Assembly: GCA_035714365.1 (NCBI GenBank)
Contig: DASTMB010000075.1
Coordinates: forward strand, 1 to 40,733
Direction of reading: 5' to 3'
Origin: Mycobacteriales bacterium
GTDB taxonomy: Bacteria; Actinomycetota; Actinomycetes; BP-191
DNA: 40,733 nucleotides
Shown: piece after piece, positions 1 through 40,733 of the stretch
How the letters are laid out: each line of letters starts with the position of its first letter
Position numbering within the stretch: position 1 is the stretch's first letter
Made by a program: the position numbers and the translations under genes
The notes under the pieces: model-generated
The model's input: the letters and a program-made list of their open reading frames with translations, nothing else
What the model was told of the DNA's origin: nothing
Databases searched by the model: none

Positions 1-421
1 CGCCCGCCGGCAGCCGGTCCAGCCGGCGCGCCACCGCCGCGCGGGCCGCCGCGAGCGAGTCGTCCGCGGCGACGGCGCGCCCGACCGCCTGTCGCGCCGA
101 CCGGTGGGCGGCGCCGCCGCTGAGCTCCAGCCACGACGCCCGCAGCCGCGCGAACGCGGCGCCGCCCGCCGCGGGTCGCCCGAATGCGAGCCGGGCGTCG
201 CGCAGCACCCGCTCCGCCGGCTCGTACGCCGTGACGAGCCACCGCCCGTCCGGGTGCCGGAACACCGGCGGCCGCCGGCGGGCGTCGCGGTAGTAGTCGA
301 GCGCCCGCTCCTGGAACCGCGCGTTCCCGCTCGCCACGTCGGCGAAGAACGTCGCGTCGTCGAGGTCGCGCACCGGCGCCGCCGGGGGCGCGTCAGGCGT
401 GCTGGAACGTGGCGGCGGCAT
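1..421 (-). CDS. Cytochrome P450, N-terminal part (runs off the left edge)
   Basis: About 140 N-terminal residues are visible; the heme-binding Cys region lies outside the window. From an ATG at 421 the protein has a Pro-rich lead, then the P450 N-terminal pattern: FRHPDGRWLVTAYEPAERVL (the 'W-x-V-T-x-Y-x-x-A-x-x-V-L' strand-helix region), and later a stretch ending AAHRSARQAV that matches the 'D-P-P-E-H-x-x-x-R' segment of actinobacterial class I P450s. The start lies 29 bases inside the end of the ABC exporter gene, so both are probably co-translated. A GTG at 373 is an alternative start. P450s in RiPP clusters hydroxylate or cross-link core residues, and position suggests such a tailoring role here (inference). 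The P450 call is fairly safe, the substrate unknown. Confidence 0.8.
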   Translation of the reverse strand, partial: MPPPRSSTPDAPPAAPVRDLDDATFFADVASGNARFQERALDYYRDARRRPPVFRHPDGRWLVTAYEPAERVLRDARLAFGRPAAGGAAFARLRASWLELSGGAAHRSARQAVGRAVAADDSLAAARAAVARRLDRLPAG

Positions 422-2507
422 GGCTGACCGGCTCGCGGGCGGGGGCGGGCGGTGCGGTGCGGCGTTCGACGCGTTCGACGCGCCCGGCCCGCATGTGCAC
501 GACGATGTGGGCGACCCGTAACGGCTTCGGCCCGTGCGCCACGAGGATCGTCGTGCAGTCGGTGCGCGCGAGCGCGTCGAGCACGTGCTCCTCGCTGCGG
601 GCGTCGAGGTTGCTCGTGGCCTCGTCGAGGATGAGGACGGGCGGCGTCCCGAGCAGCGCGCGGGCGATCGCGATGCGCTGCCGTTGCCCGCCGGAGAACG
701 CGTGCCCGCCGTCGATCACCGGCGTGTCGAGCCCCATCCGCAACGACGCGACCAGCTCGCTGAGCCCGGCCGCCGCGATCGCCGCGTCGACCTCGGCCGG
801 TATCGCGTCGCGGCCGAAGGTGACGTTGCTCCGCACCGTGCCCGGGTACAGCGCGATCGTCTGCGCGACGTAGCCGATCGCGGGCAGGCACGGCCTGCCG
901 TGCGCGTCGAGGTGGCGGAGCGACCCCTCGTCCGGTGCGAGGAGCCCGGCGAGCACGCGGGCCAGCGTCGACTTGCCGCACCCCGAGTCGCCGACGACGG
1001 CCACGGTCTCACCCGGTGCCACGGTCAACGTGACGCCGTCGAGGGCGGGTGCCGCCGCGCCGGGGTAGCGGTACACGACGGCGTCGAGCTCGATCGTGAC
1101 GTGCCGGCGGACGCGCTCCCGCGTGTCCTGCGGCGCCGCCGGCTCCTCGAGCACGTCCTCGACCCGCATCACGTGCGCGTGTACCGAGACGAGGTTGGTC
1201 ACGCTGGCCGTCACGTTGCCCACCGGGCCGAGGAACGCCGCCGCCGACAGGCCGAACGCCACGGCCTCGACGAGCGACCCCGTCGTCGCCTGCGCGATGA
1301 GGACGAGCGCCGGCGCCGCCACCAGGCGCAGGGTTGCGGTGACCGCCTGCGCGCGGTTGTCGACCGTGGCGGCGCGGCGCATGGCGGCGAGCTCCGTCTC
1401 GTACACCTCGCTCCACTCGCGGGCGAGCAGGTGCTCCGCCGCGTGCGCCTTCGCCTGCTCGATCCCGAGCAGGAGGGTGACGAGCTTCGCGTGCCCGACG
1501 GAGCGGCGTTCGAGCTGCGTGAGGGAGTGGACCCGGGTCCACCGGTACGCCACCACCGGCACGGCGACGAGCATCGCCGACACCGCGAGCGCGAACAGCC
1601 CGACGGCGGTGTTCACGACCATGAGGCCGGTGAGGTACAGCGCGGCGGCCGCGGCGTCGACGAGGCTCGTCACCGCGACGGCGCTGAGCGCGTCGCGGAT
1701 CGAGGCGGTGCCGGTGAGCCGCGACAGCAGGTCCGCGCTGCTCCTGGTGTGGAAGTACGGCAGGTCGAGCCCCACGACGTGACCGACCAGCTCGGACGTG
1801 ATCGTCCGGTCGTGCGCCGTCTTGATCGCCAGCAGCAGCCGTCCGCGCGCGACCGCGAACGCGCCGCAGACAGCGCCGGTCGCCACGAGCAGCGCCGCCA
1901 GCGCGCGCCACGAGAAGCCCGACGGCGCCACGGCGTTCGCGACGACGAGAGGCGTGAGCAGGGACGAGACCTGGAGCACCGCCGTCGCCGCCGCCGCACC
2001 GGCGACGGGGCGGCCGAGACGGCGGCCGAGACGGCGGTACATCGCGACGACGCGGGGGAGCGCCACGTGCCGGACGGCGCGGGCGCGCACGGTGCCCTCG
2101 GCGGGCCGGACGGCGATCACGACCCGGGAGAACTCGCGCCGGAACTCGCGGCGTGGCAGGCGGCGCCGCCCGAGCGACGGGTCCATGACGGTGACCCAGC
2201 GCTTCGTCATCCTCTCGAGCACGACGTAGTGCTCGTTGCGCACGTGGGCGATCGCGGGAAGCGTGGCCGGGTCGAGCGCCGCGAGCGGAGTGCGCGCCCC
2301 GTGCGCCTCGAAGCCGCACACGCGCGCGGCGCGGACGATGTCGCTCGCCCGCGCACCGTCCCGGCCGACGTTGCAGAGACGGCGCGCGTCGCGCATCGAC
2401 AGCGGCGTGCCGTACGCGCGGACGACCGCCGCGAGACACGCGGCGCCGCAGTCGGCGGCCTGCATCTGCGCGACGAACGGCACGCGCACGCGGCGGGCGC
2501 GGACCAT
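393..2507 (-). CDS. Peptidase-containing ABC transporter (C39 domain, membrane domain, ATPase)
   Basis: A single-chain exporter of the bacteriocin type that cuts the leader after a double glycine and exports the core peptide. The N-terminal C39 Cys-protease domain has its nucleophile in QMQAADCGAACLA (Cys20 in this numbering), a catalytic His in NEHYVVL (His93) and Asp in MDPSLG (Asp109). A membrane domain of roughly 300 residues follows, then a complete ATPase domain with Walker A GDSGCGKST, signature FSGGQRQR and Walker B LILDEATS. I chose the ATG at 2507: GAGAGGA precedes it by 9 bases and the C39 fold begins at once, as in the family. A GTG at 2579 would overlap the precursor stop (GTGA, 728 aa) but has no clear ribosome site. 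It lies directly downstream of a GG-leader peptide, its likely substrate. Confidence 0.95.
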   Translation of the reverse strand: MVRARRVRVPFVAQMQAADCGAACLAAVVRAYGTPLSMRDARRLCNVGRDGARASDIVRAARVCGFEAHGARTPLAALDPATLPAIAHVRNEHYVVLERMTKRWVTVMDPSLGRRRLPRREFRREFSRVVIAVRPAEGTVRARAVRHVALPRVVAMYRRLGRRLGRPVAGAAAATAVLQVSSLLTPLVVANAVAPSGFSWRALAALLVATGAVCGAFAVARGRLLLAIKTAHDRTITSELVGHVVGLDLPYFHTRSSADLLSRLTGTASIRDALSAVAVTSLVDAAAAALYLTGLMVVNTAVGLFALAVSAMLVAVPVVAYRWTRVHSLTQLERRSVGHAKLVTLLLGIEQAKAHAAEHLLAREWSEVYETELAAMRRAATVDNRAQAVTATLRLVAAPALVLIAQATTGSLVEAVAFGLSAAAFLGPVGNVTASVTNLVSVHAHVMRVEDVLEEPAAPQDTRERVRRHVTIELDAVVYRYPGAAAPALDGVTLTVAPGETVAVVGDSGCGKSTLARVLAGLLAPDEGSLRHLDAHGRPCLPAIGYVAQTIALYPGTVRSNVTFGRDAIPAEVDAAIAAAGLSELVASLRMGLDTPVIDGGHAFSGGQRQRIAIARALLGTPPVLILDEATSNLDARSEEHVLDALARTDCTTILVAHGPKPLRVAHIVVHMRAGRVERVERRTAPPAPAREPVSHAAATFQHA

Positions 2508-2575
2508 CGTCAGGAGTCCTCTCGCGCTGATGCCGTGGCGGCGGCGGGTCATCCCGCCACCGCCACGGCGGTGGC

Positions 2576-2689
2576 TCACGCGGACTGGATCGTCAGCAGC
2601 TTCATGTTGACGATCGGCAGCACGAGCCGCCCACCCACGATGGCGTCGAGCTCGTCGTCGGAGATCTTTTCGTACGCCGTCGTTGACAC
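2576..2689 (-). CDS. Double-glycine RiPP precursor peptide, 37 aa
   Basis: This short gene begins at GTG 2689 behind GGGAGG (2694-2699; the gap of 4 bases is short). The product has an acidic leader ending in KISDDELDAIVGG, which matches the 'L/I-S-D-x-E-L-x-x-I/V-x-G-G' leaders cut by C39 peptidases. The predicted core is RLVLPIVNMKLLTIQSA, 17 residues. The core has no Cys, Trp, Tyr, Phe or His, and only one Ser and one Thr, so lanthionine or azole chemistry is unlikely; aliphatic, Asn, Lys or Arg residues would be the modification targets. The stop codon sits just before the C39 ABC exporter start region, giving a substrate-exporter pair. The leader motif, ribosome site, promoter and neighbour agree. 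What the core becomes is unknown. Confidence 0.85.
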   Translation of the reverse strand: MSTTAYEKISDDELDAIVGGRLVLPIVNMKLLTIQSA

Positions 2690-2719
2690 GGTTCCTCCCA
2701 ATGTGTCGGAGATGGTCCG

Positions 2720-2863
2720 GGCAAGGTACGCGCCGTTGTCGGGCCGGTCAACGGAGGTTCGCGAGGCCCGGGCAGGAGCCGGAAACCGTTGCGGCGCAGC
2801 GGTTACAGCCTCGGAGGCAAGGTGAAGACGATTCGGTAAAAACGACCCGCTACCTCCCTTGCC
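2720..2863. promoter_or_regulatory. Three copies of heptamer GGCAAGG in the divergent control region
   Basis: GGCAAGG occurs at 2720-2726, again at 2816-2822, and inverted (CCTTGCC) at 2857-2863. The first copy overlaps the -10 box of the leftward promoter and the third overlaps the -35 box of the rightward promoter. This is where a shared regulator would bind to control both arms. No regulator gene is visible in the island. Chance recurrence of a G-rich heptamer cannot be excluded. Confidence 0.35.
2723..2751 (-). promoter_or_regulatory. Leftward promoter for precursor-exporter-P450
   Basis: Read on the minus strand: -35 TTGACC (2751-2746), exactly 17 bases, then -10 TACCTT (2728-2723). Transcription would start near 2716, about 27 bases before the precursor GTG. 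An inverted repeat CCGTTG-N10-CAACGG (2733-2754) covers the -35 box and most of the spacer, a plausible operator position. The promoter is near consensus; the operator is inference. Confidence 0.6.
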
Positions 2864-2887
2864 GGGCTTCTCGGGCGTGGTTACCGT
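2859..2887 (+). promoter_or_regulatory. Rightward promoter for the biosynthetic operon
   Basis: -35 TTGCCG (2859-2864), 17-base spacer, -10 TACCGT (2882-2887). The predicted start near 2894 leaves a short leader with ribosome site AAAGGAG (2910-2916) before the ATG at 2922. Its -10 resembles the leftward one (TACCTT), which fits co-expression of both arms. Confidence 0.5.
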
Positions 2888-2921
2888 GCCCGCACTCGAA
2901 CCGCCGACCAAAGGAGCAGAG

Positions 2922-3074
2922 ATGGCAACGAAGCCGGATTTCGACGCGTTCGTGCAGGCAGTCAGGACGTTCGAGCTCGACGACGCCACGATCGAGGCGA
3001 CCGCGCACACGTCGGCCGTGCAGGCCGAGGTGATGGAGCAGGTGCGGACGCGGCTGGAGACGCCGTCGGCGTGA
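2922..3074 (+). CDS. Small peptide, 50 aa; candidate second RiPP precursor or leader/carrier peptide
   Basis: ATG at 2922 follows AAAGGAG at 5-base spacing. The peptide starts MATKPDFDAFVQAV and ends TRLETPSA. It has no Cys, Trp, Tyr, Gly or Asn and looks mostly helical and acidic in the middle (TFELDDATIEATAHTSAVQA). It lacks a double glycine, so the C39 exporter would not cut it in the usual way. It is the first gene of the rightward operon and is followed at once by a strong hairpin, the arrangement typical of a highly expressed precursor ahead of its enzymes. It could be the enzymes' substrate, a free-standing leader, or a small partner protein. I do not recognise the family. Coding status is well supported, function is inference. 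Confidence 0.7.
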   Translation: MATKPDFDAFVQAVRTFELDDATIEATAHTSAVQAEVMEQVRTRLETPSA

Positions 3075-3085
3075 ACGGCTGACCA

Positions 3086-3113
3086 GGGCGGGGGTCCGGA
3101 CGGGCCCCCGCCC
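3086..3113 (+). terminator. Hairpin after the 50-aa peptide gene; probable attenuator
   Basis: GGGCGGGGG (3086-3094) pairs perfectly with CCCCCGCCC (3105-3113) around a 10-base loop, 11 bases past the stop codon. No T-run follows, so it is not a classical strong terminator. It could cut read-through into the enzymes or stabilise the upstream mRNA, giving excess precursor over enzyme. Confidence 0.5.
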
Positions 3114-3133
3114 ACGCATCGAGGGGGTACACC

Positions 3134-4021
3134 GTGCAACTCGTAGCGACGCCCGAGCACGTCGTCGAGGACAGCTTCTGGGTCCGGATGATCGACGGCC
3201 GCGCCAACTACTTCCACCTGCTGTTCATCGAGCCGCACCTGCACCGCGCGCACGCCGGACGCGTCGCCGCCGCGGTCGCCGAGGAGACGCTCTCGCCGTT
3301 CGCGGCCCACCGGTACGCGCAGCCCACGCCGCTGCACCGCGCCGTCGTGAGCGCGCTGCTGGCCGAGCCCGCCGGGTCGCTGGCCGACGCCGTGGCGCGG
3401 CCGTGGCACGCGGCGAACGCGCGTCCCGGTCTGCCGTTGCTCGTCGTCGGCGACCGCGACGGGCAGCGCGCCGGGACCGACGCGGAACATGCCGACCTCG
3501 AGCGCGCGATGGCCGCGCTGCGTGCCGCCGGTCTGTCCTACTTCGTCGACCTCGCGGTCGGCGCGGTCGTCGTCGGCGAGCCCGGAGCCGTGACGTCGGC
3601 CGAGGTCGCCGTCGTCGGCGGGCCGGCCGTGCCCGGCGCGGCGGGGCTCCTCGGGGTGGCGGCGCGCTGCTTCGCCGCGCAGTGGCTCGACGTCGAGACC
3701 CGCGCGCGCGGTGACGAGCCGGACGTGGCGGCGTTCGCGGACGCCGTGGACCTGTTCGCCTCGTCCGTCGTGCACGAGCTGCTCCGGCGCGACGCGATCG
3801 GCGTCGACGCGCGCGGTGCCGCGCCCGGCGCCGGCGCCCCCCACGAGTACGCGGCCTCGTGGGCCGGCCTGCTCGACCGTGAGCTGCAGCTCGAGGCGTG
3901 CGCCGCGGCGCTGGCGGAGCGCAACCCGCTCTGCGTCGAGCTCCTGCGCTGCTGGTACCCGTGCCACCCGCGCTGGACGTCGTTGTTCGGCTCACCCTTC
4001 GACTACCTGGCGGCGCTATGA
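3134..4021 (+). CDS. Unknown RiPP-cluster protein, 295 aa, possibly a degenerate HExxH-family relative
   Basis: GTG at 3134 follows GAGGGGG. I do not recognise the family. Seen in the protein: an N-terminal region rich in His and aromatic residues (ANYFHLLFIEPHLHRAHAG), a middle stretch GLSYFVDLAVGAVVVGEPG, the motif VVHELLRRD (His214-Glu215, Arg218) and a C-terminal part with ELLRCWYPCHPRW. The order 'LxxxGLxxxxDL...VVxxP ... VHELLR' parallels that in the HExxH protein two kilobases downstream (7200-8117), but the second zinc His is Arg, so it may be an inactive sister that serves as peptide-binding partner. That resemblance is by eye only. Its stop overlaps the dioxygenase start (ATGA), so it belongs to the operon. 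Confidence 0.7.
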   Translation: MQLVATPEHVVEDSFWVRMIDGRANYFHLLFIEPHLHRAHAGRVAAAVAEETLSPFAAHRYAQPTPLHRAVVSALLAEPAGSLADAVARPWHAANARPGLPLLVVGDRDGQRAGTDAEHADLERAMAALRAAGLSYFVDLAVGAVVVGEPGAVTSAEVAVVGGPAVPGAAGLLGVAARCFAAQWLDVETRARGDEPDVAAFADAVDLFASSVVHELLRRDAIGVDARGAAPGAGAPHEYAASWAGLLDRELQLEACAAALAERNPLCVELLRCWYPCHPRWTSLFGSPFDYLAAL

Positions 4022-4725
4022 CCACTCACGACGTCCCGACGGCCCAGACGCTCGCCGTGCACAGCGTCGAGGGGTTCCTCACCGCGGCCGAGTGCGCCGC
4101 GGTGCGGGCGGAGATGCGGGAGGTGCTGCTCGCGCACGGCGAGCAGACGTTCGGCGCGGCGCGCTCGACGTCGGTCCACTCGGTGGACGGGCTGCCGACC
4201 GAGACGGCGATGAAGCTCTACGAGCCGGCCGGCCGCGTCGAGGTGACGCCCGTCCCCGACGCCGTGCGGCGCATCGCCGAGGGCGCGTTCGCCCGCGCGG
4301 CGGGGACGTTCGGCCGGGCCGTGCCCGCGGCGAGCCGCATCGCGGACCTGATCTACATCGAGTACGGCGAGGGGCAGTTCGTGACCCCGCACGTCGACTA
4401 CCGCCACAACGACGACGACCCGCGGCGGCCGAAGGTGGCCGGCATCAGCATCCTGCTCTCGGACGACCACGTCGGCGGCGAGTTCTTCGTCGAGACGTGC
4501 GGGTCCGACGAGTCGTGGGTGGACACGGACGGCGTGCCCACGGTGCGCGAGGGCGCGGACAGCAGCGGCGAGTGGTTCACGAGCCTGCGCCGAACGCGGT
4601 GGCGGGCGCAGCCGCGCGCCGGCGACGCCGTCGTCTACGGCTCCCAGCTCACCCACGGCACCGAGCCGGTCGTCGCCGGCCGCGCCTGCAAGCTCATCGG
4701 ATTCCTGACGACCGGAGGGGACTAG
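4018..4725 (+). CDS. 2-oxoglutarate/Fe(II)-dependent dioxygenase (prolyl-hydroxylase-like)
   Basis: The 235-aa protein shows the facial triad: HVD in TPHVDYRHND (His125, Asp127) and a distal His213 in LTHGTEP, followed by GRACKLIGF, whose Arg222 or Lys225 would bind the 2-oxoglutarate carboxylate. The region IYIEYGEGQFVTPHVD and the later GGEFFVET strand are typical of the 2OG-FeII_Oxy (P4H-like) fold. The expected reaction is hydroxylation of an unactivated C-H of a peptide residue, with decarboxylation of 2-oxoglutarate. The core of the GG precursor offers Pro, Asn, Lys and aliphatic side chains. It overlaps the preceding gene by ATGA and lies 2 bases before the methyltransferase. The family call is strong, the substrate inferred. 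Confidence 0.88.
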   Translation: MTTHDVPTAQTLAVHSVEGFLTAAECAAVRAEMREVLLAHGEQTFGAARSTSVHSVDGLPTETAMKLYEPAGRVEVTPVPDAVRRIAEGAFARAAGTFGRAVPAASRIADLIYIEYGEGQFVTPHVDYRHNDDDPRRPKVAGISILLSDDHVGGEFFVETCGSDESWVDTDGVPTVREGADSSGEWFTSLRRTRWRAQPRAGDAVVYGSQLTHGTEPVVAGRACKLIGFLTTGGD

Positions 4726-4727
4726 AG

Positions 4728-5375
4728 ATGCACGACATAGAGGCGGTCGCGCTCGCCGACGCCAACCCCAACATGTCCGACCTCGACCGGCTGGTGAACC
4801 TGTACTGGGGTCTGTCGACGGTCCTCGCGTACGGCGTCCCGGGTGCTGTCGTCGAGCTCGGCTGCAACGAGGGCCTGACCAGCATCTGGTTCCAGAAGAT
4901 CATCGACCACTTCCGGCCGGACACGGCGTTCCACGTGTTCGACTCGTTCAAGGGGCTGCCCGCGCCGGGTGTCCACGACGCGTACCTCGTCGAGGGCGAG
5001 TGCGCGACGACGCGCGAGCGGCTGGTGGCCAACTTCGAGCGGGCCGGCCTGCGGCTGCCGCGGATCCACGAGGGGTGGTTCGACGAGACGCTGCCGGTCG
5101 GCTGTCCCGAGCAGGTCGCCTTCGCGTACCTCGACGGCGACTTCTACGACTCGATCATGGTCAGCCTCGAGGTGGTGTACCCACGGCTCGCGCCTGGCGC
5201 GCTCGTGATGATCGACGACTACTGCGACAACGACGTCAACCCGCGCGCCTGGCCCGGCCTGCCCGGCGTGAAGAAGGCCTGCGACGAGTTCTTCGCCGAC
5301 CGCCCGGAGTCCGTGTCGGTCCTCGTCGGCACGGGTGACCTCACGATGGGCTACTTCCGGAAGGTGGCGTCGTGA
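4728..5375 (+). CDS. TylF/MycF-type SAM-dependent methyltransferase
   Basis: The 215-aa protein has the SAM-binding motif VVELGCNEGLTS, HVFDSFKGLP (post-motif strand), and the TylF-family metal-site region AYLDGDFYDSIMVSLE followed by ALVMIDDYCD. TylF/MycF enzymes are Mg-dependent O-methyltransferases, mostly acting on sugar hydroxyls of macrolides; relatives in peptide clusters methylate other hydroxyls. The dioxygenase just upstream could create the hydroxyl that is then methylated (inference). ATG 4728 follows GGAGGGG. The stop overlaps the next start (GTGA). No sugar genes are present, so a sugar acceptor seems less likely. Confidence 0.88.
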   Translation: MHDIEAVALADANPNMSDLDRLVNLYWGLSTVLAYGVPGAVVELGCNEGLTSIWFQKIIDHFRPDTAFHVFDSFKGLPAPGVHDAYLVEGECATTRERLVANFERAGLRLPRIHEGWFDETLPVGCPEQVAFAYLDGDFYDSIMVSLEVVYPRLAPGALVMIDDYCDNDVNPRAWPGLPGVKKACDEFFADRPESVSVLVGTGDLTMGYFRKVAS

Positions 5376-6061
5376 TCCCCGCGGGCCGGTTCCCGTTCGT
5401 CGCGCTCGAGGGCACGGACGGGGCCGGCAAGTCGACGGTCCGCGACGAGATCCGGTCCCGGCTCACGGCGGACGGCCGCGCCTGCATGCTCGTCGGCCAG
5501 CACGGCTGGCTCTGCCCCGACTCGTCGCGGGTGCTCATCGACGTCCGGGCCCAGCGGCACGGCTGGAGCGCGACGGAGATCTCCGACGCCTACTTCCGGG
5601 ACAAGCAGCTGCACGCGCAGGCGAGCATCAGGCCGGCGCTGGCCGCCGCACCGGTGATCGCCGACCGGTTCGTGTACAGCGACGCGGTCTATCACGAGGT
5701 GCTCTACGGCATCCCGATGGAGCGCACGCTCGAACGGCACCGGAGCGGCGGGACGCTCGTGCCCGACGCCGTGGTCTTCGTAGCAGTGTCGCTGGACGAC
5801 GCGCTCGCGCGGATCGAGCAGCGCGCGAAGGCCAAGCGGTCCTACGAGAACCGCGAGACGCTCGCGCTCATCATCGACGGCTACTGGCGCCTGTTCACCG
5901 GCCCTCTCCGCGAGCTGCTGCCGCCCGTCGTGATCTTCGACAACACCGATCCGGACTGGCGGGACCGCGTCGCGCGCGACCTCCTGCCGCTCGTGTCCGC
6001 GCCCGGTGCCGGCCTCGTGCCGTCCGAGGCGCTCGCCGCCCTCGCCGAGCCGGCCCGATGA
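5372..6061 (+). CDS. Thymidylate-kinase-like P-loop kinase in the RiPP operon
   Basis: The 229-aa protein starts at GTG 5372, overlapping the upstream stop. Walker A is GTDGAGKST (residues 14-22); a DRF motif (IADRFVYSD) and a lid-like region RIEQRAKAKRSYENRE follow, all as in the dTMP-kinase superfamily. Housekeeping Tmk is rarely found inside a tailoring operon, and the N-terminal middle region (LVGQHGWLCPDSSRVLID) is unlike the usual Tmk REPGGT segment, so it probably phosphorylates something other than dTMP: a nucleotide precursor, a peptide side chain or a pathway intermediate (inference). It is translationally coupled to the radical SAM gene (ATGA). Confidence 0.8.
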   Translation: MIPAGRFPFVALEGTDGAGKSTVRDEIRSRLTADGRACMLVGQHGWLCPDSSRVLIDVRAQRHGWSATEISDAYFRDKQLHAQASIRPALAAAPVIADRFVYSDAVYHEVLYGIPMERTLERHRSGGTLVPDAVVFVAVSLDDALARIEQRAKAKRSYENRETLALIIDGYWRLFTGPLRELLPPVVIFDNTDPDWRDRVARDLLPLVSAPGAGLVPSEALAALAEPAR

Positions 6062-7212
6062 ACGTCGTCACGCCGGGCGGCCGCGACCCGCTGTCGGTGA
6101 TCCTCAAGCTCGTCGGCGAGACCTGCAACATCAACTGCTACTACTGCTTCGAGAAGCGGAAGCCGTACGAGTCCGCCGAGCGGCTCACCCCCGAGCTGCT
6201 GCGCACGTTCCTCTCGCGCTGCGGCGACCGGCCGCTGGCCGTCGAGCTGCACGGCGGTGAGCCGCTCCTGCTCGGCAAGGAGGCGATGCGCGGCATCCTG
6301 CGCGAGCTCGGCCGTTACCCCGGCCGCGTCCAGGTCCGGATGCAGACGAACGGCACGCTGCTCGACGACGAGTGGCTCGACCTGCTCGACGGGAGCGAGG
6401 GGTGCCGCGTCGAGATCGGCATCAGCCTCGACGGTGACCGCGACGCCAACGCCTTCCGCGTCGACTACGCGGACCGCGGCACGGGCGACCGGGTCGAGCG
6501 GGCGCTGCGGCTCATGGGCGAGCGGGGCCGCCGCACCGGCGTGATCGCGGTGGTGACGAAGCGGTCGCTCGGGCGCGCCGCCGAGCTGCTCGACCACTTC
6601 GCGTCGTTCGACGCCGTCGAGGCGGTCAACCTCGCGCCGTGCTTCGACCTCGCGGTGATCCCCAAGCGGCTCCCGCCCGGCAACCGCGCGTCGCTGCTCG
6701 CGCTGAACCCCGCCGGCGCCGCGATGCCGGGGTGGGCGGTGACGCCGGCGGAGTACGCGACGTTCGTCTGCGAGGCGTACGACCACTGGCGGGAGGCCGG
6801 CCTGTACACGAAGTTCATCGTGGACCCGCTGTTCTCGATCATCCGCAAGCTCGGCGGGCACGAGCCGTCGTCGTGCCACTTCACCGAGATGAAGTGCGCG
6901 TACGTGCTCACGCTCTACCCGGACGGCCGGCTGGGCAGTTGCGACGAGCTGCCGATGCCGACGGCCCTGCACGGCAACGTCGAGACCGTGGACCTCGACG
7001 CGGCACTCGCGCTGCAGACGGCGCGCGCGCTGGAGTCGGGCATGGCGCGGCTGCTGGCGAGATGCTCGGACTGCGCGTACCAGTCGAGCTGCGGCGGCGG
7101 CTGCATCGCGACCCGGCTGCGGTACGAGAACACGCCGCTGGAGGAGCAGTACTGCGCCTACCGGATGACCGTCATCGACCACGTCGCCGCGAGCCTGCCG
7201 TGCCCGGCCTGA
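6058..7212 (+). CDS. Radical SAM/SPASM peptide-modifying enzyme
   Basis: The 384-aa protein has the radical SAM cluster motif CNINCYYC (Cys23, 27, 30), followed by ELHGGEPLL (the GGE SAM-contact motif). The C-terminal SPASM domain contains CHFTEMKC, PDGRLGSC, then Cys336, Cys339, Cys345 and Cys349 in CSDCAYQSSCGGGC, and Cys366, enough for auxiliary 4Fe-4S clusters. SPASM enzymes in RiPP clusters make C-C, C-O, C-N or thioether links, or epimerise residues. No Cys is present in either candidate peptide, so sactipeptide thioethers are ruled out for them. No obvious N-terminal RRE domain is present, so leader recognition may need a partner. It overlaps its neighbours at both ends. Confidence 0.93.
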   Translation: MNVVTPGGRDPLSVILKLVGETCNINCYYCFEKRKPYESAERLTPELLRTFLSRCGDRPLAVELHGGEPLLLGKEAMRGILRELGRYPGRVQVRMQTNGTLLDDEWLDLLDGSEGCRVEIGISLDGDRDANAFRVDYADRGTGDRVERALRLMGERGRRTGVIAVVTKRSLGRAAELLDHFASFDAVEAVNLAPCFDLAVIPKRLPPGNRASLLALNPAGAAMPGWAVTPAEYATFVCEAYDHWREAGLYTKFIVDPLFSIIRKLGGHEPSSCHFTEMKCAYVLTLYPDGRLGSCDELPMPTALHGNVETVDLDAALALQTARALESGMARLLARCSDCAYQSSCGGGCIATRLRYENTPLEEQYCAYRMTVIDHVAASLPCPA

Positions 7213-8117
7213 CGCTGACCCACGCGGGCGGCGTGACGGCCGAGGGGGCCGCGGCGGCCGCGGTCGACCGCTGGTGCGAGGAACGAACCCGCGCGATCCA
7301 CGCCGGCCTCGGCGCGCTCGGCGTCGCGCACCCGGTGCTCGACACGATCGCGGCGCTGCCGCCGCGGGTGGGGGTCGTCGTCGCCTCGCACCTCTGCTAC
7401 CTGGTGTCGCGGGCCGCCGCCGAGGAGGACGAGGCCGCGGCGGGTGCGGCGTTCGAGGCGACGGCGCGGGTGGCGCGGGTGCTGGAGACCGGCCGGGCCA
7501 CCGCGTCCCGCGCCGACAGCGTCCGCGTCGACGATCCGAGGTACGGGTCGCCGGTCGTGCTGCCGCTGCGTGCCGCTCCGCTCGCCGGCACGCCGCGGCT
7601 CGCGGACGCGGTCGCCCGGCTCGAGGACTGCGGGATGGGCGGCCTGCTCGACCTGGGCCTGCGGCTGCTCGTCGTCCTCGACCCGGTGCCGGCGCGGGGC
7701 GAGATGCGCTCGTACACGATCCGGACCTTCCCCGGGATCGTCTGGACCGAGGACGTCGCGTGCGACATACGGCTCGCCGAGGCCATCGCGCACGAGTCCG
7801 CGCACGCCTCGTTGAACCTGCTGCTCGCCGCCGCCGACGTCACGTTCCCCGCGGACCTGCGCTACTTCTCCCCGTGGAAGGGCGTCGAACGCCCCGCCTT
7901 CGGGCTGGTGCACGCGGCGTTCGCGTTCTCGACCCTCTGCGGGTACTGGGCGGCCGCCGCCGGCGGCGCTGACGACGAGCAGCGGCGTTACTGCGAGCAG
8001 CGCCGGCACACCGAGGCCGAGCACCTGCGGTCCGTGCGGCCCGCCGTGCTCGACGCGCTGCGGTACGTCGAGGACACCGAGCTGCGCGACCTGCTGACGG
8101 AGGTCTGCGTGCGATGA
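7200..8117 (+). CDS. HExxH motif-containing putative peptide-modification protein
   Basis: The 305-aa protein starts at GTG 7200, inside the end of the radical SAM gene. The metal motif is HESAH (His198, Glu199, His202) in AEAIAHESAHASLNLLL, followed by YFSPWKGVERPAFGLVHAAF, matching the 'P-W-x-x-x-x-R-P-x-x-G-x-x-H-x-x-x-A-F' block of the actinobacterial HExxH family usually encoded beside radical SAM maturases (for example in FxsB-type clusters). The family's reaction is not known; a zinc peptidase or hydrolase role is often assumed. It overlaps the next gene by ATGA. Neither peptide here ends in the FxSxx motif, so this is not a standard FxsA/FxsB locus. Confidence 0.82.
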   Translation: MPGLTLTHAGGVTAEGAAAAAVDRWCEERTRAIHAGLGALGVAHPVLDTIAALPPRVGVVVASHLCYLVSRAAAEEDEAAAGAAFEATARVARVLETGRATASRADSVRVDDPRYGSPVVLPLRAAPLAGTPRLADAVARLEDCGMGGLLDLGLRLLVVLDPVPARGEMRSYTIRTFPGIVWTEDVACDIRLAEAIAHESAHASLNLLLAAADVTFPADLRYFSPWKGVERPAFGLVHAAFAFSTLCGYWAAAAGGADDEQRRYCEQRRHTEAEHLRSVRPAVLDALRYVEDTELRDLLTEVCVR

Positions 8118-9028
8118 GCGGAGCGGCCACGCTCGCGGCGGCGAGCCTCGACGTGGACGACGCCGAGCGCATCGGTCGCGACTTCGTCGCCACGTCGCTC
8201 GAGGAGGCGCTCGCGCGGGCCGGGGTCGCGGTGGCGCCGGACGCGGGCGACGGCGACGGGTTCGGCGCCCGGCTCGTCACCGTCCAGCGCAGCCAGCGCA
8301 CCGACGACGGCTCGCGCCGCCGCTCGCTCGTCCGGCGCGAGGTGGCGTGGCTGGCGCGGACGGTGCGGCCGCGGCACGCGGTCGTGCTGCACCCGTTTTG
8401 CGGGCCCGGCCACTACGCGTCGGCCCTGCGGCGTTACGACGTGAGCGCGTACCGCGGGCTCGACCGGTCGGTGCCGGTGGTAACCGCGGCGCGCCGCCTC
8501 CACCGGTGGGGACCGTCGTTCCGGTTCGAGGTCGCCGACGCGCTGGCGACCGCGTGCCCGCCGGACTCCGCCGACCTCGCGCTGCTGACGTACGAGACGC
8601 TCAACGCCGTGCCGGAGGCGACCGCGCGGGACCTGCTCGGGTCGCTGGTCCGGGCGGTCCGGCCGGGCGGTCACCTGTTCGTCGACGTGCAGCCGGCACC
8701 GCCCGAGGAGGTGTCGGTGCGGACGTTCGCCACGCCGCGGTGGAGCGTCTTCGCCCCGGAGCCGCAGCTGCTCCTGGTCGACCGGGTCGAGACCGCGGCG
8801 CCGACCCCGCGCATCGAGGTCCGGGTCGCGGTCGTGCCGCTCGCCGGCCCGCAGCGGGCGCGGATCGTGCGGAGCACGCGCTGGTGCCACGACGTGACCG
8901 CGCTGTGCGGGAGCATCGGGACGGCTCGGGTCGTCGCGGCGGCCTCGCTGCACTCGGGGACGCGGTCGGACAAGCCGGAGACCGCGCGGGCCCGCCAGCT
9001 GGTGATCAGACGGGAAGACGTGACATGA
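8114..9028 (+). CDS. Class I SAM-dependent methyltransferase
   Basis: The 304-aa protein has a roughly 90-residue N-terminal extension, then motif I region VVLHPFCGPGHYASALRR, the acidic loop YRGLDRSVPVV, motif II/III region DLALLTYETLNAVP and RPGGHLFVDVQP. These fit a Methyltransf_11/25-type Rossmann domain. It is distinct from the TylF-type enzyme in the same operon, so the pathway probably makes two methylations at chemically different sites, perhaps N- and O- or a carboxylate (inference). It overlaps both neighbours by ATGA. The acceptor is unknown. Confidence 0.85.
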   Translation: MSGAATLAAASLDVDDAERIGRDFVATSLEEALARAGVAVAPDAGDGDGFGARLVTVQRSQRTDDGSRRRSLVRREVAWLARTVRPRHAVVLHPFCGPGHYASALRRYDVSAYRGLDRSVPVVTAARRLHRWGPSFRFEVADALATACPPDSADLALLTYETLNAVPEATARDLLGSLVRAVRPGGHLFVDVQPAPPEEVSVRTFATPRWSVFAPEPQLLLVDRVETAAPTPRIEVRVAVVPLAGPQRARIVRSTRWCHDVTALCGSIGTARVVAAASLHSGTRSDKPETARARQLVIRREDVT

Positions 9029-10359
9029 CGAAGCGGTCCACCAAGGTGCTGGCGTACGTCGTCGACGGCGACCGCGTGTGCGTGTTCGAGCAGCCGGCGT
9101 CGCCGGACGCGGGGGTGCAGGTCCCGGCGGGGACGGTGGAGCCGGGGGAGGACCCGGAACGCGCGGCGTTGCGCGAGGCGGTCGAGGAGACGGGGCTCGC
9201 CGGGCTGGAGATCGTCCGGTACCTCGGAGCGACCGAGTTCGACATGGCGCCGTTCGGCCGCGACGAGGTCCAGCGCCGGCACGTGTACGAGTTGCGTTGC
9301 ACCGGTGCGGTGCCGGAGCGGTGGACGCACGAGGAGCGGTACGCGACGGGCCAGGACCCGATCCGGTTCGACCTCTACTGGCTGCCGATCGGCGAGGCGA
9401 GGGCGCGCCTCATCGCGAGCCACGGCGCGCTGCTCCACCGGGTCGGGTCCGGCGACGGCGCCGATGCGCTGCTCGGCGACCCGCACGAGCCCACGCCGTT
9501 CCACCCGACTCCGTACTTCCTCGCGCAGCTCCGCCGCCAGGGCGTGCCGGTGCGCGAGGTGCTCTCGTTCACCGGGCTGAACACGATCGCGCGCCTCGAC
9601 GACGACCGCGTCGCCAAGGGCTTCTTCGGCTACTACACGGTGCTGCGGCACATCCCGCAGCGGTACCGGCCGGAGTGCTACGGCTACTACTGGTACCGCG
9701 AGCTCGACGCGACGGCGTACGCGACGTGGCTGGAGCGGTTCCGCGTCGAGGCGCGGCTGCTCACCGAGCTGCGGGGCCACCCGAACGTCATCCGCGTCGA
9801 CTCCCATGACCTCGACGCGGAGATCCCGTACTACGTCATGCGGTTCGCGCCGGGAGGCTCGCTCGACGCGCACCTGCGGCGCTTCCGCGCGCGGGGCGAG
9901 CACCTTCCTCTCGACGTCGTGCACGACTTCGCGGCGCAGCTCCTCGACGGGCTCCAGGCGTTGCACGACGCGGGCTACGCCCACCGCGACGTGACGCCGG
10001 AGAACGTCTTCCTCGACGGCGACCGCGTGCTCCTCGGTGACCTCGGGTACGTGCGCAGGCTCGACGGCGAGCCGGAGGAGCCCGCCCCCAAGGACCCGAT
10101 GTTCTACTGGCCGCCGGAGTTCGACGAGGCGTTCCACGTCGCGGGGCCGCAGGCCGACGTGTACGGGTTCGGCATGGTGCTCCACCGGATGCTCACGCAC
10201 ACGCTGCCGCGCTTCGGGTCGTCGCTCGCGCCGATCGCGGACCGGTGCGGCCCGGAGTGGGCGGAGCTGGTGGCGCGCTGCGTGGACCCGGACCAGGGAC
10301 GCCGGTACGCGAGCGTCGCGGACTGCGCCGCGGCGTTGCAGGCGATCGACGCCTCGTAG
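9025..10359 (+). CDS. Nudix hydrolase-protein kinase fusion, 444 aa
   Basis: Residues 1 to about 150 form a Nudix domain with a perfect Nudix box: Gly36, Glu42, then REAVEETGL (50-58). From about 175 a eukaryotic-like Ser/Thr kinase domain follows: Lys198 in DRVAKGFF (beta-3 lysine), catalytic HRDVTPENV (His320-Arg321-Asp322, Asn327) and DLG (339-341) in place of DFG, then PPEFDEAF and ADVYGFGMVL. The Gly-rich loop is weak. The core catalytic residues are kept, so it may be active. Nudix domains hydrolyse nucleoside diphosphates linked to another group; together the two domains suggest phosphoryl or nucleotidyl handling of the peptide or a regulatory role (inference). The fusion is unusual for RiPP clusters. 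It is the last gene of the operon. Confidence 0.87.
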   Translation: MTKRSTKVLAYVVDGDRVCVFEQPASPDAGVQVPAGTVEPGEDPERAALREAVEETGLAGLEIVRYLGATEFDMAPFGRDEVQRRHVYELRCTGAVPERWTHEERYATGQDPIRFDLYWLPIGEARARLIASHGALLHRVGSGDGADALLGDPHEPTPFHPTPYFLAQLRRQGVPVREVLSFTGLNTIARLDDDRVAKGFFGYYTVLRHIPQRYRPECYGYYWYRELDATAYATWLERFRVEARLLTELRGHPNVIRVDSHDLDAEIPYYVMRFAPGGSLDAHLRRFRARGEHLPLDVVHDFAAQLLDGLQALHDAGYAHRDVTPENVFLDGDRVLLGDLGYVRRLDGEPEEPAPKDPMFYWPPEFDEAFHVAGPQADVYGFGMVLHRMLTHTLPRFGSSLAPIADRCGPEWAELVARCVDPDQGRRYASVADCAAALQAIDAS

Positions 10360-10374
10360 GCGCGACGCGGCCCC

Positions 10375-11469
10375 TCAAGCCTCCTGGGGCACGCGCGACG
10401 CGACGACGTCGGGAGCGAGGAGCCCCGCCACGGCGAGCTGTCCCGCCGCGGCCTCGACGACCGCGCGGACCGTGTCCACCGGGCGCTGCCACCGCTCGGT
10501 CAGCAGCGCGACGACGTCGCCCGTCGCCCGCCCGTCGTGCGCCAGCCACACCTCCGCGCCCGCCCGCGTCACCGGGTTGTCGGTCGCCCCGGTGATCAGG
10601 TAGCCGTCCGTGTAGCGCGCGACGCAGTGCCAGGCGCTGCGGACGAGTGACCCGGGCGCCGCCACCGGGTCCGGCGGGTGCCAGCCCAGCAGCGCACCGG
10701 CGGAGATGCCGGCGGCGCGGCGGAGCGTCCGGCTGACGGCATCCGCGGCGGTGTCGCCGGAGGCGCCGGCGGAGACCAGCTCGGCGCGCGTCCCGGTGAA
10801 CGTCGCGAACAACGCCGCGTCATGGCGCTGCGCGCGCCGAGCCAGGAACTTGCGTGGGACGTAGAGGTCGTCATGGACGGCGACGGCCGCCTGGACCGCG
10901 TAGTCCAGCGCGATGAGCGTCGCCTCCACCGCGGTCGCCCAGTCGCCGCTGGCGAGGGCGCCCGCCGCGTCCCGGTGCACCCCGCCCTGCAGCGCCGCGT
11001 GGCTCTCCACGACCAGCGCGCCCACCCCGTCCCGCGGCAGCCCGGCCCGCACGGCCGCCACCGCCTCCGCACCGTGCAGCACCGGGCCGTCCGTGAGCTC
11101 GAGGAACGTGCGCGTCGACTGGACCAGCCGGCTCGCCGTCGGCGTCAGGCTGGTGGCCGGCAGGTGCTCGATCCGGAACCGGTCCGCCACGGCAGCGACG
11201 TCGGCCGGCGTCATCCCGCTCACGTGGACGGAGTGGTCCGCGATCGGTGGCGGGACGACCGGCCGGTCCGGCGCCCGGTCGAGCAGCGCGACGAGGTCGA
11301 TGTCGGAGTACCGGTTGCCGAGACCGAACGCCCGGCTCCCGCCGAGCACGATCCCGGTCGCCGCCGTCTCCTCGACCAGGCGCGGCAGGTAGGCGACGAG
11401 CGCCTCGGCGACCACCGCGTCCAGGCCGTAGCCGGTCAGGTCCCCTACCCCCGCCAGGATGCTCGTCAC
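10375..11469 (-). CDS. Nucleotidyltransferase-domain protein, 364 aa
   Basis: The N-terminal segment VLGGSRAFGLGNRYSDIDLV holds the minimal nucleotidyltransferase motif: Gly44-Ser45 then Asp56-x-Asp58. The family transfers NMP from NTP to small molecules, proteins or RNA. About 250 mostly helical residues follow (like the C-terminal parts of kanamycin-nucleotidyltransferase-type or DUF4037 proteins), with no third motif that I can place. GTG 11469 is the start. It converges on the Nudix-kinase gene with only 15 bases between them, so membership of the cluster is plausible but not shown. A resistance or self-protection role, or nucleotidylation of the product, are the two obvious options. Confidence 0.75.
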   Translation of the reverse strand: MTSILAGVGDLTGYGLDAVVAEALVAYLPRLVEETAATGIVLGGSRAFGLGNRYSDIDLVALLDRAPDRPVVPPPIADHSVHVSGMTPADVAAVADRFRIEHLPATSLTPTASRLVQSTRTFLELTDGPVLHGAEAVAAVRAGLPRDGVGALVVESHAALQGGVHRDAAGALASGDWATAVEATLIALDYAVQAAVAVHDDLYVPRKFLARRAQRHDAALFATFTGTRAELVSAGASGDTAADAVSRTLRRAAGISAGALLGWHPPDPVAAPGSLVRSAWHCVARYTDGYLITGATDNPVTRAGAEVWLAHDGRATGDVVALLTERWQRPVDTVRAVVEAAAGQLAVAGLLAPDVVASRVPQEA

Positions 11470-11529
11470 GAGACGGGAGTGTAGGAACGCGGGGGCGTCT
11501 TGTGACCGGGGGTTGCCGGTCGCGGAGGG

Positions 11530-12210
11530 CTAGCCCACGCGGCGGTCGCCGGCGCCGACGTGGCCGTTGTTGGCCGGCGTCGGCTGGCTCGGCACGGACG
11601 GTGCCGCGGGGGCGTCCGGCAACGGCCGCACCACGCCGGCCGCGATGACCTCGTTGGCGAGCTTGGCCCGGCGGTTGGTGCCCTCCGGGATGCGGAACTT
11701 CTGGTACAGCCGCAGGAGGTGCTGCTTCACGGCGGCCTCGGTGACGACCAGCTCCTCGGCGATCTCGCGCGCCGACGCGGGCGCCACGAACGCGTCCTGC
11801 CGCAACGCCGGCCGGCACAGGGCGGTGAGCACCTCGAGCTCGCGGCGGGTCAGGTCGGGGGCGGAGATGCGGCGCAGCTCCATCGTGTCCGAGGCGGCGA
11901 CGGCCACGCCGTCGTCCAGCTCCTCGACGCCGCCGACGCGGGCCCGCGCGGTGCCGAACGACACGACGTCGCCGTCGCGGAGCGTGCGGCGGCCGACGGG
12001 GCGGCCGTTGACGCGGGTGCCGTTGGTGGACAGGCCGAGGTCGGAGATGTAGACGTGCGGGCCGCGCCGGACCAGCTCGGCGTGCAGCCGGGAGACGGTC
12101 GGGTCGTCCAGCGAGATGTCGACGCCGGGGCCGCGGCCGACGGTCGTGACGTCGTCCTTCAGGTCGAAGACGGCGTTGCTGTCCTCGATGCGCAGGAACG
12201 GACTGGGCAC
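11530..12210 (-). CDS. FHA-domain regulator with C-terminal LuxR-like HTH
   Basis: GTG 12210 lies 8 bases after GGGAGG. The 226-aa protein has a complete FHA phosphothreonine-binding domain (VGRGPGVDISL, VSRLHAE, STNGTRVNG), then a winged or LuxR-like helix-turn-helix: TRRELEVLTALC and ASAREIAEELVVTEAAVKQHLLRLYQKF. The C-terminal tail is Pro/Ala-rich and disordered. FHA domains bind partners phosphorylated by Ser/Thr kinases, so its DNA binding is probably switched by kinase signalling. Such FHA-HTH proteins are common in Actinomycetia. It is divergent from citrate synthase. A link to the Nudix-kinase of the island is possible but unsupported. Confidence 0.85.
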   Translation of the reverse strand: MPSPFLRIEDSNAVFDLKDDVTTVGRGPGVDISLDDPTVSRLHAELVRRGPHVYISDLGLSTNGTRVNGRPVGRRTLRDGDVVSFGTARARVGGVEELDDGVAVAASDTMELRRISAPDLTRRELEVLTALCRPALRQDAFVAPASAREIAEELVVTEAAVKQHLLRLYQKFRIPEGTNRRAKLANEVIAAGVVRPLPDAPAAPSVPSQPTPANNGHVGAGDRRVG

Positions 12211-12324
12211 GACGGCGACCTCCCGGGCGAACGGTGGCCCGGTGGTGACGCCGGGCTCACACCCGGGATACCCGTCTCCCGGGCGCCCGACACCACCGGT
12301 TTCTCCGCCCGTGACCCGGATCGG

Positions 12325-12330
12325 TAGACT
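12325..12330 (+). promoter_or_regulatory. Probable -10 box of the citrate synthase gene
   Basis: TAGACT sits in CGGTAGACTCC about 29 bases before the ATG at 12359; GGAAGGGG between them is the ribosome site. No good -35 is visible 16-18 bases upstream, so the call rests on the -10 alone. Confidence 0.35.
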
Positions 12331-12358
12331 CCCCCGGACCGGAAGGGGCGAAGCACAG

Positions 12359-13495
12359 ATGGTGGACAAGCCCGCGAAGGGCCTGGCCGACGTCGTCGCC
12401 GCGTCGACGGCGCTCTCCGACATCGACGGGCGCGCTGGCCGCCTGTTCTACCGCGGCTACGACATCCACGACCTCGCCGGGCGCATCTCGTTCGAGGAGT
12501 GCGTCCACCTCCTGCTGCGCGGCACGCTCCCGACCCGCGACGAGCTCGCCGCGCTGGAGGCGGAGCTCGCGGAAGCCCGCGCCCTCCCCGCCCTGGTCGA
12601 CGACGTCGCCCCGCGGATCAAGGACGCGACGCCGATGGAGGCGTTGCGGACGCTGCTGTCGCTGGTCGGTCACGGCGACCCGGACAAGGACTCCAACGCC
12701 GCCGACGCCAACCAGCGCAAGGCGGTCCGGCTGGTCGCGCAGATGCCGTTGCTGGTGGCGCGGTTCGAGCACGCGCGGCGCGGCACGACGATGCCGGAGG
12801 CCGACCCGTCGCTCGGCATCGCCGGCAACTTCCTGCTCCAGATCACCGGCAAGGCGCCCGACGCGCGCGCCGTCGAGATCTTCGACGAGTGCCTCGTCCT
12901 GCACGCCGACCACACGATGAACGCCTCGACGTTCGCCGCCCGCGTCTGCGCGGCGACGTTGTCCGACATGCACTCGGCGGTCGTCGCCGCGATCGGCACG
13001 CTCAAGGGCCCGCTGCACGGCGGCGCCAACGAGGCGGTCATGAAGTCGCTGGTCGAGATCGGCGACCCGGAGCAGGTCGACGAGTTCGTCCGCCGCGAGC
13101 TCGACGCCGGCAAGAAGCTCATGGGCTTCGGCCACCGCGTCTACAAGACCGAGGACCCGCGCGCCACGCACCTGCGGCGGCTCTCCCGCGAGCTCGGCGA
13201 GCTGTCCGGCGACACGACGTACTACCGCATGTCGAGCGACATGGAGCGGGTCGTGCTGGAGGTCAAGGGCCTCTACCCGAACGTCGACTTCTTCGCCGCG
13301 AGCGTCTACCACGCGCTCGGCATCCCGACGGACCTGTTCACGCCGGTGTTCTCCGTCTCGCGGATGGCGGGCTGGACGGCGCACGTGGTGGAGCAGCACG
13401 CGGACAACCGCCTGATCCGCCCGGACAGCGAGTACATCGGCCCCCGCGACCAGAAGTGGGTCGCGATCGACGAGCGGGTCCCGGCCCAGGCGTGA
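12359..13495 (+). CDS. Citrate synthase (type II, short form)
   Basis: The 378-aa enzyme condenses acetyl-CoA and oxaloacetate to citrate at the entry to the TCA cycle. Family signatures: LFYRGYDIHDLA near the N-terminus, HADHTMNAS, the substrate His in GPLHGGANEAV, GFGHRVYKTEDPRA with the second active-site His, and the acidic catalytic segment ALGIPTDLFTPVFSVSRMAGW. ATG 12359 follows GGAAGGGG. Short actinobacterial citrate synthases overlap in sequence with 2-methylcitrate synthases; with IDH and MDH nearby and no prpB/prpD, citrate synthase is preferred. Its stop overlaps the ACT-domain gene start (GTGA). Confidence 0.93.
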   Translation: MVDKPAKGLADVVAASTALSDIDGRAGRLFYRGYDIHDLAGRISFEECVHLLLRGTLPTRDELAALEAELAEARALPALVDDVAPRIKDATPMEALRTLLSLVGHGDPDKDSNAADANQRKAVRLVAQMPLLVARFEHARRGTTMPEADPSLGIAGNFLLQITGKAPDARAVEIFDECLVLHADHTMNASTFAARVCAATLSDMHSAVVAAIGTLKGPLHGGANEAVMKSLVEIGDPEQVDEFVRRELDAGKKLMGFGHRVYKTEDPRATHLRRLSRELGELSGDTTYYRMSSDMERVVLEVKGLYPNVDFFAASVYHALGIPTDLFTPVFSVSRMAGWTAHVVEQHADNRLIRPDSEYIGPRDQKWVAIDERVPAQA

Positions 13496-13995
13496 CCGAC
13501 GCGACCGGCACCGAGGAGGCCGTCGAGGTCGCGGTCGAGTCGACGCCGCTCGCGCCGGAGGCGTCGTCGGTCTACGTCGTCGACTGGGTGTCGGCGCCGG
13601 ACCTCGGGCCGATCCTCGACGCGACGCACCTCGCCGTCTCCCGCTACCCGGCGGGCTGGCGTCCCGAGGCGCCGTTGGTCGGGTTCCACGTCGTGATCGC
13701 CGACGACGAGGAGACGACTCTGGTCTGCGCGGAGAGCGCGCTGGACGCGCTGCCGCCGCCGGTGGCGAGCGAGGGCGGGTGGCGGCGGATCACGTTCGCC
13801 GGCCCGCTGCCGTGGGAGCTGGTCGGCTTCCTCGCCGACGTCGCCGGCCGCCTGGCCAGTGCCGGCATCCCGCTCGCGGCGATGGCCGGGTTCACCACCG
13901 ACCACGTCCTCGTCCGGGCCGCGCACGCCGACCTCGCCGTCGAGGTGCTGCGCGGCCACGCGCCGCCGGCCCGCCGCCCCGGCCTCGAGCCGTGA
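13492..13995 (+). CDS. ACT-domain protein (ACT_7/CASTOR-like)
   Basis: The 167-aa protein starts at GTG 13492, overlapping the citrate synthase stop. After a disordered acidic N-terminus, residues of about 80-160 (WRRITFAGPLPWELVGFLAD ... SAGIPLAAMAGFTTDHVLV) match the ACT_7 pattern of small actinobacterial proteins that may sense amino acids. It has no catalytic motif. It overlaps the DUF3017 gene by GTGA, so the three genes form one transcript. The role is unknown; small-molecule sensing is inferred from the fold. Confidence 0.75.
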   Translation: MTDATGTEEAVEVAVESTPLAPEASSVYVVDWVSAPDLGPILDATHLAVSRYPAGWRPEAPLVGFHVVIADDEETTLVCAESALDALPPPVASEGGWRRITFAGPLPWELVGFLADVAGRLASAGIPLAAMAGFTTDHVLVRAAHADLAVEVLRGHAPPARRPGLEP

Positions 13996-14261
13996 GCCGG
14001 CTCGCCCGCGTCGGCAACGAGGCCCCCGCGCTCGCCGTCGTCGCCGTCGGCCTGGTCGGCCTGGTCGCGGCCGCGCAGCACCACTGGCGCAAGGGCCTCT
14101 ACGTCGTCGCCGCCGCGCTGCTCCTCGGCGGCGTGCTGCGGCTGGTGCTGCCGACGCGCCGCGCCGGCACGCTCGCCGTGCGCGGCAAGGCGCTCGACGT
14201 CGTGACGTTGCTGATCCTGGGTGTGGGCGTCGCCCTCCTCGCCGGCGTCGTCCCCGCCTAA
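13992..14261 (+). CDS. DUF3017 small membrane protein
   Basis: An 89-aa protein with three hydrophobic segments (APALAVVAVGLVGLVAAAQ; LYVVAAALLLGGVLRLVL; ALDVVTLLILGVGVALLAGVV) and a basic HHWRKG between the first two, the layout of DUF3017. In Actinobacteria this family is typically encoded near folD/purH or mdh; here it lies about 2 kb before mdh. Its stop overlaps the stop of the converging phosphoesterase gene. Function unknown. Confidence 0.8.
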   Translation: MSRLARVGNEAPALAVVAVGLVGLVAAAQHHWRKGLYVVAAALLLGGVLRLVLPTRRAGTLAVRGKALDVVTLLILGVGVALLAGVVPA

Positions 14262-15226
14262 CGCCGCGCCAGCGCCACCGAGTCGAACGCCCGCCCGTCG
14301 ACGCCGATCGCCTCGACCGTCAGCCGGTCCGCCGTCGCGCGCAGCCGCACCGCGTGGTGCACCGTGCGCATGAGCACGATCCGCCCAGGGCCCTTGCACA
14401 GCGTCGGCAGCGACGGGTACAGGTCCGCGCCGCCGCCGCCGGTCGTCACGTACGTCACGCCGCCCTCGCCGCGGAACCGTTCGTACGTGTGGTTGTGGCC
14501 GGCCAGCACCAGGTCGACGCGGTTGCGGAACAGCGGCACCCACGAGCGCACCACGCCCGGATCCGGCCCGTGGAACGAGCACGACACCGCCGGCTGGTGG
14601 AACACCACGACGCGGAACGCCACCGGCCGCGGCGCGGCGAGCACCCGGCGGAGGAACGCGAGCTGTGCGGCGTCGCCGGTGCGGTTGGCGTCGAGCACGA
14701 CGAGCTGCACGGTGCCGACGAGGGCGGTGTACCAGCGGGCCTTCATGCCGAGCGCGCGCATCACCGCCGCGCCGCCGGCGGTGGCCTCGTCGTGGTTGCC
14801 GAGGGAGGCGTAGAGCGGCGTGCCGCGGCGCAGCAGCGGCGCCAGCGCCGACCGCGCGAACGCCGCCTGCGCCGCCGTCCCGCGCGTGTACGCGTTGTCG
14901 CCGGTGGTCACGACCGCGTCGAGCGGGCGCGGGCTGAACCGCCCCATCGCCGCCACGACCTGCCGGACGGCGGGGCCGTCGACGCCGTAGTCGCCGAGGA
15001 CGCCGATCACGGTCACCGGCCCGGCCGCCGTCGGTGGCGCCGTGGCGGACGGCGACGCGACGGGCGACGGCGTGACCGTCGCGCTCGCCGAGGTGGCCGG
15101 CGCGGACGGCGGGCCGGTGCCGTCCGCCCCGGGCCGCGCGTCGCGGCCGCACGCCGCCAGCAGGACCGCGAGCGCGAGCGCCGGCGCCGCCGCGAGGACG
15201 CGCGGTTCGCGGCTGCGGTGCGGCAT
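14258..15226 (-). CDS. Purple-acid-phosphatase-like metallophosphoesterase lipoprotein
   Basis: ATG 15226 gives a 322-aa protein with a lipoprotein signal ([18 protein letters not shown]; Cys of the LAAC lipobox) and a Ser/Thr/Pro-rich linker. The five metal motifs follow the purple acid phosphatase pattern: GDYG, GDNAY (GDxxY, the Tyr binds Fe(III)), GNHDE, FHQP and GHNHTYER. It should be a binuclear-metal phosphatase acting outside the membrane; the substrate is unknown. It diverges from isocitrate dehydrogenase and converges exactly on DUF3017. An upstream in-frame start at 15259 would overlap the idh control region and lacks a reason. Confidence 0.87.
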
Positions 15227-15273
15227 TCGGTAGCCTCGCCTCCTCACTGACCCCACCATTGTCGAGGAAGTCC

Positions 15274-16374
15274 ATGCCCACGACGCACCGCGTGACGCTC
15301 ATCCCCGGCGACGGGACCGGCCCCGAGCTGACCGAGGCGACCCGCCGCGTCCTGGAGGCCGCCGCCGCGACGAGCGGCAGCAGCTTCGACTGGGACGTGC
15401 AGCAGGCCGGCGTCGACATCATGGAGGAGGCCGGCACGCCGCTGCCGCCCGAGACGCTGGAGTCGGTCAAGCGCAACAAGGTCGCGATCAAGGGCCCGAT
15501 CACGACGCCGATCGGTACCGGCTTCCGGTCCGTCAACGTCGCGCTGCGCGCCGAGCTGGAGCTCTACGCCTGCCTGCGCCCGTGCAAGACGTACCCGGGC
15601 GTGCGCAGCCGGTTCGACAGCGTCGACGTCGTCATCGTCCGCGAGAACACCGAGGATCTCTACGCCGGCATCGAGTACGAGTCGGGCACGCCGGAGGCGG
15701 AGAAGGTCCGGGAGTTCCTCAACGGCCTCCAGAAGAAGCAGATCCGCGACGCGTCGGGCATCTCCATCAAGCCGATCAGCGCGTTCGGCACCGAACGCAT
15801 CGTGCGGTACGCGTTCGAGTACGCGAAGGCGAAGGGCCGCAAGCGGGTCCACTGCATCACCAAGAGCAACATCATGAAGTTCACCGACGGCCTGTTCCTG
15901 TCGACGTTCCGCGAGGTCGCCAAGGAGTACCCGGACATCGACCCGTGGGAGAACCTCGTCGACGCCACCTGCATGGGCCTGGTGCAGCGGCCGGAGGAGT
16001 GGGACGTGCTCGTCCTGCCGAACCTCTACGGCGACATCCTAAGCGACCTCACCGCCGGCATGGTCGGCGGCCTCGGCGTCGCGCCGGGCGCGAACATCGG
16101 CACCGACGCCGCCGTCTTCGAGGCGACCCACGGCAGCGCGCCGAAGTACAAGGGGCAGAACAAGGTCAACCCGACCGCGATGATCCTGTCCGGCAAGCTG
16201 ATGCTCGAGCACCTCGGCGAGACCGAGGCCGCCGCGCGCCTGGAGGCGGCGGTCGCCGCCGTCATCGAGCGCGGCGAGAAGGTCACCTACGACATGAAGC
16301 CCGACCGCAACGACCCGACCGCCGTCGGCACGGCCGAGTACGCGGACGCCATCATCGAGGAGCTTGGTCAGTAA
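15274..16374 (+). CDS. Isocitrate dehydrogenase (beta-decarboxylating dehydrogenase family, short form)
   Basis: The 366-aa enzyme converts isocitrate to 2-oxoglutarate. Motifs: [10 protein letters not shown], the isocitrate-binding FRSVNVALR (Ser and Asn as in IDH, not isopropylmalate dehydrogenase), [28 protein letters not shown] and [17 protein letters not shown]. The length and sequence resemble the NAD-type IDH3/homoisocitrate branch rather than the 740-aa monomeric NADP enzyme of Streptomyces or Corynebacterium; the cofactor is not proven. ATG 15274 follows GAGGAAG. The stop overlaps mdh (TAATG), so the two successive TCA enzymes are co-translated. Confidence 0.92.
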
Positions 16375-17318
16375 TGAAGGTCACCGTCGTCGGCGCCGGG
16401 TTCTACGGCTCCACCACCGTCCAGCGCCTCGCGGCGTACGACATCTTCGACGAGGTCGTCATGACCGACGTCGTGGAGGGCAAGGCCGAGGGCCTCGCGC
16501 TGGACATGAACCAGTCGCGCCCGATCGAGGGGTACGAGACCAAGGTCACCGGCGCCACGACCGGCAAGGACGGCTCCGGCTACGAGGCCACCGCCGGCTC
16601 CGACATTGTCGTCATCACGGCGGGCCTGCCGCGCAAGCCGGGCATGAGCCGGATGGACCTCATCGAGGTCAACGCCGGCATCGTCCGCCAGGTCACCGAG
16701 AACATCGCCAAGGGCTCGCCGGACGCCGTGATCATCGTCGTCTCGAACCCGCTCGACGAGATGACCGCGCTGGCCGCCAACGTCTCCGGCTTCCCCAAGG
16801 AACGCGTCATGGGCCAGGCGGGCATGCTCGACACCGCCCGCTTCTCGCACTTCGTCGCCGAGACGCTGGCCGTGCCCGTCGCGTCGGTGAAGACGCTCAC
16901 GCTCGGCTCGCACGGCGACACCATGGTGCCGGTGCCGTCCCACTGCACCGTCAACGGCCAGCCGCTCACCGACCTGCTCCCCGCCGACCAGATCGACGCG
17001 CTGGTCGACCGCACCCGCAACGGCGGCGCCGAGGTCGTCGCGCTGCTCAAGACCGGCTCCGCGTACTACGCGCCGTCGGCCGCGGCCGCGCGCATGGTCG
17101 AGGCGGTCGCGAAGGACAGCGGCGCCTCGATGCCCGTCTGCGCCTGGGTCACCGGCCAGTTCGGCATCTCCGACGTCTACCTCGGCGTCCCGGGGAAGCT
17201 CGGCCGCGGCGGCGTCATCGCCGTGGACGAGATCCCGCTCGCCGACTCCGAGCTCGCGGCGCTGAAGGAGGCCGCGGAGGCGGTCCGCGCCAAGCAGGCG
17301 GACGTCGCCAACCTCTAG
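16374..17318 (+). CDS. mdh: Malate dehydrogenase (LDH-like type)
   Basis: The 314-aa enzyme oxidises malate to oxaloacetate. It has the Rossmann motif GAGFYGS, the substrate loop GLPRKPGMSRMDL, whose Arg selects malate over lactate, VSNPLDEMT, the catalytic His in GSHGDTMVP and the C-terminal GVPGKLGRGGV. It belongs to the LDH-like MDH group; many Actinobacteria instead carry the cytosolic-type MDH, so this adds to the evidence for a less common lineage. Its ATG overlaps the idh TAA. Confidence 0.93.
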   Translation: MKVTVVGAGFYGSTTVQRLAAYDIFDEVVMTDVVEGKAEGLALDMNQSRPIEGYETKVTGATTGKDGSGYEATAGSDIVVITAGLPRKPGMSRMDLIEVNAGIVRQVTENIAKGSPDAVIIVVSNPLDEMTALAANVSGFPKERVMGQAGMLDTARFSHFVAETLAVPVASVKTLTLGSHGDTMVPVPSHCTVNGQPLTDLLPADQIDALVDRTRNGGAEVVALLKTGSAYYAPSAAAARMVEAVAKDSGASMPVCAWVTGQFGISDVYLGVPGKLGRGGVIAVDEIPLADSELAALKEAAEAVRAKQADVANL

Positions 17319-17352
17319 CCGACATGGACCCCGCGTGTAGTACGAGGCCGCC

Positions 17353-18639
17353 GTGGCGACGCTGCTGAACGTCGGCGTCGTCCTGCTCCTCATCGTCGTC
17401 GAGGGGCTGTTCGTCGCTGCCGAGATCGCGCTGGTGTCGTTGCGCGAGGGCCAGGTCAAGGCGATGGCGTCGCAGGGCCGCCGCGGCGCCGCCGTCGCGC
17501 GCCTCGCCGCCGACCCGAACCGCTGGCTCGCCGCCGCGCAGGTCGGCGTGACGTTGACGGCGCTGCTGTCGTCGGCGTTCGGCGCGATCACCCTCTCCGA
17601 GGAGGCGAAGGCCGCACTGGTCGACGCGCGCGTGGGTGAGACGCTCGCCGGGTTCGTGGGCGTCGTCGGCGTGACGTTGGTGATCTCGTTCGTCACGCTC
17701 GTCATCGGCGAGCTCGCGCCGAAGCGGATCGGCCTGCAACGCCCCGAGCCCGTGGCGCGGCTGTTCGCGCCGGTGCTGGACCGGCTGGCGTCGTTCGCGC
17801 GGCCGGTGATCTGGCTGCTGTCCAGGGCGACCGACGTCGTCGTCCGGCTGCTCGGCGGCGACCCGCGCGCCGGCCGTGACGTCATCAGCGAGGAGGAGCT
17901 GCGCGGCCTCGTCGCCGCGCACGAGTCGCTGTCCAAGGAGGAACGCCGCCTCATCGACGAGGTCTTCGCCGCCGGCGAACGGCAGCTCCGCGAGGTGCTG
18001 GTGCCGCGCACCGAGGTCGACTTCCTCGACGCCGGCCTCACCGTCGCCAAGGCGCTCAAGGACACCAAGAACGCCACCCACTCGCGCTACCCGGTCATCC
18101 ACGGCTCCGCCGACGACGTCGTCGGCTTCGTGCACCTGCGCGACCTCATCGCCACCGGCCGCGGCGCCACCAAGGTCGCCGACGTCGCGCGCGAGGTGAA
18201 GATGCTGCCCGACACCAAGCGGGTCCTCGCCGCGCTGTCGGAGATGCGCCGCGAGGGCCACCACCTCGCCGTCGTCGTCGACGAGTACGGCGGCACCGCG
18301 GGCATCGTGACGTTGGAGGACCTCATCGAGGAGGTCATCGGCGACATCCGCGACGAGTACGACCCGGACGAGACCGTCGCCCGCACCCTGCGCGGCGGCG
18401 ACGTCGAGGTCGACGGCCTGCTCAACCTGGACGAGTTCACCGAGCAGACCGGCGTCACGCTGCCGGAGGGGCCGTACGAGACCGTCGCCGGATACATCAT
18501 GAACGCGCTCGGCCACGTGCCCAGGAACGGCGAGGCCGTCGAAGGCCCCGGCGTCCGCCTCAAGGTGACCCGCCTCGACGGCCGCCGCGTCGAACGCGTC
18601 CGCGTCACGATGCTTTCCGACGAGAACGCCGCCGAATAG
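17353..18639 (+). CDS. CNNM/CorC-type membrane protein with CBS pair (HlyC/CorC family)
   Basis: The 428-aa protein has a DUF21 membrane domain with three to four segments over about 1-165 (LLNVGVVLLLIVVEGLFVAA; VGVVGVTLVISFVTLVIGELAPKRI), then two CBS repeats (VLVPRTEVDFLD...; MRREGHHLAVVVDEYGGTAG) and a CorC_HlyC domain near the C-terminus (DGLLNLDEFTEQTGV). The family is implicated in Mg2+ or other divalent-ion export; 'hemolysin' is a historical name. GTG 17353 has GAGG 5 bases upstream and lies 34 bases after mdh. Confidence 0.9.
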   Translation: MATLLNVGVVLLLIVVEGLFVAAEIALVSLREGQVKAMASQGRRGAAVARLAADPNRWLAAAQVGVTLTALLSSAFGAITLSEEAKAALVDARVGETLAGFVGVVGVTLVISFVTLVIGELAPKRIGLQRPEPVARLFAPVLDRLASFARPVIWLLSRATDVVVRLLGGDPRAGRDVISEEELRGLVAAHESLSKEERRLIDEVFAAGERQLREVLVPRTEVDFLDAGLTVAKALKDTKNATHSRYPVIHGSADDVVGFVHLRDLIATGRGATKVADVAREVKMLPDTKRVLAALSEMRREGHHLAVVVDEYGGTAGIVTLEDLIEEVIGDIRDEYDPDETVARTLRGGDVEVDGLLNLDEFTEQTGVTLPEGPYETVAGYIMNALGHVPRNGEAVEGPGVRLKVTRLDGRRVERVRVTMLSDENAAE

Positions 18640-18669
18640 AGAATCGTTTCCCCCGCGCCGATACCGGAA

Positions 18670-18675
18670 TACGAT
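18670..18675 (+). promoter_or_regulatory. Probable -10 box for the secreted-protein gene at 18706
   Basis: TACGAT with a weak TTTCCC 17 bases upstream (18647-18652). It is followed by GGGGGAAAGG as ribosome site. Base composition here is locally AT-richer than the flanks, as at a promoter. Confidence 0.4.
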
Positions 18676-18705
18676 GGCGCGACGCACGGGGGAAAGGTGC
18701 AGCAG

Positions 18706-19446
18706 ATGAAGGGTCTTCTCGTTACCACCGCGATGGTGGCCGTGGTGACGGTCGCCGCGCCGGCGAGCGCCGCCGTGCGGCAGCGCGGCGTCTACAGCAC
18801 GGACCTGCTCGACCACAACGCCACTGGCGTACGGTCCACCATCTCGCCACCGAACATGCCGCAGACCGCCGTCGACGGCGCCGCGTCGTACACCTGGGTC
18901 GGCTCGGTCCTCGCGAGCGGTGACTTCTACCAGGTCGGCTGGGCGGCGAACTGGTCCGTCGGCAACTGCGGGCCCGGCATCCGCGGTGTGTTCTGGACCT
19001 ACTTCAACGTCTCCGGCGTCGCCTACGGCGGCTGCGAGTCCGGCCACTTCACCGCAGCGACCCACCGGTTCACGATGCAGTACAACGCCGCCACCGCCGA
19101 GTGGGTCGCGCTGGTGGACGGCGAGTACTTCGGCGGCTCCCGCACCTACAGCAGGTCCACCTCGATAGGCACCAACCCGCCGTTCGCGCTCGCCGAGACC
19201 TCGCTCGGCGGCAGCGCGCTGCCGAGCACGTCCGACGAGATGGGGCCGTCGACGTTCCACGCCGCGTTGCAGACGCGGATCGGCGGCGGCTGGTTCGATA
19301 CGCGCACCGCCGCCGTCTACTCGAACAACGCCGACTGCACCGCCAGCGGCGCGCCGTACAACACGCTGCGCGGCGGCTTCAACCACGTCGTGGCCGGGAG
19401 CGACTACGGCCACCCCTGCTCGCACCACGGAGACATCGCATGGTGA
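18706..19446 (+). CDS. Secreted protein of unknown function, 246 aa
   Basis: A Sec signal peptide (LLVTTAMVAVVTVAAPASAA, cut after ASA) leads a mature domain of about 220 residues rich in Trp, Tyr, Gly and Asn, with WVGSVLASGDFYQVGW, WTYFNVSG and ALVDGEYFGG segments that suggest a beta-sandwich. Several Cys residues (for example in GNCGPG, GGCESG, ADCTASG, HPCSHH) could form disulphides. There is no transmembrane tail. I do not recognise the family; the pattern recalls a neprosin-like or lectin-like fold, but this is weak. ATG 18706 fits the AAAGG spacing better than GTG 18697. The stop overlaps the next gene start. Confidence 0.8.
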   Translation: MKGLLVTTAMVAVVTVAAPASAAVRQRGVYSTDLLDHNATGVRSTISPPNMPQTAVDGAASYTWVGSVLASGDFYQVGWAANWSVGNCGPGIRGVFWTYFNVSGVAYGGCESGHFTAATHRFTMQYNAATAEWVALVDGEYFGGSRTYSRSTSIGTNPPFALAETSLGGSALPSTSDEMGPSTFHAALQTRIGGGWFDTRTAAVYSNNADCTASGAPYNTLRGGFNHVVAGSDYGHPCSHHGDIAW

Positions 19447-20084
19447 CCGCGCGCGCACGCACCCTGCTCCTCCTCCTCGTCGCAACCGGCGTGGTGCCAG
19501 CCTGCGGCCACGCGCGGGTCGCGCCGCCGGAAGGGCCCCGGTCGCACCTGACGCCGTTGCCGTCGGACGTGCCGCGCCCGGGGCCGGTGGCGCTGCCGTG
19601 CGTGTTCCCTGGCAGCGCCGCGGATCTGCTGTCGTTGCGGGCCCAGACCGACGCGGTCGTGCGCGGCGTCGTCACGGAGCCGGCCACCGTCGTGCCCCGG
19701 GACGAGGGGCCGCCGGCGAGCCTGTACCGGGTCCACGTCCGCGACGTCGTGGAGGCGCGCGGGGAGGTGCCGACCGACCTCGTCGTCGCGACGGGCGGCG
19801 ACGCGTCGGTGCCGTTCCTGCCGCCGGGCGAGTACGTGCTGTTCCTCGACGGCGGCGGCACCGGCCCAGCGCCCTCGACCGGTCCCGTCTACGGCGTCAT
19901 CGAGGGGATGCGCGGCGCGTTCAAGGTGCGCTCGGGCCGCGTCTACCTGGAGTGCCCGAACTACGCCCACCCCGGTGACCACATCCAGGCCACCGGCGCG
20001 AACCAGGGGGAGAGTGAGGCAGCGTTCCTGGCGATGGTGCGGGCGCTGCCGATGCCGCCGAAGCCGACGCCCGGGCGGCGGTAG
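19440..20084 (+). CDS. Lipoprotein of unknown function, 214 aa
   Basis: A signal sequence LLLLLVATGVVPACG with a PAC lipobox leads a domain resembling a small OB- or beta-barrel: AVVRGVVTEPATVVP, LYRVHVRDVVEARGEVPTDL, FLPPGEYVLFLDGGG. The phrase 'V-x-G-x-V ... V-L-x-G-x-x-P ... F-L' recalls the 'TIMP-like' secreted repeat seen in many actinobacterial lipoproteins, a tentative match. The ATG overlaps the upstream secreted gene, so the pair is co-expressed. Function unknown. Confidence 0.75.
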   Translation: MVTARARTLLLLLVATGVVPACGHARVAPPEGPRSHLTPLPSDVPRPGPVALPCVFPGSAADLLSLRAQTDAVVRGVVTEPATVVPRDEGPPASLYRVHVRDVVEARGEVPTDLVVATGGDASVPFLPPGEYVLFLDGGGTGPAPSTGPVYGVIEGMRGAFKVRSGRVYLECPNYAHPGDHIQATGANQGESEAAFLAMVRALPMPPKPTPGRR

Positions 20085-20100
20085 GCGGCACACTGGCGGC

Positions 20101-20712
20101 GTGACCGACGCCCTCCGCGCCCGCTGGACCGCCGTCGCCGGCGACACGCCGGAGTCGCTCGCCACCTACGCCGACGTCCTCGCGCGCTACGGCGAGCCGC
20201 ACCGCCGCTACCACGGCGTCCGGCACGTCGAGCACGTCGTCGCCATGGCCGACGCGCTGGCCGGCGGCTCGGCGGACGCGGCCGTGGTGCTGGCGGCGTT
20301 CCTGCACGACGTCGTCTATGACACCCGCGCGGCGGACAACGAGGAACGCAGCGCCGCCTACGCCCGCGAGCACCTCCCGCCGCTCGGCGTGGACGCGGCG
20401 ACCGTCGCCGAGGTGGCGCGGCTGGTGCTCGCGACGAAGGCGCACGACGCCGCCGACGAGGCGGCGGCGTTGCTGCTCGACGCCGACCTGGCGGTCCTCG
20501 GCGCCGACCCGGCGACGTACGACGCGTACTCGGCGGGTGTGCGCGAGGAGTACGGCTGGGTGCCGGAGGGGCTGTACCGGGCGGGGCGGGCGCACGTGCT
20601 GCGGTCGTTCCTGGACCGGCCGGCGGTGTTCCTGACCGAGCCGATGCGCCGGCGCGGCGAGGCGGCGGCCCGCGCGAACCTCGCCCGCGAGCTGGCCGCG
20701 CTGGACGGGTGA
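20101..20712 (+). CDS. HD-domain metal-dependent phosphohydrolase
   Basis: The 203-aa protein shows HD-fold residues: [11 protein letters not shown] (His), [10 protein letters not shown] (the His-Asp pair), LVLATKAHD and [11 protein letters not shown] (distal Asp). These match the small predicted metal-dependent HD phosphohydrolases (COG4339 type). The substrate is unknown, probably a nucleotide or phosphorylated small molecule. GTG 20101 starts 16 bases after the lipoprotein stop. Confidence 0.85.
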
Positions 20713-20716
20713 CCGG

Positions 20717-21613
20717 TCAGGCGAGGCGGTTCAGGACGTCGGTGAGGTCGGGGTCGGCGGTGATGGTCGGGGTGCCGCCGTCGAACGACGTGAGCTGCCG
20801 GTACCCGCTGCCGTCCCACCAGTAGACGTGCGGGCTGAGCTGGCCCACCGCGTCGCCGAACGCCCGCAGCGTGAGCTGCGCCATCCCCTGGATGGACGGG
20901 ATGGCGGTGAGGTCGCGGATCACGTGCCACATCAGCAGGTGCCGCGTCGGCACCGACAGCACCCAGCCCCCCTCGCCGGCGAGGTCGTCGCCGGCCTGCC
21001 GCGCCACGTCGCCGAGCACCAGCGCCCGGCTCGCGGTGTGCACCGACTCGTCCTCCACGAGGTGGAACGCCCCGCCCTCGGGCCGCACGACCGTGTGCGT
21101 GCCGAGCGGCAGCCGGCGCAGGTTGGCCAGCCCCTGCTCGTAGAGCGTCTGCCAGCCGCCGAGGCGGTCGACGGTCTCGCGGTTCATGGCGAGCACCGTC
21201 TCCGGCTGGTCCAGCGCCAGGAGCTGCACCAGACCCGGCGCGAACGCCGCCTGCGGGTGCTCGGTGAGCTTCGGGTCGTCGGCGTAGAGGCGCACATACG
21301 GCACGCCTGTGTCGTCGCCGGCGGGCAGCCCGGTCCGCGCGGCGTGCACGTTGCGCACGTGCCGGCGCACCAGCTCCGGCCACCCACGGCGCGGCTCGAC
21401 GGCGCACGCCGCGGCGACGTTCCAGAGCCCGTACTGGGTGCCGTCCGCGCCGGCGACGTGGTCGGCGTGGACGGTGACCTCGTCGCCCAGCTCCGCGAAC
21501 GCCTCCCGCACCAGCGCGCGCAACGCGTCCGCGTCGCCGGCGCTGAGCATCGTGAGCTCGGCGTCCCGCTCCTCGTCGGGTGCCGCACCGCGGCCGCGCC
21601 GGAACAACGCCAT
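20717..21613 (-). CDS. Conserved hypothetical protein, 298 aa
   Basis: A soluble protein without signal or membrane segment. Features seen: [20 protein letters not shown] near the N-terminus, [35 protein letters not shown] and a C-terminal [20 protein letters not shown]. It has no catalytic motif I can name; the layout recalls DUF1444-like or immunity-type actinobacterial proteins, but I would not assign it. It converges on the HD hydrolase (4-base gap) and diverges from trpS. Confidence 0.7.
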
Positions 21614-21691
21614 GCCCGCAGCATCCCAGCCCCCGCACCGGCCGCGCTACCGCGTCGCGGGCGGGCGCGGCGTTGTAGGAGACTGCACGGC

Positions 21692-22699
21692 ATGGTCACG
21701 CCCAGGGTGCTGTCCGGCATGCAGCCGACGGCCGACTCGTTCCACCTCGGCAACTACCTCGGGGCGCTGCGCCACTGGGTCGACCTCCAGGACGGCCACG
21801 ACGCGTTCTACTGCGTGGTCGACCTGCACGCGATCACGGTGCCGCACGACCCGGAGGCGCTGCGCCGCCGCACCCGCGTCGCCGCCGCGCAGTACCTCGC
21901 GGCGGGCATCGACCCGGCGCGCAGCACGCTGTTCGTGCAGTCGCACGTGCGCCAGCACGCCGAGCTGTGCTGGATCCTCGAGTGCCTCACCGGCATGGGC
22001 GAGGCGGGCCGGATGACGCAGTTCAAGGACAAGTCGCAGAAGGGCGGTGGCGACTCGGCGAGCGTCGGGCTGTTCGCCTACCCGATCCTCCAGGCCGCCG
22101 ACATCGTCATCTACCAGGCCGACCGGGTGCCGGTCGGGGAGGACCAGCGCCAGCACCTGGAGCTGACCCGGGACCTGGCGCAACGCTTCAACACGCGGTT
22201 CGGGGAGACGTTCGTCGTGCCCGAGCCGCACATCGTCAAGAGCACCGGGAAGATCTACGACCTCCAGGAGCCGACGGCGAAGATGAGCAAGTCGGCGGCG
22301 TCGCAGGCCGGCGTCATCGACCTGCTCGAGCCGGTGTCGAGCATCGCGAAGAAGATCAAGCGCGCGGTCACCGACACCGGCACCGACGTGCGGTTCGACG
22401 AGACCGGCAAGCCCGGCATCAGCAACCTCCTCACCATCATGTCGGCGTTCACCGGCCGCACCGTCGCCGAGCTGGAGGACGAGTTCGCCGGGCAGCAGTA
22501 CGGCGCGTTCAAGACCGCCGTCGCGGACGCCGTGGTGGCGGCGCTGGAGCCGTTCCAGGAGCGGTACCGGCGCTGGTCCGAGGACCCCGAGGGGCTGGAC
22601 ACGATCCTCGCCCAGGGCGCCGAACGCGCCCGCGCCGTGGCCGAGGAGACGATGACGACGGTGCGCGACCGCGTCGGCTTCCTCGCCGCGAAGGGGTAG
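21692..22699 (+). CDS. trpS: Tryptophan-tRNA ligase
   Basis: The 335-aa enzyme charges tRNA-Trp. It has the class I signatures [10 protein letters not shown] (HIGH-like) and AKMSKSAAS (KMSKS), plus [28 protein letters not shown] and [19 protein letters not shown], the Trp-specific block. Length is normal for bacterial TrpS. It starts a row of three co-directional genes (trpS, RNA-ligase-like, yihY-like), an order known from Streptomyces. ATG 21692 has TAGGAGA about 10 bases upstream. Confidence 0.96.
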
Positions 22700-22702
22700 C
22701 GC

Positions 22703-23245
22703 GTGGCCCGTCGCAACATCGGCGTCGCCATCGAGATCCCGCAGCCGTACGGCGCCCAGCTCCAGCAGTGGCGCCGCCGCCTCGGCGACCCGCTGGCGAT
22801 GCGCGTGCCGCCGCACGTCACGCTGCTGCCGCCGACCGCCATGCCCGGCGAACGCCTCCCCGTCGCCGAGGAGCACCTGCGTCGGGTCGCGGCGGAGGAG
22901 CGGGCGTTCACCATCACGCTGCGGGGGACGGGGACGTTCCGGCCGGTGTCGCCGGTGACGTTCGTCCAGCTCGCCGCCGGCATCTCCGACTGCGAACGCC
23001 TCGAACGCCGCGTCCGCAGCGGCCCGCTGCACCGCGAGCTGAAGTTCAACTACCACCCGCACGTCACCGTCGCGCAGGACGTCGAGGAGGCGGCGCTGGA
23101 ACGCGGCTTCACCGAGCTGGCCTCGTACGCGGCGACGTTCGAGGTGTGGGGGTTCACGCTGTTCGAGGAGGGGCCGGACCGGGTCTGGCGGCCGCAGCGG
23201 GACTTCCGGTTCGGGCAGGACCTGCCGGGGCCGGTGAGCGGGTAG
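22703..23245 (+). CDS. 2'-5' RNA ligase family (2H phosphoesterase) protein
   Basis: The 180-aa protein has the two H-x-T motifs of 2H phosphoesterases: PPHVTLLPP and HPHVTVAQD. Members act on 2',3'-cyclic phosphate or 2'-5' linkages; the real substrate of this actinobacterial subgroup is unknown. GTG 22703 starts 3 bases after trpS, so the two are translated together. Confidence 0.88.
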   Translation: MARRNIGVAIEIPQPYGAQLQQWRRRLGDPLAMRVPPHVTLLPPTAMPGERLPVAEEHLRRVAAEERAFTITLRGTGTFRPVSPVTFVQLAAGISDCERLERRVRSGPLHRELKFNYHPHVTVAQDVEEAALERGFTELASYAATFEVWGFTLFEEGPDRVWRPQRDFRFGQDLPGPVSG

Positions 23246-23274
23246 CGGCGGCGGCGAACGGGTACCTCTCACGC

Positions 23275-24480
23275 ATGAGGAACCTGCTCGACCGGGTGAA
23301 GCGTGCCTTCGCGGGGCGCCGCGCCGCGTGGCCGTGGTTCGACCACCTCGTCCGCGCCGGCCAGCGGTACAAGGGCGACGGCGGCGACCGGCTCGCCGCG
23401 GCGCTGACGATGTACGCGATCTTCGCGCTGCTGCCGTTGCTGCTCGTGGCGATGTCCGCGCTCGGCTTCGTGCTCGCGAAGGACCCGGACAAGCAGGCCG
23501 CGATCTTCCAGAAGGTCACCAACGCGCTGCCCGGCGCCGGTAAGCAGCTCGGCGAGGCGCTGTCGACGGTGAAGTCGACGCGCGCCACGACCGGTCTCAT
23601 CGGTCTCGTCGGCCTGCTGTTCTCCGGCCTCGGCGGGATCGACGCGCTGCGCGACGCGCTGCGGCTGATGTGGCACCAGGACACCGCGGCCGGCAACTTC
23701 TTCAAGAAGAAGGCGACCGACGCGCTCACCGTGGCGCTGCTCGCGGTCACGCTGGCGGTGTCGTTCGCCGTCACCGCGCTCGCCACCGGCGGCGCGGGGC
23801 GGCTGCTCGACGGCATCGGCCTGACCGGCACCGTGTCGCACGCGCTGCTCTACGTGCTGTCGTTCGCGGTCGGCGTCGTCGTGGACGCGGCGTTGTTCCT
23901 CGTGCTGTTCAAGTGGCTGCCGCGCGTCGACTGGCCGTGGCAGCGGCTGGTGCGCGGCGCGGTGTTCGGCGGCTTCGGCTTCGGCCTGCTCAAGGTCGTC
24001 GGCGCCTGGTACGTCGGGCGCACCGCCGCGCGGTCCACCGCCCTCTACGGCTCGATCGGCACCGCCGTCGCGCTGCTCGTCGGCCTGTACCTCGTCAGCC
24101 GGGTCATCCTGTTCACCGCCGCCTGGACCGTCACCGCCCCCGGCTGGGACGACGTCGAGCCGTCCGGGACGGCGTCGCCGGAGGCCGCCCGCGAGGCCGG
24201 CATCCCGGTCGCGGAGGCCACCGGCGACGGCACCGCCCCGCGCGGCGTCGACGGCGTGCCCGACTTCGGCCGGGGCGACCGCGAGCCGGGCCGCGAGCCC
24301 GGCCCCGAGTCCCGTCCCGAACGCGGGCCGCGCGTGCCGGCCGGCGCCCGGTCGGCGGTGGCCGCGCGGCCGGAGGCGGCCGAGCGGGTCGTCTTCGCGG
24401 CCCGCGCGATCCAGGGGTTCACGGTCGCGCTCGTCGCGGGCGCCGGGCTGCTGGGGCTCCGCTCGCTGCGGCGTTCCTGA
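23275..24480 (+). CDS. YihY/BrkB-family membrane protein
   Basis: The 401-aa protein has about six membrane segments in residues 35-285 with the family pattern (LAAALTMYAIFALLPLLLVA; LVGLLFSGLGGIDALRDAL; LLKVVGAWYVGR; ALYGSIGTAVALLVGLYLVS). A charged, Gly/Pro/Glu-rich linker follows (near 315-365), then an extra hydrophobic segment near the C-terminus (FTVALVAGAGLLGL), an actinobacterial extension. Once called RNase BN, the family is now thought to be a transporter or envelope protein of unknown substrate. It follows the RNA-ligase gene by 29 bases. Confidence 0.9.
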   Translation: MRNLLDRVKRAFAGRRAAWPWFDHLVRAGQRYKGDGGDRLAAALTMYAIFALLPLLLVAMSALGFVLAKDPDKQAAIFQKVTNALPGAGKQLGEALSTVKSTRATTGLIGLVGLLFSGLGGIDALRDALRLMWHQDTAAGNFFKKKATDALTVALLAVTLAVSFAVTALATGGAGRLLDGIGLTGTVSHALLYVLSFAVGVVVDAALFLVLFKWLPRVDWPWQRLVRGAVFGGFGFGLLKVVGAWYVGRTAARSTALYGSIGTAVALLVGLYLVSRVILFTAAWTVTAPGWDDVEPSGTASPEAAREAGIPVAEATGDGTAPRGVDGVPDFGRGDREPGREPGPESRPERGPRVPAGARSAVAARPEAAERVVFAARAIQGFTVALVAGAGLLGLRSLRRS

Positions 24481-24534
24481 CGCCTGGCAGAATCGGCGGC
24501 GCTCCCGCCACCGTCCCCCGAAAGGCGTTGCCGC

Positions 24535-25434
24535 ATGATCCTCGTCGCCGGCGGTACCGGCTTCCTCGGCCGGGCCATCGTCAACGCCCTCCGCCGCGAC
24601 GGGCACGTCGTCCGCATCCTCAGCCGGGGCAGCAGCCCGAACCCGTTCGTCAACGACCGCGGCGTCACCGTCGCCACCGGCGACGTGCGGGAGGCGAACA
24701 CGCTGGGCGAGGCGTTCGACGGCGTCGACACGCTCGTCGTCGCCGTGCAGTTCCCCGGCCACCCCGTCGAGGTGCCGAAGAAGGGGCTCACCTACGACGA
24801 GTACGACCGCAAGGGCACCGAGAACCTCGTCGCCGCCGCGAAGAAGGCCGGCGTGCAGCGGATCGTCTACCTCTCCGGCGCCAACGTCGGCACGGGGCGT
24901 TCCGAGGAGTGGTTCGTCGCGAAGGACAAGGCCGAGGCGGCGGTGCGCGGCAGCGGGATCGCGTACACGATCCTGCGGCCGTCCTGGGTGTACGGGCCGC
25001 GCGACAAGAGCCTGAACAAGTTCGCGACGTTCGCGCGGACGCTGCCGTTCGTGCCGATGCCCGGGTCGGGGAAGACGCGCGTGCAGCCGGTCCACGTCGA
25101 CGACGTCGCGACCGCGGTGGCGCTGTCGTTGAAGCTCCCCGCCGCCGAGAACCAGGTGATCGAGATCGGCGGCCCGCAGCTCCTGTCGTTCCGGCAGATC
25201 GTCAAGGTCATGCTCGGCGTGATGGGCAGGAAGCGGCCGGTGCTGCCCACGCCGGTGCCGGTCGTCAAGCTCGGCGCCGCGCTGCTCTACCGGCTGCCCG
25301 GGCACGTGCTGTCGCCGCGCGCGGTCGACTTCGTCAACGGCGAGGGCGCGGTCGACAACCGCGCGCTGCACGACCTGCTCGGCTTCCACCCGCGCTCGCT
25401 CGAGGACGGCATCGCCTACCTGCGCCGCCGCTAG
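24535..25434 (+). CDS. NAD(P)-binding NmrA/NDUFA9-like atypical SDR
   Basis: The 299-aa protein begins with the dinucleotide motif VAGGTGFLGRAIV, then VRILSRGS, a TENLVAAAKKAGVQRIVYLSG strand-helix, LRPSWVYGPRD and VHVDDVATAV. These match atypical short-chain dehydrogenases of the NDUFA9/NmrA type; the Tyr-x-x-x-Lys catalytic pair is not clear, so it may bind NAD(P) without classical reductase activity. The ATG follows GAAAGG, with CAGAAT at 24488 as possible -10. The substrate is unknown. Confidence 0.88.
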   Translation: MILVAGGTGFLGRAIVNALRRDGHVVRILSRGSSPNPFVNDRGVTVATGDVREANTLGEAFDGVDTLVVAVQFPGHPVEVPKKGLTYDEYDRKGTENLVAAAKKAGVQRIVYLSGANVGTGRSEEWFVAKDKAEAAVRGSGIAYTILRPSWVYGPRDKSLNKFATFARTLPFVPMPGSGKTRVQPVHVDDVATAVALSLKLPAAENQVIEIGGPQLLSFRQIVKVMLGVMGRKRPVLPTPVPVVKLGAALLYRLPGHVLSPRAVDFVNGEGAVDNRALHDLLGFHPRSLEDGIAYLRRR

Positions 25435-25437
25435 CGG

Positions 25438-25770
25438 CTACGCGCCGACCAGCCCCAGCTCACGCGCCTCGACGGCCTTCTCCTGGAGCCACTCCGGCCA
25501 GACGGCCGCGTCGGGCCAGTCGCGCGTGTCGCCACCGGCGGCGTGCGCGGCGGCGCGGACCGTCCCCGACGCCAGCACCACCGCCTCGGTCGGCGACGCG
25601 GCCTCCTCGGTCACCCAGACGTCGAACGTCCCCGTCGTCAGCGAGCCACCCAGGTCCGCGCCCTGGTTGATCTTGACGAGCTCGTCCATGAGCGCGTCGG
25701 TGAAGGAGTCCGTCTCGGCGGGGTCGTCGCACACGATGTGCAGGGCGATGCGCACGCTGTACGTCGTCAC
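25438..25770 (-). CDS. Small protein of a HicA-like gene pair, 110 aa (possible antitoxin)
   Basis: GTG 25770 lies behind GGGAGGAGG and overlaps the stop of the upstream HicA-like gene. The product is a ferredoxin-like alternation: TYSVRIALHIVCDD, TDALMDELVKI, GTFDVWVTEEAASPTEAVVL, then VRAAAHAAGG. This recalls HicB-type partial RNase-H or double-wing antitoxin partners but lacks a clear DNA-binding segment. The partner arrangement is the main evidence for an antitoxin role, which is inferred. Confidence 0.6.
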   Translation of the reverse strand: MTTYSVRIALHIVCDDPAETDSFTDALMDELVKINQGADLGGSLTTGTFDVWVTEEAASPTEAVVLASGTVRAAAHAAGGDTRDWPDAAVWPEWLQEKAVEARELGLVGA

Positions 25771-26012
25771 CGATCCTCCTCCCAGCAGGTCTCGCGACGT
25801 AGCCATGCTCGCAGATTCCGCTCGTAGCGGGGGTCCGACGGCGTGAGCCGGACCGTCTTCTTGTGCTTGGCCGGGCACGGGCACCACATCCGGTAGTACC
25901 CCTTGCCGCGGTCGACGCGCCAGGGGCCGTTGCGCTGGCTCTCCGCCTCGCGCAGGACCCGTTCGAGGTCCTTGTCGGGATGTCTCGGCCGCTTCCCCGG
26001 TTTTCCCGGCAC
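25767..26012 (-). CDS. HicA-like small protein, 81 aa (possible mRNA-interferase-type toxin)
   Basis: GTG start at 26012. The central sequence WRVDRGKGYYRMWCPCPAKH resembles the HicA dsRBD-like core (W-x-x-x-R-x-x-G-S-H-x-x-x), with a CPCP-x-H block and TVRLTPSDPRYERNLRAWL after it. Such actinobacterial proteins usually occur as a pair with a small downstream gene, as here (GTGA overlap). The HicA catalytic His could be the KH in the motif. The relation is by eye and remains tentative. Confidence 0.5.
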   Translation of the reverse strand: MPGKPGKRPRHPDKDLERVLREAESQRNGPWRVDRGKGYYRMWCPCPAKHKKTVRLTPSDPRYERNLRAWLRRETCWEEDR

Positions 26013-26099
26013 CCGTGCCCCCGTGATCGTCGCCGTCGCTCGACGGCAGCGTAGGTCGCGCGGGTGGTTGCCGACCGAGCCTGTCCACAGGCCAGGCGG

Positions 26100-27245
26100 T
26101 CAGCGGACGGGCAGGTCCAGGGTGAGGCCGCCGGACGTGCGGCGGCGGACGGTACGGCGGCGCAGCACCAACGCCGCGCCCGCCGCGGCCGCCACGACCC
26201 CCGCGGCCGGCCCGCCCGGCAGGCCGCCGCCGCCCGAACGCCGCGGCGCGGCCGGCGCGGCGACCGGAGCGGCCGGCGGCAGCGTCCGCGAGCGGTCGGC
26301 GCGGCTGTCGACCAGCGGCGCGTCCGGCACCGGGTCCACCAGCCGCCCGACGGGCACGGTGCGGCCGACGGCGTGGAACCCCCAGTCGAGCAGCGCCTTC
26401 GCGTCCGGGTACATCGTCTCGGCCTTGAGCAGCGTGACGACGAGCGTGTGGCCGTTGCGGCGGGCGGCGCCGACGTAGGTGTGCCGGGCGGCGACGGTGA
26501 AGCCGGTCTTCACGCCGATGTCGCCGGCGTAGGTCGGCAGCATCTTGTTGTGGTTGTAGATCTCGAACTGCCGCCCGCCCGGCGCCGGCATCCGGTCGCG
26601 CAGCGTGGCGACGTAGCGCGCGAAGTCGGGCATCGCCAGGCCAGCGCGCGCCACCAGCGCGAGGTCGTACGCGCTGGTCACCTGGCCGGGGGCGTCGAGG
26701 CCGCTGGGGTTGCGGGCGAGCGTGTCGTACGCCTGGAGCCGTCGCGCGGTGGCGTTCATCTTCGCGACGGCGACGTCGGTGCCGCCGGCGGCGGACGCGA
26801 CGGCGTTGGCGGCGTCGTTGCCGGAGACGACGAGCATCGCCTCGACCAGTTTGCCGACGGGGTAGCGGACGCTCTGCACGATGCCGACCCGGCTGCCCTC
26901 GATGTTCACGTCGGCGTAGGACGGCTGGTACATCCGGCGCAGGTCGAGCTCGGGGATCAGCGCGACCGCCGTCAACGTCTTCATGGTGCTGGCCGGCAGG
27001 TACCTCCCGTGCGCGTCGCGGGCGGCGAGCACCTCGCCGGTGTCGACATCGGCGACGAGCCAGCCGGCGGCGGAGACGTGCGGCAACGGCGGGGCGCCGT
27101 GGCCGGCGACGACGGTGCGGGAGCCGAGCTCCTCGCCGCCGACGACGGGGCGGGTCTCGGCGGCGGCCGGGAGGGCGGCGGGCACGAGCAGGGCGGCGGC
27201 CACCGCGACGGCGGCCGCGCGCAGGCGAACGCCGGCCGCTCCCAT
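26100..27245 (-). CDS. D-alanyl-D-alanine carboxypeptidase (low-molecular-weight PBP)
   Basis: The 381-aa protein trims the terminal D-Ala of peptidoglycan stem peptides outside the membrane. Signal peptide over 1-29; then the three PBP motifs: STMK (Ser86, Lys89), SGN (141-143) and KTG (246-248). After the catalytic domain, a Pro/Ala-rich linker leads to a C-terminal hydrophobic anchor (GPAAGVVAAAAGAALVL) followed by RRRTVRRR, so it is anchored, not secreted free. It is divergent from the SCO4848-type gene, as in Streptomyces (SCO4847-SCO4848). ATG 27245 is the start; a -10 at 27254-27259 suggests a leaderless mRNA. Confidence 0.94.
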   Translation of the reverse strand: MGAAGVRLRAAAVAVAAALLVPAALPAAAETRPVVGGEELGSRTVVAGHGAPPLPHVSAAGWLVADVDTGEVLAARDAHGRYLPASTMKTLTAVALIPELDLRRMYQPSYADVNIEGSRVGIVQSVRYPVGKLVEAMLVVSGNDAANAVASAAGGTDVAVAKMNATARRLQAYDTLARNPSGLDAPGQVTSAYDLALVARAGLAMPDFARYVATLRDRMPAPGGRQFEIYNHNKMLPTYAGDIGVKTGFTVAARHTYVGAARRNGHTLVVTLLKAETMYPDAKALLDWGFHAVGRTVPVGRLVDPVPDAPLVDSRADRSRTLPPAAPVAAPAAPRRSGGGGLPGGPAAGVVAAAAGAALVLRRRTVRRRTSGGLTLDLPVR

Positions 27246-27253
27246 GGGGCACG

Positions 27254-27259
27254 AGGATA
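27254..27259 (-). promoter_or_regulatory. -10 box 8 bases before the carboxypeptidase ATG (probably leaderless)
   Basis: On the minus strand TATCCT is followed by CGTGCCCC and then the ATG. Transcription would start at or within 1-2 bases of the ATG, giving a leaderless message, common in Actinobacteria. No clear -35 is present. Confidence 0.45.
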
Positions 27260-27319
27260 CCGGCTCGCGGCGGCTACGCCGAGACCTGGGCGTTATCGGC
27301 GGCGTGGGAGGATCGGGGT

Positions 27320-27598
27320 GTGGTGATGTCGCGACGCGTGTCCGCCTTCCTCCTCGCCGTCGGCGTCTGGACCTGGGCGATCTGGCCGAACTTCCTCAAG
27401 AACATCTGGCGCGACGACCGGGCGTTCGGCGCCGGGCACAAGCCGACGGCGTTCCTGCTGGTCCACCTGGCGCTCACCGTCGCCTCGCTGGCGATCGGCA
27501 CGGGTGTCGGCGTCGTCGGCTGGCGCGGCTGGCGGGCGAGCCGCCGCATGGGCGAGACGGTGCGCGCGCAGCGGCAGTTCGTCTCCAGCCGGGACTAG
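27320..27598 (+). CDS. SCO4848-family membrane protein
   Basis: A 92-aa protein with two membrane segments (VSAFLLAVGVWTWAIWPNFL; AFLLVHLALTVASLAIGTGV) and the hallmark WPNFLKNIWRD-x4-G stretch followed by KPTAFL. This family sits beside a D-Ala-D-Ala carboxypeptidase and close to sdh in Streptomyces, as here. GTG 27320 is one option; GTG 27323 and ATG 27326 are in frame. The function is unknown; it may aid envelope synthesis. Confidence 0.8.
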   Translation: MVMSRRVSAFLLAVGVWTWAIWPNFLKNIWRDDRAFGAGHKPTAFLLVHLALTVASLAIGTGVGVVGWRGWRASRRMGETVRAQRQFVSSRD

Positions 27599-27609
27599 GC
27601 GCAGGGCTC

Positions 27610-27969
27610 GTGCGACGCGTCCGGGCGCTCCTCGCGGTGGCGCTGCTCTGCGCGCTCGGCGGGTGCCGGGGCGGCGAGCACGGCTGCGGCGCGTACAACC
27701 TCACCGCGCGGGACGAGGTGCCGCCGAAGGCGGTCGAGTGCCTGCGCGCGGCGCTGCGCGACCACCGCACGACGACGCTGCGGCTCGGCTACCCGCTGCT
27801 GGAGGACAGCCGCGTGATCGCGACGTTCACCACCCGGCCCGACGGGACGGTCCGGCGCCGCACCGACGTCCCCGGACTCGGGACGCCCGCGCTGGTGGAG
27901 GTGTGCCGGCCGCCGGTGGACGACGACCTCCAGTTCGAGTCCTGCGTCTCAGACCCGGCGGAAAAGTAG
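27610..27969 (+). CDS. Small lipoprotein, 119 aa
   Basis: GTG 27610 starts 11 bases after the SCO4848-type stop. A signal sequence with lipobox LGGC (VRALLAVALLCALGGC) leads about 100 residues with CGAYNLTARDEVPPKAVECL, HRTTTLRLGYPLLEDS, ATFTTRPDGTVRRRTD and LQFESC. Three further Cys may pair. No family recognised. Its last 21 bases overlap the sdhB 3' end on the other strand. Confidence 0.7.
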   Translation: MRRVRALLAVALLCALGGCRGGEHGCGAYNLTARDEVPPKAVECLRAALRDHRTTTLRLGYPLLEDSRVIATFTTRPDGTVRRRTDVPGLGTPALVEVCRPPVDDDLQFESCVSDPAEK

Positions 27970-28647
27970 CGCCCGCTTCACTTCCTGGATCGCCTTGGTC
28001 ACCTCGATGCCGCGCGGGCAGGCCTCGGTGCAGTTGAACGTCGTCCGGCAGCGCCAGACGCCTTCCTTCTCGTTGAGGATGTCCAGCCGCTCCTCGGCGC
28101 CGTCGTCGCGGCTGTCGAAGATGAACCGGTGCGCGTTGACGATCGCCGCCGGGCCGAAGTACGCGCCGTCCGTCCAGTAGATCGGGCAGGACGTCGTGCA
28201 GGCCGCGCAGAGGATGCACTTGGTGGTGTCGTCGAAGCGCTCACGGTCGTCGGCCGACTGCAGCCGCTCGCGCGTCGGCTCCTTGTCGTAGGAGATGAGG
28301 AACGGCTTCACCGACCGGTACGCCTCGAAGAACGGCTCCATGTCGACGAGCAGGTCCTTCTCGACCGGCAGGCCCTTCAACGGCTCGACGGTGACGCTGC
28401 GCGGCAGGTCCTTGACGAGCACCTTGCAGGCGAGGCGGTTGACGCCGTTGATGCGCATCGCGTCGGAGCCGCAGATGCCGTGCGCGCAGGAACGCCGGAA
28501 GGTGAGCGTGCCGTCGACGTTCCACTTCACGTAGTGGAGCAGGTCGAGGAGGCGGTCGTTCGGCTCGGCGGGGACCTCGTACGTCTCCCAGTGCGGCTCG
28601 GCGTCGAGTTCCGGGTTGAAACGACGCAGCTTGAGCGTGACCTGCAT
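27949..28647 (-). CDS. sdhB: Succinate dehydrogenase iron-sulfur subunit
   Basis: The 232-aa protein passes electrons from the flavoprotein to quinone. The [2Fe-2S] site is SCAHGICGSDAM plus a Cys in RLACKVL; Asp replaces the third Cys, as in E. coli SdhB. The [4Fe-4S] ligands are CILCAACTTSCP and the [3Fe-4S] ligands are in FNCTEACPRG. ATG 28647 follows AGGAG. It is the last gene of sdhC-D-A-B and ends inside the 3' end of the convergent lipoprotein gene. Confidence 0.96.
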   Translation of the reverse strand: MQVTLKLRRFNPELDAEPHWETYEVPAEPNDRLLDLLHYVKWNVDGTLTFRRSCAHGICGSDAMRINGVNRLACKVLVKDLPRSVTVEPLKGLPVEKDLLVDMEPFFEAYRSVKPFLISYDKEPTRERLQSADDRERFDDTTKCILCAACTTSCPIYWTDGAYFGPAAIVNAHRFIFDSRDDGAEERLDILNEKEGVWRCRTTFNCTEACPRGIEVTKAIQEVKRALLFRRV

Positions 28648-28703
28648 GAAGTGTGTCTCCTGTCGGGGTCCCCGCGGCGTCGCGGAGCGACGTCGTGGGG
28701 AGT

Positions 28704-30431
28704 TCAGTACTTGCGCTCCATCGGCTGGTAGCGGGTCACCGTCACCGGCTTGTAGTCGAGGCGGATCTCGTCGCCGTCCTTGTACGCCATCGTGTGCCGC
28801 ATGAACTCGGCGTCGTCGCGGTTCGGGTAGTCCTCGCGGAAGTGGCCGCCGCGGCTCTCCTTGCGCGCCTGGGCGCAGGTGACGAGCACCTCGGCCAGGT
28901 CGAGCAGGAAGCCGAGCTCGACCGCCTCGAGGAGGTCGGTGTTGTACCGCTTCCCCTTGTCCTGCACGGACGCCCGCGTGTACCGCTCGCGCAGCGCCTG
29001 CACGTCGACCAGCGCCTGCTTCAACGTCTGCTCGGTGCGGTAGACGGACGCGTTGGCGTCCATCGTCTCCTGCAACGCGTTGCGGATGTCGGCGATGCGC
29101 TCGCCGCCGGCGTTGGCGCGCAGCCGCTCCACCATCGCCACGACCCGCCCGGCCGGCTCGTCCGGCAGGGCGACGTGGTCGTTGGCGGTGGCGAACGCCG
29201 CGGCGTTGAGCCCGCTGCGCCGGCCGAACACGTTGATGTCGAGGAGGCTGTTGGTGCCGAGACGGTTGGCGCCGTGGACGGAGACGGTGGCGCACTCGCC
29301 GGCGGCGTAGAGGCCGGGCACGACGTCCCAGTTGTTGCGCAGGACCTCGGCCTCGACGTTGGTGGGGATGCCGCCCATGGCGTAGTGCGCGGTCGGCTGG
29401 ATCGGGATCGGGTCGGTGTACGGCTCGATCGCCATGTACGTCCGGCAGAACTCCGTGATGTCCGGGAGCTTCGCGTCGAGCTGCTCCGGCGGCAGGTGGG
29501 TGAGGTCGAGGTGGACGTAGTCGCCGTTGGGGCCGCAGCCGCGGCCCTCGCGGATCTCGGTGTAGATCGCGCGGCTCACCATGTCGCGCGGCGCGAGGTC
29601 CTTGATGGTCGGCGCGTAACGCTCCATGAAGCGCTCGCCGTCCTTGTTGCGGAGGATGCCGCCCTCGCCGCGCGCGCCCTCGGTGAGCAGGATGCCGAGC
29701 TTGTAGAGGCCGGTCGGGTGGAACTGGAAGAACTCCATGTCCTCCAGCGGCAGGCCGAGCCGCCACACGATGCCGGGGCCGTCGCCGGTGAGGGTGTGGG
29801 CGTTCGAGGTGACCTTGAACATCTTGCCGAAGCCGCCGCTCGCGAAGATCACGGCCTTGGCCTGGAAGACGTGGATCTCGCCGGTCGCCAGCTCGTACGC
29901 GACGCAGCCGGCGGTGCGGCCCTCGTTGAGCAGCACGTCGAGGACGTAGAACTCGTTGAAGAACTCCACGTCGTGCTTGACGCACTGCTGGAACAGCGTC
30001 TGCAGGATCATGTGGCCGGTGCGGTCGGCCGCGTAGCAGGCGCGGCGGACAGGGGCCTCGCCGTGGCGCGCGGTGTGGCCGCCGAAGCGGCGCTGGTCGA
30101 TCCGGCCCTCGGGCGTGCGGTTGAACGGCAGCCCGAACTTCTCCAGGTCGAGGACGGCGTCGATCGCCTCCTTGCACATGATCTCCGCGGCGTCCTGGTC
30201 GACGAGGTAGTCGCCGCCCTTCACCGTGTCGAACGTGTGCCACTCCCAGTTGTCCTCCTCGACGTTCGCGAGGGCGGCGCACATGCCGCCCTGCGCGGCG
30301 CCGGTGTGGGAGCGCGTCGGGTACAGCTTGGTCAGGACCGCGGTGCGGCAGCGCTGGCCGGCCTCCAGGGCGGCCCGCATGCCGGCGCCGCCGGCGCCGA
30401 CGACGACCGTGTCGTACTTGTGGAACTGCAT
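28704..30431 (-). CDS. sdhA: Succinate dehydrogenase flavoprotein subunit
   Basis: The 575-aa subunit oxidises succinate to fumarate. Motifs: FAD-binding VVVGAGGAGMRAALEAG, the covalent-FAD His in SHTGAAQGG, HPTG in FFQFHPTGLYKLG, active-site region RGCGPNGDYVHLD, and ALQETMDANASVYRTE in the capping and C-terminal region. Length and order are normal. It is separated from sdhB by 56 bases and from sdhD by 17. Confidence 0.97.
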   Translation of the reverse strand: MQFHKYDTVVVGAGGAGMRAALEAGQRCRTAVLTKLYPTRSHTGAAQGGMCAALANVEEDNWEWHTFDTVKGGDYLVDQDAAEIMCKEAIDAVLDLEKFGLPFNRTPEGRIDQRRFGGHTARHGEAPVRRACYAADRTGHMILQTLFQQCVKHDVEFFNEFYVLDVLLNEGRTAGCVAYELATGEIHVFQAKAVIFASGGFGKMFKVTSNAHTLTGDGPGIVWRLGLPLEDMEFFQFHPTGLYKLGILLTEGARGEGGILRNKDGERFMERYAPTIKDLAPRDMVSRAIYTEIREGRGCGPNGDYVHLDLTHLPPEQLDAKLPDITEFCRTYMAIEPYTDPIPIQPTAHYAMGGIPTNVEAEVLRNNWDVVPGLYAAGECATVSVHGANRLGTNSLLDINVFGRRSGLNAAAFATANDHVALPDEPAGRVVAMVERLRANAGGERIADIRNALQETMDANASVYRTEQTLKQALVDVQALRERYTRASVQDKGKRYNTDLLEAVELGFLLDLAEVLVTCAQARKESRGGHFREDYPNRDDAEFMRHTMAYKDGDEIRLDYKPVTVTRYQPMERKY

Positions 30432-30448
30432 GGGTTCGTCGCCGCCCT

Positions 30449-30883
30449 CTAGCTCGTGATCGCGGGGTCGAAGGTGAAGATGACGAGCGTCCCGAGCAGC
30501 ACGACGAGGAACGTGCTGATGTAGAGCAGCATCTTCAGCCAGAAGCGGGTCTGCCCGCGCTCGGCGTAGTCGTTGATGATCGTGCGCAGGCCGTTGGTGC
30601 CGTGCAGCTCGGCGAGCCAGAGCATCGCCAGGTCCCACGTCCGCCAGAACGGCGACGACCACCGGCCGGCGACGAACGCGAAGTTGACGCGCTCCACACC
30701 GCCGTCCGCGACGTGCATGACGAACAGGTGGCCGAGCACGAGGAACACGAGCAGCAGCCCGGACACCCGCATGAACACCCAGGAGTACAGCTCGAAGTTC
30801 GTCGCGCGCTTGCTCCGCGCCGCGCGGCTGCGGGGCCGTTCGACGAGCGGCGTGTGCCGGTCGGCGTCGGCGATGCTGGTCAC
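30449..30883 (-). CDS. sdhD: Succinate dehydrogenase membrane anchor SdhD
   Basis: A 144-aa protein with three membrane segments (VSGLLLVFLVLGHLFVMHV; WDLAMLWLAELHG; LLYISTFLVVLLGTLVIFTF). His in LGHLFVMH are candidate heme or quinone ligands, and ELHGTNGLRTIINDY is the family's conserved segment. The hydrophilic N-terminus (residues 1-30) is longer than in E. coli. GTG 30883 start, 9 bases after the sdhC stop. Confidence 0.92.
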   Translation of the reverse strand: MTSIADADRHTPLVERPRSRAARSKRATNFELYSWVFMRVSGLLLVFLVLGHLFVMHVADGGVERVNFAFVAGRWSSPFWRTWDLAMLWLAELHGTNGLRTIINDYAERGQTRFWLKMLLYISTFLVVLLGTLVIFTFDPAITS

Positions 30884-30892
30884 GGCGTCTCC

Positions 30893-31273
30893 CTACGAGC
30901 CGAGGTAGCGCTCGGCGACGGGCTTGATCATGAAGTACGTCGCGGGGCCCATGAGCACCACGAACAGCGTCAGCTCGGCGTAGAGCATCTGCCGCTGGAG
31001 GCGCACGCCCTTCTCCCAGAAGTCCACGAGCAGCACCCGGATGCCGTTGAGCGCGTGGAACAGCACGGCCGCGACGAGGCCGACCTCCATCAGCGTCACG
31101 AGCGGGTACTTGTACGTGTCCACGACGCGGTCGTAGTCGTTCGGGCTGACCCGCACGAGCGCCGTGTCGAGCACGTGCGCGAACAGGAAGAAGAAGACGA
31201 GGACACCGGTGACGCGGTGCGCCACCCACGACCACATGCCCTCGCGGCCGCGGTACAGCGTGCCTCTGGGCAC
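30893..31273 (-). CDS. sdhC: Succinate dehydrogenase cytochrome b subunit SdhC
   Basis: A 126-aa protein with three membrane segments and the signature WSWVAHRVTGVLVFFFLFAHVLD (quoted in part: HRVTGV, with the heme His in FAHVLD), then LFHALNGIRVLLVDFW, the typical SdhC block. It is the first gene of the operon. Upstream on the minus strand TAGAGT (31315-31320) could be the -10 of the sdh promoter, with no strong -35. Confidence 0.92.
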   Translation of the reverse strand: MPRGTLYRGREGMWSWVAHRVTGVLVFFFLFAHVLDTALVRVSPNDYDRVVDTYKYPLVTLMEVGLVAAVLFHALNGIRVLLVDFWEKGVRLQRQMLYAELTLFVVLMGPATYFMIKPVAERYLGS

Positions 31274-31573
31274 AGCGCCGCCTCTCGGTCCGACTCTCCG
31301 ACGGTTTGCGAACGCGACTCTACCGCCGCGCGTTCGGCCCCGGCACGTCGGCCCGGCGTCGCGGTGTCGTGATCCGGGTCACCCCCGCGACCCGCCGCGG
31401 TTGTAAGGAACCGCGTGCCCGCGCGTGTCGAGGGTGGCGGTGGTGCCGCGGCGCCGTCGGTGCCCGCCACCACCGCCCGACGGCACGCCCCGGGCCGGCG
31501 AGGTTCACCGCGCACGGCGGCCGCCGCGCGCGACGCACCGGCGGCACCCGCCGCCGACCCAGAGGAGTGGACC
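31274..31573. other. 300-bp divergent intergenic region, sdh versus secreted gene
   Basis: It must hold the sdh promoter (possible -10 TAGAGT, minus strand, 31315-31320) and that of the secreted gene at 31574, whose ribosome site is AGAGGAG (31560-31566). I see no gene, repeat or hairpin I can support here. The right half is nearly pure G/C. Confidence 0.5.
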
Positions 31574-32773
31574 ATGTCCTTGAACCCGTACCGGCGGCGC
31601 GTGGCCGTCGCCGTCGCCGGAGGCGTGACGACGCTGCTCGTCGGCCTCGTCCCCCAGGCGCATGCCGCCTCCGGCACCTACGTCGCCGGAGGAACGGCCG
31701 TCGGGCGTGCCGCCGGCACGACCGCTGTCGACAACGGCACCGTCGCCTGCATGCCACAGAGCGCCTCCGGCGTCGGCGGGCTCTGCCTGCCGTTCGGCGG
31801 CGGCGACGCGGTGTCCGTCATCGACGACGTGCTCGGCCGCAACGTCGCGTTCCAGGTCTGCGTCGACAACAACGGCGACGGCTTCTGCGGCCGCGGCCCC
31901 ACGCCGCCCGCCGAGCCCGCCTGCGTCGACCAGATCCTGTTCAGCCACGCCGACGACGGGTCGTTCCGCAACCCGGTCGGGCCGATGCAGACGGCGCTCG
32001 CGCCGTGCCCGGGCAACGGCGGCGGCTGGAACGGCTACGTCGTGTTCCTCTGCAACGGCGCCCACGTCGCGAGCGACGTGCACCTGCACCCGGCCACCCG
32101 GGGGACCGCGAAGGTGACCACCGGCGGGCAGGGCAGCGGGACGTTCTGCGGCGCGCCGTTCGGCAAGCGGTACTTCGTCGCGCCGACGCCGCCGTCGCCG
32201 CCGACGACCCCGCCGGACATCGGCGGCGGGCCCGGCCCCTCGAAGGCGGCCTCCGTCGGCGCGCCCTGCGGCGACGCCCACCGCAACGACTTCACCGGGG
32301 TGGTCAACCAGGACATCACGCACTACTACGGTGAGATCCACGGCGGCCCGGTCGTCCTGTACGACGACGGCGGCGCCCTCCCGGTCGCGGTCCCGCCCAA
32401 CGTCCCGCCGAGCGTCCCGTCGACGCCGCCGTCACCGTCGTTCGCCACGATGCGCTGCTGGCTGCAGAACGGCCCGTTCTACGACTTCACGACCGCGCCC
32501 AACGCCGAGTACGGGTACCCGGCGCTCGCCGGTGCGTCCACCCACGGGTCCGGGGTCCTGGTCCTGCCGCCGTCCCCGGTCGAGTTCAACTCACCCACCA
32601 CGAGCGACCTCTACCTGTGCGCGTCGATCGTGAACATCAACGGGCACTCCCAGGAGGACCTGCTGTGGGACGACGCCGTCGCGGACCCCGGCACCGGCCA
32701 GCAGGTGGGCGGGTTCGTGCCGTACTACAGCGCGCCCACGCCGCGGTGCCGGCTGCTGATCTCGGTCGACTGA
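31574..32773 (+). CDS. Secreted Cys-rich protein, 399 aa, paralogue A of a tandem pair
   Basis: A signal peptide (VAVAGGVTTLLVGLVPQAHA) precedes a domain with conserved blocks shared with the next gene: CLPFGGGDAV, DDVLGRNVAFQVCVDNNGDG (in part 71-105), ISFSHSDDGSF-like QILFSHADDGSFRNPVGPM and the GYVVFLCNG segment. DNNGDG resembles a calcium-binding loop (D-x-N-x-D-G). A Pro-rich linker near 200-215 separates a second half with CGDAHRNDFTGVVNQD and further Cys. It is probably an exported beta-rich protein of the cell surface; no family recognised. Confidence 0.85.
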   Translation: MSLNPYRRRVAVAVAGGVTTLLVGLVPQAHAASGTYVAGGTAVGRAAGTTAVDNGTVACMPQSASGVGGLCLPFGGGDAVSVIDDVLGRNVAFQVCVDNNGDGFCGRGPTPPAEPACVDQILFSHADDGSFRNPVGPMQTALAPCPGNGGGWNGYVVFLCNGAHVASDVHLHPATRGTAKVTTGGQGSGTFCGAPFGKRYFVAPTPPSPPTTPPDIGGGPGPSKAASVGAPCGDAHRNDFTGVVNQDITHYYGEIHGGPVVLYDDGGALPVAVPPNVPPSVPSTPPSPSFATMRCWLQNGPFYDFTTAPNAEYGYPALAGASTHGSGVLVLPPSPVEFNSPTTSDLYLCASIVNINGHSQEDLLWDDAVADPGTGQQVGGFVPYYSAPTPRCRLLISVD

Positions 32774-32782
32774 CGTCGCTCC

Positions 32783-32808
32783 GGCGGTGCCGCGCGAGCG
32801 GCACCGCC
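32783..32808 (+). terminator. Hairpin downstream of paralogue A
   Basis: GGCGGTGCCGC pairs with GCGGCACCGCC around a GCGA tetraloop; no T-run. It starts 10 bases after the stop and probably ends or stabilises the transcript. The same core sequence recurs after paralogue B. Confidence 0.6.
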
Positions 32809-32817
32809 CGGCGTCAC

Positions 32818-32833
32818 CGGGACGATTGTCCCG
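32818..32833. promoter_or_regulatory. Palindrome in the 293-bp gap between the paralogues
   Basis: CGGGAC-GATT-GTCCCG is a perfect 6-4-6 inverted repeat between the hairpin of paralogue A and the start of paralogue B. AT-richer sequence (GGACATATTCG) follows at once. It could be an operator or promoter-proximal site for paralogue B. Otherwise I see nothing in 32834-33066 except an ACGAGAGG ribosome-site region near the start. Confidence 0.3.
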
Positions 32834-33066
32834 ATCGGACATATTCGCCGCCCGGAGGCGCTCGGTACCGTGCGCGCGCACGTCCGGCCACCCCTACCGG
32901 CTCCTTCGTCGGAGCCTGGCCGGACGTTGGAGGCGCGATGGGCTCCTCGCCACCCCGTGGCGCACCCGGCGACGCCGGAGCGCCAAACGTGACCTGCATC
33001 GGAGCGGCCGGTCCGGCCGTTCCTCACCGGCGCACGCCGCGCCCCACGACGAGAGGTTTCCCGCCC

Positions 33067-34074
33067 ATGCCGACCGCTCCCCGGAGGATCGTCCTCACCG
33101 TCGCCGCGTTCGCCGCGGCAGCCATGGCCGCGGTGGCCCCGGCCGCCCACGCGACCGTCGTCGCCCGGTACGCCGCCGCGACGACGGGCGTCGTCCGCGA
33201 CGGTAACGGCACCGTCTTCGACAACGGCGCCGTCGTCTGCGACACCGTTCACAACGCCGGCACCGGTGGCGTCTGCCTGCCGTTCGGCGGCGGCGACGCG
33301 GTCGCCGTGCACGACGACGTCCTCGGCGAAGACGTCGCGTTCCAGGTCTGCGTCGACAACAACGGCGACGGCCTCTGCGGGCCGAGCTCGCCGGCCGACC
33401 CCTGCCCGGACCAGATCTCCTTCAGCCACAGCGACGACGGCAGCTTCTTCAACCCCGTCGGTCCGCTGCCGACCGGGTTCCTGCCGGGCTGCACGGGCGG
33501 GCGCTGGCAGGGCTACGTCGTCTTCCTCTGCGAGGGGACGCACGCCGTCGGCGCGCCGCACGAGCACACCGCGCTCACCGGTACCGCGACGGTCTCCGGC
33601 AGCGGCGAGGGCAGCGGGAACTTCTGCTTCGCGCAGCTCTCCTCGAAGGCGTACTTCGTGCAGGACGAGGGCAACCTCACGTGCGGCATGGCGTCGTCCA
33701 ACGACGGCTCCGGCGCCGTGAACCAGGACCCGGACGGCCAGATCGGGCAGGTCGCGGGCGGCCCGTGGCGCACCGGCGCCGGTGACCCCGTGGAGGTCCT
33801 CTGCTCGATCGTCGCGACGTCCAGCCACCTGTACCCCGGGCTGGCCGGCGGCCGTGGCTCCGGCGTGGTGCCGCCGACGCTGATGGCGTTCAGCGTGGCA
33901 CCCGGGACTCCGGTCTACCTCTGCACGCGCGCGCAGTGGACGGACGCCAACGGCCCGCACGTCTACGACTTCGACGCCGATCCGGGGGCGCCCGGGTCGC
34001 AGTGCGCGCGGGCGGTCGAGACGAACAACGGGAGTTACCGCGCGTTCACGGTGCCGCAGTCGGTCGTGCCGTAG
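33067..34074 (+). CDS. Secreted Cys-rich protein, 335 aa, paralogue B of a tandem pair
   Basis: The signal peptide (VLTVAAFAAAAMAAVAPAAHA) is followed by the blocks shared with the previous gene: VFDNGAVVC, CLPFGGGDAVAVHDDVLG, AFQVCVDNNGDGLCG (residues 91-105), QISFSHSDDGSFFNPVGPL and GYVVFLCEGTH. It lacks the Pro-rich linker and is shorter. It ends with a region containing VYLCTRAQWTD and SQCARAVET. Clearly a diverged tandem duplicate. The DNNGDG loop may bind calcium. Function unknown. Confidence 0.85.
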   Translation: MPTAPRRIVLTVAAFAAAAMAAVAPAAHATVVARYAAATTGVVRDGNGTVFDNGAVVCDTVHNAGTGGVCLPFGGGDAVAVHDDVLGEDVAFQVCVDNNGDGLCGPSSPADPCPDQISFSHSDDGSFFNPVGPLPTGFLPGCTGGRWQGYVVFLCEGTHAVGAPHEHTALTGTATVSGSGEGSGNFCFAQLSSKAYFVQDEGNLTCGMASSNDGSGAVNQDPDGQIGQVAGGPWRTGAGDPVEVLCSIVATSSHLYPGLAGGRGSGVVPPTLMAFSVAPGTPVYLCTRAQWTDANGPHVYDFDADPGAPGSQCARAVETNNGSYRAFTVPQSVVP

Positions 34075-34081
34075 CCGCGAC

Positions 34082-34113
34082 GGGCGGTGCCGTCCCGCCC
34101 GGCGGCACCGCCC
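34082..34113 (+). terminator. Hairpin downstream of paralogue B
   Basis: GGGCGGTGCCG (34082-34092) pairs with CGGCACCGCCC (34103-34113), loop of 10 bases, no T-run. The stem core GGCGGTGCCG is shared with the hairpin after paralogue A, suggesting that gene and hairpin were duplicated as a unit. Confidence 0.55.
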
Positions 34114-34123
34114 GGCCGCGCCG

Positions 34124-34129
34124 GTAGCA
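34124..34129 (+). promoter_or_regulatory. -10 box 8 bases before the mutase ATG (probably leaderless)
   Basis: CCGGTAGCATCCGGCGCATG: TAGCAT lies 8 bases before the ATG at 34138 and no ribosome site is visible, so transcription would start at the ATG. The -35 region overlaps the preceding hairpin and is not consensus. Confidence 0.45.
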
Positions 34130-34137
34130 TCCGGCGC

Positions 34138-35724
<1,587 letters not shown>

Positions 35725-35736
35725 CCGCGCGCTCGT

Positions 35737-35770
35737 CAAGAAGGCCCGCGCTCCGGCGCGGGCCTTCTTG
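35737..35770 (+). terminator. Strong terminator after the mutase gene
   Basis: CAAGAAGGCCCGCGC and its exact complement GCGCGGGCCTTCTTG form a 15-bp stem with a TCCG loop, followed by TTT. A classical Rho-independent terminator, the clearest in the window. Confidence 0.9.
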
Positions 35771-35873
35771 TTTGCGACTTCGTAACGCCGCGTAACGCGC
35801 GGCGATCTCGTTCGTACTGCGTGGCCCCCCGCGGTCCGGCGCCCCGACGGCGCCCCCCTCACCGAGGTACGCC

Positions 35874-36137
35874 ATGCGTCCCAGCCTCGCCGCGATCGCG
35901 TTCGTCCTGGCGAGCGCGGCCCGGCCCGTCCCGAGCCTCGCCGACCCCCTCTGCTACGGCGTGGACCTGCACGACACGGTGCTCAGCGCCGTTCCGGTGG
36001 TCTCGCAGTGCGCGGAGTTCCCGGACCAGGTGACGTGCACGCTGCTCACGCCGCAGCTCACGCTCGTCGGCCGCCCGCAGCTCCTGCTCTGCCGCCCGAC
36101 GGAGCCGCCGCGGCAGGGCGGCGTCACCGGCAGGTGA
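35874..36137 (+). CDS. Small secreted Cys-containing protein, 87 aa
   Basis: ATG 35874 follows CGAGG. A signal peptide (LAAIAFVLASAARPVPSLA) leads a mature part of about 63 residues starting ADPLCYGVDLHD, with four Cys (CYGV, SQCAEF, VTCTLL, LLCRP) that could form two disulphides. No family recognised. Its 3' end overlaps the 3' end of the converging sigma factor gene by 14 bases. The region upstream (35775-35873) has two GTAACGC repeats near 35793 and 35803. Confidence 0.65.
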   Translation: MRPSLAAIAFVLASAARPVPSLADPLCYGVDLHDTVLSAVPVVSQCAEFPDQVTCTLLTPQLTLVGRPQLLLCRPTEPPRQGGVTGR

Positions 36138-37194
36138 CGACGCCGGTCTCGCAGACGGTGCTGCCGCCGCTGGAGTTCCACTCCTCCCAGCCGACGCCCT
36201 GCTCGCCCACGCCGGGGACGTCGACGTAGACGCCGCCCTCGTGGCTCGGCCCCTGCTCGTGCTCGAACGGCGCCTGCTCGAACGTCACGCCCACCGTCGC
36301 ACCGCCCACCTTCCGGTGCAGCTCGGCGGCCGGCGGGTCCTTCGGCGGGAACGGCCGCGCGACGACGGCGCGCACGCCGGTCGCGGCGGGGCCGCCGGCG
36401 CGGACGGCGGTGACGCCGTGCGGCAGGTCGCGCAGGTCCCGCGCCTCCGCGACCGGCACGGTGCGCAGCGCGGCAGCCGCCGCCGGCGCGGGCGGCGGGC
36501 CGAACACCGCCGCCCCGGCCGCCCCGACGACGCAGGCGAGGCACGGGACGACGGCGGCGAGCACGCCGGGGGAGGAGACGCCGAGCGCGTCGAGGGCGTT
36601 CCAGTGGCGGCGGAACGCCTCGCGGACCCGGAGCCCGAGCGTCCCGAGCAGCCCGAGCTGCCGGTCGCCGCCGAGCGCGGTGTACGCGTCGGCGAGCCGC
36701 CGCCGCGCGCGGAACAGCTGCTGGCGCGCGGTGTTCTCGGTGACGCCGACCAGGCCCGCGAGCTCGGCCATGGACACGCCCTGCACGTCGCGCAGCCGGA
36801 TGAGCTGGCGGTCCCGCGCGGAGAGCCGGCGCAGCGCGCGGACCAGCCGCTCGGCGTCGTCGCGCGCCACGACGTGGTCCCACACCGCGACCGCATCCGG
36901 CACCTCGGCGAGCGTGAGGTGGTCGACCGCCGACGACTGGGCGTTGTGGCGCACCAGGTCGCGGCCGACGTTGCGGGCGACGACGGCGAGCCACGGCCAC
37001 ACGTCGCGGTCGTCCGCCAGCAGCTCCGGCCGCTGGAACAGCCGGACCAGCGTCTCCTGCGCGATGTCCTCGGCGTCGCGGGCGCCGAAGATCGCGGCGA
37101 CCCAGCGGACCAGCCGGAGGCGGTACCGGTCGCAGAGCGCGGTGAACGCGTCGTCCCACTCCGGCCCGTCGCCGGGCGGCGGCGGAGGCGGCAT
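36124..37194 (-). CDS. ECF-like sigma factor with membrane-spanning C-terminal extension, 356 aa
   Basis: ATG 37194 follows GGGAGG. Residues about 14-80 form sigma region 2 (FTALCDRYRLRLVRW, ARDAEDIAQETLVRLFQRPE) and 120-170 region 4 (LSARDRQLIRLRDVQGVSMA, VTENTARQQLFRARRRL). Unlike a normal ECF sigma of about 190 residues, it continues with a membrane segment (GVLAAVVPCLACVVGAAGAAVFG, about 210-232), then an Ala/Pro linker and a C-terminal domain of about 115 residues ending in CETGVVTC, which would lie outside the membrane. It could be a sigma factor fused to its own sensor. It diverges from a secreted protein gene, a likely target. Confidence 0.85.
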   Translation of the reverse strand: MPPPPPPGDGPEWDDAFTALCDRYRLRLVRWVAAIFGARDAEDIAQETLVRLFQRPELLADDRDVWPWLAVVARNVGRDLVRHNAQSSAVDHLTLAEVPDAVAVWDHVVARDDAERLVRALRRLSARDRQLIRLRDVQGVSMAELAGLVGVTENTARQQLFRARRRLADAYTALGGDRQLGLLGTLGLRVREAFRRHWNALDALGVSSPGVLAAVVPCLACVVGAAGAAVFGPPPAPAAAAALRTVPVAEARDLRDLPHGVTAVRAGGPAATGVRAVVARPFPPKDPPAAELHRKVGGATVGVTFEQAPFEHEQGPSHEGGVYVDVPGVGEQGVGWEEWNSSGGSTVCETGVVTCR

Positions 37195-37338
37195 CAGACC
37201 TCCCGGTCCCGGCGAACGGCGCGCGATGGAACGCGAGTGTAGGCGGAACGGCACTTTCGTGACATGTGGCGCATAACGGCCGGTTGTGCCCCGCGTACTT
37301 CTTTCGAAAGCACCCACCGTTTCGAGGGAAGGAACGAC

Positions 37339-37851
37339 ATGAAGGTTCGCACGTTCGCGGGGGTCCTCGTCGGGGCCACCTCGCTGGTCGCGGCCATGGC
37401 GCTGCCCAGCCACGCCGCCTCCAGCGGCATCGTGACGTTCGCCGGCACCATCCGCCTCAGCTCGACGTTGCCGGGGGCGGGGCAGACGGCGTTCTGCTTC
37501 CTGGACCTGGGCGCCCAGTGCGCCAACGGCCTCCAGCCCACCGGCAACGCCGCCGGCGCGGCGTCCAGCCTGCGCGCGATCGACGGGCTGCAGGGCTCGG
37601 CGGCGTACACGGAGACCTGCGTGCAGGGCATCCCCGTGACCGGCAACGCGACGATCCTGGCCAAGGTGCACGAGGCGCTGCCGACCGAGGTGTGGAGCGG
37701 CGACATCCGCACGCAGTGGACCCGCGCCGGCCTGGTCGCCGTGATGCAGGGCGACGCGACCGGCGTCGCGATCTTCGCGCCGCGGACCCCGGCCGCCTGC
37801 GGGACCGCGGCCGACGCCGCCGTGCTCGGCATCGCGGAGGTGACGTACTGA
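37339..37851 (+). CDS. Secreted protein of unknown function, 170 aa
   Basis: ATG 37339 follows GGGAAGGA. Signal peptide (VLVGATSLVAAMALPSHAA) then a beta-rich domain: SGIVTFAGTIRLSSTLPG, FCFLDLGAQCANG, YTETCVQGIPVTGNATI, TEVWSGDIRTQW, with four Cys. No family recognised. It is divergent from the membrane-anchored sigma factor and overlaps the downstream lipoprotein gene, so the two probably act together at the surface. Confidence 0.75.
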   Translation: MKVRTFAGVLVGATSLVAAMALPSHAASSGIVTFAGTIRLSSTLPGAGQTAFCFLDLGAQCANGLQPTGNAAGAASSLRAIDGLQGSAAYTETCVQGIPVTGNATILAKVHEALPTEVWSGDIRTQWTRAGLVAVMQGDATGVAIFAPRTPAACGTAADAAVLGIAEVTY

Positions 37852-38492
37852 GCGAGCCCCGGCCTCCGGCGCGCACCCGCGCGCCGGAGGCGCTCGCCGC
37901 CACCGCCGCGCTGGTCGCCGCGGTGGCGGTCGCGGGCTGCGGCGCGGCGGGCGACGCGGCCGGCCGGGCCGCCGTGCGCGCCGCGGCACCCCCGGCCGCG
38001 AGCCGGTCGCCCGGCGGGGGAGACGGTGGGGCCGGCGCCGTCCGGGCAGGCACTGCGGATGCCGGCCCGGCCGGCCCCACCGTCTCCGTCTCCGGCGGCC
38101 CCGCGCGCGGCGCGCCGGTGACCCGCGCCGCCGGTGGCGGCGCGGCGACCGCGGCCGCCGGTCCCACGCCGAGCGCGCTGCCGTCGTCGGCGCCGCTCAC
38201 CGTGCGGGTCGTGCGCGCCTGCGTCGTGCCCGGTGGCGAGCAGCGGGTCGAGCTGGCGACGCTGCCGGGGGCGTTCGTGGCGTTCGACAACCTCTACCCG
38301 GACGGCAACGACGGCCGGGTCCACGGCGGCGCCGAGGGGCAGGGCCGCGCCGACGGCAGCGGCCGGTACGTGGCGGTCTGGCGTGTCGCGCCTGGTACGC
38401 CGCCGGGGCAGGTGCGGCTGGACGTGGCCGTGGCGGCACACGGGCGGTCGGCGATCGCGATGCGGTACTGGCGGCTGGCTCCGGCCTGCTGA
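37848..38492 (+). CDS. Lipoprotein, 214 aa, with apparent CTG start
   Basis: No ATG, GTG or TTG lies in frame before the signal sequence ALAATAALVAAVAVAGCG (lipobox VAGC). CTG at 37848 overlaps the upstream stop (CTGA) and has a perfect GGAGG 7 bases upstream, so translation by coupling is likely. The mature protein has a long Ala/Gly/Pro-rich linker, then a domain with RVVRACVVPGGEQRVELATL, GAFVAFDNLYPDGNDG and YVAVWRVAPGTPPGQVRLDV, resembling a small immunoglobulin-like or beta-sandwich domain. Function unknown. Confidence 0.7.
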   Translation: MSEPRPPARTRAPEALAATAALVAAVAVAGCGAAGDAAGRAAVRAAAPPAASRSPGGGDGGAGAVRAGTADAGPAGPTVSVSGGPARGAPVTRAAGGGAATAAAGPTPSALPSSAPLTVRVVRACVVPGGEQRVELATLPGAFVAFDNLYPDGNDGRVHGGAEGQGRADGSGRYVAVWRVAPGTPPGQVRLDVAVAAHGRSAIAMRYWRLAPAC

Positions 38493-38500
38493 GCCCGGCG

Positions 38501-38545
38501 CCGCGGCGCGCCCCCCGGAGGGGGGACCGGGGAGGCGCGCCGCGG
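38501..38545. terminator. Bidirectional hairpin between two converging genes
   Basis: CCGCGGCGCGCC (38501-38512) pairs with GGCGCGCCGCGG (38534-38545); an inner CCCC/GGGG stem shortens the loop. It lies exactly between the stops at 38492 and 38546. No T-run on either strand, so Rho-assisted or hairpin-only termination. Confidence 0.65.
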
Positions 38546-40733
38546 TCATCGGCCGCGCCGAACGGCGTGCCCTCGCCGTCGGGGACGGCGCGACCGCCCC
38601 TCGCCCGGCAGGAGAGGCACCGGGCGGGAGGACGTCTGGAGGTGGAGCGCGGCGGCGCCCGCGGCCGTGACGAGCGCGGCGCCGCCGAGGAACGCCGCGA
38701 CCGGCACCGGCCGCGCGGACATCGCGTACTCGTCCGCGTCGCCGGCCTGGTCCGCGAGGACGACCGACGGCGCGCCCTGCCGCTCCTCGTCGGGCAGCAG
38801 GCCGGCCTGCGCGCCGGGCTGCGCGCCCGGCTGGTGCTGGGCGTTCGGGTGCGGCTGGGGGTGCGGGATCGGCGCCGGGTCGGCCGGCGGCGGCGGGGGC
38901 GCGGGCGGCAGCACGCGCGCCGGCATCGGGTCACCGGGGCCGCCGGCGTCCGGCACGACCGGCGGGCGCGCGACCGGCGGGCGCGCCACCGCCCGGGCGG
39001 CGAGGCGCGGCAGCACGAGGGCGGTTGCGGTGGCGCTCGCCGGCGTCCACTGCGCGGTGCCGGCGAAGCGGGCGCGCACCACCGGCCGCCGCGCCGAACG
39101 CCGCGCCCGCACCGTCGCGCAGGTCCGCCCGTGGGCGTCGGTGGGCGGTGCGGCGAGGACGGTGCCGTCGGCGTCGAGCGTGACGGGCTGGCCGGGCACC
39201 GGCTCGCCGCGGCCGGCCCGGCGCAGCGTGGCGCAGACCCGCGCGCGCTCGCCGTCGCGGACGCGCGGCGCGGCGACCGACAGCCGGGTGACGAACGGGC
39301 AGTAGCCGTCGGGCAGGTCGTACGCGGCGACGCTCTCGGCCTGGCTGTCGCGGATCCACAGCGCGGTCCCCGGCGCGAACGTCAGCGGGTCGCAGACCAT
39401 CCCGTCGTTCTCCAGCGCGCTCTCGCTGAACCGCCGCGCGAGGTAGGTGGCCTGCGGCGTGCAGTCGCGGCGGACCCGCAGCACGGTCGCGTCGTCCTCG
39501 AGGACGACGTACGCGCCGTCCGTCGCGGCCACGACCGCGGACGGGGTGCCGTACGGCGTCGAGACGGCGATCGCGGACGTGAGCGAGCAGCGGCCGGTGA
39601 CGGTGCCGGTGGCGTCGAGGGTGAGCATGTCCTTCGCCGGGTCGGCCTCGTTGACGCCGAGGAACGTGCGGCTCGCGGCGTCCCAGCTCCACTGGTAGCC
39701 GAACGTCGCGGGGAACGCGAGCGCGGCCCGCCCGGTGCGCCCGTCGGCGCGCCACATGGCGCGGCCGTCGTCGACGTAGAGGTGGTCCGAGGCGGCGTCG
39801 TAGGTGAGGAACTTCGGCGCGACGGCCGGCCGGAGCGTGCCGAGGTCGCGGCCGTCGACGGGGCTCATCCGGTGGACGCCGGTGGCGCCGCCGTGGAAGT
39901 CGCCGGCGTAGTAGAGGGCGCGGCCGTCGAACGCGAGCGAGCCGCTGGACGCGCCGTCGGCGCGCGGCACGCGGAGCTGCCGCAACCGCCTCAGCGCGCG
40001 GACGGCGCCGCCGGGCAGGCCGGGGCCGGGCGTGCCGCCGTCGGCGGCGTCGGGTGCGGCGTCGGAGACGGTGGCGTACCAGCCGTCACCGCAGCGCAGC
40101 ACGAACGTCGTCGGCAACGCCGCGTCCGCCGCGAGAGCGCTCGCCGCGCAGCCGCGCGGCAGGCCGGCGGTGACCGCGGCGGGGCGGCCGCGCTCGGCGA
40201 CGCGGACGGGGACGCCCCCCGCGAGGGCGAGCGCGCCGGGACCGCCGCTGTCGACCCGCGCGGCGGAGAGCGCGGGGGTGGCGGTGCGCGACCAGGTCGC
40301 GGCACCGTCGGTGGTGCGCCAGAGGCCGTCGGCGCGGGCGACGACGACGAGGCCGCTCGCGGCGCGCCGGGCGACGTCGACGTCGTACGCGGCACCGCCG
40401 GACACCAGCCGCCACGTCGTGCCGCTGTCGGTCGACTGCCAGACGCCGGCGCCCGCGCCCTCGGGCGCGGCGAGCCAGACGGTGCCGGCGGACCAGGCGT
40501 CGAACGCCACCGCCGCCGCGCCCGCGGGCACGGCACCGGCGGGCAGGAACCGCGCGCCGCCGTCGGTGCTGCGCCACACGGCGCTGGTGCCGCCGGGCGC
40601 GGCGGTGAGCACGAGCAGCGTCGCGGCGTCGGCGCGGGAGACGGCGGCGGCGACGACGGGGCCGGACGGCCCGGCCGCCGGGGCCGCGTACGTCCGCCCG
40701 TCGTCGTGGCTGACGGCGACGCCGGTGCCGGTG
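38546..40733 (-). CDS. Large membrane-anchored BNR/Asp-box surface protein (runs off the right edge)
   Basis: At least 728 residues; the N-terminus is outside the window. Asp-box repeats are seen (VSHDDGRTY, WRSTDGGARF, WQSTDSGTTW, WRTTDGAATW), typical of sortilin or sialidase-like beta-propellers, then more propeller-like sequence (LTYDAASDHLYVDDGRAMWR). An Ig-like domain follows (RVRDGERARVCATLRRAG, TLDADGTVLAAPPTDAHGRT), then a long Pro-rich linker, a C-terminal membrane segment (VAAFLGGAALVTAAGAAALHL) and a basic tail (RRPRRRGH). So an exported, C-terminally anchored protein with a propeller outside. No sialidase catalytic residues are visible, so an adhesion or binding role is more likely. 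Confidence 0.85.
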   Translation of the reverse strand, partial: TGTGVAVSHDDGRTYAAPAAGPSGPVVAAAVSRADAATLLVLTAAPGGTSAVWRSTDGGARFLPAGAVPAGAAAVAFDAWSAGTVWLAAPEGAGAGVWQSTDSGTTWRLVSGGAAYDVDVARRAASGLVVVARADGLWRTTDGAATWSRTATPALSAARVDSGGPGALALAGGVPVRVAERGRPAAVTAGLPRGCAASALAADAALPTTFVLRCGDGWYATVSDAAPDAADGGTPGPGLPGGAVRALRRLRQLRVPRADGASSGSLAFDGRALYYAGDFHGGATGVHRMSPVDGRDLGTLRPAVAPKFLTYDAASDHLYVDDGRAMWRADGRTGRAALAFPATFGYQWSWDAASRTFLGVNEADPAKDMLTLDATGTVTGRCSLTSAIAVSTPYGTPSAVVAATDGAYVVLEDDATVLRVRRDCTPQATYLARRFSESALENDGMVCDPLTFAPGTALWIRDSQAESVAAYDLPDGYCPFVTRLSVAAPRVRDGERARVCATLRRAGRGEPVPGQPVTLDADGTVLAAPPTDAHGRTCATVRARRSARRPVVRARFAGTAQWTPASATATALVLPRLAARAVARPPVARPPVVPDAGGPGDPMPARVLPPAPPPPPADPAPIPHPQPHPNAQHQPGAQPGAQAGLLPDEERQGAPSVVLADQAGDADEYAMSARPVPVAAFLGGAALVTAAGAAALHLQTSSRPVPLLPGEGRSRRPRRRGHAVRRGR

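Follow-up and report, generated by a model that had tools for sequence, protein, structure and literature searches.

The closest described systems are those of the PCAT/AMS exporters LahT, PCAT1, and ComA, whose substrates carry a leader with hydrophobic residues at positions -4, -7, and -12, a glutamate at -8, and a GG ending. In the solved complex of the LahT leader with the C39 domain, hydrophobic residues stand at these same three positions (PMC6363468). The locus described here lies in a stretch of 40,733 nucleotides from a Mycobacteriales bacterium, which is referred to below as the window. It shares with the PCAT/AMS systems both the leader pattern (I-4, L-7, and I-12, at the positions that are hydrophobic in the solved complex, together with Glu-8) and an adjacent C39-ABC exporter that aligns nearly full length with PCAT1 (4ry2, E 7e-60) and ComA (8hf7, E 4e-51). 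It differs from them in a GC-rich host of actinobacterial type, in a P450-like gene downstream, and in a 17-residue core that is aliphatic, cysteine-free, and without relatives. A similar arrangement is found within the same bacterial class in the GG-leader precursors of the graspetide type (TIGR04497), which have the pattern [DE]Lxx[VI]xGG, in many cases with Arg as the next residue, and sit a few kilobases from C39 exporters. The peptide in the window, by contrast, gives no match to TIGR04497 and offers neither Asp nor Glu in its core for ATP-grasp crosslinks; the graspetide assignment was rejected on these grounds. Lanthipeptide and sactipeptide assignments were rejected for a core without cysteine, and an aromatic crosslink was ruled out by the core composition, which includes no aromatic residue.

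The short reading frame upstream of the exporter is a real, tiny gene (Table 1). The preliminary description, made from the letters of the DNA, had proposed that it encodes a precursor with a GG leader that belongs to the C39 exporter next to it, and this proposal is supported by the anatomy of the locus, the coding composition, the leader profile, and the exporter domains. The frame, its GTG start, the GGGAGG site, and the precursor VSTTAYEKISDDELDAIVGGRLVLPIVNMKLLTIQSA were recovered letter for letter, and the core has the makeup given earlier, aliphatic with Arg1 and Lys10. This core is hydrophobic and positively charged, lacks cysteine, aromatic, and acidic residues, and has a computed mass of 1909.4 Da and a pI of about 11. 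Against the NCBIfam model TIGR01847 (bacteriocin_sig), the leader scores 17.2 bits and thus passes the cut-off of 15.7. With I-4, L-7, and I-12 in the leader, together with Glu-8, cleavage after Gly20 and export of the 17-mer are expected. The leader would form a helix that docks through its three hydrophobic residues into the PCAT's C39 domain; this peptidase would cut at the GG motif, and the ABC part would carry the core out of the cell. We assign a probability of about 0.8 to the reading that the precursor is cut and exported by this transporter. Counting against it, the precursor is an orphan in all collections searched; in addition, no immunity or sensor gene was identified beside it, in an operon that runs off the contig end.

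Table 1. Coordinates of the features discussed, numbered from the first letter of the window unless another locus is named.
Feature	Position	Strand	Evidence or remark
GG-leader precursor gene, 37 aa	2576-2689	minus	GTG start, 114 nt
Leader, 20 aa, VSTTAYEKISDDELDAIVGG	2689-2630	minus	residue 1 is Met once translated
Core, 17 aa, RLVLPIVNMKLLTIQSA	2629-2579	minus	
Ribosome binding site GGGAGG	2699-2694	minus	sequence; 4 nt before GTG of precursor
Candidate promoter TTGACC-17 nt-TACCTT	2751-2723	minus	sequence; weak
C39 peptidase/ABC exporter (PCAT)	393-2579	minus	Pfam domains, structure matches, motifs
RNA hairpin between precursor and exporter	2515-2586	minus	z -4.5
Cytochrome-P450-like protein, N-terminal 140 aa	1-421	minus	cut off by contig end
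Divergent operon	2922 to about 10359	plus	domain and NCBIfam searches
Small peptides of four clusters	window 2922-3074; L117 16815-16970; L118 13909-14049; L119 9089-9250	plus (window)	

The exporter contains Peptidase_C39 (1e-30), ABC membrane, and ABC ATPase domains, with Cys44, His117, Asp133, and Gln38 as candidate catalytic residues whose roles are assigned by family, and with the ATPase motifs GDSGCGKS (Walker A), FSGGQ (signature), and LILDEAT (Walker B). It reaches the cut-off of none of its 25 best NCBIfam models. Its start is either a GTG at 2579-2577, which the precursor stop TGA (2578-2576) overlaps by 4 nt, or an ATG at 2552. This ATG lies at the loop of the strong hairpin between the two genes, a 34-nt inverted repeat with a 14-bp GC stem, which may limit exporter expression and keep the exporter below precursor levels. 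The promoter upstream of the precursor had been called near-consensus, a wording that is too strong because the two hexamers match the sigma-70 consensus at 8 of 12 positions and a promoter scanner with a threshold of 9/12 did not report the site. TTGACC/TACCTT does agree with the loose promoter pattern TTGAC/TAnnnT that GC-rich actinobacteria show.

The search for relatives of the precursor covered plasmids and 394 genomes of the class, its own genus included, and returned no match; the order of the source genome accounts for three genomes in this collection. Exporter searches across the class, the phylum, and plasmids likewise returned no near relative, nor did the plasmid search with the P450-like stub. 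More distant exporters were found: those of the two genomes from the same genus share 35% identity with the exporter in the window, a second exporter in the source genome is 33% identical, and exporters across the class range from 34 to 37%. The same-genus exporters and the second exporter adjoin different precursors of the GG type, one of them above the cut-off of a class I lanthipeptide leader model, and most of the class exporter loci examined have a graspetide-target or mersacidin-type precursor nearby. Since GG precursors stand beside the C39 exporters of these relatives, the pairing is common in the lineage, while the precursor in the window remains an orphan. It is thus a new orphan within a well-known GG-leader/PCAT arrangement, a peptide without known relatives. 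A match to PHROG 31585 (E 0.007, function unknown) was set aside as weak. The same-genus exporters and the second exporter of the source genome (L003, L004, and L005) also lie next to precursor arrays, in which three to five peptides of GG/GA type combine a leader resembling MRxLxLxKETLxEL with a cysteine-containing core; the exporter frame of L003 has one in-frame TGA.

On the opposite strand, the divergent operon encodes a 50-aa peptide, a 295-aa protein of unknown type, a 2OG-Fe oxygenase, a TylF-like methyltransferase, a dTMP-kinase-like protein, a radical SAM/SPASM protein, an aKG-HExxH protein, a methyltransferase, and a Nudix-kinase fusion. Related clusters were found on plasmids of Streptomyces clavifer (L117) and Kitasatospora cathayae and in one further genome (G293). 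The radical SAM/SPASM, aKG-HExxH, and dTMP-kinase-like proteins occur in all four clusters and the 2OG oxygenase in three. Each cluster encodes a small peptide of 46-53 aa, whose gene immediately precedes that of the HExxH protein in the three relatives, and the four peptides have F, AV, D, and T-x-H-[TS]-S in common. The three of them that were scanned (window, L117, and L118) match no NCBIfam model, and together the TxH[TS]S peptides look like an undescribed RiPP family. The 50-aa peptide in the window is likely the precursor of the divergent operon, and the GG peptide is therefore best treated as a separate, neighboring system. Several other features of this region were recorded. The 295-aa protein (3134-4021, plus strand) has no Pfam match, no NCBIfam model above cut-off, and no relative in the 394 class genomes. 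The gene at 9028-10359 (plus strand) encodes a fusion of a Nudix and a protein-kinase domain; the S. clavifer cluster has the Nudix and kinase homologues as separate genes. The gene at 10375-11469 (minus strand) encodes a nucleotidyltransferase-like protein whose C-terminus gives a weak PqqD-like match; similar proteins seem by eye to lie near the L118 and L119 clusters, and their alignment to the one in the window is not significant.

Could the precursor be a chance open frame in GC-rich DNA? Its frame is open across 463 codons (2576-3967), as is typical of GC-rich antisense frames, and it has no homologue among those searched. The open frame itself is uninformative because the DNA has 74% G+C. 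The codon-position composition does argue against chance: GC at the three positions is 22/38, 14/38, and 34/38 (0.58/0.37/0.89; Fisher p 3e-6 for position 3 vs 2), it reaches 1.00 at the third position of the core codons, and it is flat across the two in-frame blocks of 114 nt (228 nt) upstream, so that the periodicity starts at the precursor. The gene also has a ribosome site and a leader-profile match, and it is the one reading frame in the whole window that combines a start, a ribosome site, and the motif [ED][LM]xx[VIL]xGG. This combination occurred in 0 reading frames of 25 Markov-simulated windows and in 0 of 1,280,693 bp of background loci with 68% GC, which had been collected for other purposes and include the matches of an exporter search that were mostly beta-proteobacterial, confined to the ATPase, and of no use for tracing the precursor. 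We therefore regard a chance origin as extremely improbable. Somewhat less remote, though still improbable, is the reading in which the GG peptide is the substrate of the radical SAM/HExxH cluster and the C39 exporter is its transporter. The divergent genes do have one 232-bp intergenic region in common. Opposing this, the cluster has its own 50-aa precursor, conserved in the three relatives, and the GG core lacks the aromatic residues or cysteines of the usual radical SAM crosslinks. Moreover, the stretches compared beside the relatives' clusters have neither a C39 exporter nor a GG precursor, as judged by a GG-motif scan in G293 and by annotation and an exporter search in the two plasmid stretches.

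For the exported 17-mer, we rank a bacteriocin-like role first and a pheromone role second, as a first guess. A class II type antagonistic peptide, the leading candidate at somewhat under even odds, would agree with the GG leader, the cationic hydrophobic core, the dedicated exporter, and the TIGR01847 profile that class II bacteriocins share with this locus. In contrast to them, the core is short, no immunity gene was identified beside it, and TIGR01847 is the sole bacteriocin model passed, the L_biotic_typeA and lacticin 481 models remaining below their cut-offs. The pneumococcal pheromone CSP has a 17-residue core. An unmodified ComC/CSP-like pheromone, which would leave the cell through a ComA-like PCAT and act on a receptor, would thus equal the core in length and share its GG leader and an exporter that aligns with ComA; we consider it unlikely, however, as no sensor or receptor gene was recognized next to the precursor in the stretch examined and the ComC profile is not among the precursor matches at E 0.1. 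Comparably unlikely is a modified RiPP, in which the P450-like enzyme would oxidize an aliphatic side chain of the core before C39 cleavage and export. The P450-like gene directly follows the exporter in the same direction, overlapping its 3' end by about 29 nt, and core modification is therefore possible. Against this stand a stub of 140 residues with no Pfam match, whose best profile, TIGR04515 (a P450-derived glycosyltransferase activator), lies far below cut-off (E 1.5e-5), and an assembly in which the search for the rest of the P450, including the heme-binding part, gave no P450 match elsewhere. The stub also matches CYP107B1 weakly (E 8e-4). The more specific proposal, that a core free of cysteine and aromatic residues is oxidized at an aliphatic side chain by a dedicated P450-family enzyme and served by its own C39 transporter, appears quite doubtful, and the literature searched offered no precedent for a P450-tailored GG-leader RiPP.

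Returning to the precursor/PCAT reading, the export signal of the leader fits the peptide-cutting transporter next door, and the cell therefore probably secretes a 17-residue peptide. The locus adds an orphan predicted secreted peptide, short enough to be synthesized at once, and the exporter that goes with it, both from a sparsely sampled lineage, and it illustrates that codon-position composition can confirm a small gene even without any homologue. If the P450-like neighbor does modify the core, this would point to a new way of tailoring peptides with a GG leader.
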